A stretch of DNA of 34,980 bases, taken from positions 1 to 34,980 of the IMG/VR virus record IMGVR_UViG_3300025141_000363, one strand, 5' to 3'. The stretch's first letter is position 1; each line of letters begins with the position of its first letter. The DNA comes from a virus. Of this stretch, positions 1 through 34,980 are shown piece after piece. Made by a program: the position numbers and the translations under genes. The notes under the pieces were generated by a model. It was not told the origin of the DNA, did not search any database, and worked only from the letters and a program-made list of their open reading frames with translations.

Positions 1-172
1 AACGGCTTTGGATGTTCGTGGTGAAATTTCTGTAGGTTATGACGCAACATATGGTTTACGTTTTTATAACGAAGATAGAAATAACTGGTCAAGTATTGGA
101 AATCCAACCGCAACTGGTGACAGCAGTGCTAATCTTGTATTTAAGGTTAGTAGTGGGGAAGCCATGCGCCTC
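1..172 (+). repeat. Direct repeat copy 1 within tail-fibre coding sequence
   Basis: Bases 1-172 match 34271-34442 at 171 of 172 positions. The single difference is G at 128 against T at 34398, which changes Ala to Ser. The match ends abruptly at 172, after the conserved ATGCGCCTC. Both copies lie in the fibre reading frame. The repeat starts exactly at the window edge, as expected if an assembly was cut at a repeat or variant junction. Confidence 0.95.
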
Positions 173-754
173 GACAGCAGTGGAGCCTTGGGCATTGGCA
201 CTGGCTCTACCACCTTGACCAGAGAACTTACCCTCAAGAAAAATGGTCAGTGTGATTTAGCCATCATAGCTTCCACAAACCAAAGCGCACAGCTTCTATT
301 TGGCGACACAGATGCCGACAACAGGGGCATCATTGAGTATAATAATTCCTCTGATTACATGGGCTTTACTACGGCAGGAGCCGAAGACATGCGCCTCACA
401 AGTGGCGGTGACTTGCACGTTGATGGCAATGTCATTGCTTACTCAACCACCATATCTGATGAACGGCTCAAAGAAGACATCAAGCCAATCGAAGGCGCTT
501 TGGATAAAGTTGGTCAGCTATCGGGCTACACCTTTACCTACAAAGCAGATGGTAAACAAAGCGCAGGGGTGATTGCCCAAGAGGTCGAAGCGGTTCTTCC
601 AAGCGCAGTTACAGAAAGCACACTGCCTCTCAAGACTGACGATGATGTTGAATATAAAACCGTACAGTATGACCAACTTCACGGCTTGCTTATTGAGGCC
701 ATCAAGGAACTGAAAGCTGAGATTGAGGAGTTAAAGAATGGCGCTTCAAGCTAG
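2..754 (+). CDS. Tail-fibre C-terminal part with S74 intramolecular chaperone tip (5' truncated by window edge)
   Basis: The frame is open from base 2 to a TAG at 752-754, so this is the 3' end of a longer gene. The nearby TTG at 8 is not a convincing start. The first part holds the fibre-shaft module that ends in 'AMRLxSxG', seen again near codon 128. It is followed by a classic peptidase S74 (endosialidase-type) chaperone: the TISDERLKEDI motif with the presumed self-cleavage Ser at nt 455-457, then an AGVIAQEVE motif and a terminal coiled coil. In this family the domain trimerises the fibre and then cuts itself off. Bases 1-172 match 34271-34442 in the same frame; joined there, the fibre would be 1,008 aa with this tip. 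The stop overlaps the start of the next gene by 17 nt, so the two are probably translationally linked. Confidence 0.9.
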   Translation, partial: TALDVRGEISVGYDATYGLRFYNEDRNNWSSIGNPTATGDSSANLVFKVSSGEAMRLDSSGALGIGTGSTTLTRELTLKKNGQCDLAIIASTNQSAQLLFGDTDADNRGIIEYNNSSDYMGFTTAGAEDMRLTSGGDLHVDGNVIAYSTTISDERLKEDIKPIEGALDKVGQLSGYTFTYKADGKQSAGVIAQEVEAVLPSAVTESTLPLKTDDDVEYKTVQYDQLHGLLIEAIKELKAEIEELKNGASS

Positions 755-1661
755 TGGACAGATAAGCCTTAATGACCTTCATGTAGAAGCAGGTGGCTCT
801 TCTGGCACTGAATGTTCGTTCAATGACAGTGACATCAGAGATTTAATAGATAAAAGTTCTGGCGCTCAGTCTGCTATAAATGAGTTTTATGGTGCGTCTG
901 CCGTTAGCGCTCCTGTTTGGTCTACATCAAACAGTGGAACATTTGACTTAGGAAACCCTACTCACACTGAGGTCAAAACAAGCGGCTCGTCCTTTACTCT
1001 TTCATACAATGGCGCTGTTGCAATAATTGCAATCGGCGGCGGCGGTGGTGGCAGCGGTACTACAGGCGGTGCTTCAACAACGATGGCAGGTGCAACAGGA
1101 GCAGGTGTTGCCATCAAAGGGATTGTGGGAACAACTTCAATGTCCTTTAGTATGTCTATTGGCGGTGGCGGTGCAGGTGCTGAAAACGCTAGCGGAAGTA
1201 ACGGCGGCGATACTACTGTATCTGGAAATGGAATTAGTCTAACAGGCGGCGGTGGTAAACGTGGAACACATACTTCTACAAGTCAAGCAGGGGGTTCTGC
1301 TTCTGGCGGTGACGCTAATTACACTGGCGGCACAAGCACTATTGTAAGTAGTCGAGCAGGTGCAGGGGGCGCACCAGCAGGGGGTAATTCTACAACTAGC
1401 ACTTCTGGTACATATGGCGGTATTCTTGGCGGCACAAGTCCATATGAGAATGGAGTTTTAGGCTCATATTTAGGAACTGGTGGTCAAGGAGATATAGCTA
1501 ACCAATGGGGTCAAGGTTTAGGCAGTCATGGCTCTAACTATGGAGCAGGTGGTGGTAGTGGTTCCGCAAGTCACTCAGGAAACGCAAGTACAGGCAGCGG
1601 TAGATTTGGCAAGGGCGGCAACGGTTCACAAGGTGCGGTCGTTGTAATGTACTGGACGTAA
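738..1661 (+). CDS. Glycine-rich tail adhesin (poly-glycine receptor-binding protein)
   Basis: A 307-aa protein that begins MALQASGQISLNDLH, an N-terminus I recognise from marine-phage structural proteins with glycine-rich tails. From about residue 90 it is built of Gly-rich runs (IGGGGGGSG, IGGGGAGAE, LTGGGGKRG, GAGGGSGS) alternating with Ser/Thr/Asn-rich stretches. That is the pattern of poly-glycine adhesins such as T-even gp38 and of phage glycine-rich tail domains. GAGGAG lies 8 nt upstream, and the start overlaps the fibre stop. A role at the fibre tip in receptor binding is inferred from composition and from its place directly after the fibre gene. The variable linkers between glycine runs would be the likely specificity loops. 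Confidence 0.75.
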   Translation: MALQASGQISLNDLHVEAGGSSGTECSFNDSDIRDLIDKSSGAQSAINEFYGASAVSAPVWSTSNSGTFDLGNPTHTEVKTSGSSFTLSYNGAVAIIAIGGGGGGSGTTGGASTTMAGATGAGVAIKGIVGTTSMSFSMSIGGGGAGAENASGSNGGDTTVSGNGISLTGGGGKRGTHTSTSQAGGSASGGDANYTGGTSTIVSSRAGAGGAPAGGNSTTSTSGTYGGILGGTSPYENGVLGSYLGTGGQGDIANQWGQGLGSHGSNYGAGGGSGSASHSGNASTGSGRFGKGGNGSQGAVVVMYWT

Positions 1662-1694
1662 AGAATGGAACAGGACTTAACTTGGAATAAATAA

Positions 1695-1883
1695 ATGAAA
1701 CAAACAGTACAATCAGCACATCAACGCATCGACGGATTGGAGAAAGAAGTCGTGGCAATTAAAACGGAAATGGAAATCCAATTTAAAGATTTGTTCAATA
1801 GAGTAAAGCGATTGGAAGCTGTAGTCATCGGCACATCTGGCTTTATTATTGTTCTTCTTTTACGGATGACAATGCAAGGTTAA
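1695..1883 (+). CDS. Small coiled-coil plus membrane-anchor protein, XhlA-like (lysis cassette)
   Basis: A 62-aa protein with a heptad-like, charged first two-thirds (IDGLEKEVVAIKTEME...) and one C-terminal transmembrane segment (VVIGTSGFIIVLLL). This is the architecture of the haemolysin XhlA family found beside phage holins and endolysins. The topology would place the coiled coil on one side of the inner membrane. It opens the lysis cassette; the next gene starts 2 nt after its stop. A nine-codon open frame (1664-1693) precedes the start and could be a leader peptide. The assignment rests on architecture and context, not on a detectable catalytic motif. Confidence 0.6.
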   Translation: MKQTVQSAHQRIDGLEKEVVAIKTEMEIQFKDLFNRVKRLEAVVIGTSGFIIVLLLRMTMQG

Positions 1884-1885
1884 TA

Positions 1886-2329
1886 ATGGTTGATCCCCTA
1901 ACGGCTTTCGCCGCAATCAAGGCGGCAGTTTCCGCAGGGCAGGAATTGGTCAACGTCACCAAGCAGATTGGTGAGTTCTTTGATGGCGTTGATGATCTGC
2001 GGAATAAACATAACAAAAAAAAGAACAGTGCTTTTGCTAGCGAAGACGAAAACGCAATGGAAACTTTTGTTGCTTTGCAGAAAGCAAGGGATGCTGAAGA
2101 TGAGCTTCGTCAATTAATAATTCATCTTCGAGGCTACTCTGCTTGGCAAGAGTTAATAGCTATTAGAGCTAGAGTTCGCAGAGAAAAGAAAGAAAGAGAA
2201 GAGGAACAAGCTAGGCTAAAAGCTGAAAGATTCGAGAGCCTTGTTATATGGGGCAGCGTTGGCTTGATTCTTACATTGGTAACTGGCTTTGCAATTGTTG
2301 TTTTGCTTGGCGTAACAGGGAGGATATAA
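1886..2329 (+). CDS. Single-span membrane protein with long coiled coil; unknown function
   Basis: A 147-aa protein that opens with an Ala-rich helix (DPLTAFAAIKAAVSAGQELV). It continues with long charged helices rich in Lys, Arg and Glu (REKKEREEEQARLKAERF, about 98-116) and ends in one transmembrane segment (about 120-143). I recognise the start and the 'HNKKKNSAFAS...' middle as a family common in marine podoviruses, without known function. The place between an XhlA-like protein and holin candidates suggests a lysis or membrane role; an inner-membrane spanin-like part is possible but unproven. The next ATG directly follows its stop. Confidence 0.7.
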   Translation: MVDPLTAFAAIKAAVSAGQELVNVTKQIGEFFDGVDDLRNKHNKKKNSAFASEDENAMETFVALQKARDAEDELRQLIIHLRGYSAWQELIAIRARVRREKKEREEEQARLKAERFESLVIWGSVGLILTLVTGFAIVVLLGVTGRI

Positions 2330-2530
2330 ATGGCACACACTGTTATAGACGACTGGAAGATTGTACCCCGACTTATGATGATAGCCGTCACCATTCTGAC
2401 CTATCAATCTGTTCACTGGTATATGTCATTGCCTGACCCCACCATACAGCAATCAGGTTTGGTATCTGTCTGTATGGGGGCGCTCACAGGCTGTTTCGGA
2501 ATCTGGATGGGTAAGGAGTCACAGAAATGA
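2330..2530 (+). CDS. Two-span small membrane protein, holin candidate
   Basis: A 66-aa protein with two hydrophobic segments, about 14-33 and 43-60 (VSVCMGALTGCFGIWMG), and charged ends (DDWK near the start, GKESQK at the end). Size and hairpin topology fit a class II holin, and it lies between other membrane proteins and the endolysin. Its last four bases (ATGA) overlap the start of the 3-TM holin gene, so the two are probably co-translated. It may be the holin or an antiholin or helper to its neighbour; the sequence does not decide this. Confidence 0.6.
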   Translation: MAHTVIDDWKIVPRLMMIAVTILTYQSVHWYMSLPDPTIQQSGLVSVCMGALTGCFGIWMGKESQK

Positions 2531-2913
2531 TACAAGCTCTCATAGCCCCCCTCACAGAGCTTGCAGGAGGGTGGTTGAAAGGTAAGGCAGACAAGCAAGC
2601 TGCCGAAGCAAAGCTCAAGCTTACAGAAGCAGAGGCCAAGGCTAAGATAATGCTTAGTAAAGAAACGTCTGTTGCCGATTGGGAACGGATCATGGCCCAA
2701 GGATCACAGACATCTTGGAAGGACGAGTGGCTAACAATTTTATTTAGTATTCCATTAGTGCTTGTGTTCCTTGGCGATACTGGCAGGGACATTGTTGCTA
2801 ATGGCTTCGCTGCTTTGGAAACTATGCCCGACTGGTATCAATACACGCTTGGTGTTATTGTAGCTGCAAGCTTTGGAATAAGATCAGCTACTAAATTCTT
2901 TGGGAGGAAATAA
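2527..2913 (+). CDS. Holin, gene-transfer-agent 3-TM type
   Basis: A 128-aa protein. An amphipathic, Ala/Lys-rich N-terminal helix (GGWLKGKADKQAAEAKLKL) is followed by a WK(D/E)E motif and hydrophobic segments around 72-85 and 108-122. This matches the layout of the 'Holin of 3TMs, for gene-transfer release' family known from the Rhodobacter gene transfer agent. It would form the inner-membrane lesion that releases the endolysin encoded next, whose ATG overlaps this stop (TAATG). The family link supports, but does not prove, an alphaproteobacterial host. Confidence 0.75.
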   Translation: MIQALIAPLTELAGGWLKGKADKQAAEAKLKLTEAEAKAKIMLSKETSVADWERIMAQGSQTSWKDEWLTILFSIPLVLVFLGDTGRDIVANGFAALETMPDWYQYTLGVIVAASFGIRSATKFFGRK

Positions 2914-3380
2914 TGGCATTTAGTTTATCAGATAGAAGTTTATCTCGTCTTCGTGGTGTTCACCCTGATCTGGTCAAGGTGGTGAAGTCTGCGATTGACT
3001 TTACTGATGTAGACTTTGGTGTTGGAATTGGTTTGAGAACCGAGGAAGAGCAAGCTGCTCTTGTTGCCAAGGGCGCATCACAAACCATGAAGAGCAAACA
3101 CTTGCGGCAAGAAGATGGCTTCTGTCATGCCGTTGATCTTTTTGCTTATGTTGGCGGCAGTGTAGATTGGTCGCTGCCTCTCTATGATAATATTGCTGAT
3201 GCAATTAAGAAGGGTGCAATAGCTCACTCAGTTCAGATACGTTGGGGCGCTGCTTGGTCTGTTCCAAATATCATGGAGTGGAATGGAACAATGGAAGAGG
3301 CAATGAACTCTTATATCGACTTGCGCCGTTCTCAAGGTCGCCGCCCCTTTATTGATGGCCCACATTTTGAGTTGATGTAG
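2913..3380 (+). CDS. Endolysin, M15-type L-alanyl-D-glutamate peptidase
   Basis: A 155-aa single-domain enzyme of the peptidase M15 (VanY/T5-endolysin-like) family that cuts peptide stems of peptidoglycan. The Zn-site signature is visible: SKH at 61-63, HAVD at 72-75 and GPHFEL at 149-154, giving likely ligands H63, D75 and H151. WGAAW at 111-115 fits the family's conserved WGG(D/A)W position. A short insertion (LRQEDGFC) separates SKH from HAVD, where many relatives have only LTG. It has no signal peptide, so it needs the holins encoded just upstream. It is the last rightward gene before the convergent early operon. Confidence 0.88.
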   Translation: MAFSLSDRSLSRLRGVHPDLVKVVKSAIDFTDVDFGVGIGLRTEEEQAALVAKGASQTMKSKHLRQEDGFCHAVDLFAYVGGSVDWSLPLYDNIADAIKKGAIAHSVQIRWGAAWSVPNIMEWNGTMEEAMNSYIDLRRSQGRRPFIDGPHFELM

Positions 3381-3381
3381 T

Positions 3382-3621
3382 CTAGTCTTTGCCAAGAAGT
3401 TGTTGCAGCTTTTTATCTTTGAAGCTGACTTTTACTTCTTCTTCTTCTTCTTCTTCGTCGCTAGGCTTTGCTGCTATTAAACCTAGACCTACTATTTCTG
3501 GGTCTGTATCAAAGCAGTCACATACACCAAACACAAAGATTAACAAATCTTTTACAGTCATTTTGTTTGGCAAAGCTCTTAGAGCGTTTTCAAAACACTC
3601 ATGTTTTTGTTCTATGTTCAT
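3382..3621 (-). CDS. Small acidic protein, last gene of the leftward operon; unknown
   Basis: A 79-aa protein that begins MNIEQKHECFENAL and carries a run of seven Glu (about 57-63) encoded by seven GAA codons, followed by a lysine-rich end (FKDKKLQQLLGKD). Its ATG overlaps the upstream repressor-like gene's stop (ATGA), which supports real translation. It ends 2 nt from the convergent endolysin gene. The GAA tract (nt 3435-3456) could vary in length by slippage. I do not recognise the family. Confidence 0.65.
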   Translation of the reverse strand: MNIEQKHECFENALRALPNKMTVKDLLIFVFGVCDCFDTDPEIVGLGLIAAKPSDEEEEEEEVKVSFKDKKLQQLLGKD

Positions 3622-3905
3622 TTTATTTCTCCATTGAAGTGAAAGTAAACGTGGACATCTAAGCGCTGAGTTTTATCGCTACTCTTTGCTTTTTTGTGCT
3701 TAAAGTCTGCACCATAAAATTCGTTTGGATCGACGTTTAGATAATCAGCCATAACTTTAACGGCATGATGCGGTGGGTTTAAAATATCACCCCTTTCATA
3801 TTTAGAAATAAGTGATTGGTTAAGTTCGCAATCATCTGCCATTTGTTTTTGACTAATTCCTTTTGATACCCGAATTTTACGCAGCTTCTTGCCAGAGAAA
3901 TTCAT
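3618..3905 (-). CDS. XRE/Cro-CI-type DNA-binding regulator
   Basis: A 95-aa protein with an HTH_3 domain at residues 4-60: KKLRKIRVSKGISQKQMADD, then a recognition helix NQSLISKYERG and the NPNEFYGADF tail typical of small repressors. A longer open frame exists upstream, but the start at 3905 has GGAG 8 nt before it and begins at the domain boundary, so I chose it. It would bind phage operators. It sits at the end of the early operon, like a late-acting or autoregulating repressor. The C-terminal 30 residues (Lys-rich, then VHVYFHFNG) are unassigned. Confidence 0.85.
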   Translation of the reverse strand: MNFSGKKLRKIRVSKGISQKQMADDCELNQSLISKYERGDILNPPHHAVKVMADYLNVDPNEFYGADFKHKKAKSSDKTQRLDVHVYFHFNGEIK

Positions 3906-3906
3906 T

Positions 3907-4122
3907 TTATTTCTCCAATTCTGTTGGTCTTGCCTTTGGTCTGAGCGACCAGTCTGGTGCAAGCTTTGGTTCTTGTTCGTAGTTGGTGTAGTTTCCTTCT
4001 GCATCTATTCCTACGCACTGCTGCGTTAAGTCTATTATTTCTAATCGACGAACCATATCCATACAGTCATCCCAACTTTCAAAAGGAATTACTGCAAGGA
4101 AAGCGAAGCTAAGACTATTCAT
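3907..4122 (-). CDS. Hypothetical early protein, 71 aa
   Basis: Begins MNSLSFAFLAVIPFESWDDC and ends SLRPKARPTELEK. I chose the ATG at 4122 because AAAGGAG lies 7 nt upstream; the TTG codon before it is less likely. It starts inside the last codons of the HTH gene and its stop nearly abuts the XRE gene start, so it is part of the operon. No motif is recognised. The acidic middle (GIDAEGNYTNYEQEP) and lack of a membrane segment suggest a small soluble protein. Confidence 0.7.
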   Translation of the reverse strand: MNSLSFAFLAVIPFESWDDCMDMVRRLEIIDLTQQCVGIDAEGNYTNYEQEPKLAPDWSLRPKARPTELEK

Positions 4123-4402
4123 CAACCAACTCCTTTAGATTATATCTACTAATAATTTGGCTGACTGCTTGATGCGAGGTGCCGACGACCTCCGCTATGG
4201 CGCGGACTTTCATATCGGACTTCATGCAGAGTAATATTTTTTCTGCTTTCTCAGAGAGCTTTTGCTCTTTGTTGGGCCTACCCCCTTTGTAACCTCCGTC
4301 CCTGCCCTTGTACCCTGCGACAGCGTTGCTACCGCCTATGCGAGAGAGCATCCTTGCGTTCTCGACCTTGGCATAGACCTTCATTTTTTCTAGTTGCGTC
4401 AC
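4115..4402 (-). CDS. Helix-turn-helix protein with Gly/Lys-rich arm
   Basis: A 95-aa protein with a GTG start; AGGAGG is 9 nt upstream, an unusually good ribosome site. The first half is basic and Gly-rich (GYKGRDGGYKGGRPNKEQK), resembling the GRP(x)K DNA-minor-groove arms that precede HTH units of resolvase and homeodomain-like proteins. The second half, MKVRAIAEVVGTSHQAVSQI (about 64-83), reads as a helix-turn-helix with the recognition helix at SHQAVSQIISRY. Probably a DNA-binding regulator; the target is unknown. A 109-nt gap separates it from the preceding small gene. Confidence 0.75.
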   Translation of the reverse strand: MTQLEKMKVYAKVENARMLSRIGGSNAVAGYKGRDGGYKGGRPNKEQKLSEKAEKILLCMKSDMKVRAIAEVVGTSHQAVSQIISRYNLKELVDE

Positions 4403-4511
4403 TTGACTTGTCCTCCTTTGTTTTGTTTACTGGATTTGTGTGAGGCGGCACCTCAGAAACCCACTTTTGCTAGCGTTCGACTGCCTGTTATCGGAAAAGC
4501 AAACCGCCGCT

Positions 4512-4688
4512 TCACACTTTATCTTCGTTCCTTTCAAGATATGCTTTCCAATGCTCCACTGTTTTGCTGTCAGCAATCCAAACAGCATCAATGCTTTGGT
4601 CTATGGCGGTTAACTGTGCAGCTTCAAAATCGCCGTGATCCCCAAGCTCAAAGAACTCACCATTCGATTGAAGGGCAAAATAATTCAT
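4512..4688 (-). CDS. Small 58-aa early protein
   Basis: A short frame that starts ATG at 4688, overlapping the TGA of the upstream gene as ATGA. Translation begins MNYFALQSNGEFFELGDHGD and continues FEAAQLTAIDQSIDAVWIAD, ending in ERNEDKV. The pattern (start MxYF, GEFxELGDHxDF, AVWI, then Trp) resembles small phage proteins I have seen beside HTH and recombination genes. Function unknown. Overlap with its neighbour and the lack of any other gene in this stretch support it. Confidence 0.75.
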   Translation of the reverse strand: MNYFALQSNGEFFELGDHGDFEAAQLTAIDQSIDAVWIADSKTVEHWKAYLERNEDKV

Positions 4689-4885
4689 TCGGTTTCCTCC
4701 ATTTTGTTAGGCCACTTCGCTTTCAAGAATGTTATATCGCTGTGATGCGCAAAGCGTCGAAGCACAGGCTCGTCACACTTTAATATCTTAGCTGCGTCTT
4801 TCATTGTGTAATGAGCAGCAAAGCTTTGAACAAGTTCGATCTTCTCTCGCTTGTGCCTTGCTTTTATTTCTTGCCACGTTTCCAT
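4685..4885 (-). CDS. Small helical protein, possible DNA-binding; 66 aa
   Basis: Starts METWQEIKARHKREKIELV with AAGGAG 6 nt upstream. A longer frame reaching 4942 would run through a terminator hairpin, so I reject that start. The middle (AAHYTMKDAAKILKCDEPVLRRF) looks like a helix-turn-helix of the 'MKDAAKIL' type, found in small phage regulators. It is the first gene after the terminator at 4900-4941, so its transcription depends on readthrough or on a promoter inside that gap. Confidence 0.75.
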   Translation of the reverse strand: METWQEIKARHKREKIELVQSFAAHYTMKDAAKILKCDEPVLRRFAHHSDITFLKAKWPNKMEETE

Positions 4886-4899
4886 GATGTCTCCTTTTG

Positions 4900-4941
4900 A
4901 AAAAAAATGGGCGCTTGGGTGGGTCATTCCCAAAGCGCCCA
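4900..4941 (-). terminator. Rho-independent terminator for leftward transcripts
   Basis: The arms TGGGCGCTT-GGG and CCC-AAAGCGCCCA (4908-4919 and 4929-4941) form a GC-rich stem with one bulge and a short loop. In the leftward direction the stem is followed by eight U residues (complement of A8 at 4900-4907). It lies after the SSB-like gene and before the distal regulator genes. It would cut the early transcript in two, making the downstream regulators dependent on readthrough or antitermination. Confidence 0.85.
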
Positions 4942-4986
4942 AGTCTGCGAGTATTGAGGCAAACTCACTGGGTATATTTTTATATT

Positions 4987-5385
4987 CTAGAACGGAATGT
5001 CATCTTCTGGCAAGGCTTTTGATGGGTCAGGAATCTTTCTTTCCTCAGTGCCACCTTGCTTATCACTGACATTGAAAGACATATAAGGCTTGCCGTCTTT
5101 CATTCTGCGCCAACCTGCAATGCGCTTCTCAAGTGGAGAGTCGATTGCTTGTTTGATTGGGCCAGAATAATCTGGCGCTGCTTCATTGCCTTTCTTATCG
5201 TTCTCAAATAGAACGCCGACTTTCTGAAACACTTCGACAATCTTTCTGCCATCTCGCGTTTCGTCTGAAACCAAGACAACTTTGTTGTCGTTGCCTTCGA
5301 TGTTTACCTTACCTTGCAGGATCATCTTCTGCGTGGGGAAAGGTGTGAAGGCTGCGCCTCGGTTTGTATCGTCATATTCTGCCAT
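4987..5385 (-). CDS. SSB-like protein with acidic DDIPF tail
   Basis: A 132-aa protein. The C-terminus LPEDDIPF matches the acidic tip by which bacterial SSB recruits replication and repair partners (E. coli SSB ends in DDDIPF). The body has a short beta-rich pattern (KVNIEGNDNKVVLVSDETRD) and GWRRMKDGKPYMSFNVSDK. That resembles DUF736/SSB-like OB-fold phage proteins. It would coat single-stranded DNA made by the YqaJ exonuclease and dock host or phage partners through its tail. AGGAG lies 9 nt before the ATG. It follows the annealing-protein gene across a 107-nt structured gap and is followed by a terminator. Confidence 0.65.
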   Translation of the reverse strand: MAEYDDTNRGAAFTPFPTQKMILQGKVNIEGNDNKVVLVSDETRDGRKIVEVFQKVGVLFENDKKGNEAAPDYSGPIKQAIDSPLEKRIAGWRRMKDGKPYMSFNVSDKQGGTEERKIPDPSKALPEDDIPF

Positions 5386-5411
5386 GCTTTTGGCTCCTAG
5401 TTAGTGATTGT

Positions 5412-5488
5412 GGGGCGGCTCTTAGTGGAGAGCTACCGCGCCGCCCCTTGTACGGTTAGTCCAGAGGCAGGAGAACGCCCCTCTCCAC
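5412..5488 (-). ncRNA. Candidate H-type RNA pseudoknot between annealing-protein and SSB genes
   Basis: In the leftward transcript, GUGGAGAG (5488-5481) can pair perfectly with CUCUCCAC (5432-5425). GGGGCGGC (5447-5440) pairs perfectly with GCCGCCCC (5419-5412). The two 8-bp stems are interleaved, which is the definition of an H-type pseudoknot. Stem 1 begins 4 nt after the stop of the annealing-protein gene; stem 2 ends 26 nt before the SSB-like start. There is no U-run, so it is not a simple terminator. Possible roles are translation control of the SSB-like gene, RNA stability or processing. Confidence 0.5.
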
Positions 5489-5492
5489 AAGA

Positions 5493-5936
5493 TTACCACC
5501 CACTACTGGATGAACCACTGTCTGCGGCATACTTATTGCCATCCATTTCTCCTAAGAATACGTCAGCATTACAACCAACGTGCGACAGGGCTTTAGTCAG
5601 ACCATCAGTGACAGCCATCTTGGGGGCATCCTCTGCCATCCGTCCCTTGACTGAATCAAAGAACTTACGACAGCCAGTGAATGGCCCGAATACATTTGAT
5701 GGATTGCCATGCCAGACAGAGACATGAGCAAGCACTGCGCTATCTCCGTTGCTGACATTGACGATCTGTGTTTCACTGTGCCAACCCCATCCTTCACCGA
5801 CAGGGCCGAACTCTTCGGTCATCATTCTGACCTGATATTGTGGGTCAATAGCTGTGAAGCTACGCGCTCCAAAGCTAACCTTCTTGAGATACTTGGGATC
5901 AGACTTTGAAAGCCTGTTCCATATTTCCATAGTCAT
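5493..5936 (-). CDS. Single-strand annealing protein, Sak3/DUF1071-like
   Basis: A 147-aa protein. The core YLKKVSFGARSFTAIDPQYQ, FGPVGEGWGW and AVTDGLTKALSHVGCNADVF fits the phage Rad52-like annealing family (DUF1071/Sak3 type), in which 'AIDPQYQ', 'GxGWGW' and 'DAxTKAL...G..ADVF' are conserved. It would anneal complementary ssDNA during recombination-dependent replication. The upstream YqaJ exonuclease stop overlaps its ATG (ATGA), the usual exonuclease-recombinase pair, and an SSB-like gene follows. The Ser-rich tail (GSSSSGW) is a flexible end. The family is inferred from motif memory, so subtype is less sure than role. Confidence 0.75.
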   Translation of the reverse strand: MTMEIWNRLSKSDPKYLKKVSFGARSFTAIDPQYQVRMMTEEFGPVGEGWGWHSETQIVNVSNGDSAVLAHVSVWHGNPSNVFGPFTGCRKFFDSVKGRMAEDAPKMAVTDGLTKALSHVGCNADVFLGEMDGNKYAADSGSSSSGW

Positions 5937-6715
5937 TTTACTTCTCCATTTGTTTTACTGATTCTTAACGCCCCTCGCTTGTCTCGTCTGACTGTGAGGA
6001 AATCACAGTAAACTTCTCTCTCATTTGGGGCGACCATTTCTTTGAGAGATTTCTTTGCGTTCTGGAATACCTTGTCTTGCTCAAGCCCTTGGACATATGT
6101 GGCTGCGGTGCTGACGAACTCGTTGCTTGTTGAGGCGTCTCGTATGACCATGTTGTCCACCGAAATGGAGTCGGTTGATATGTGTCCAGTTTCGACATCA
6201 CTAGGCGGCTCTTCGTTGCGTGCAACGTAACTCCAGAAATCAGACACCACTGCCCACATAGAATTGAAATACGAGTAGTCGTATGAGACAACTGTTGACT
6301 CCCATTTACTGTTACCAAAAATTACAGACAAGTAAGCATCTGGCGCTCCTGCCAATCTACAATACAATTGTATCTGTGGCATATAACGCTGAATAATATC
6401 ATCCATTTTGTTGAATGAATTAGTGTGCTTTGCTTCGACAACAGCATCACCAAACATGGCATCTATTGTACCCTTCACAGGGACAGACCCAATGGTATCT
6501 TCATACTCGCATTGATGATCTGACAGCACACAGGCATACTCAGTCTCGAACCAGTCAAGGTTAAAAGATTCAGTATGTATGCCCATTTGCACAGCTAAAT
6601 TTTTAGACAAATCAGGTGGGTCTATTCGACCTGTTTTGATTTGCCACAACTCAAGCCAGTCACCCTGCATAATTTTTACACAGTCAGACCCGCCTATAAA
6701 GCCAGTTCGTTTCAT
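5933..6715 (-). CDS. YqaJ-type viral recombinase exonuclease (lambda-exonuclease-like)
   Basis: A 260-aa PD-(D/E)XK nuclease. IGGSD at 7-11 is the YqaJ N-terminal motif; GTIDAMFGD supplies D85, and VVEAKHT supplies E94 and K96. PQIQLYCRLAG (113-123) is the usual Gln-containing helix. It would resect linear dsDNA 5' to 3' and load the annealing protein encoded next (ATGA overlap). The leader (6716-6761) holds two palindromes and closely resembles that of the first early gene at 10947, so this is probably a second early promoter. The C-terminus is Lys/Arg-rich (TVRRDKRGALRISK). Confidence 0.88.
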   Translation of the reverse strand: MKRTGFIGGSDCVKIMQGDWLELWQIKTGRIDPPDLSKNLAVQMGIHTESFNLDWFETEYACVLSDHQCEYEDTIGSVPVKGTIDAMFGDAVVEAKHTNSFNKMDDIIQRYMPQIQLYCRLAGAPDAYLSVIFGNSKWESTVVSYDYSYFNSMWAVVSDFWSYVARNEEPPSDVETGHISTDSISVDNMVIRDASTSNEFVSTAATYVQGLEQDKVFQNAKKSLKEMVAPNEREVYCDFLTVRRDKRGALRISKTNGEVK

Positions 6716-6733
6716 GATTTTCTCCTTCTGGTA

Positions 6734-6761
6734 CAGTAGTTAGACTACTGCATATATGCAG
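6734..6761 (-). promoter_or_regulatory. Paired palindromes upstream of exonuclease gene (early promoter/operator)
   Basis: 6748-6761 is the perfect palindrome CTGCATATATGCAG. 6734-6750 is CAGTAGT-TAG-ACTACTG with perfect 7-bp arms. CTGC-N6-GCAG recurs at 8159-8172 and 10980-10993. The 32 nt between this element and the ATG equals the spacing at 10947, and the two leaders share ACTGT, CCAGAA and GGAGAA blocks. A regulator site over a leftward promoter is the simplest reading. Confidence 0.6.
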
Positions 6762-6762
6762 A

Positions 6763-7020
6763 CTACGCAAGATATTTTTTGAAGTCAGACTCGGTTAGGT
6801 CTGTAAATTCTAGCAGCCTTTCTTTCTGCTTACCCTTGAGATAGCTCTCGCCGATTGGCTCTCCGTTTTTGATGCGTCGAGCCATCACCTCGTATTCGTC
6901 GAGAACATAATTTGTACGTTTGTATTCTTTAGCGTAGTGAGGTGAGCTTGTAGCTTTGCTAACGTGGGCATCCCACACATTGCTTTCGACATATTTGCCG
7001 ATGTTAGTTGGTTTCTTCAT
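6763..7020 (-). CDS. Hypothetical early protein, 85 aa
   Basis: Begins MKKPTNIGKYVESNVWDAHV and ends FTDLTESDFKKYLA. It is charged and mostly helical, with no membrane segment and no cysteine motif. It overlaps the next upstream gene by 17 nt and stops just before the palindromic leader of the exonuclease gene, so it closes the first early transcription unit. I do not recognise the family; the TDLTESDFKKYL end looks like a short helical capture segment. Confidence 0.75.
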   Translation of the reverse strand: MKKPTNIGKYVESNVWDAHVSKATSSPHYAKEYKRTNYVLDEYEVMARRIKNGEPIGESYLKGKQKERLLEFTDLTESDFKKYLA

Positions 7021-7297
7021 GCTTCAATGCCTTTGTTCTAAAGAATCCTGCGTATTGTGGATTCATTGCCATAAACAATCGTGAGTAATAGGCGATATAA
7101 TTATTGCTGATTTTAAAATCTTCGCCTGTTGTTTCGATCATGGTTTCCCATCTAATTCTATTTACAATTAGCCAAGCGCTTAATCGTTTATGCCCTCGGT
7201 TAATTGCTTGCATAGTAAACTTTTCAAAAAGCTCATACACATGAGGGTTCTCTTTATGCCAAGCCCACCACTTTAGTTTATCTGGATTCTCCTTCAT
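7004..7297 (-). CDS. Conserved phage protein, 97 aa, NPHVYELFEKF type
   Basis: The sequence carries ENPHVYELFEKFTMQAI, AWLIVNRIRWET and YYSRLFMAMNPQYAGFFRT. I recognise this order as a widespread phage/prophage protein of unknown function, usually near recombination or replication genes. It is predicted soluble and aromatic-rich. GGAG is 7 nt upstream of the ATG. It overlaps the nuclease gene on one side and the 85-aa gene on the other, so it is co-translated with them. The conserved Arg/Trp-rich middle suggests a nucleic-acid or protein-binding role, but that is only inference. Confidence 0.8.
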   Translation of the reverse strand: MKENPDKLKWWAWHKENPHVYELFEKFTMQAINRGHKRLSAWLIVNRIRWETMIETTGEDFKISNNYIAYYSRLFMAMNPQYAGFFRTKALKHEETN

Positions 7298-7619
7298 TGA
7301 TTTTCTCCATTAGCTGTTTGAACTCATCGCCAGACATAATGACTAGCGTTTGCGGACTGCCTGTCCGTCTTTTATAGAAGGCAATGTCTCGCCTATCTAA
7401 TACTGAGAAGGGGCTAGGGAAATTAGACTTGTCCCTATACTTTACCTCTCCTACCATTTCTCGTCCGAAGACTTCGAGCTTGATGTCTCCGCTATACTCG
7501 CCTCCCAAGCTGCCTGAGAGGGGTTGCCTCTTCGCTTTGATCGGCGCTTGGATTTCGTTGAGCCAGTTGACGAACCACTTTTCGTGGTAAGTTCCTTTGT
7601 TCTTGTTACGGTTTGCCAT
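7278..7619 (-). CDS. PD-(D/E)XK endonuclease, Holliday-resolvase-like
   Basis: A 113-aa protein with the minimal nuclease signature: NKGTYHEKWFVNWL gives E13, GEYSGDIKLEVFG gives D45, and MVGEVKYRD gives E58 and K60. The basic RQPLSGSLGG segment just before D45 is typical of small resolvase-like or VRR-type phage nucleases. It could resolve recombination intermediates formed by the annealing protein, or trim DNA for packaging. GAGGAAG is 5 nt upstream. The start lies inside the end of an out-of-frame Cys-rich gene. Confidence 0.75.
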   Translation of the reverse strand: MANRNKNKGTYHEKWFVNWLNEIQAPIKAKRQPLSGSLGGEYSGDIKLEVFGREMVGEVKYRDKSNFPSPFSVLDRRDIAFYKRRTGSPQTLVIMSGDEFKQLMEKINEGESR

Positions 7620-7768
7620 CTATCTTCCTCGTAACAATTGAGGCAGACATACCAATGCTTTTCATAGGTAGCTGCGCTGTTGTTTTTACAAATAGCAACG
7701 AACCAATTCGTTACTGTTTCACAGGCAATGCAAGTTATTGCACTACCTCTTTTGGACTTTGATGTCAT
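7451..7768 (-). CDS. Zinc-ribbon-like small protein with long out-of-frame overlap
   Basis: The first 50 residues have CxxC at 13-16, a Cys at 27 and CxxC at 42-45, with Trp/His between, which looks like a treble-clef or zinc-ribbon fold. Without it, 7620-7742 would be a gap in a tightly packed operon. The C-terminal half is Ser/Lys/Arg-rich low complexity and overlaps the nuclease gene by 169 nt in another frame. It is therefore either a basic tail or a non-conserved read-through of the other frame. No clear ribosome site precedes the ATG at 7768, which lies inside the upstream HTH gene, so translational coupling would be needed. Confidence 0.5.
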   Translation of the reverse strand: MTSKSKRGSAITCIACETVTNWFVAICKNNSAATYEKHWYVCLNCYEEDRWQTVTRTKELTTKSGSSTGSTKSKRRSKRRGNPSQAAWEASIAETSSSKSSDEKW

Positions 7769-7991
7769 ATTCTAATGCGTCTAACCAACACATCAGCATA
7801 AAACCAGAAGGGATTCTCTTGTGAGATTCCCACTTGTGGATCAGTGATGACGTACACCCGATGCTATGGGCTAGCGACTCTTGGCTTAAACCTCGCTCGA
7901 ACCGAGCTTCGATTAACATCTTGATTAGCTTTTCGTAATCTTTGGGTATACTCACGGGCTTGTTGAATCGAGTGAAGCTCTTCGATGGCAT
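7743..7991 (-). CDS. XRE-family helix-turn-helix regulator
   Basis: An 82-aa protein. FERGLSQESLAHSIGCTSSLIHKWESHKR (about 31-59) is a textbook Cro/CI-type HTH: the 'LSQESLA' helix and the 'SSLIHKWE' recognition helix, followed by a hydrophobic helix GFMLMCWLDAL. AAGG lies about 6 nt before the ATG. It overlaps the upstream HTH gene by 128 nt in a different frame and the Zn-ribbon gene by 26 nt. It probably acts on phage operators such as the palindromes of the divergent region; which ones cannot be told from sequence alone. Confidence 0.8.
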   Translation of the reverse strand: MPSKSFTRFNKPVSIPKDYEKLIKMLIEARFERGLSQESLAHSIGCTSSLIHKWESHKRIPSGFMLMCWLDALEYDIKVQKR

Positions 7992-8148
7992 TGAACACCT
8001 TTGCGGCTGTCTCGTACCTTAACTCTGTCGCTCCATTTACTGTCCGATAGTATGTTGATGTTGGGATTTGCGCCCTTTGGAAAGCTTTGCTCAACGGAAT
8101 TTTATACTCCGTTGAACAATCTGTTATGGTTTGCAAGTACGATTTCAT
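7864..8148 (-). CDS. Putative HTH regulator, 94 aa
   Basis: The N-terminal half KIPLSKAFQRAQIPTSTYYR and the following TELRYETAAKVFNAIEEL read as a small helix-turn-helix (helix, 'QIPTSTYYR' recognition helix, capping helix), as in Cro-like or TrfB-like phage proteins. The last 40 residues are Arg/Lys-rich and overlap the XRE gene in another frame, so the C-terminal end may be under little constraint. A CTGC-N6-GCAG palindrome lies 10 nt before the ATG and would block its ribosome site or promoter, suggesting autoregulation. The ribosome site is weak. Confidence 0.6.
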   Translation of the reverse strand: MKSYLQTITDCSTEYKIPLSKAFQRAQIPTSTYYRTVNGATELRYETAAKVFNAIEELHSIQQAREYTQRLRKANQDVNRSSVRARFKPRVASP

Positions 8149-8158
8149 ACCGCACTTA

Positions 8159-8172
8159 CTGCATAGACGCAG
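8159..8172 (-). promoter_or_regulatory. CTGC-N6-GCAG palindromic element
   Basis: CTGCATAGACGCAG on the plus strand, in the 24-nt gap between two early genes. It shares both 4-bp arms and a T/A-rich centre with 6748-6761 and 10980-10993. Its position just before the 94-aa HTH gene suggests an operator. Confidence 0.45.
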
Positions 8173-8349
8173 CTAGAAGTCAACCTCCTGTTCTTGTAAG
8201 CTTAGTCTATAGCCTTGTAAGGTTATCCCAATGTGGGCTAGTTCAGCCGACACCCAACTTGGTCTTACACCAGTCCCATACTTTTCGATTAACTCGTTGT
8301 AATCTTTTGTATGGTGCTGAATTGCTTTTTCGATTTCAGTCTTTGTCAC
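8173..8349 (-). CDS. Small 58-aa early protein with GTG start
   Basis: GTG at 8349 is preceded by GGAGAG and overlaps the upstream gene end by 14 nt. Translation begins (V/M)TKTEIEKAIQHHTKDYNEL, then IEKYGTGVRPSWVSAELAHI, and ends LSLQEQEVDF. The phrase GTGVRPSWVSxELA is characteristic of a small phage protein family I have seen beside HTH genes; its function is unknown. It fills what would otherwise be a 190-nt gap. It ends directly at the palindrome of the next gene's leader. Confidence 0.75.
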   Translation of the reverse strand: MTKTEIEKAIQHHTKDYNELIEKYGTGVRPSWVSAELAHIGITLQGYRLSLQEQEVDF

Positions 8350-8617
8350 TGATCTCTCCTTCTCGCATCCAAGGCGGCACTGCGCTTGGATTATTTTTAA
8401 TCCATTCTATGCGCAGAGCGTTCTTAGTTTCTAACAACTCAGAGATATAATCTGATGCAGTATCTTTTGAGATAGGCATAGAAAGCTCTGGCATCTGAAC
8501 AACTGAGTGAGGATTTAGAAATGTACACTCATAAAGCAACTGACCTATGCGGTAGTATTGCTTGGCTGTTGCTGCATCTGGATCGTGGATGCACTGGCTT
8601 CGCACAACACCAATCAT
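8336..8617 (-). CDS. Hypothetical early protein, 93 aa
   Basis: Begins MIGVVRSQCIHDPDAATAKQ, with AAGGAG 6 nt upstream, and ends WMREGEISDKD. The middle (KDTASDYISELLETKNALRIEWIKNNPSAVPPWM) is helical and ends with a Pro/Trp motif. It shows no catalytic signature. Packing between the ParB-like gene and the GTG-start gene marks it as an operon member. The 'ALRIEWIKNNPSAVPPW' part resembles short phage proteins near replication modules, but no function can be given. Confidence 0.75.
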   Translation of the reverse strand: MIGVVRSQCIHDPDAATAKQYYRIGQLLYECTFLNPHSVVQMPELSMPISKDTASDYISELLETKNALRIEWIKNNPSAVPPWMREGEISDKD

Positions 8618-8629
8618 TTTTTTCTCCTT

Positions 8630-9451
8630 TTAAGTTATTAGGTTACAAGTTGTTTCGTCCCACCCATCCATTGCATAAGCAGCTTTACTTATTTTTGCGT
8701 GCTTAAGGGTGCTGTAAGTTTTGAACTTGTTCCATGATAGAAGAAGTAATCTGTGCTTATGCACTGTTGTCATCTTCTTCATCCTATGGGCATCTTTGAT
8801 TAGTAAATCCCTCACATAAATGATGGGATCATCTTCATAGTTTAGCTGTCCATCTTTCCAAGTTCGGATGAAAGCATTGGCTGCTTCTTCATAGCCAGTT
8901 TGAGTTGCAATATAGTGTATAGCTCCAAGCACTTTATCACATCTAGTAAATGTGTTTCGAGCAAAGTCAGCACTATCTGCTATTGATGGATGGGCTTTGA
9001 AAACAGCGTCTAACTGAGATGATGTAAGTCCAGAGTTTTTAGGATTGCCCAAAGCTATTAAAGCCACATGAGTAATTGTTGCTGCAAGATTCACATGGTT
9101 TGTGTAACCTTGAACTTTAAGCCTGTCTGAATAGATTCTTTTCCTGCCGCTATCTATTGTAATCATAGACTTTTCGTCCAAACCTTTTACTAAGATAGTC
9201 CAGAAAGGTTTGCCTGTTTGAAGACAAGCTGTTAATCGTTGCTGCCCATCAAGCAATACATTTGTATTAGAAACACAAATTGTATTACCGTTAAAATCAA
9301 AAGAGTCGTTAGCCATATCTCTTGAGTATTGGGAAACTAATCTTTTGTTAATTTTTCTGTTCTTTGTATTGATCTTTAACAACGCTGCTGCATGGTCTGG
9401 CGTTATTAAAGTCATTTCAACAGATGCGTTTGGCCTTATATACTGATTCAT
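8630..9451 (-). CDS. ParB/Srx-fold domain protein (DGQQRL type)
   Basis: A 273-aa protein. GNTICVSNTNVLLDGQQRLT puts the DGQQRL signature at 68-73, after an ITPDHAAALLKIN start, as in phage ParB-like nuclease/CTPase-fold proteins (also related to DUF262). The rest is helical (VNLAATITHVALIALGNP...) with no HTH typical of true partition ParB. Relatives are often called ParB-like nuclease; whether this one binds nucleotide or cuts DNA is unclear. AAGGAG is 7 nt upstream. It sits with DUF932 and recombination genes, which suggests a DNA-handling role. Confidence 0.75.
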   Translation of the reverse strand: MNQYIRPNASVEMTLITPDHAAALLKINTKNRKINKRLVSQYSRDMANDSFDFNGNTICVSNTNVLLDGQQRLTACLQTGKPFWTILVKGLDEKSMITIDSGRKRIYSDRLKVQGYTNHVNLAATITHVALIALGNPKNSGLTSSQLDAVFKAHPSIADSADFARNTFTRCDKVLGAIHYIATQTGYEEAANAFIRTWKDGQLNYEDDPIIYVRDLLIKDAHRMKKMTTVHKHRLLLLSWNKFKTYSTLKHAKISKAAYAMDGWDETTCNLIT

Positions 9452-9464
9452 GGTTTACTCCTTT

Positions 9465-9668
9465 TCAGTATGGGATTTCGTCATCAATAATTGGTGGCAG
9501 ATTTTGCTGCTCCCAATTAGCGATGGCTCTTGCGAGAAACTTCTCACGATTAAACTTGTCGTTTAGTTTCTCAAGATCATCAGCAATCTTTTCGATTACG
9601 ATTGGTGATGATACAAGCGGAGCAAAGTTGTCCGCTATGTACTCGAAGTGTTGGCGTGTAACTCTCAT
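9465..9668 (-). CDS. Small conserved phage protein after DUF932, 67 aa
   Basis: Starts MRVTRQHFEYIADNFAPL. I chose the ATG at 9668 because it overlaps the DUF932 stop as ATGA and has AAGGA 6 nt upstream; a second in-frame ATG 15 nt earlier is less favoured. The (M)RxTRQHFEYIAD start and the KFNREKFLARAI middle are typical of a tiny phage protein that I have repeatedly seen next to DUF932. The end (DDEIPY) resembles the acidic, hydrophobic-tipped tail of SSB proteins, so it might mimic or compete for SSB-partner binding; that is inference. Confidence 0.8.
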   Translation of the reverse strand: MRVTRQHFEYIADNFAPLVSSPIVIEKIADDLEKLNDKFNREKFLARAIANWEQQNLPPIIDDEIPY

Positions 9669-10504
9669 GCCAATTCCTTCCATGTGTTAGAGCGCATTGC
9701 ACTGGTGATGATTGCCTCACGGTTATGACGCGCTGTATGAGGGCTGCGCATATCCTGAGTGTGTGTCGCCCAATGCGTTAGGGTATTGTATAAAGCCCAC
9801 TTGTTCGGGCCTAGATGTGATCGCTCGTCGCCCCATAGACCGAGCAGGTTTTCCAGTTGGCGCTCGTTGGTCTTGATGGTGTTGGCTTGGCGAGTGTGCA
9901 TTTTGCAGAGGTGCTTTTTGAAGAAGCTTTCTGCTTGGTCATTGCTGATCTTCACACCCATGTAAGATTGCCATATGTCTTTCTGTTCTTTGAAGACAGA
10001 CATGCCATTGGCAATCTTGATAGCCGATCCCTCTACGTTGATGGATCGTGTGTGTTTATATTTAGAATAAGCTGAGATGTCAGCAGTGGTGCAACCGTTC
10101 TTACACCATAACCGATTGCCTTGACTCCATTGAGCAAATGACCAACTACCATCAAGACTGTTGGTTGCTAGCGCTTCGTATCGCACATAGTCGCCTACCT
10201 CTGGTTCGATAGTTACATCAGGCCATATGATCCTAGCTCTTAGCTTGCGACCACCTTCGTAGACTTGAATATCGTAATTGAAGTCTGAGCTAATGTTAGC
10301 TGCTTTGGCTGCATCAAAGATTGATTCAACAGCTAGGTCATGGCTAACAGGTTTGTATTTACTGCCGTGAACGCCCATCACTTCATCAGTGTCAGTGCGG
10401 ATCACCTGCACCGAGTTAGGCACAGGCTCACCAGTTACGGCGTTAGGGGTTGGCATCATCTTGATTGGGAAGTTCCAATCGTTGATAGGTTTCATGAATG
10501 TCAT
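9665..10504 (-). CDS. DUF932 phage/plasmid protein
   Basis: A 279-aa protein. The order SVQVIRTDTDEVMGVHGSKY, KPVSHDLAVESIFDA, YEGGRKLRARIIWPD and GNRLWCKNGCT matches DUF932 (phage/plasmid-like protein TIGR03299 relatives), which are widespread in phages and plasmids and related to annealing-protein folds. Function in phages is unsettled; a role in DNA replication or recombination is usually inferred from context. GGGAG is 7 nt before the ATG, which overlaps the preceding stop. It is the second gene of the early operon, so it is probably abundant early. Confidence 0.85.
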   Translation of the reverse strand: MTFMKPINDWNFPIKMMPTPNAVTGEPVPNSVQVIRTDTDEVMGVHGSKYKPVSHDLAVESIFDAAKAANISSDFNYDIQVYEGGRKLRARIIWPDVTIEPEVGDYVRYEALATNSLDGSWSFAQWSQGNRLWCKNGCTTADISAYSKYKHTRSINVEGSAIKIANGMSVFKEQKDIWQSYMGVKISNDQAESFFKKHLCKMHTRQANTIKTNERQLENLLGLWGDERSHLGPNKWALYNTLTHWATHTQDMRSPHTARHNREAIITSAMRSNTWKELA

Positions 10505-10947
10505 GCGACATCTCCCTTCGGGGCTTCTAAGATGTTAGAGGATAGAGATTCCATGATCTCTGTGATTGCTCCTGAGAAGTCCAAGCCAAGATCGTCTGAG
10601 CTTTCTCTTACTGCTTCAAGCTGCCTCATTAAGACGGCTTGTTTTGCTGACTTCAAGTTAGGCAATGACTTAATGTATTCATCAAGTCTTGAAACATCAT
10701 CTTCAAAGGTATCCTTTGTAATGTTTCTGAGATTAAAAGATTGGTAATTCATCTCTTCATCAATGAAAGAACGTGTGAAAACCTTAACCCTTGCAATAGT
10801 GTCAGGATGATTGAAGTCACAAAACTCAACTTCAATTTGTGATGAATAATATTCAAGACTGTGTAAGTAATCTTGCCGATCATTTACAAAATTCTTAACG
10901 ATCTTCATGCAGTTAAGCATTGAGTTTAGTTTAGTTTTGTTGTCCAT
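10501..10947 (-). CDS. Hypothetical first gene of the leftward early operon, 148 aa
   Basis: Begins MDNKTKLNSMLNCMKIVKNF, is rich in charged helices (DEYIKSLPNLKSAKQAVLMR) and ends EAPKGDVA. AGGAGA is 4 nt upstream of the ATG. No domain is recognised. It directly follows the operator-bearing leader (10980-11030), so it is the most promoter-proximal gene of the main early operon and a candidate for host takeover or early regulation. It overlaps DUF932 by ATGA. An alternative role as a DUF932 partner protein is possible. Confidence 0.75.
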   Translation of the reverse strand: MDNKTKLNSMLNCMKIVKNFVNDRQDYLHSLEYYSSQIEVEFCDFNHPDTIARVKVFTRSFIDEEMNYQSFNLRNITKDTFEDDVSRLDEYIKSLPNLKSAKQAVLMRQLEAVRESSDDLGLDFSGAITEIMESLSSNILEAPKGDVA

Positions 10948-10979
10948 GATGTTCTCCTTTCTGGACAGTGACTTAACAA

Positions 10980-10993
10980 CTGCTAGTATGCAG
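10980..10993 (-). promoter_or_regulatory. CTGC-N6-GCAG element in the main early leader
   Basis: On the leftward strand it reads CTGCATACTAGCAG. It stands 32 nt before the ATG at 10947, the same spacing as the element before the exonuclease gene. TTAACA precedes it and TTAAGT follows at 17-nt spacing, a plausible -35/-10 pair with the palindrome between them. Confidence 0.5.
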
Positions 10994-11015
10994 TGTTAAT
11001 AATTATTAATCCATT

Positions 11016-11030
11016 GTGACGTTACGTCAC
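11016..11030. promoter_or_regulatory. GTGACG-N3-CGTCAC palindromic operator, left copy
   Basis: GTGACGTTACGTCAC is a palindrome except for its central base. Related sites at 12439-12453 and 12462-12476 lie on the other side of the divergent region. All three share CGTCAC, and two share both complete arms. The site is 68 nt upstream of the first early gene, so it fits an operator for leftward transcription. Confidence 0.6.
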
Positions 11031-11048
11031 TTTGATAATCGACTAAGT

Positions 11049-11147
11049 TTAGAACCAATAGTCAGCTATCAAAACCACAACGCTCGGCGCTGTAGCTATG
11101 ACCCCCAGAGCAGCAGCCCCTACAACATCTGTTGCATATCTCCACAC
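11049..11147 (-). CDS. Candidate 32-aa membrane peptide
   Basis: GTG at 11147 has GGAGG 8 nt upstream. The product starts MWRYATDVVGAAALGVIATA and ends VLIADYWF: one hydrophobic span flanked by aromatic residues. A longer frame to 11300 would overlap the 139-aa gene and lacks a better start. It lies downstream of the 139-aa gene in the same direction, before the early operator. If real it is a single-pass micropeptide of the inner membrane; coding potential for so short a frame is uncertain. Confidence 0.4.
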   Translation of the reverse strand: MWRYATDVVGAAALGVIATAPSVVVLIADYWF

Positions 11148-11206
11148 TTGCCATACCTCCAAGACGGTGAACAAAGAAAAGGGCGACTGATGCCGCCCCG
11201 ATCTTA

Positions 11207-11626
11207 TCAAGCAATCTTTGCCAATGCCTTTAGCAATTCCATGCGCTTCGGGCTGATTTTCTTGTTGGCGTTGGCAGGTCGGGTATTGCTTGCCTCCCAC
11301 TTTGTCCCTGCAATGCTTTCATAAACCGCCGCATCTGCTTGAGCTAAGATTTCATACATTGGGATCGCAATTGCGCAACGTTCAATGTCATTGTTTGCCT
11401 TTCGAGCTTCGACTACATTGTCTGACTCCGAGGCAACAAGATTATCAGCTAACCGACCTTTCCAGTAAATCACTTGGCGGTGAGAAGCGTAACAGTTCCC
11501 ACTTTGATAAGCTTGCATTGTATAGTCATCTGGAGACTCTCCAAAATGTGATTTATAAAGGTCAACAAAAGCTTTGAATCGCGCATTTGCAGCGTCAAGA
11601 GATTGCTTGTCTATCGTTCTAGTCAT
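11207..11626 (-). CDS. Hypothetical 139-aa protein encoded in the left arm of the inverted repeat
   Basis: Start ATG at 11626 with AGGAGA 6 nt upstream; a frame continuing to 11851 is rejected because it has no ribosome site and reads through the repeat centre. Sequence: MTRTIDKQSLDAANARFKAF at the start, then HRQVIYWKGRLADNLVASES and a basic end (NKKISPKRMELLKALAKIA). It is mostly helical and soluble, with no recognised domain. The whole gene and its leader are mirrored at 11857-12374 by a decayed copy. It is the gene nearest the divergent centre on the early side, a position where phages often keep regulators. Confidence 0.8.
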   Translation of the reverse strand: MTRTIDKQSLDAANARFKAFVDLYKSHFGESPDDYTMQAYQSGNCYASHRQVIYWKGRLADNLVASESDNVVEARKANNDIERCAIAIPMYEILAQADAAVYESIAGTKWEASNTRPANANKKISPKRMELLKALAKIA

Positions 11627-11766
11627 GTCTGGTTCTCCTACCAAAAAAGTTTCAAGATCGAACAGCCACATTTGACTGCTCCACCCCAACAACCATGACT
11701 GCAAACAGCCCCCTTGGGCTGCTTGAAGTACGCAATATCTATATCTCTGCCACCATGTATAAAGTT

Positions 11767-11801
11767 GTGCTATGCCCAAGGAACTTGGAATAGCATAGCA
11801 C
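11767..11801. repeat. Central hairpin of the long inverted repeat
   Basis: GTGCTAT (11767-11773) pairs with ATAGCAC (11795-11801). Inside it CCAAG (11776-11780) pairs with CTTGG (11784-11788) around the 3-nt loop GAA. It marks the symmetry centre of the 1.2-kb inverted repeat. It could extrude as a cruciform or be a scar of the duplication event. Confidence 0.7.
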
Positions 11802-11964
11802 TCATTGCTCAAAGCTAAGAAGACAAGAGTAACCCAACGGCACAAGGCCACAGTGCGATATAGTTATTGCGAACTTTTTGCCGACATGGTTTTGGATCAG
11901 GGGGGGCAGTCAAATGTGGTTGGGCGAGCGCCAGAAAGTTTTGAAGGTAGCTAGAGAAACAGGC

Positions 11965-12374
11965 GTGACTAGATAAGAGAGGCAAGCAAGCTTTTGACCT
12001 GCTGCAGATGTGGCGGTTCACAGGTTTTGTTGAGCTTTATAAATCATATTTTGCGTAACTGTCGTAACTGATGTAACTATACAATCCTTGCAAGCTTATC
12101 AAAGTGGGGGCTGTTTTGCGGATCACTGCAAAGTATGATTTACTGGTTCGGTTAGCTGATGAGCTTGCTTGCATCGGTGGCTGACACTGTGGGCGAGGGT
12201 CGTAGGCAAACACTGACTTCGTTGCGCAGTCCCAATGTTGGAATCTTGGATCAAGCGGCGGTTTGTGTCAGCCTTGCATGGCAATGTGGGTGCTACAATA
12301 ACTGACCTGCCAACGCCAACTGGAAATCACCGCGCATGACATTGCTTTGGGCATGGCGCTTGATAAGATCGGGG
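11965..12374 (+). pseudogene. Decayed inverted copy of the 139-aa gene
   Basis: This stretch is collinear with the 139-aa gene on the opposite strand from its start codon region (GTGACTAG against ATGACTAG) to just past its stop (TTGATAAGATCGGGG in both). The copy has GTG ACT AGA TAA, so it stops after three codons. It carries several small deletions and insertions that break the frame, for example after 12053 and around 12086. No alternative long frame replaces it. It explains most of what would otherwise be a 900-bp empty region between early and late genes. It is either a dead duplicate or sequence kept for a non-coding reason. Confidence 0.8.
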
Positions 12375-12438
12375 TGGTATCTGTTGACCTTTGCGGTGAT
12401 TTAGTCTGTCAACCCATCTGGCAACCTTCAATACCGTT

Positions 12439-12453
12439 GTAACGCCACGTCAC
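12439..12453. promoter_or_regulatory. GTGACG-N3-CGTCAC-type operator, right copy 1 (imperfect)
   Basis: GTAACGCCACGTCAC has the full right arm and one mismatch in the left arm. It sits 23 bp (centre to centre, about two helix turns) from the next site, so a protein could bind both on one DNA face. Confidence 0.5.
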
Positions 12454-12461
12454 TTGGCAAG

Positions 12462-12476
12462 GTGACGCTACGTCAC
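12462..12476. promoter_or_regulatory. GTGACG-N3-CGTCAC operator, right copy 2
   Basis: GTGACGCTACGTCAC has both perfect 6-bp arms. It ends 3 nt before a TTGACA hexamer, so its protein could activate or block that promoter. The flanking CAAG/CAAA bases also match the left copy at 11016-11030. Confidence 0.6.
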
Positions 12477-12479
12477 TTA

Positions 12480-12510
12480 TTGACAGACTTTGCAGTCAAC
12501 GTGCTAAATG
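12480..12510 (+). promoter_or_regulatory. Candidate sigma70-type promoter for late rightward genes
   Basis: A perfect -35 TTGACA at 12480-12485 and a -10-like TAAATG at 12505-12510 are separated by 19 nt. The spacing is long and the -10 weak, which fits a promoter that needs activation by a protein bound at the operators just upstream. It would drive the small terminase gene at 12551. Confidence 0.5.
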
Positions 12511-12532
12511 GGGGGAGAGAGGGAGAGGGGGG
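12510..12532 (+). other. 23-nt purine-only tract before small terminase
   Basis: Only G and A over 23 nt, with a G6 run at each end and a nearly mirror-symmetric centre. It lies in the 5' leader of the small terminase gene. G6-T-G6-A5 (12957-12974) lies just after that gene. Such tracts can form triplex or quadruplex structures, or mark a packaging site, but no function is shown. Confidence 0.5.
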
Positions 12533-12550
12533 CAACAGTAGGATACCACA

Positions 12551-12931
12551 ATGAATGACGTTTCTAAATCTCGAAAGTTGACTGCAAAACAGATGGCTCT
12601 TGTAGACACCATTGTAGCAAATGGCTGCTCCATCAAGGATGCTGCTCCAATAGCAGGTTATGCAGTTGGCGAATCTGGAAGGGTGACTGCAACCAAGACT
12701 ATGAAGTTGCCTCATGTGCAGCAGTACATGATGGAAAGGATGAATGAGGAGTTTGGATTATCTGCTACTATCGCTGCAAGACAACTCCGTACCCTAGCTT
12801 CTGGGGCTAAATCTGAGTATGTCCAGTTAGAGGCATCGAAGGATTTACTAGACCGCGCAGGGTATAAACCGATTGATCGCAGCCAAGTGCAGGTTGCAGG
12901 GGACATACGAGTCTCAATCGACCTAGGGTAA
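12551..12931 (+). CDS. Terminase small subunit
   Basis: A 126-aa protein. The N-terminal KLTAKQMALVDTIVANGCSI and DAAPIAGYAVGESGRVTATK form the HTH of the terminase small-subunit family (pattern 'T.KQ..lv..i..g.s...AA..AGYa'). The C-terminus (VQVAGDIRVSIDLG) is typical of the part that contacts the large subunit. It would bind the packaging site and regulate the ATPase. AGGA is 7 nt before the ATG. It is the first rightward late gene; the large subunit is separated from it by ten tiny genes, a wider gap than in most phages. Confidence 0.8.
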   Translation: MNDVSKSRKLTAKQMALVDTIVANGCSIKDAAPIAGYAVGESGRVTATKTMKLPHVQQYMMERMNEEFGLSATIAARQLRTLASGAKSEYVQLEASKDLLDRAGYKPIDRSQVQVAGDIRVSIDLG

Positions 12932-13030
12932 AACTGTTCATTGATCGTTCCGTCATGGGGGGTGGGGGGAAAAACTGCATGACCTGTTACTGTAATAGTC
13001 TCTCACTCACATTATTTCCCTTCAGAGCTT

Positions 13031-13046
13031 GCCCACGAATGTGGGC
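13031..13046 (+). terminator. Hairpin after small terminase (weak terminator or processing site)
   Basis: GCCCAC-GAAT-GTGGGC is a perfect 6-bp GC stem followed by TAATTTG, a poor U-tract. It lies 2 nt before the TTTGTGCATTGT element and 48 nt before the next gene. It may be a weak terminator isolating the small terminase transcript from the next promoter. Confidence 0.45.
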
Positions 13047-13048
13047 TA

Positions 13049-13061
13049 ATTTGTGCATTGT
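13049..13061 (+). promoter_or_regulatory. TTTGTGC(A/G)TTG(T/C) element, copy 1
   Basis: ATTTGTGCATTGT, 32 nt upstream of the first small gene of the terminase block. The same core occurs at 16698, 19957 and 31941, each ahead of a virion gene block. A phage late promoter or activator site is inferred. Confidence 0.5.
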
Positions 13062-13093
13062 CAAAAATATTTTTATCTGCATAAGGTTCGAGC

Positions 13094-13213
13094 ATGAGTA
13101 GATTTGATCGTACCCCAGAGAAGCAGCCAGAGAGGGCTGACATGACTGTCGCCAAGGCTGCGCTCAAGAGTGGTGGATACTTAAGGAAGAAGAAGAATGA
13201 GGAAGGAACATAA
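13094..13213 (+). CDS. Tiny basic protein, 39 aa
   Basis: Starts MSRFDRTPEKQPERADMTVA and ends GGYLRKKKNEEGT. AAGG is about 7 nt upstream. It overlaps the next gene by 17 nt in another frame, in keeping with the packed style of this block. Rich in Lys and Arg with no fold recognised. It is the first of the small genes between the terminase subunits. Confidence 0.65.
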   Translation: MSRFDRTPEKQPERADMTVAKAALKSGGYLRKKKNEEGT

Positions 13214-13466
13214 GAGCAAGACTGGTGGCTTGACTCCAGAGGGTCGCGCTCACTTCAAGCGTACTGAGGGGGCTAATCTAAAGCCACCTGTTCCCAAGGG
13301 TACAAATCCTCGTCGTGTTTCTTTTGCTGCTCGGTTTGCAGGAATGAAGGGGCCGATGAAAGATTCAAAGGGTCGCCCGACTCGAAAGGCATTGGCGTTA
13401 AAGAAGTGGGGCTTTGGCTCTGTGGAAGCGGCTCGTAACTTTGCGAAGCGGCATAAGAAAGGATAG
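13197..13466 (+). CDS. Small basic phage protein, GGLTPEGR type, 89 aa
   Basis: The sequence KTGGLTPEGRAHFKRTEGAN, then RRVSFAARFAGMKGPMKDSK and RPTRKALALKKWGF. I recognise this as a very common marine-phage family (DUF6321-like: 'GGLN..GR..y....G.NLk.P...g..rr.SFcaRm.gmk....d..g..sr...alk.W'). Unknown function; the strong net positive charge and Gly/Pro loops suggest nucleic-acid contact or a virion-associated role. Usually found near terminase genes, as here. Confidence 0.8.
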   Translation: MRKEHKSKTGGLTPEGRAHFKRTEGANLKPPVPKGTNPRRVSFAARFAGMKGPMKDSKGRPTRKALALKKWGFGSVEAARNFAKRHKKG

Positions 13467-13469
13467 ACC

Positions 13470-13661
13470 ATGTGTGTTGGTGGCGGCGCTAAGAAGACAG
13501 CCGAAGAATATTATCAAGAGCTAAAGAAAGACCCTGATGCGTTGCCTTCTTTACGCATGAGCAAGAAGGAGCGAAGCAATGTGAAGTTAGGGGATGTGCC
13601 GAAGCCTATAAGCGGCGGTCAGCGTTCTTCATTGCTGACAGCTTTGAGAAGTAATTACTGA
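13470..13661 (+). CDS. Small MCxGGG-start protein, 63 aa
   Basis: Begins MCVGGGAKKTAEEYYQELKK and ends SSLLTALRSNY. The M-C-x-G-G-G start is shared with the protein before the portal (16760). After Met removal the N-terminus would be Cys followed by small residues, which could be chemically modified or inserted into a structure. Helical and charged otherwise. Stop and next start overlap by one base (TGATG). Function unknown; a minor virion protein is plausible. Confidence 0.75.
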   Translation: MCVGGGAKKTAEEYYQELKKDPDALPSLRMSKKERSNVKLGDVPKPISGGQRSSLLTALRSNY

Positions 13662-13960
13662 TGCCCAACCCACAGAATCCAAGCAAGCGTTTTCAGTATC
13701 GGTATGAGGTGTTGAATAAAGCTGTTGATGACATTGAGAAGGACATCGACAACAAACTCATTAACAGAGCTAAGAACAAGTTGCGCACTTTACTTCGGGG
13801 CAAGGATTACGCCAAAGATATGCGCGAAGCAGAGAAGTCTGGACAAAGGGTTATAAGCTCTCGCCACCATTCTTTGCTGAAGCGAGTTAAGAAAATGGAA
13901 GAACAGATGATTAAGAGTGGGGCCAAACAAGAAGAGGCTGACCAAGACAAGCTGCCATAG
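13661..13960 (+). CDS. Hypothetical basic helical protein, 99 aa
   Basis: Begins MPNPQNPSKRFQYRYEVLNK, then long helices (AVDDIEKDIDNKLINRAKNK) and ends AKQEEADQDKLP. High Lys/Arg/Glu content suggests a coiled coil. It has no catalytic motif. It starts one base before the preceding stop ends and lies in the small-gene block between terminase subunits. Function unknown; a DNA- or terminase-associated helical protein is possible. Confidence 0.7.
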   Translation: MPNPQNPSKRFQYRYEVLNKAVDDIEKDIDNKLINRAKNKLRTLLRGKDYAKDMREAEKSGQRVISSRHHSLLKRVKKMEEQMIKSGAKQEEADQDKLP

Positions 13961-13969
13961 GGAGGAATC

Positions 13970-14206
13970 ATGGCTTTTTATATTGCACACACTAACGAAC
14001 TTTGGACTGGCGAAACCCATACGATTGCAGGGGTTCACTACACTGGCAAAACGCGCATGGCTGATGCCAAGCGTTTAGTTGAAGGGCCAGAGCCAGTAAG
14101 AGCGCGAACAACCAAGGGATCGTACAAGGCTGACAACCCTTCTACGCCTGACATTGATGAATCGAAAGCTGCGCCCAAAAAGAAAAGGAAGAAGAAAAAT
14201 GGCTGA
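13970..14206 (+). CDS. Small protein with Lys-rich tail, 78 aa
   Basis: Begins MAFYIAHTNELWTGETHTIA, followed by GVHYTGKTRMADAKRLVEGP, a pattern of short strands then a helix found in small marine-phage proteins. It ends with AAPKKKRKKKNG, a nuclear-localisation-like basic tail that would bind DNA or RNA. GGAGG is 5 nt before the ATG. Its stop overlaps the next start by 8 nt. Function unknown. Confidence 0.75.
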   Translation: MAFYIAHTNELWTGETHTIAGVHYTGKTRMADAKRLVEGPEPVRARTTKGSYKADNPSTPDIDESKAAPKKKRKKKNG

Positions 14207-14486
14207 CAAAAAAACGCTAATTAAAATAAAACAGGGTCAGCAGTATATGTCAGCAGCACATAGAAGAATTGTTGCCGACTACACTAGGGGCGAAATTACT
14301 ATGAGCCAAGCCCTATCTAAGATGTTGCCAGAAAATGCTAGTAAAGAAGCTAGAGAAAAAATGAAGGCAGCAATATTAAATGAAGGTGGCATGACTAAGG
14401 CTGAAAAAATATTCAAAGGATATAAAGCAGGTCGGGCCAAAGTTGTTAAAGTGGCAAAAAACACAAATCAATACATGAAGGATTAA
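14199..14486 (+). CDS. Hypothetical basic protein, 95 aa
   Basis: Starts MADKKTLIKIKQGQQYMSAA. I chose ATG 14199 because the AAGGAAG upstream sits 6 nt away and the residues before it only mirror the Lys-rich end of the preceding gene in another frame. The middle (YTRGEITMSQALSKMLPENA) looks like a short helix-turn-helix, and the end is basic (GYKAGRAKVVKVAKNTNQYM). Possible DNA-binding protein; unknown role. Confidence 0.7.
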   Translation: MADKKTLIKIKQGQQYMSAAHRRIVADYTRGEITMSQALSKMLPENASKEAREKMKAAILNEGGMTKAEKIFKGYKAGRAKVVKVAKNTNQYMKD

Positions 14487-14489
14487 GAA

Positions 14490-14597
14490 ATGCCTAAAGT
14501 TGGTGGAAAGACTTTCTCCTACAGCAAAGAGGGAAAGAAAGCTGCAAAGGCTTATGCTCGGAAAAAGAACAAGAGTGTAAAGTATGGCAGTAAATGA
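14490..14597 (+). CDS. Tiny basic protein, 35 aa (K-V-G-G-K type)
   Basis: Sequence starts MPKVGGKTFSYSKEGKKAAK and ends KNKSVKYGSK. This 'MPKVGGKxFpYtxkGkkaA...' micro-protein is very common in marine phages next to terminase genes, so I judge it real despite its size. Strongly cationic. It overlaps the next gene by 14 nt. Function unknown. Confidence 0.8.
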   Translation: MPKVGGKTFSYSKEGKKAAKAYARKKNKSVKYGSK

Positions 14598-14751
14598 AGC
14601 AGGTAATTATACCAAGCCCAAGATGCGGAAGAACTTATTCAACAGAATAAAGGCCGCAAATGTTCAAGGCACTGCGGCAGGTAAGTGGTCTGCGCGTAAG
14701 GCTCAACTCTTAGCCAAGCGATACAAAGCAGCAGGTGGTGGCTATAAATGA
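14584..14751 (+). CDS. Tiny basic protein, 55 aa (GNYTKPxxR type)
   Basis: Begins MAVNEAGNYTKPKMRKNLFN, then TAAGKWSARKAQLLAKRYKA and ends AGGGYK. The phrases AGNYTKPxxR and GxWSARKAQLLAKxYKxAGGGY are a recurring signature in phages and prophages, always beside KVGGK and DUF5872 proteins as here. Cationic and probably helical. ATGA overlap with the next gene. Function unknown. Confidence 0.85.
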   Translation: MAVNEAGNYTKPKMRKNLFNRIKAANVQGTAAGKWSARKAQLLAKRYKAAGGGYK

Positions 14752-14984
14752 AAGCTCCTCAGAAATCACTAATCAATTGGGGCAAGCAAAAGTGGCGCAC
14801 CAAGTCTGGCAAGAAATCAAGTGAGACTGGTGAGCGCTACCTTCCTTCTAAGGCTATCGCTGCTCTTAGTGATTCTGAATATGCAGCTACAACCAGAGCT
14901 AAACGAAAGGGCAAGGCTAAGGGTAAGCAGTTTGTGGCTCAACCGAAAGCAATTGCTGACAAAGTAAGAAAGTATAGAACGTGA
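14748..14984 (+). CDS. DUF5872-like basic protein, 78 aa
   Basis: QKSLINWGKQKWRTKSGKKS, ERYLPSKAIAALSDSEYAAT and TRAKRKGKAKGKQ follow the DUF5872 pattern ('sLkkWtkqkWrTkSGk...tgERYLPe.ai.aLs..EYaattrkKr...kGKQ'). Found in phages and giant viruses; function unknown, but the Lys-rich end suggests nucleic-acid binding. Overlaps the next gene by GTGA. Confidence 0.85.
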   Translation: MKAPQKSLINWGKQKWRTKSGKKSSETGERYLPSKAIAALSDSEYAATTRAKRKGKAKGKQFVAQPKAIADKVRKYRT

Positions 14985-15181
14985 GTTTTACTTCTACGAT
15001 TACTCAACAAGACCGCGATATGCTGCGCGGCATTGTTCGCAAGGTTCATCTATCAAGCGTCATTGCAAAGTTTGGACACCACTTTGTTACAGACCATGAG
15101 TGTGACAAGCTGATTGACAGCATTGCGCCAGAGGTGGTTGAAGATATGATCCGCTTTGGAGTGAACAAAGGACTTAGATGA
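14981..15181 (+). CDS. Hypothetical 66-aa protein just before large terminase
   Basis: GTG start at 14981, overlapping the previous stop. Sequence MSFTSTITQQDRDMLRGIVR and KFGHHFVTDHECDKLIDSIA, then EVVEDMIRFGVNKGLR. Soluble and helical; H-H and H-x-C could bind metal, but the motif is not diagnostic. Its last four bases overlap the large terminase start (ATGA), so it is translationally coupled to the packaging motor. Function unknown. Confidence 0.75.
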   Translation: MSFTSTITQQDRDMLRGIVRKVHLSSVIAKFGHHFVTDHECDKLIDSIAPEVVEDMIRFGVNKGLR

Positions 15182-16698
15182 TAGACTTCAAATACAAACC
15201 CGATGGGGAAGTTCTCAAAGGGTTTATGAAAGACGATACATTCTTTCGTGGCATAAGAGGGCCAGTTGGTTCTGGCAAGTCTGTTGGCTGTTGTGTAGAA
15301 GTGTTTCGCCGCGCCTTAGAGCAAGGCAAAGGGCCAGACGGAATACGCAAAAGCCGATGGGCAATCATTCGTAACACCAATCCTCAACTTAGAACCACCA
15401 CCATCAAGACATGGCTTGACTGGTTTCCAGAATCAGATTGGGGCAAGTTTACTTGGTCAGTGCCATATACGCATCACATCAAGAAGGGCGACATTGACCT
15501 TGAGGTTATCTTCTTAGCTTTAGACCGCCCCGAAGATGTGAAGAAACTGCTATCTTTAGAACTGACTGGCATTTGGATTAATGAAGCTAGAGAAATTGCC
15601 AAGAGCATTATTGACGCTTGCACTATGCGTGTGGGCCGCTTTCCTTCTATGCGTGATGGTGGGCCTACTTGGACTGGCGTTATTGCTGACACCAATGCTC
15701 CCGAAGAAGATCACTGGTGGCCGATTATGGCAGGTGAAGTTCCAATCCCAGATCATATACCGCGTGAGCAAGCTAAGATGTTGGTTAAACCAGACAACTG
15801 GTCTTTCTATACGCAGCCCTGTGGTATGGTTGAGAAGAAGGGCGAAGAGGGCGAGATAGAAGATTACGAGCCAAATCCCAAGGCCGAAAACACTAAGAAT
15901 ATGTTGAAGAGTTATTATCCAAACTTGATAAGGGGTAAGACTAAATCATGGATAGATGTGTATGTGATGAACCGCTTGGGCCACATTCAAGATGGGAAAC
16001 CTGTCTATCCGATGTTTGCAACAGAAGTACACGTTGCAAAAGAAGAAATACCAGTAGCCGCAAATTCCCCAGTCTATGTTGGCGTGGACTTTGGCTTGAC
16101 CCCTGCGGCAGTGCTTGGACAAAAGGTTCGAGGGCGATGGTTTATTCAATCCGAAATTGTGGCGGTAGACATGGGCATCGTGCGTTTTGCCGAAGTTCTT
16201 AGAAATGAGCTAGCCACAAGATTTGCAGCAGCGTCAGAGGTAATAATCTATGGTGATCCTGCAGGTGATTTCCGCGCACAGACTGATGAATCTACTCCTT
16301 TTCACATCTTGCGCGGAGCAGGTTTGAGGGCTTTTCCCGCACCCTCCAACTCCGTTGACCTTCGGCTTGAGTCTGTCTCCTCCCAATTGACTAAGATGGT
16401 CGAAGGTAAACCTGCTTTATTAATTGATCGTAGATGCCCACAGCTAATCAAGGGCTTTGAGGGCGGCTATGCCTACAAACGCATGGAAGTTTCTGGCGAA
16501 AGGTACGCAGATAAGCCAGACAAGAATATGTTTAGCCACGTTCACGATGCTGCACAGTATCTTTTCTTAGGTGCAGGTGAGGGCCGAGCGCTTATGAACA
16601 CACAAAAACCTGCAAAGGTATCTGTTGCAAGGCGCAGCTTTGATGTCTTTTCTAAGCAGTCACGACCTAAGAAGCAGGGGTTTTGGGCAAGAATGTAG
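15178..16698 (+). CDS. Terminase large subunit (packaging ATPase-nuclease)
   Basis: A 506-aa protein. Walker A GPVGSGKS at 28-35; Walker B GIWINEA at 131-137 with catalytic Glu at 136. The RNase-H-like nuclease has acidic residues D304 (VGVDFG), D360 (GDPAG) and D457 (HVHDAAQ). It pumps DNA into the prohead and cuts the concatemer. Size and spacing fit the T7-like/marine podovirus type. The start overlaps the preceding gene by ATGA. The C-terminal tail is basic (SKQSRPKKQGFWARM), probably the portal contact. Confidence 0.92.
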   Translation: MIDFKYKPDGEVLKGFMKDDTFFRGIRGPVGSGKSVGCCVEVFRRALEQGKGPDGIRKSRWAIIRNTNPQLRTTTIKTWLDWFPESDWGKFTWSVPYTHHIKKGDIDLEVIFLALDRPEDVKKLLSLELTGIWINEAREIAKSIIDACTMRVGRFPSMRDGGPTWTGVIADTNAPEEDHWWPIMAGEVPIPDHIPREQAKMLVKPDNWSFYTQPCGMVEKKGEEGEIEDYEPNPKAENTKNMLKSYYPNLIRGKTKSWIDVYVMNRLGHIQDGKPVYPMFATEVHVAKEEIPVAANSPVYVGVDFGLTPAAVLGQKVRGRWFIQSEIVAVDMGIVRFAEVLRNELATRFAAASEVIIYGDPAGDFRAQTDESTPFHILRGAGLRAFPAPSNSVDLRLESVSSQLTKMVEGKPALLIDRRCPQLIKGFEGGYAYKRMEVSGERYADKPDKNMFSHVHDAAQYLFLGAGEGRALMNTQKPAKVSVARRSFDVFSKQSRPKKQGFWARM

Positions 16699-16710
16699 TT
16701 TGTGCATTGT
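16698..16710 (+). promoter_or_regulatory. TTTGTGC(A/G)TTG(T/C) element, copy 2
   Basis: GTTTGTGCATTGT, overlapping the last base of the large terminase gene and 49 nt before the MCFGGGG gene. GTTTACGA follows 17 nt after the element (16728-16735), as also seen 18 nt after the copy at 19957. The two-part layout looks promoter-like. Confidence 0.55.
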
Positions 16711-16759
16711 GCTTTATTTGTTTCTGTGTTTACGAATGTAAAAAACAAAGGAGCTTATT

Positions 16760-16996
16760 ATGTGTTTTGGTGGTGGTGGCCCAACCGAAGAAGAGAATAA
16801 AGCAGCAGCCGAAGAGCGTGTTGAAGCGGATACAGCGAAGCAAGAAGAAATTCAAGCTAGAGCCGCAAAAAAACGTGAGGATGTAACCGAAGCGATTGAG
16901 TCAAGGACTGAACGCCGAGGTGGTATGCGTGGTGGCGCAGGTCGTAGATCACTTATGAGAGCAGGTGGTCAAGGATTTTTAGGTAGGTTTGGCTAA
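16760..16996 (+). CDS. MCFGGGG small protein before portal, 78 aa
   Basis: Begins MCFGGGGPTEEENKAAAEER, a helical acidic middle, then an Arg/Gly-rich end (RGGMRGGAGRRSLMRAGGQG). The MC(F/V)GGG start plus an RGG-like tail is common in small marine-podovirus proteins preceding the portal. GGAG is 8 nt upstream. The stop overlaps the portal ATG (TAATG). It could be a minor head protein or connector accessory; function unknown. Confidence 0.8.
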   Translation: MCFGGGGPTEEENKAAAEERVEADTAKQEEIQARAAKKREDVTEAIESRTERRGGMRGGAGRRSLMRAGGQGFLGRFG

Positions 16997-18534
16997 TGGC
17001 TGACGATCCAATTGCAAAGCAGTACATCGAAAAGTACAACAAAGCTAAAGCTTTTCGTGAGAACTGGGTTTCTCTTTTTGAAGAGTGCTATGAATATGCG
17101 CTGCCTCAACGAGAGTCATTCTATTATGAAGAAGCAGGTCAGCGTAGAGATGACAAAATCTTTGACGAGACTGCTGTAGTTGGAGTTCAAGAATTTGCTA
17201 GCCGCTTGCAGTCGGGCTTAGTTCCTAACTTCGCACGATGGGCTGATCTTATGGCAGGTAGTGAAGTGCCGCCAGATCAAAGAGAAGCTATTGATAATGA
17301 GCTAGATGAAGTCACTGAATATGTTTTTGAGGTCTTGCAAAACTCAAACTTTAGCCAAGAGGTGCATGAATCTTTCATGGACTTGGCGGTTGGGACTGGC
17401 GTTCTCTGCGTTGAAGAAGGTGACGCAGTAAATCCAGTAAACTTCTCAGCAATACCGCTTCCTCATGTAGTGCTAGACACTGGCCCCGACGATAGGATTG
17501 ATCACGTTTATCGTGAGCGCAAGAAGGTTAAGTTTGATCATCTTCCGATTATGTATCCCAAAGGAAAGTTTAGTCCGAAGGTGCAAGCAATGATGGGGGC
17601 TAATCGGGAAACAACCGTTCTTGAGGTTGTTTGCAGAGATTACTCCAAAAAGAACGAAGATGCTTTCCTTCAATATGCAATCTGTCTGACAACAAACACC
17701 TGTCTATATACCAATGAAATGAAGGGACTTGGCTCTAATCCGTTTATTTGCTTCCGTTGGGCTAAGTGCGCAGGGGAGATTTATGGGCGAGGGCCGCTAA
17801 TCAATGCGCTGTCTTCGATTAAGACCACTAACCTCACCATCCAGTTAATACTTGAGAACGCTCAAATGTCGATCTCTGGCATATATCAGATGGAAGATGA
17901 TGGCGTAATCAACCCTGACACGATAAATTTAGTTCCCGGCACAATCATACCGAAAGCTATGGGGTCAACTGGCCTTCAACCTATCCAAGCGGCAGGTAAG
18001 TTTGATGTAGCGCAGCTTGTTCTTAGCGATATGCGCCATAACATTAAGACTGCATTGTATAATGATATGCTTGGTAAGCCTGATACTACACCTGCAACTG
18101 CAACAGAAGTTGCAGAGCGTATGGCAGACCTGTCTCGCAGAATGGGTGCAGCCTTTGGCAGATTGCAAGCAGAGCTAGTTCAGCCAGTATTGCAGCGTGT
18201 AATCTACATTCTTAAGAAACAGGGCCGCATTGAAGTGCCAACAGTTAATGGTAGAGAGGTTAAAGTTCGCTCTGTATCTCCATTAGCTCAAGCGCAAGCA
18301 AACCAAGACATTTCTAGCGTAGCAAGATTCCTAGAACTGGTTGGTGGGACATTTGGCCCTGAGATGTTGCAGCTTCTAATTGACGGTGAGCAGACCGCAA
18401 TTCACCTGTCTAAAAAGTTTGGTGTGCCAGAGAGCTTGATTCGTGATGAAGAACAGCGTAAACAAATAGCTGCATTAGCGCAGCAGATGGCGCAACAACA
18501 ACAGCAGGGACAGATGGTTGCCGAACAAGGTTAA
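16996..18534 (+). CDS. Portal / head-tail connector protein (T7 gp8-like)
   Basis: A 512-aa protein that forms the dodecameric portal ring. Markers of the T7-type family are FRENWVSLFEECYEYALPQR near the start, FASRLQSGLVPNFARWADL, LAVGTGVLCVEE and a conserved WAKCAGEIYGRGP. Length fits (T7 gp8 is 536 aa). The C-terminus is Gln-rich (QQMAQQQQQGQ). It follows the MCFGGGG gene and precedes the Bbp19-like and scaffold genes, the usual order in this phage type. Confidence 0.92.
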   Translation: MADDPIAKQYIEKYNKAKAFRENWVSLFEECYEYALPQRESFYYEEAGQRRDDKIFDETAVVGVQEFASRLQSGLVPNFARWADLMAGSEVPPDQREAIDNELDEVTEYVFEVLQNSNFSQEVHESFMDLAVGTGVLCVEEGDAVNPVNFSAIPLPHVVLDTGPDDRIDHVYRERKKVKFDHLPIMYPKGKFSPKVQAMMGANRETTVLEVVCRDYSKKNEDAFLQYAICLTTNTCLYTNEMKGLGSNPFICFRWAKCAGEIYGRGPLINALSSIKTTNLTIQLILENAQMSISGIYQMEDDGVINPDTINLVPGTIIPKAMGSTGLQPIQAAGKFDVAQLVLSDMRHNIKTALYNDMLGKPDTTPATATEVAERMADLSRRMGAAFGRLQAELVQPVLQRVIYILKKQGRIEVPTVNGREVKVRSVSPLAQAQANQDISSVARFLELVGGTFGPEMLQLLIDGEQTAIHLSKKFGVPESLIRDEEQRKQIAALAQQMAQQQQQGQMVAEQG

Positions 18535-18778
18535 TATTGGGATCGACGGGATACAGAGGGCTTCTGACAAAGACATAGAAGTCAGCCACAACATCGCCCA
18601 TATATTTAGTTCACCGACAGGACAGGAAGTTCTGCGGTATCTGCGATCCATTACTATTGAAATGGTTAATGGGCCTAATGTGACTACAGAAGAGTTGCGA
18701 CATATAGAAGGTCAGCGATATATCGTTGGCCTCATTGAGCAGCGCATCTCACATTCGCATAGGAGTAAGAACAAATGA
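18518..18778 (+). CDS. Bbp19-like small phage protein, 86 aa
   Basis: The start is TTG at 18518, inside the last codons of the portal gene, with AGGGA 7 nt upstream; no later ATG keeps the conserved start. SSPTGQEVLRYLRSIT and HIEGQRYIVGLIEQRI match the Bbp19 pattern ('f.t..Grrvl..L...........GrR.vv..I'), a small protein found between portal and scaffold in podoviruses. Function unknown; it may act in head assembly. Overlaps the scaffold start by ATGA. Confidence 0.75.
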   Translation: MPNKVNIGIDGIQRASDKDIEVSHNIAHIFSSPTGQEVLRYLRSITIEMVNGPNVTTEELRHIEGQRYIVGLIEQRISHSHRSKNK

Positions 18779-19512
18779 ACGAGACAGTAGCCGAAGCAAC
18801 AGCCGAAGCAGCTACAGAAGCGCCCACAGAAGAGCGTGATTTTGTTGTAGCAGAGGACAGTCAGCCACAACGACCAGAGTGGTTGCCTGAAAAATATAAC
18901 ACAGGCGAAGACTTAGCTAAAGCATATAAGGAGCTAGAGTCAAAACTTGGCACAAAGGAAGAGGATATTCGCTCTAAAATAATTGAGGAAATCCAAACCG
19001 AAGCCTTTAGTGAGCGACCAGAATCAGCAGGTGACTATCAACTGCCAGACATTGTGAATGAAGAAATGGCGGTTGATAACGAATTGTTGAAGTGGTGGGC
19101 CGATCATTCATATGAGAATGGCTTTTCTCAAGAAGAGTTCAACAAAGGCATTGAAATGTATGCTCAAGCTATCGGCGGCCAAGAACCAGACCTTGATGCA
19201 GAAGCAGCAAAGCTTGGCGACAATGCAAATGATCGGATACAAGCTGCGTCTATGTTCGCAAACAAGTTCTTTCCAGAGCAAGCAATTCCTGCAGTGGAGC
19301 GTATGTGCGAAAGCCACGAAGGAATCCTTGCCCTTGAAGCTGTAATGGAAGCAATGAAGGACGGATCGTTTACGGCAGAAACGCAGCCGAGCGCAGGGCA
19401 AAGTGAGGCCGATCTAAGGGAGATGATGAATGACCCAAGGTACTATAAAGACCGCGACCCTCACTTCGTCAAGCAAGTTACCGAAGGGTTCCAAGCGCTC
19501 TACAGAGGTTAA
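18775..19512 (+). CDS. Capsid scaffolding protein (T7 gp9-like)
   Basis: A 245-aa protein that is very acidic at the N-terminus (AEATAEAATEAPTEERDF), with RPEWLPEKYNTGEDLAKAYK, the scaffold signature in marine podoviruses ('PewlPekF.s.edlakaY.eLE.k'). The C-terminal DPRYYKDRDPHFVKQVTEGF is the helix-loop-helix that binds coat protein. Acts inside the prohead and leaves before DNA entry. Position just before the capsid module supports it. Confidence 0.88.
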   Translation: MNETVAEATAEAATEAPTEERDFVVAEDSQPQRPEWLPEKYNTGEDLAKAYKELESKLGTKEEDIRSKIIEEIQTEAFSERPESAGDYQLPDIVNEEMAVDNELLKWWADHSYENGFSQEEFNKGIEMYAQAIGGQEPDLDAEAAKLGDNANDRIQAASMFANKFFPEQAIPAVERMCESHEGILALEAVMEAMKDGSFTAETQPSAGQSEADLREMMNDPRYYKDRDPHFVKQVTEGFQALYRG

Positions 19513-19537
19513 GATTCTAAAAAGGGGGCGTTATTAC

Positions 19538-20023
19538 ATGACCCCCTTTACGTTAGGTCAACTTGATGAAGTCGTTAACAACTTGAGCGACGAAAACAAA
19601 CATGAGCTTGCCCTGCTTGGGCATACAGACCTAGAGCAAGCTATTATTGAGATGTATGAAACATCCGAGTGCTATCTTGTTAGAGCAGAAGGTGAGAGCT
19701 TTATAGCTGTTGGCGGTCTGTTTTATTCTGACGATCAGCAATATCCGCAAATGTTCTGTATGTTTTCAGATAAGATCAAAGAAAACTTTACCCTGCTTGC
19801 GCGTGGGTCAAAGATGCTTGTTAATTTCTTTGACCAGACCCAAGAAGGGATGACCATGACAATACTTGCTGAATATGAGTCAATGCTGCAATGGTCGGCA
19901 TGGCTTGGCTTTGAGCCAGTGGGTATTACTGAGTCTGGTAAAAACAAGTATGTTGAATTTGTGCGTTGCAATCCTGTGAAAAAAAATGTTTACGATAGCT
20001 CATTACGGCCCATAATGCACTGA
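19538..20023 (+). CDS. GNAT-fold internal virion protein A-like (T7 gp13/DUF2833 type)
   Basis: A 161-aa protein. I chose ATG 19538, 25 nt after the scaffold stop, over a longer frame that would overlap the scaffold gene. ESFIAVGGLFYSDDQQYPQM, RGSKMLVNFFDQTQ and MLQWSAWLGFEPVG show the acetyltransferase-like fold of T7 gp13-like proteins (the SAWLGFE end is the GNAT C-terminal strand/helix). In T7 relatives this protein is needed for core assembly. Here it lies between scaffold and capsid, and its 3' end hosts a promoter-like element (19957). Confidence 0.7.
   Translation: MTPFTLGQLDEVVNNLSDENKHELALLGHTDLEQAIIEMYETSECYLVRAEGESFIAVGGLFYSDDQQYPQMFCMFSDKIKENFTLLARGSKMLVNFFDQTQEGMTMTILAEYESMLQWSAWLGFEPVGITESGKNKYVEFVRCNPVKKNVYDSSLRPIMH
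19957..19969 (+). promoter_or_regulatory. TTTGTGC(A/G)TTG(T/C) element, copy 3 (inside coding sequence)
   Basis: ATTTGTGCGTTGC inside the 3' end of the gp13-like gene, 133 nt before the capsid start. GTTTACGA follows 18 nt later (19988-19995), as at copy 2. It would give the capsid gene its own strong transcript. Confidence 0.5.
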
Positions 20024-20044
20024 AAGGCCCGAAAGGATACCCTT

Positions 20045-20089
20045 ATTGAAGTGCGAGAGTGGACACCCGTTGTAAACCGTAACTTCAAT
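20045..20089 (+). promoter_or_regulatory. Long-loop hairpin in capsid leader
   Basis: ATTGAAGT (20045-20052) and ACTTCAAT (20082-20089) are perfect 8-bp complements around a 29-nt loop, ending 1 nt before the AGGA ribosome site of the capsid gene. It may protect or control the most highly expressed late mRNA. Confidence 0.45.
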
Positions 20090-20102
20090 TAGGACTGTGA
20101 AA

Positions 20103-20912
20103 ATGGCTAATACAATTGACCAAGCCTTTATCAAGCAGTTTGAAACCGAAGTTCACATGGCGTATCAGCGTATGGGTTCTAAACTACGGAACACTGTTCG
20201 CTCTACAAATGTGACTGGTTCAACTGCTCGTTTCCAAGTAATCGGAAAAGGCACAGCCAATACGAAATCTCGTAACGGCAACGTAACCCCAATGGAATTG
20301 GCGCATACAAACGTCGAAGTCACTATGGCTGACTACTATGCACCAGAGTACATTGATAAACTGGACGAGTTGAAAATCAACATCAACGAGCGTCAAGCTG
20401 TAGCTCAATCTGCTGCTGCTGCGCTTGGTCGTAAGACAGATGAGATTTTAACAACTGCTCTCGACGCAGGTGCTAACTCAACTCAGATTCACGACACTGG
20501 CTCTGCTTTGGCAAAAGCTGACCTGCTTTCTCTTTTTGAGACTGTAGGCAATGCTGATATGCCAGAGGACGGACAACGCTTCTTGGCAATGTCTCCTGCA
20601 GGATTTGCTGATCTGTATAACATCACAGAGTTTGCATCTTCTGATTTCGTTGGCGATCAAAACCTGCCCTTCGCAGGTGGCATCACCATGAAAGAGTTCT
20701 TGGGCTTTAAAATCTTCTCAACGTCTGCGGTTGCAGGTGGCAAAAACTTTGCTTACCACACAAACGCTGTTGGCCTTGGCATCAATGCTGATGTTCAAAC
20801 TGAGGTCAACTATGTTGCAGAAAAAGTCTCACACCTCGCAACCTCTATGATGTCAATGGGTGCTGTCGTTATTGACGACGATGGCGTCTATGAAGTCCTA
20901 GACAATAACTAA
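20103..20912 (+). CDS. Major capsid protein
   Basis: A 269-aa protein; ATG 20103 (MANTIDQAFIKQFETEVHMA) has AGGA 8 nt upstream and is preferred to the in-frame GTG two codons earlier. Residues about 30-75 (STARFQVIGKGTANTKSRNG) look like the N-arm/E-loop of an HK97-fold coat, and VGDQNLPFAGGITMKEFLGF belongs to the A-domain region. Short length and 'TMADYYAPEYIDKLDELKIN' fit the P22/marine podovirus coat type. Flanked by scaffold, a small head protein and a hairpin. The leader carries its own promoter-like motif. Confidence 0.9.
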   Translation: MANTIDQAFIKQFETEVHMAYQRMGSKLRNTVRSTNVTGSTARFQVIGKGTANTKSRNGNVTPMELAHTNVEVTMADYYAPEYIDKLDELKININERQAVAQSAAAALGRKTDEILTTALDAGANSTQIHDTGSALAKADLLSLFETVGNADMPEDGQRFLAMSPAGFADLYNITEFASSDFVGDQNLPFAGGITMKEFLGFKIFSTSAVAGGKNFAYHTNAVGLGINADVQTEVNYVAEKVSHLATSMMSMGAVVIDDDGVYEVLDNN

Positions 20913-20924
20913 GGAGAGTAGAAC

Positions 20925-21188
20925 ATGGCTTATGCAGCAAGTGGACTAGCTCGAATTGGTGGTGACTCAAACGGAAGTTTGTGGATGTATTCAACCACGG
21001 ATACAATCGCAACTGTAAATTCCGCAGGTTATTTTAACAGCGCAGCAAACATGCTCGCTGTTCGTGACCTGATTATTGTTTGCGACACAAATGCACCAAC
21101 AACCAACTTTGTTAATGTTCTCTCGAACACTGGCACTGTAGTCGATGTTTCAGACGGCACAGCCGTTGTTGAAACAGACGGCGATTAA
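20925..21188 (+). CDS. Small head decoration-like protein, 87 aa
   Basis: Begins MAYAASGLARIGGDSNGSLW, then MYSTTDTIATVNSAGYFNSA and a beta-rich end (VDVSDGTAVVETDGD). This 'LWmYsT.D...tv...gYFn.aa..l.vgD.I' pattern is common right after the coat gene in marine phages. It is probably a head-surface or fibre-like decoration protein; no enzymatic motif. GGAG is 8 nt upstream. Encoded between capsid and tail tubular genes and followed by a tight hairpin. Confidence 0.75.
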   Translation: MAYAASGLARIGGDSNGSLWMYSTTDTIATVNSAGYFNSAANMLAVRDLIIVCDTNAPTTNFVNVLSNTGTVVDVSDGTAVVETDGD

Positions 21189-21195
21189 TAAAGGG

Positions 21196-21215
21196 ATGGG
21201 GGCTTCGGCCCCCAT
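21196..21215 (+). terminator. TTCG-tetraloop hairpin after capsid block
   Basis: ATGGGGGC-TTCG-GCCCCCAT is a perfect 8-bp stem with a very stable UUCG loop. It lies between the decoration-like gene and tail tubular A. No U-tract follows, so it would pause, partly terminate or protect the upstream mRNA 3' end, similar in position to the terminator after T7 gene 10. Confidence 0.7.
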
Positions 21216-21221
21216 ACTGCC

Positions 21222-21806
21222 ATGCCAGATTATGCAAACACAGCGATTAAGATTTGTTCACGCGCATCATTGCTTATAGGCGGTGATGCGATTCAATCAT
21301 TTACGGATGGGACTGCTGAGTCTTCTGTCGCAGATGCGATCTATGAAGATATAGCGCGGTCTTCTCTGACAAACACACGATGGAGATTTGCGACTAATCA
21401 GGCGGTTCTTAACAGATTATCAACAGCCCCAACAGGACGTTGGGATGCTGCATATCAAATGCCATCTGGCACACTGATGCTCAATGCAATCACTGTAGAG
21501 GAACAGGCAATTGAGTATGATACATATGGCGATAAAGTTTACTGCGATGCTGTATCTACAGATGAAGTTATTGCGGATTACATCTTTAGAGCAGAAGAGG
21601 TCAATTGGCCTCCTTACTTTACTCTTGCCGTTGAGTTTGCTGTTGCTAGCGTATTTGCAATATCTTTAGCAAGGGATGCACAGCTTGGCACTGCAATGGA
21701 AAACAGGGCAGAGCGTCAGCTTATCAAGGCGCGTAGGCTTGACTCACAGCAACAAACAACACGCAAGCTAAACACTTCGAGGTTCATTGCTGAAAGGCGC
21801 AGCTAA
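21222..21806 (+). CDS. Tail tubular protein A (T7 gp11-like)
   Basis: A 194-aa protein, the same size as T7 gp11 (196 aa). Markers: CSRASLLIGGDAIQSF at the start, SSLTNTRWRFATNQ, an aromatic RWDAAYQMPSGT motif and EFAVASVFAISLARDAQLGT near the end. It forms the ring between portal and nozzle. The TTCG hairpin stem lies 6 nt upstream, and no strong ribosome site is seen apart from GGGGGC in it, which could limit translation. Stop and next start overlap (TAATG). Confidence 0.9.
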   Translation: MPDYANTAIKICSRASLLIGGDAIQSFTDGTAESSVADAIYEDIARSSLTNTRWRFATNQAVLNRLSTAPTGRWDAAYQMPSGTLMLNAITVEEQAIEYDTYGDKVYCDAVSTDEVIADYIFRAEEVNWPPYFTLAVEFAVASVFAISLARDAQLGTAMENRAERQLIKARRLDSQQQTTRKLNTSRFIAERRS

Positions 21807-24052
21807 TGCAGAAGATCAGAGTACCAGTTAGCAGCTTTCAGTATGGTGAAGTAAGTGATTCCCTCATTATGAGGACTGATACGGCTGTCTATACTGCATC
21901 AGCACAAAGACTTGAGAACATGGTGGTTATGGCAGAAGGGTCTGTTAAAAAACGCTATGGCATGAAGCACATTTACAATTACAGCATTACCTATAGCTCA
22001 AGCAATCCAGAGCAATCTCACCTTTATCCTTTTGTTTTTGATGAAAATGAAGAATACATTATTTCGATAGAGCACCAGAAAGTAAGATGTTTTCGACTAA
22101 TAAATGGCTCGGATACGGTTTCTCTTGTTGCAACGATTACAGCAGATACAAGCAGCGCCGCACTTCCTTTCGATCAAGCTTATCTAAAAGAATACACTAC
22201 AGCGCAGTATGGCGATGTAATGTTTATCTCGCATCCTCTCTTTGCGCCAAGGATGCTAACCCGCACAAGCCTAACAAGCTTTGAGGTATCAACCTACAGC
22301 TTCGATCAAAGAGCAGATAACAAGAAAACATATCAGCCTTATTCTAAGTTCCAAGCCCACGGTGTTACGCTTGATCCATCAGCTTCTAGTGGGAACGGAA
22401 TAACGTTAACAACAAGCTCAGCGTATTGGGATACAACTGGCTCTCAGAGTGGAGGCAACTATCCTAGCTCACTTCATGTTGGCACAACTGTTCGCTATGG
22501 CGGCAATGAGATTGACATAACAAGTGTGCAGTCTGCAACTCAGGCAACAGGTAATGTAGTTGATTCATTAAAGATTAGGCTGTCTGTTCTTAACCCACTT
22601 AGAACAATAGACACAACAGCTACAATAGAAGTAACGCACATTGCTCATGGCTTTGGCGGTGGTGAGTCAATTACAATATCTGAGGCATCAGCCGTTGGCG
22701 GCATCAATGCAGGTAACATAAATGGCGCTAGAACAGTTGGTACAATCATTGATGAAAACACATACACTATAACTGCTGCCAGCAATGCTAACACATCAGA
22801 AGATGGTGGCGGCTTTGTAAAGGTTACTACTCATGCGCCAACAGCAGATTGGGACGAACAGTCTTGGTCAGCCAAGAGGGGCTATCCTGCGGCGGTAGAG
22901 TTCCATGAGAACCGTCTTTGCTTTGGTGGCACAATAGCAGAGCCAGATAATATTTGGATGTCTCAGCTTGGCGAGTTCTTTAACTTTGATGTAGGCGATG
23001 CAGCAGATACAGATTCTATTTCTATGGTTGCTGCAACAGGTGATGTTAATGAGATAAGGTATCTTGTTTCAAACAGGGACTTGCAGGTCTTCACTGCATC
23101 TAATGAGCTTTATATTCCGACCTACTTGAACCAAGCTATTACGCCAACCAATGCTCAGATACGAAAGCAAACACCATATGGTGTGGAACACGTTGAGCCT
23201 ATGTCGATAGATGGCGCAACAATCTTTGTGCAGAATAACGGTAAGATTATTCGAGAGTATATCTACACGGACACAGAAGAAGCCTACACTGCTACGTCTG
23301 TTTCTACGATTGCTTCTCACTTAATCAATGCCCCAACCTATCTAGCTGTTGTGCATAGTGGGTTTGGATTACCAGATTCCTATGCAGCCTTAACACTTGA
23401 TGACGGTGACATGACTCTGTTTTCTTCTAACAGGGCAGAAAAGAGGGCATCATGGTCTAGGGTAACAACAAATGGACGCTTCGGTTCTGTCTGCGCTATA
23501 GAAGACAGGCTCTTTGTTAATGCTTACGATTCAGAAAACAAACTGCAACTGTGTGAGTTTAGGGGCGACATTGGCTTGGACTTCTATATCTATGGGGCAA
23601 TATCTTCAAACAAAGTTGATGTAAGCGCCCTCTACAGCCAGAACGATGTTGTAGATGTCATTGCTACAGATGGGACAACGCTGTCATCACTTGGTCAGTT
23701 TACTGTCAACAGCAACGATGAGGTTGATCTAACAGCTTACGCAGGTCATGGATACACACATATCTACACTGGTAAAAAGTTTACAGCCAAGCTTGTAACA
23801 AATCCAATTGACGTTTCGGCAGGTAATGGGCCAACCACAGGTGAGATTCGCGGCATAACAAATGTTGTTGTTGATATGAAAAACACTAGATCGGCTAAGA
23901 TAAACAGTAGGCCGCTTGTTACAACGGCGGCGTTTACTGGCAAAAAAGAATTTAGGTTACTAGGTTATAATCGAAATCCACAGGTAACTATTGAACAGGA
24001 TCACCCCCTTGATATGCAGATCAATGGGCTAGTAGCGGAGCTAATAATCTAA
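21806..24052 (+). CDS. Tail tubular protein B / nozzle (T7 gp12-like)
   Basis: A 748-aa protein (T7 gp12 is 794). SFQYGEVSDSLIMRTDTAVY at the start and RLENMVVMAEGSVKKRYGMK are the canonical 'GG.S..l..R.D...Y..s...leN......G...rR.G' nozzle signature; VEFHENRLCFGGTIAEPDNI and PYGVEHVEPMSIDGATIFVQ follow at the usual places. It forms the tail nozzle that holds the fibres. Gene order before the internal virion proteins matches T7-like phages. Stop overlaps the next ATG. Confidence 0.93.
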   Translation: MQKIRVPVSSFQYGEVSDSLIMRTDTAVYTASAQRLENMVVMAEGSVKKRYGMKHIYNYSITYSSSNPEQSHLYPFVFDENEEYIISIEHQKVRCFRLINGSDTVSLVATITADTSSAALPFDQAYLKEYTTAQYGDVMFISHPLFAPRMLTRTSLTSFEVSTYSFDQRADNKKTYQPYSKFQAHGVTLDPSASSGNGITLTTSSAYWDTTGSQSGGNYPSSLHVGTTVRYGGNEIDITSVQSATQATGNVVDSLKIRLSVLNPLRTIDTTATIEVTHIAHGFGGGESITISEASAVGGINAGNINGARTVGTIIDENTYTITAASNANTSEDGGGFVKVTTHAPTADWDEQSWSAKRGYPAAVEFHENRLCFGGTIAEPDNIWMSQLGEFFNFDVGDAADTDSISMVAATGDVNEIRYLVSNRDLQVFTASNELYIPTYLNQAITPTNAQIRKQTPYGVEHVEPMSIDGATIFVQNNGKIIREYIYTDTEEAYTATSVSTIASHLINAPTYLAVVHSGFGLPDSYAALTLDDGDMTLFSSNRAEKRASWSRVTTNGRFGSVCAIEDRLFVNAYDSENKLQLCEFRGDIGLDFYIYGAISSNKVDVSALYSQNDVVDVIATDGTTLSSLGQFTVNSNDEVDLTAYAGHGYTHIYTGKKFTAKLVTNPIDVSAGNGPTTGEIRGITNVVVDMKNTRSAKINSRPLVTTAAFTGKKEFRLLGYNRNPQVTIEQDHPLDMQINGLVAELII

Positions 24053-24489
24053 TGGCACTACCTTTAATCTTTTCCTTTATTGGCGCGATGGGTGAAATGC
24101 AAGCAGGTGCGGCAGCAAAAAAGTCTGCTGACCTAGATGCCTTTAATATAGAAACCGATAAAGTAAGAAGCGAAATAGAGACTCGACAGCGCCATGCAGC
24201 TAGGCGAGAGGCTTACGACAGAAATACTTCTGCTAATATTGCAGCCGTTTATGCTAGCGGCAGGGATATATCTAGCCGATCCGTTGAAGCTTTTCTCGGA
24301 GCGCAAAAAGAAACCTTGGGTAAGGACATTAGAACGTCTGATCTTATGGGAATGTTCGAGGCTATGAAGTTAAGGCAGCAAGCAACAACAGTAAGGGTTG
24401 AGGGCAGAGCTAGGCAACAAGCTGCAACAATCTCTGCGTTTACTACAATCGGCAAAGGCATTGCTGATTATGGCGATTACAAGACATAG
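24052..24489 (+). CDS. Internal virion protein B (T7 gp14-like)
   Basis: A 145-aa protein. A short hydrophobic start (ALPLIFSFIGAMGEMQAGAA) is followed by a long Ala-rich helix with QRHAARREAYDRNTSANIAA, VYASGRDISSRSVEAF and an Arg/Gln-rich end. This is the gp14-like pattern: a core protein ejected first and inserted into the outer membrane. Length is shorter than T7 gp14 (196 aa), as usual in marine relatives. It precedes the two giant core proteins. Confidence 0.82.
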   Translation: MALPLIFSFIGAMGEMQAGAAAKKSADLDAFNIETDKVRSEIETRQRHAARREAYDRNTSANIAAVYASGRDISSRSVEAFLGAQKETLGKDIRTSDLMGMFEAMKLRQQATTVRVEGRARQQAATISAFTTIGKGIADYGDYKT

Positions 24490-24500
24490 GAAAATAAGCA

Positions 24501-27500
24501 ATGGCAATGATTAGAGAAAAGCGTGAGTTTAGAATCTCGCCCATTGGCGTTGCGCGATCATCTTCCGCAGGTCAAATTACTGGCGAGGCAATAGCACGAA
24601 ATGCAGCAAAGGCCGAAGCGGTTGCTTATAAAAGAGCAGTTCAAGATGCTGAAAAACGTGGCGTTGATTTAGCTAATGCCTTGTCGCGTGAGGATGTAGT
24701 AACGCTTGACCCTGTTACTGGCGCACCAGAGGTTTACAAAGGCCCAGAAGGTTTAGGTCGTGTTGCTCAAGAAGCTTATCAGAATGTGTTGCTTACAAGA
24801 TTTGAGCAAGAATTAGGGCTTCAAATTGACAGCAAGATGAAAGAGCTTGCGTTAAAATATGATCTTAACCCTGCGGCATTTAATAAAGCTGCATCAGAAT
24901 ACACTGCGCAAATGGCAAACACTGAAACAAGTACAGTGTTTAGCAATCAGATTTTAAGAATTGGTGACGAGGTACGAAAAGGATATTCTTATAATCTAGG
25001 GCTAAAAGCCTTAACTAGAGAACGCGCGGAACAAGTTGACGCCTATAATCTAAGAACGCAAGAAAGAAGAGCAGCGTTAGAAGTTGCCGCAAGAACAGGC
25101 AACACTGAGCAAATTCAGTTTATTCTTAAACAAGGCGCTATTGATGATCAGAATATGGCTAACTCTCAGCTAGTAACTGCTAGCTCAACAAAGCTAAATT
25201 CTAAGTTTGACAATGTTGCAATAGCGCGTGGCGCTCTAAGAAGTGTTATTGAGACTGGCAATTTCACTCACATGGAGTTGCTAGAAATACAATCAGCCGT
25301 TGATATGGGGAACTTGGGCAGTCTTCCAGAAGAAATAAAAAATGCTCTTGGAAAAGACTTTCAAGATGTTCTTTCTGATCCATCAACCTTCGAGCAGTTT
25401 ACGCAATATGCCAATGAGTACATGGGGGATGCCGTTGGCGCTTCTTCAATTAAGCTTGCTAAGTCTGTCCAAAAGGCGCGTGTTGATGCGAACTTAGGCA
25501 AAAATTCTAATAGTCAGATTATGCGAAACGCAGACGCAATAGCAGATGGCACTGATCCTACGGCTGAAGTTGACGAAGTTATTGAGGCTTATGAAGCTGC
25601 TTTAGCTACACAACAGGGCGCGGTTATTGCAGGTATGTCTAACAGTGAATCAAACGATCTTATATTAGGCGTTACAAAAAGAGTTAATGGTTTGGCCGAT
25701 GGGATTCAGCGACATGTTGTAAGTCAGTTAACAAGCAAAGAAGAGATTGTTAATGTTATTGAGTATTTAAATAACCCAAGCCCACAAGCTCTTAAGATAA
25801 TACCAGAAAGCCTACACGATGATTTAAAAAATTTAGCGTACTTAGATAGCGAAACTGGCTTTGGCCTTAAGAAAAGTGCTATTACTTTTTTTGAGGGCTT
25901 TAAAGATGAGAAGGCTTTTAAACAAAACCAAGAAAAAATTAAGGCGGGAATTGAGCTTTACAGAGATGTAAACGAAGCAATTGACAGCGCAATAAGAACA
26001 GGTTCTGATGTTGATGGTGTAAGCACTTCTTACGCTGAAACAATGTCTAATATAGAAAGCTCTAAAGCAGACAACGAAGCAAAAGAACGGCAGAAAAACT
26101 CTCTTAATAATGCTGCGGCAACAGCCTATATAAGATTGGCTATGAGCTCTGCGCCAACAGCAGAAATGGCAGAAGCTATGGCAGCTTATGCTAAAGGAAT
26201 AGAACCTAGCATTTCACTGCCAGACAATGTTCGTGATGTTTTAGACAAAGCTAAAAGACTTGGCGATGAATCAACAATAACAACCGCAGCAAATAATAAG
26301 TCTCAAGCTAAAATTAAAGATTTAGAAAACAGAACAGCTTTGAGTGCAATAGATAAGTTGAACTCTGATATTAGTCGTGGAATGGCTGATGCTTCTGACA
26401 AGGATAATAGAGAGCATGTAGATACCGTTCTTAAGCTAAGGGATAATTTTTATACAGTTTCCTCTAGCGAACAGGATCAAGCTTTTAAAGCCGTAGGCCA
26501 AGTTGTTCTTCCACAGTCATTTGTTAGCCTCCTTGACCAAGCCGCAAATGGTAATGTCCCGACAGGGATGATGAATAGATTGTTGTCTCTCTATGCCAAT
26601 ACATCTACTCAGATTGATAGAAACGGAATAGAAAGCCTTTCTAATAGTCACTCTGCATTAAAGGCAGAGACTAAAGCATTTTGGGACTTAATGTCTTCAT
26701 ATCAACAGCAATCAGATACACCAATTAATGAGGCGCAGTTTAAGCAGTTTGCTGACTTTTATAAAGAGACTGTACGAGGCGAGGGCTTTGCTACAGTAAT
26801 GGGTTCTCAGTTGGCTCAATATGCTGCTGAAGAAACAGGAGGTACAGCTACAAAAAATCAGACTGCAACACCTCTACAGTACCTTCAATCCTTAACTAGC
26901 ACAGATAAAAACACTCCAATAAACGCTGCTATAAGAAATACAAAGATGACAGAAATGTTGGAGGCATCTGTCTTTGCTTGGTTTGCTGATCGCGGTGGCG
27001 CAAACAAAATAGACATGCCTTTAAAAGATTATGTAACGCAGAAGGCAGAAGCACTTTATGTTGAAGACAAAAATGTTTTGCCTGAGTTTGGTGAAACGAA
27101 AACAATATATCCTCTCTCTGCTACATTAAGCAGCGATCCTAAAGTGCAGGAAATGTTTCTTGATGCAGTAAGAAAAGATTTGCACTTAATGGATAAGGAT
27201 TTTGGTTGGGCGACTAAAGAGTTTAAGCTTAGACCAGTTGGGCAAAACCTAGACACAGGCATGACGTATGCTGTTATGGTTAAGGGCGAAGACGGCGAGT
27301 TTTCTTTGTATGAGTATTCTCATGATGTAGTAACGGATTACAATATTACTGATACATTTATGGTTCCTGCTTTTATCTCTACCAAAGAAGAAAAGTATTT
27401 AGAAAATATAAGGGCTTTGGAATCTTATCAAGAAGAAGCGGCTGTTACTAGAGCCGAAGAAATATCTCGGATGGAAGAGGCTAGGGAGTTATACCCTGCT

Positions 27501-28133
27501 CATAGTGTTCAGCTAAAAGAAAAAGTATCAGAGATAAAAAACACTATTGATATAAATGTCTTTAGCAGTTTAACCGACGAGCAAAGAAAAGTGTTCGCTA
27601 ATCTTACTGACAGCAATGAGCAAGATTTAGTTGGCGTTACACCATCACCTGAGTTTGCTGCTCTTTATGAAGCAATGCAAAATCATTATGATGTAAGCAA
27701 CAATAATGCTTTAGGGCCATCCTCTTCAATGCAGAAGGTTAATGAAGAGTTTGCCAAAGCAACTCAGCTTTTCATGCTTCTGTCTGGTCAAGGCGTAGTG
27801 CCAATAGAAGATGTAAACAGGATGCTAACTGGTAAGTTCTCTAGCATGGACACCACAGTAGCAGAGCTAACAGGCGATGCCCCAGAAGCAGAAGCGCCGC
27901 CAGAGCCACAACCTATAGACCTCGGCCCTTCTATGACTATCTACAATAACCCAACAAACGAAACATATCTAATTAAAATAAAAGGAAGAATCGGTACATT
28001 TAGAGTGGATAGCGAAAGTCTGTCATCTATACCTAGAAGCCAAATAGAAAATGAAAATGTAACGATCAGAGAAGATGATGGCGAGGATTATAAGAAAAGA
28101 AGTTCAAGCTATCTTAAAGGGGTTTTTAAGTAA
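24501..28133 (+). CDS. Internal virion core protein (T7 gp15-like), 1,210 aa
   Basis: Almost wholly helical. The start MAMIREKREFRISPIGVARS is basic, followed by heptad-like stretches (AIARNAAKAEAVAYKRAVQD) and charged helices throughout. It sits where T7 gene 15 lies. T7 gp15 has 747 aa, so this copy is much longer. After ejection such proteins form the periplasmic tube with the gp16-like protein. No lytic transglycosylase motif is seen. The region 870-935 (KNVLPEFGETKTIYPLSATL) is more globular. AGGA is 9 nt upstream; the stop overlaps the next start (TAATG). Confidence 0.8.
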   Translation: MAMIREKREFRISPIGVARSSSAGQITGEAIARNAAKAEAVAYKRAVQDAEKRGVDLANALSREDVVTLDPVTGAPEVYKGPEGLGRVAQEAYQNVLLTRFEQELGLQIDSKMKELALKYDLNPAAFNKAASEYTAQMANTETSTVFSNQILRIGDEVRKGYSYNLGLKALTRERAEQVDAYNLRTQERRAALEVAARTGNTEQIQFILKQGAIDDQNMANSQLVTASSTKLNSKFDNVAIARGALRSVIETGNFTHMELLEIQSAVDMGNLGSLPEEIKNALGKDFQDVLSDPSTFEQFTQYANEYMGDAVGASSIKLAKSVQKARVDANLGKNSNSQIMRNADAIADGTDPTAEVDEVIEAYEAALATQQGAVIAGMSNSESNDLILGVTKRVNGLADGIQRHVVSQLTSKEEIVNVIEYLNNPSPQALKIIPESLHDDLKNLAYLDSETGFGLKKSAITFFEGFKDEKAFKQNQEKIKAGIELYRDVNEAIDSAIRTGSDVDGVSTSYAETMSNIESSKADNEAKERQKNSLNNAAATAYIRLAMSSAPTAEMAEAMAAYAKGIEPSISLPDNVRDVLDKAKRLGDESTITTAANNKSQAKIKDLENRTALSAIDKLNSDISRGMADASDKDNREHVDTVLKLRDNFYTVSSSEQDQAFKAVGQVVLPQSFVSLLDQAANGNVPTGMMNRLLSLYANTSTQIDRNGIESLSNSHSALKAETKAFWDLMSSYQQQSDTPINEAQFKQFADFYKETVRGEGFATVMGSQLAQYAAEETGGTATKNQTATPLQYLQSLTSTDKNTPINAAIRNTKMTEMLEASVFAWFADRGGANKIDMPLKDYVTQKAEALYVEDKNVLPEFGETKTIYPLSATLSSDPKVQEMFLDAVRKDLHLMDKDFGWATKEFKLRPVGQNLDTGMTYAVMVKGEDGEFSLYEYSHDVVTDYNITDTFMVPAFISTKEEKYLENIRALESYQEEAAVTRAEEISRMEEARELYPAHSVQLKEKVSEIKNTIDINVFSSLTDEQRKVFANLTDSNEQDLVGVTPSPEFAALYEAMQNHYDVSNNNALGPSSSMQKVNEEFAKATQLFMLLSGQGVVPIEDVNRMLTGKFSSMDTTVAELTGDAPEAEAPPEPQPIDLGPSMTIYNNPTNETYLIKIKGRIGTFRVDSESLSSIPRSQIENENVTIREDDGEDYKKRSSSYLKGVFK

Positions 28134-31100
28134 TGGTCGTTAATCCAAACAGTTTTAGGTATGGCAACTTTGACCAGTTAAGCCCTCAAGACTACAGACA
28201 GCCTTCTTTCTCAGATACTTTGTCTGCATCATTCGGCTATACATATGACCCTGCATATGAAGCGTTTCAAAACAGGCGCAGGTTTGGAACTGTTAGGCAA
28301 GAAGGTTACAATCCACTAGAAGACCTTGGCGAGTATTCCTTACACGCGATGGAGTTGCGCAGCGCTGTTAGTCCAGAGCATATGATTGAGATGAAACGTG
28401 GCATAGATGAATCGCTTGAAAGACGCAGGGTGCTTGGCGAATCTTCATTTATTTCTCAGCTTGGCGCAGGTCTGTTTGATCCTCTTAACTTCTTAGCCTT
28501 GCCTTTTGGTGGCCCCACATTGGGCATAGGGCGGTCAGCACTTAGGGTCGGCGCAGGGACAGCAGCAATTCAAGCAGGTGTTGAAGCGGCTTTGATACAG
28601 CCATATGATGCTGTGCAAACTAGCACTGAAAGCGCAGTAAATGTAGCAGGTGCATTTTTGTTTGGCGGTGCAATGGGTGGGGCTGTATCAATCCCTATTA
28701 CTAAACGTGCGGCTGCTTACACAAAGATAAAAAAATCACTTGAGAATCAAGCCCAAGCACTAAGGCAAATAGAATATGCTAGTGAACTTACCGCAGATGA
28801 TTTTGGCACAATAGGTTCGCCAGAACTTAGACCGCTATCTGAGGTGGCTGAATCAGATATAAACAAAAAAATAACAGAGCTTACTGCAAAACAGCAACAG
28901 CTTGCTGCGGCACCAGAAGAGGTGCAGTTACATTCGGCAACAGAGATTCAGCTAGAAGAAGTAAGCGCAGAGCTTTCTTTGCATAAAAGAGAACATGCAA
29001 TAAGAAAGCTTGAAAGCGATGGCTTTGACCAAAGTAAGATGTGGTCGATGGCTGATAATGTTTTTACTGATAGCGGCTTTTATAAATTTGTATCTACACC
29101 GTTTAAAAGAATTATACAGTCAAATAAAGCTACAGCCTCTATAAAGGAGGCTACAGTAAGGTTAGCAGGTGATGCAGGTATCAACTTAGTAATGAACACC
29201 TTCGGCTTTGCTAGCCCCCTCTCAGTGCATCAGAGGGCTTCTGCAAGGAATGGTCAGTGGGTTAAAGCGCACGACGAGCTTATTCGCTTGTTCCGTGAGG
29301 ATGTTGGTCTATCAAATACTTCTCGGCTTGACGTTGATCCTGTTCTTGCTTGGCGCTCTCTGACAAATAGGGATGACAGTTATGGCAATTGGCTTAGACG
29401 CATAAATGAAAAGCGAACTAAGAAAAACACTGACCTTAGTGATCTTGAGAAAAGAAGCATTAAGATTATAGACGAGTTCTTTCAAAAGGCAGAGCGTGAG
29501 TTAAATGATGTTGGCTTGATTGGATCAACTAAATCAATAACCAATCGCCTAAAGTCTGTTGAGCGACAGCTTCTTGATTTGGAAGATTCTCTAGCAAAAA
29601 TGGGGGATGACGCTAAATTTGCAAAGCTGCGTGAAGAAGACTTAAGCAGAAAAAGATATTTGGAAAGGCAGAAGTCAGAGCTTGAAGCTAGCTTGCAAGC
29701 CTTTAGAGATGAGCCGCAAGAGCTAACAGATAACTTCTTACCTCGATTTTGGGATATGGGAGCAATCAAAGCTCGAAGGGGAGAGCTTTTTGAAATATTG
29801 TTTAAACACTACTCTGAGAATCCTACAATATGGATGTTTCAAAATAATAAATGGGGGCTAGTTCGCCTAAAAACTGACAGGGGTTCTATAGAAAAACGTG
29901 TCAATGAAACAATAGATACAATTCTTGGCGACAAAAACCCTACAGATGAAGCCAACATTGGCTTTGGCTATGGAAGATCGAAGCACTTTCGCCACAGACA
30001 AGTAGACATTCCAAATGAATTAGTCTGGGACTTTATTGTTCAAGACCCTATTGCAATTATGAAGACCTACACTGCGCGAGTCGCTCCACGACTTGAGTTT
30101 AGAAAGCAGTTTGGCGGTGACGTTGATGATGTCGTTTATAAATTAAGAAGAGACATGGTTGCCAAGGGCTTTTCTGAGGATCAGATTAATAAAGACATGA
30201 AAGACTTTATGATTCTGTACGATAGAATTGCAGGTGCGGTCTTAGATAATCCATCAGCCTTGAGCCAAAGAACAGCATATATAATGAAGGAAGCTGCTTC
30301 CTTAAATTATATGGGCGGTGCTTGGGCTGCTGCTATTCCTGAGTTTGGCAGAATTATTATGGAGCATGACGGTGGCGTTATGGTGAAAGCCATGCAGGGT
30401 ATGCTTGATAAAGAAGTGTTGGCTGCGTCTGCTGCTGAAACTCGCATGAGTGGTGAGTCTGTTGATATTGTTAAGGGTACTGCTCATGTTCGTTTAGTCG
30501 ATGATATGGCAAACAATGTAGATGCAGGTGAGTTGTGGAATAAAGCTCGAAATGCTTACTATGTTTTAAATGGATTAGGGCCAGTTACGCAAATTAGCAA
30601 AATGCTTGATGGCATGGCTAGAGCGCACACAATTATTGAGCGTTCAGTAAAGCTATCAGAAGGTAAGGCAACAGAGTTTGAGAAAACATGGCTTGCAAGA
30701 AACGGCATTAATGATGAGGCTGCTTTAGAAATAGCAAAAGCGCCTTGGCAAAAATCTGATAGCGGATTGATTTTAGCTAATACTGAGCAATGGCTTGATA
30801 GTATTTATGTTCCAGAAATAGATGGCAAGCGCGTTAATATTGTTGAAGCAAAAGAAGATGGATCGCCTGTTGGCACACAAGGTGTAGGAGCAGACGGTCA
30901 AAGCATATATGTTCCTGCTAGATATAATGAAAAATCAAATACTATTTTCTTTGATAGAGAATACATTGAGGGCAAGTTTTTTGAAAACAAGGTTTGGTTA
31001 AATCCTAGAAGAGAAGGAATTAAACCTTTAGAAGATGTTTTTAAAACACCTAAATCTTGGTCTAACTTTGTTATGCTGCATGAGATTATGCATACAAGGT

Positions 31101-31927
31101 TTAGAGCAGAAGACCTTGGCTTTAAAGATGTCCGAAATAACTACGATGATTTTGTTGGGTACGAAAACAAAATTAACGAACTGGCTTTTGCTGAGTGGAA
31201 AAAGCAATCAAAAGTACGACAGCAAACAGTTGGAGATTTTCGCGCTGCACTGAACACTGGAATCCTAAATACAATTATGATGGCAACCCCTGCGGATAGA
31301 CCAATTATTAGTGATGGCGTTGCTTTTGTACCTTATCGTATCGCCAAAAAGTTTGGCTACTCGGAAGACAAAAGATACAAAGGTTACTCTCGCATTGAGA
31401 ATGGCTTCATGGCTTTGCCGTTTCAATTCTACAGCTATACCCTTGCTAACGTAAACAAAATGGTTGGCGGTATGGCTCACGGTCAAATGAAGAACAGAGT
31501 TGTTGGTGTCGCTGCAATGCTTGGCTTGGGTTACTTGTCTGTTAAAGCAAAGACCCCAGATTTTGTCTGGGAAGATATGGAATGGAGAGACAGGTTTGCT
31601 AGAGCTTACGATTCAAGTGGCCTAACAGCGCTTTACAGTGATTTGTTCTATACCTCTATGCATACAAGCTTGGCGCTTGGTGGCCCAAATATAACTAATG
31701 GATATTTAAGCCCCAAGTTCCCACAAGAACCAAGTATGGCTGATGCAATCACAGGACTTGCAGGTGCAGGGCCATCTATAACTTACGATATTGGAGCAGG
31801 TGCGGCTCAATTTGTTTCTGGCGATTATGGTGAGGGCGCTAAGAATGTATTTAGGAATCTTCCTTTTACTAGAATGTGGTTCTGGAAAGACGAGATGAAT
31901 CAAATGACTCGCGCTTGGTCGCAGTAA
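28133..31927 (+). CDS. Internal virion/ejection protein (T7 gp16-like) with embedded HExxH metallopeptidase-like domain
   Basis: A 1,264-aa protein, close to T7 gp16 (1,318). The N-terminus has hydrophobic segments around 110-185 (FGGPTLGIGRSALRVGAGTA) that could insert in membranes. Long helices follow, and conserved C-terminal blocks ATPADRPIISDGVAFVPYRI and FMALPFQFYSYTLANVNKM resemble other marine podovirus giants. Residues 983-987 read HEIMH, with a candidate third ligand E1016 in INELAFAEW. That is the layout of gluzincin or ArdC/ImmA-type zinc peptidases. The T7 gp16 N-terminal transglycosylase signature is not seen, so this domain may do the wall or protein cutting during DNA entry. 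Confidence 0.8.
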   Translation: MVVNPNSFRYGNFDQLSPQDYRQPSFSDTLSASFGYTYDPAYEAFQNRRRFGTVRQEGYNPLEDLGEYSLHAMELRSAVSPEHMIEMKRGIDESLERRRVLGESSFISQLGAGLFDPLNFLALPFGGPTLGIGRSALRVGAGTAAIQAGVEAALIQPYDAVQTSTESAVNVAGAFLFGGAMGGAVSIPITKRAAAYTKIKKSLENQAQALRQIEYASELTADDFGTIGSPELRPLSEVAESDINKKITELTAKQQQLAAAPEEVQLHSATEIQLEEVSAELSLHKREHAIRKLESDGFDQSKMWSMADNVFTDSGFYKFVSTPFKRIIQSNKATASIKEATVRLAGDAGINLVMNTFGFASPLSVHQRASARNGQWVKAHDELIRLFREDVGLSNTSRLDVDPVLAWRSLTNRDDSYGNWLRRINEKRTKKNTDLSDLEKRSIKIIDEFFQKAERELNDVGLIGSTKSITNRLKSVERQLLDLEDSLAKMGDDAKFAKLREEDLSRKRYLERQKSELEASLQAFRDEPQELTDNFLPRFWDMGAIKARRGELFEILFKHYSENPTIWMFQNNKWGLVRLKTDRGSIEKRVNETIDTILGDKNPTDEANIGFGYGRSKHFRHRQVDIPNELVWDFIVQDPIAIMKTYTARVAPRLEFRKQFGGDVDDVVYKLRRDMVAKGFSEDQINKDMKDFMILYDRIAGAVLDNPSALSQRTAYIMKEAASLNYMGGAWAAAIPEFGRIIMEHDGGVMVKAMQGMLDKEVLAASAAETRMSGESVDIVKGTAHVRLVDDMANNVDAGELWNKARNAYYVLNGLGPVTQISKMLDGMARAHTIIERSVKLSEGKATEFEKTWLARNGINDEAALEIAKAPWQKSDSGLILANTEQWLDSIYVPEIDGKRVNIVEAKEDGSPVGTQGVGADGQSIYVPARYNEKSNTIFFDREYIEGKFFENKVWLNPRREGIKPLEDVFKTPKSWSNFVMLHEIMHTRFRAEDLGFKDVRNNYDDFVGYENKINELAFAEWKKQSKVRQQTVGDFRAALNTGILNTIMMATPADRPIISDGVAFVPYRIAKKFGYSEDKRYKGYSRIENGFMALPFQFYSYTLANVNKMVGGMAHGQMKNRVVGVAAMLGLGYLSVKAKTPDFVWEDMEWRDRFARAYDSSGLTALYSDLFYTSMHTSLALGGPNITNGYLSPKFPQEPSMADAITGLAGAGPSITYDIGAGAAQFVSGDYGEGAKNVFRNLPFTRMWFWKDEMNQMTRAWSQ

Positions 31928-31940
31928 TTTGTCCTAGTTT

Positions 31941-31953
31941 ATTTGTGCGTTGC
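31941..31953 (+). promoter_or_regulatory. TTTGTGC(A/G)TTG(T/C) element, copy 4
   Basis: ATTTGTGCGTTGC in the 70-nt gap between the ejection protein and tail-fibre genes, 44 nt before the fibre start. It is identical over 13 nt to the copy ahead of the capsid (19957). Confidence 0.5.
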
Positions 31954-31997
31954 TCTTCTTTGCCTTGTCGTGGGAAAACAGGTCAAAGAGGTGACAC

Positions 31998-34980
31998 ATG
32001 ACCATAGATATTTCTAACAACAATCCAAGAGTAAGCTACGCTGTAGCTCAAGGCGCAACGCAGACTTCATTTACTGTTAACTTTGAGTTCTTTGAGAACG
32101 CAGATTTGAATGTCTATGTGGATGGGACGAAGAAAAGCCTAACCACACATTACACTGTAAGCGGCGGTAGCGGATCAACTGGTACTGTTACGATGTCAGT
32201 CACAGGGGCAACTGGCGGCTCCACTGTGGTAATTACACGCGACACCACTATTGAACGTACCACTGACTTTTCAGCAGGTGCAGACATTAACAGGGCTGCG
32301 CTTAACACTCAGCTAGATACTCTTACGGCTATGGTTGCTGATATTGAGGATCAAGCAAGTCGTGCGATCCAAGTTTCAGACTACGAAACTGCGCCCTCTT
32401 TGGAGTTACCTTCGCTTGATAGTCGTAAGGGTACGGTTATGGGCTTTAATGCTAGCACTGGTGCTGTGGAGGCAGGGCCAAAGCTTGCTGACGTTAGTAC
32501 GCTTGCTGCTATTACGGCTGACATTGCAACGCTAGCTGACATTGAAGATGGAACAGATGCAACAGATGCTATTCAAACTGCTGCGTCTAATTCTTCTAAC
32601 ATCACAACGGTTGCAGGAATCTCTGGGAATGTAACTACAGTTGCAGGTATCGCATCTAACGTGACTTCTGTTGCAGGTAATGCAACGAACATTAATACAG
32701 TTGCAGGTGATACCGCCGACATTAATGCTTTGGCAGGAAAAACCACAGAGCTTGGCTTGCTTGGGACATCTGACGCTGTTTCAGACATGAACACTCTTGG
32801 AACGTCTGATGTTGTAAGCGACATGAATACGCTTGGCACATCAAGTAATGTCACAAACATGGACACGCTTGCAGGGATAAGCAGCAACATTACAACGGTT
32901 GCAGGTGTTGCAAGCAATGTGACCACGGTTGCAGGTTCAATCTCAAACGTAAACACAACAGCAAGCAACATCTCTTCTGTAAATACAAACGCGACTAACA
33001 TCTCAGCAATCCAAGGCGCGTCTGGAAATGCGTCAACTGCTACGACTAAAGCATCGGAAGCAGCAACCTCTGCTACCAATGCGGCATCAAGTGCTACAAG
33101 CGCTGCGACAGCGCAAACGGCTGCGGAAGCTGCGCGAGACAGCGCCCTAGCTGCTTTCGATAGCTTTGATGACAGATACCTTGGGGCTAAGAGTTCAGCG
33201 CCTAGCGTTGATAATGATGGAAACGCTTTGGTTTCTGGCGCTCTCTACTATGACACAACTGCAAACGCGATGCAGGTCTATACTGGCTCTGCATGGGTAG
33301 CAGCCTATGCCTCACTGTCTGGCGCATTGTTAGTTACAAACAATCTGTCCGATGTAAACAACGCTGCCAACTCTGCAACCAACCTTGGGCTTGGCGTTGG
33401 TAACACACCCACGTTTAACGGCGTAAATACCACTGGTGACATTAGCTTTGGCGACAGCGATAAGGCTAAGTTTGGCGCTTCAAATGATTTGAGCATATTT
33501 CATGATGGCAGTAATTCATACGTTTCAGACCAAGGTACAGGTCAATTAGTTTTACTTTCAAATTCCTTTAGACTTAATAATGCAGCAAACTCAGAAAACA
33601 TTATTACCGCCGAAGAAGATGGCGCAGTAAGTTTATTTTTCAACGATAGCTCCAAATTCCAGACGAGCAGTAGCGGAATTGACGTATCTGGCGATATTCT
33701 GTCGTCACAAGTTAATTTCGGCTCTAGGACAGGCACAGATAGAGCATATGTAGGTTATACTGGAAATGATGCGTTTCTTTGGAATGTTGACAGTGGTGTA
33801 CTAAAATTCGGAACAAATGACAGCGAGAAGATGCGCCTGACATCATCGGGTCTGTTGGTGGGTAAGACTACCATAGCAACAGGTACGGCAGGTATTGCTT
33901 TACGTTCTAATGGAGAGGTCAGAGGGACTGCTGATGGCGATTATGCAGCAAGGTTTTCTAGGCTTTCATCGGATGGTGCTATTGTCGGCTTTGAGAAAGA
34001 CGGCGCAGCGGTGGGGAGTATTGGGACACATACACAAGATTCAAATACTAACTTTTTTATAGCTTACGACAGGGGTTCATCAGACGTTGGTCTAGGCTTT
34101 GGTCATTCGGCAGGAACAGGAAGGGCTTATTACCCTTGTAGAGATGATGGTTCTGGTGTGTCTGGTGCAATTGATATAGGCACATCTACCTATAAATACA
34201 AAGACCTTTACCTCTCTGGCACTGCTTATACTGGCAATTTAGGCGTGGGTACTGGGACGAGTTCGCCTGTAACGGCTTTGGATGTTCGTGGTGAAATTTC
34301 TGTAGGTTATGACGCAACATATGGTTTACGTTTTTATAACGAAGATAGAAATAACTGGTCAAGTATTGGAAATCCAACCGCAACTGGTGACAGCAGTTCT
34401 AATCTTGTATTTAAGGTTAGTAGTGGGGAAGCCATGCGCCTCACAAGTGGCGGTAATCTGTTGGTGGGTAAGACCAGTGCTGGTGCTGCATCAACAGGTT
34501 TTGAAAGCCGATCAAGTGGATACACTGCGATTACAAGAGATGGCGGTCAACCGTTAGAGGTTCGCAGGCTTACATCTGATGGCGTGTTAATCGACCTCCG
34601 CAAAGACGGCACTACGGTGGGGAGTATTGGGAACTCTGGTAGCAACTTGACTATCGGTAATGGTGATACAGGGTTGAACTTCGCTGCTAGTGTGGATGAC
34701 ATTATACCTTGGAATATCTCCACAAACTCAAACACAGACGGTAATATTAGCTTAGGTAACGGCAGCAACCGCTTCGACGACATCTACGCCACCAACGGCA
34801 CTATCCAAACATCTGACCGCAACGAGAAACAAGACATTGCAGAACTAACTGAGGCAGAGCAACGTGTAGCTGTTGCTGCCAAAGGTCTACTGCGTAAGTT
34901 CCGTTGGAAAGATGCAGTGGCAGAGAAGGGGGATGAAGCTCGTACTCACTTTGGTATTATAGCACAAGACCTACAAGCTG
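31998..34980 (+). CDS. Tail fibre with T7-type anchor and S74 tip (3' end beyond window)
   Basis: The frame is open for 994 codons to the window end. Residues 1-125 (RVSYAVAQGATQTSFTVNFE, ADLNVYVDGTKKSL, AGADINRAALNTQLDTL) are the T7 gp17-type tail-attachment domain. Then come repeats of the type NITTVAGISGNV (about 195-340), an Ala/Thr-rich coiled coil and shaft modules ending in MRLTSxGxLLVGKT (three or more). The start of an S74 chaperone is visible with TSDRNEKQDI at S939 and HFGIIAQDLQA. The 172-bp repeat lies at codons 758-815. GAGGTG is 5 nt upstream of the ATG. This tip differs from the one at the window start. Confidence 0.92.
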   Translation, partial: MTIDISNNNPRVSYAVAQGATQTSFTVNFEFFENADLNVYVDGTKKSLTTHYTVSGGSGSTGTVTMSVTGATGGSTVVITRDTTIERTTDFSAGADINRAALNTQLDTLTAMVADIEDQASRAIQVSDYETAPSLELPSLDSRKGTVMGFNASTGAVEAGPKLADVSTLAAITADIATLADIEDGTDATDAIQTAASNSSNITTVAGISGNVTTVAGIASNVTSVAGNATNINTVAGDTADINALAGKTTELGLLGTSDAVSDMNTLGTSDVVSDMNTLGTSSNVTNMDTLAGISSNITTVAGVASNVTTVAGSISNVNTTASNISSVNTNATNISAIQGASGNASTATTKASEAATSATNAASSATSAATAQTAAEAARDSALAAFDSFDDRYLGAKSSAPSVDNDGNALVSGALYYDTTANAMQVYTGSAWVAAYASLSGALLVTNNLSDVNNAANSATNLGLGVGNTPTFNGVNTTGDISFGDSDKAKFGASNDLSIFHDGSNSYVSDQGTGQLVLLSNSFRLNNAANSENIITAEEDGAVSLFFNDSSKFQTSSSGIDVSGDILSSQVNFGSRTGTDRAYVGYTGNDAFLWNVDSGVLKFGTNDSEKMRLTSSGLLVGKTTIATGTAGIALRSNGEVRGTADGDYAARFSRLSSDGAIVGFEKDGAAVGSIGTHTQDSNTNFFIAYDRGSSDVGLGFGHSAGTGRAYYPCRDDGSGVSGAIDIGTSTYKYKDLYLSGTAYTGNLGVGTGTSSPVTALDVRGEISVGYDATYGLRFYNEDRNNWSSIGNPTATGDSSSNLVFKVSSGEAMRLTSGGNLLVGKTSAGAASTGFESRSSGYTAITRDGGQPLEVRRLTSDGVLIDLRKDGTTVGSIGNSGSNLTIGNGDTGLNFAASVDDIIPWNISTNSNTDGNISLGNGSNRFDDIYATNGTIQTSDRNEKQDIAELTEAEQRVAVAAKGLLRKFRWKDAVAEKGDEARTHFGIIAQDLQA
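32590..33010 (+). repeat. Degenerate protein-level repeats in tail-fibre shaft
   Basis: Successive units of roughly 7-12 residues follow (N/S)(I/V)(T/N)(T/S)VAG, with variants of N(T)LGTSD/SxVxxM. At DNA level GTTGCAGG recurs many times. This is a repetitive, probably trimeric shaft segment that can expand or shrink by recombination. Confidence 0.8.
34271..34442 (+). repeat. Direct repeat copy 2 within tail-fibre gene
   Basis: Matches bases 1-172 with one difference (T at 34398). After it the sequence continues ACAAGTGGCGGT, while copy 1 continues GACAGCAGTGGA, so two different fibre tips follow one shared module. ACAAGTGGCGGTGAC also occurs at about 398 in the other tip, a second patch of short homology. 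Confidence 0.95.

Follow-up and report, generated by a model that had tools for sequence, protein, structure and literature searches.

The window, by which we mean the entire virus record of 34,980 bases analyzed here, contains early genes that run leftward from about 10.9 kb and late genes that run rightward from the gene for the terminase small subunit (TerS) at 12551. Between the two sets lies an inverted repeat (Table 1). When the reverse complement of its left arm was locally aligned with the right arm, we obtained one single collinear match, in which 425 of 508 aligned bases are identical (83.7%, indels additional). The score of this alignment is 389, compared with a best score of 31 among 100 shuffles, and a blastn search with the region as query against the genome itself returned a 72% match over about 510-520 nt (E 6e-69). 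An inverted repeat at this position, as proposed in a preliminary description of the DNA, is thus confirmed, and the individual matching blocks named there fall within the repeats detected by a repeat search. Also as described, the left arm encodes an intact 139-aa ORF, whereas the right arm carries the same gene broken by an early stop and by indels; the copied start reads GTG ACT AGA TAA, with a stop three codons past it. The homology reaches into the leader, as the arm alignment bears out. Left-only leader hairpins analogous to CAAGCAGCCCAAGGGGGCTG are present in two further groups.

The perfect hairpin at the center of the repeat, where the arms were thought to meet, is present but is not an essential part of the element, since 39 nt at the apex (11768-11806), including most of this hairpin, are missing from two near-identical contigs (L004 and L005). 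A chimeric assembly join had been raised as a possible origin of the symmetry. It is excluded by the same two contigs, which were assembled independently from other samples and, at about 95-97% identity, span the junction together with the two arms. GTGACG...CGTCAC-type palindromes, reported to lie just outside both arms, were found at one position on the left and two on the right, and a pattern related to the right-side palindromes recurs in 17 of 35 loci. The operators and the late promoter sit outside the right arm; that the right-side palindromes, the TTGACA element, and the G-run tract follow downstream of it places the repeat at the entry to the late operon. Tracts of the GGGGGGAGAGAGGGAGAGGGGGG kind were found in 31 of 35 deduplicated loci at 8-218 nt ahead of TerS, a range of distances that argues for more than a ribosome-binding site, and they have G-quadruplex or triplex potential. 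The notion that the interval between the arms represents a conserved divergent control region holds only partly, as the apex loop of one locus (L061) measures about 7 nt and leaves no space for two promoters.

Table 1. Features of the inverted repeat and its flanks (positions in the window)
Feature	Position	Strand	Remarks
Palindromic operator-like site	11011-11032		Left of left arm, upstream of early operon
Left arm: leader, entire 139-aa gene, and terminator	11178-11745	-	Alignment, blastn; retained in L004/L005
Intrinsic-terminator-like hairpin, end of 139-aa gene	11180-11199	-	Degenerate copy in right arm
139-aa gene, intact ORF	11207-11626	-	Very diverse phage family, C-terminal motif TGxxWxP
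GC-rich small leader hairpin CAAGCAGCCCAAGGGGGCTG	11706-11725	-	Cleanly absent from right arm
Apex between arms	11746-11856		Contains perfect hairpin 11767-11801
Right arm: inverted copy of leader and gene, non-coding	11857-12392	+	Alignment, blastn; many indels
Proposed late-sense hairpin RNA	11178-12392	+	Predicted fold -670 kcal/mol for plus versus -564 for minus strand
Two palindromic operator-like sites	12434-12478		Right of right arm; 12434-12455 and 12457-12478
TTGACA, putative -35 element of late promoter	12480-12485	+	Upstream of TerS in 28/35 loci
Near-invariant polypurine/G-run tract GGGGGGAGAGAGGGAGAGGGGGG	12510-12532	+	Between late promoter and TerS
Terminase small subunit (TerS), first late gene	12551-12931	+	

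The protein encoded in the left arm belongs to a very diverse family. Single-linkage clustering by blastp places 27 left-arm genes in one family with a TGxxWxP-like motif at the C terminus, and identities to the protein of the window are as low as 14%. Pfam, PHROGs, PADLOC, and the PDB provided no assignment for this family. Twelve diverse members, when aligned, were too divergent for a contig search and were divided into two sets (A2 and A3). Structure prediction from a family alignment suggests a two-helix coiled coil for a homolog (L103, pLDDT 86), a single-sequence prediction was uninformative (pLDDT 44), and a Foldseek search with the predicted structure returned no match at E<=0.001. Directly past the terminator of the 139-aa gene, the tail of an ORF at 11049-11175 contains a transmembrane-like stretch, and L171 likewise has a small membrane-like ORF after the gene.

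We compared the window to 138 loci, nearly all of which had been retrieved by their TerS protein or by the left-arm gene family and not via the repeat. An inverted copy of the locus' own gene, located between this gene and the TerS gene, is found in 116 of the 138 at z>=7, and most of the remaining loci score between z 4 and 7; these loci are metagenomic and share ancestry despite deduplication. Clear failures are contigs truncated at an edge (L098, L122) and loci whose genes stand far from the main family (L042, L047, L070). The repeats come in two size classes, the right arm representing either the whole gene or the leader, the start, and a part of the gene (mostly 8-60%), with detection of the short class depending on gapped local alignment. 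The start codon lies within the left arm in 38 of 40 deduplicated loci. Wherever the copied start could be mapped, the copied frame closes within 42 codons, and the copy is non-coding in every right arm translated. The earlier proposal that a live gene was duplicated in inverted orientation and that its non-coding copy is kept for a role in cis, for example as RNA that pairs across the arms, is thus supported and can be extended to a whole phage group. A long inverted repeat is unstable and, as a rule, soon lost; this large group of mostly uncultured marine phages nonetheless keeps one beside its packaging genes, where the copy has kept pace with a fast-evolving gene across deep divergence.

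One relative is available in culture. The large terminase of the window is 65% identical to that of Pelagibacter phage EXVC031P (record OQ414635; host Candidatus Pelagibacter HTCC1062), whose genome (L088) has an inverted repeat at about 11942-12635 (blastn E 1e-52), located between TerS and a 147-aa gene that shares the C-terminal motif. The arms of this repeat differ mainly by indels, and neither strand polarity (class 8:6 overall) nor a difference in fold energy between the two strands was found. An open-access literature search on the isolate yielded nothing relevant. With the same locus present in a cultured phage, a regulatory role and the choice between RNA and DNA discussed below are directly testable. 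On the TerS side, the blastn match in EXVC031P overlaps the coding sequence of TerS by about 95 nt.

We investigated the rate at which the right arm evolves. A functionless pseudogene copy, which the preliminary description had considered to be possibly decaying, should diverge at the neutral rate, and stops and indels are indeed present in every right arm checked. However, of 36 ortholog pairs compared, most show less divergence in the right arm than at the fourfold sites of the adjacent gene or of TerS (0.10 versus 0.45 in L142/L147, 0.08 versus 0.39 in L113/L118, and 0.20 versus 0.31 in L170/L173), with several close pairs showing similar values, and the copy is kept across the group. Decay is thus extremely unlikely, and judged by these substitution patterns, the right arm is probably a functional non-coding element and not a dying pseudogene.

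The two arms are more alike within one genome than between genomes, despite the shared gene family. In four-way alignments of 14 ortholog pairs, we found 148 concerted columns, in which both arms had changed together, versus 19 columns of the cross pattern. The concerted columns are mostly clustered, forming fewer runs than expected, a sign of short-patch copying, for example by template switching; part of the identity between arms thus stems from copying rather than from selection. Dating the duplication as long ago by the divergence of the arms is misleading, because they have been partly homogenized within each genome. Quasi-palindromes are comparable to our locus in that they are imperfect inverted repeats, whose arms are known to be homogenized in short patches by template switching (PMC8604942, PMC3820800). 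The clustering of concerted sites would therefore be compatible with a locus in which template switching homogenizes the arms, the hairpin has no function, and selection merely disrupts a hairpin in the gene's own mRNA. Yet a useless copy should vanish from a 35-kb genome, and the known quasi-palindromes are mutational hotspots without conserved function, whereas the phage locus shows a strand-polar constraint across the group.

This constraint is apparent from the mismatches between the arms. A G.U test over all mismatches is confounded by a G+T shift that is present also in transversions, and it was replaced by an analysis of isolated mismatches (three matched bases on each side), with polarized neutral rates and tests in both arms. 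Reading from left to right arm in gene sense, the isolated transitions in 40 deduplicated loci are A>G 76, C>T 50, G>A 4, and T>C 4, and the isolated transversions are A>T 39, A>C 32, C>G 20, G>T 17, C>A 14, T>G 13, T>A 11, and G>C 4. A>G and C>T changes together outnumber G>A and T>C changes by 126 to 8, a ratio of 15.8 compared with 1.35 expected from polarized substitution rates in same-strand late genes; A>T and C>G outnumber T>A and G>C by 59 to 15 (observed 3.9, expected 1.24). A mutation bias of the plus strand is ruled out, as the late-gene rates predict just 1.35:1, and 126:8 is likewise far from the absence of polarity beyond neutral rates that characterizes a purely mutational quasi-palindrome. 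By locus, the sign of the polarity is positive in 36 cases, negative in none, and tied in 4, and the polarity hardly differs between codon positions. In a plus-strand hairpin, A>G and C>T correspond to U.G and G.U pairs, and in a minus-strand hairpin to A.C mismatches; their excess is what a need for G.U-tolerant pairing in the late-sense strand would produce. We also considered a diversity-generating retroelement and rejected it, as no reverse transcriptase is present among the window genes examined, and C is altered as well as A.

Changes between orthologs that affect a single arm have a ratio of 60:8 in the right, non-coding arm and of 26:5 in the left, coding arm. Wobble-compatible changes accumulate in the right arm at 0.11-0.14 per site, with a fourfold transition rate of 0.13-0.16 and a value of 0.06 for the opposite class. 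Selection that disrupts gene-sense pairing would predict an identical polarity, but as wobble-compatible changes occur near the fourfold rate and all others are depleted, it appears that selection maintains late-sense pairing and does not act to disrupt gene-sense pairing. We thus regard a locus without hairpin function as quite unlikely.

Late-sense RNA is predicted to be more stable than gene-sense RNA in 39 of 40 loci, compared with 19 of 35 for neighboring control regions. An alignment of six relatives (L170-L175) folds into one long hairpin with 383 predicted pairs, 60 of which have compensatory double changes. Rfam covariance models gave no match in the window; the phage-associated RNAs in Rfam are also large and structured, and here one long hairpin spans a coding gene. 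At the level of sequence comparison, these findings together show a conserved arrangement, a non-coding copy, slower-than-synonymous and concerted evolution, and strand-polar pairing. We infer that the single strand concerned is RNA. The ranking of tolerated mismatches (U.G and G.U, then U.U and U.C, rarely C.A, A.C, and C.C) looks to us more like RNA than like DNA, which is no proof of its RNA nature, since DNA hairpins tolerate wobble-type mismatches too.

The main rival to a hairpin RNA is a hairpin of single-stranded DNA, formed by the plus strand as lagging-strand template during rightward replication and acting in priming (as in the single-strand origins of rolling-circle plasmids), origin firing, or packaging. 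Such a structure would require no promoter, and the conserved G-run tract adjoins it. In addition, the plus strand has an excess of G+T at third positions, whose sign does not differ between the leftward early genes and the rightward late genes (3382-31927), which suggests unidirectional rightward replication, as a DNA hairpin of this type would have it. However, U.C and C.U are tolerated at least as often as G.A, for which RNA in our judgment provides the better fit, and an origin or packaging hairpin need not track a fast-evolving coding gene. We consider a DNA hairpin rather unlikely.

Alternatively, the leader may be the relevant portion of the copy, providing a second early leader (an antitermination or RNA-protein binding site) ahead of the late operon, with the coding part as a passenger. 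The leader proximal to the center is retained in all groups and the outer part is truncated in many loci, and a TTGC(G/A)A motif is located close to the apex in 35 of 40 right arms. The coding-derived parts of the arms, however, have a polarity equal to or above that of the leader, and the strand-polar pairing between the arms would be left unexplained. A duplicated leader is thus very unlikely to be the explanation.

In our preferred model, to which we give about an even chance, the right arm, a partial or full inverted copy of the gene's leader, ribosome-binding site, and coding sequence, is functional and is kept by each phage lineage competent to pair with the left arm within a plus-strand single strand, and the resulting hairpin RNA controls the gene. 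A rightward transcript would first be antisense to the gene, then continue into the mimic copy, and fold into a hairpin of about 0.25-1.3 kb. The antisense half might silence the mRNA of the gene, and the imperfect right-arm copy could act as a built-in competitor or lid, which the perfectly matching mRNA would displace. Shut-off of the 139-aa gene may in this way be tied to the onset of late transcription. Matching changes would be provided by short-patch template switching between the arms, and selection would purge changes that break late-sense pairing. The role of the right arm in silencing is speculative, because late-sense RNA is already antisense to the gene without it. Scanning the plus strand just left of the left arm for promoters revealed nothing conserved, and this result, like the missing polarity in EXVC031P, counts against the model. 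More tentatively, and with a probability we place on the doubtful side, the gene would be permanently paired with its inverted copy, and a strand-specific hairpin RNA would sense or silence its mRNA and gate the early-to-late switch outside eukaryotic RNAi. If true, this would be a hairpin-RNA circuit that arose by inverted duplication beyond the reach of eukaryotic RNAi, with a hairpin of up to about 1.3 kb. The locus may be regarded as a natural record, written in the sequence, of selection that favors base pairing in one of the two strands.

We compared the locus to known systems. Cis-encoded antisense RNAs of phages and of type I toxin-antitoxin systems are complementary to the ribosome-binding site of a small gene and to its 5' region. 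They pair directly with the mRNA and lack the second, sense-like copy present in the phage locus, and we know of none that forms a 0.25-1.3 kb hairpin evolving in step with its target. Rolling-circle plasmids have single-strand origins that are strand-specific, imperfect, non-coding hairpins but, unlike the phage locus, are much shorter and do not represent a gene copy. No comparable phage or replication system was found in a limited open-access literature search, and to our knowledge, no phage system of this design has been described. The closest idea is the inverted-duplication model for eukaryotic MIRNA and hpRNA genes, in which the arms derive from the target gene (PMC3237417), as do the arms here. 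Plant MIRNA and animal hpRNA genes resemble the phage locus in that a gene and its inverted copy yield a hairpin RNA complementary to the gene. Machinery and layout differ: the eukaryotic RNAs undergo Dicer-type RNAi processing, whereas no processing machinery is known for the phage locus, where the target itself forms one arm and the copy stays adjacent.

L017 has a different cassette of 2.8 kb with other ORFs (about 3110-5887) between early operator and TerS promoter, so that this slot is a variable region. In one subgroup (L018, L032, L020, L031, and L029), a second palindrome-like element, AGGTAGTATGATACCT, is located upstream of TerS just left of the GTGACG operator, as are repeated GTAGTATG motifs.
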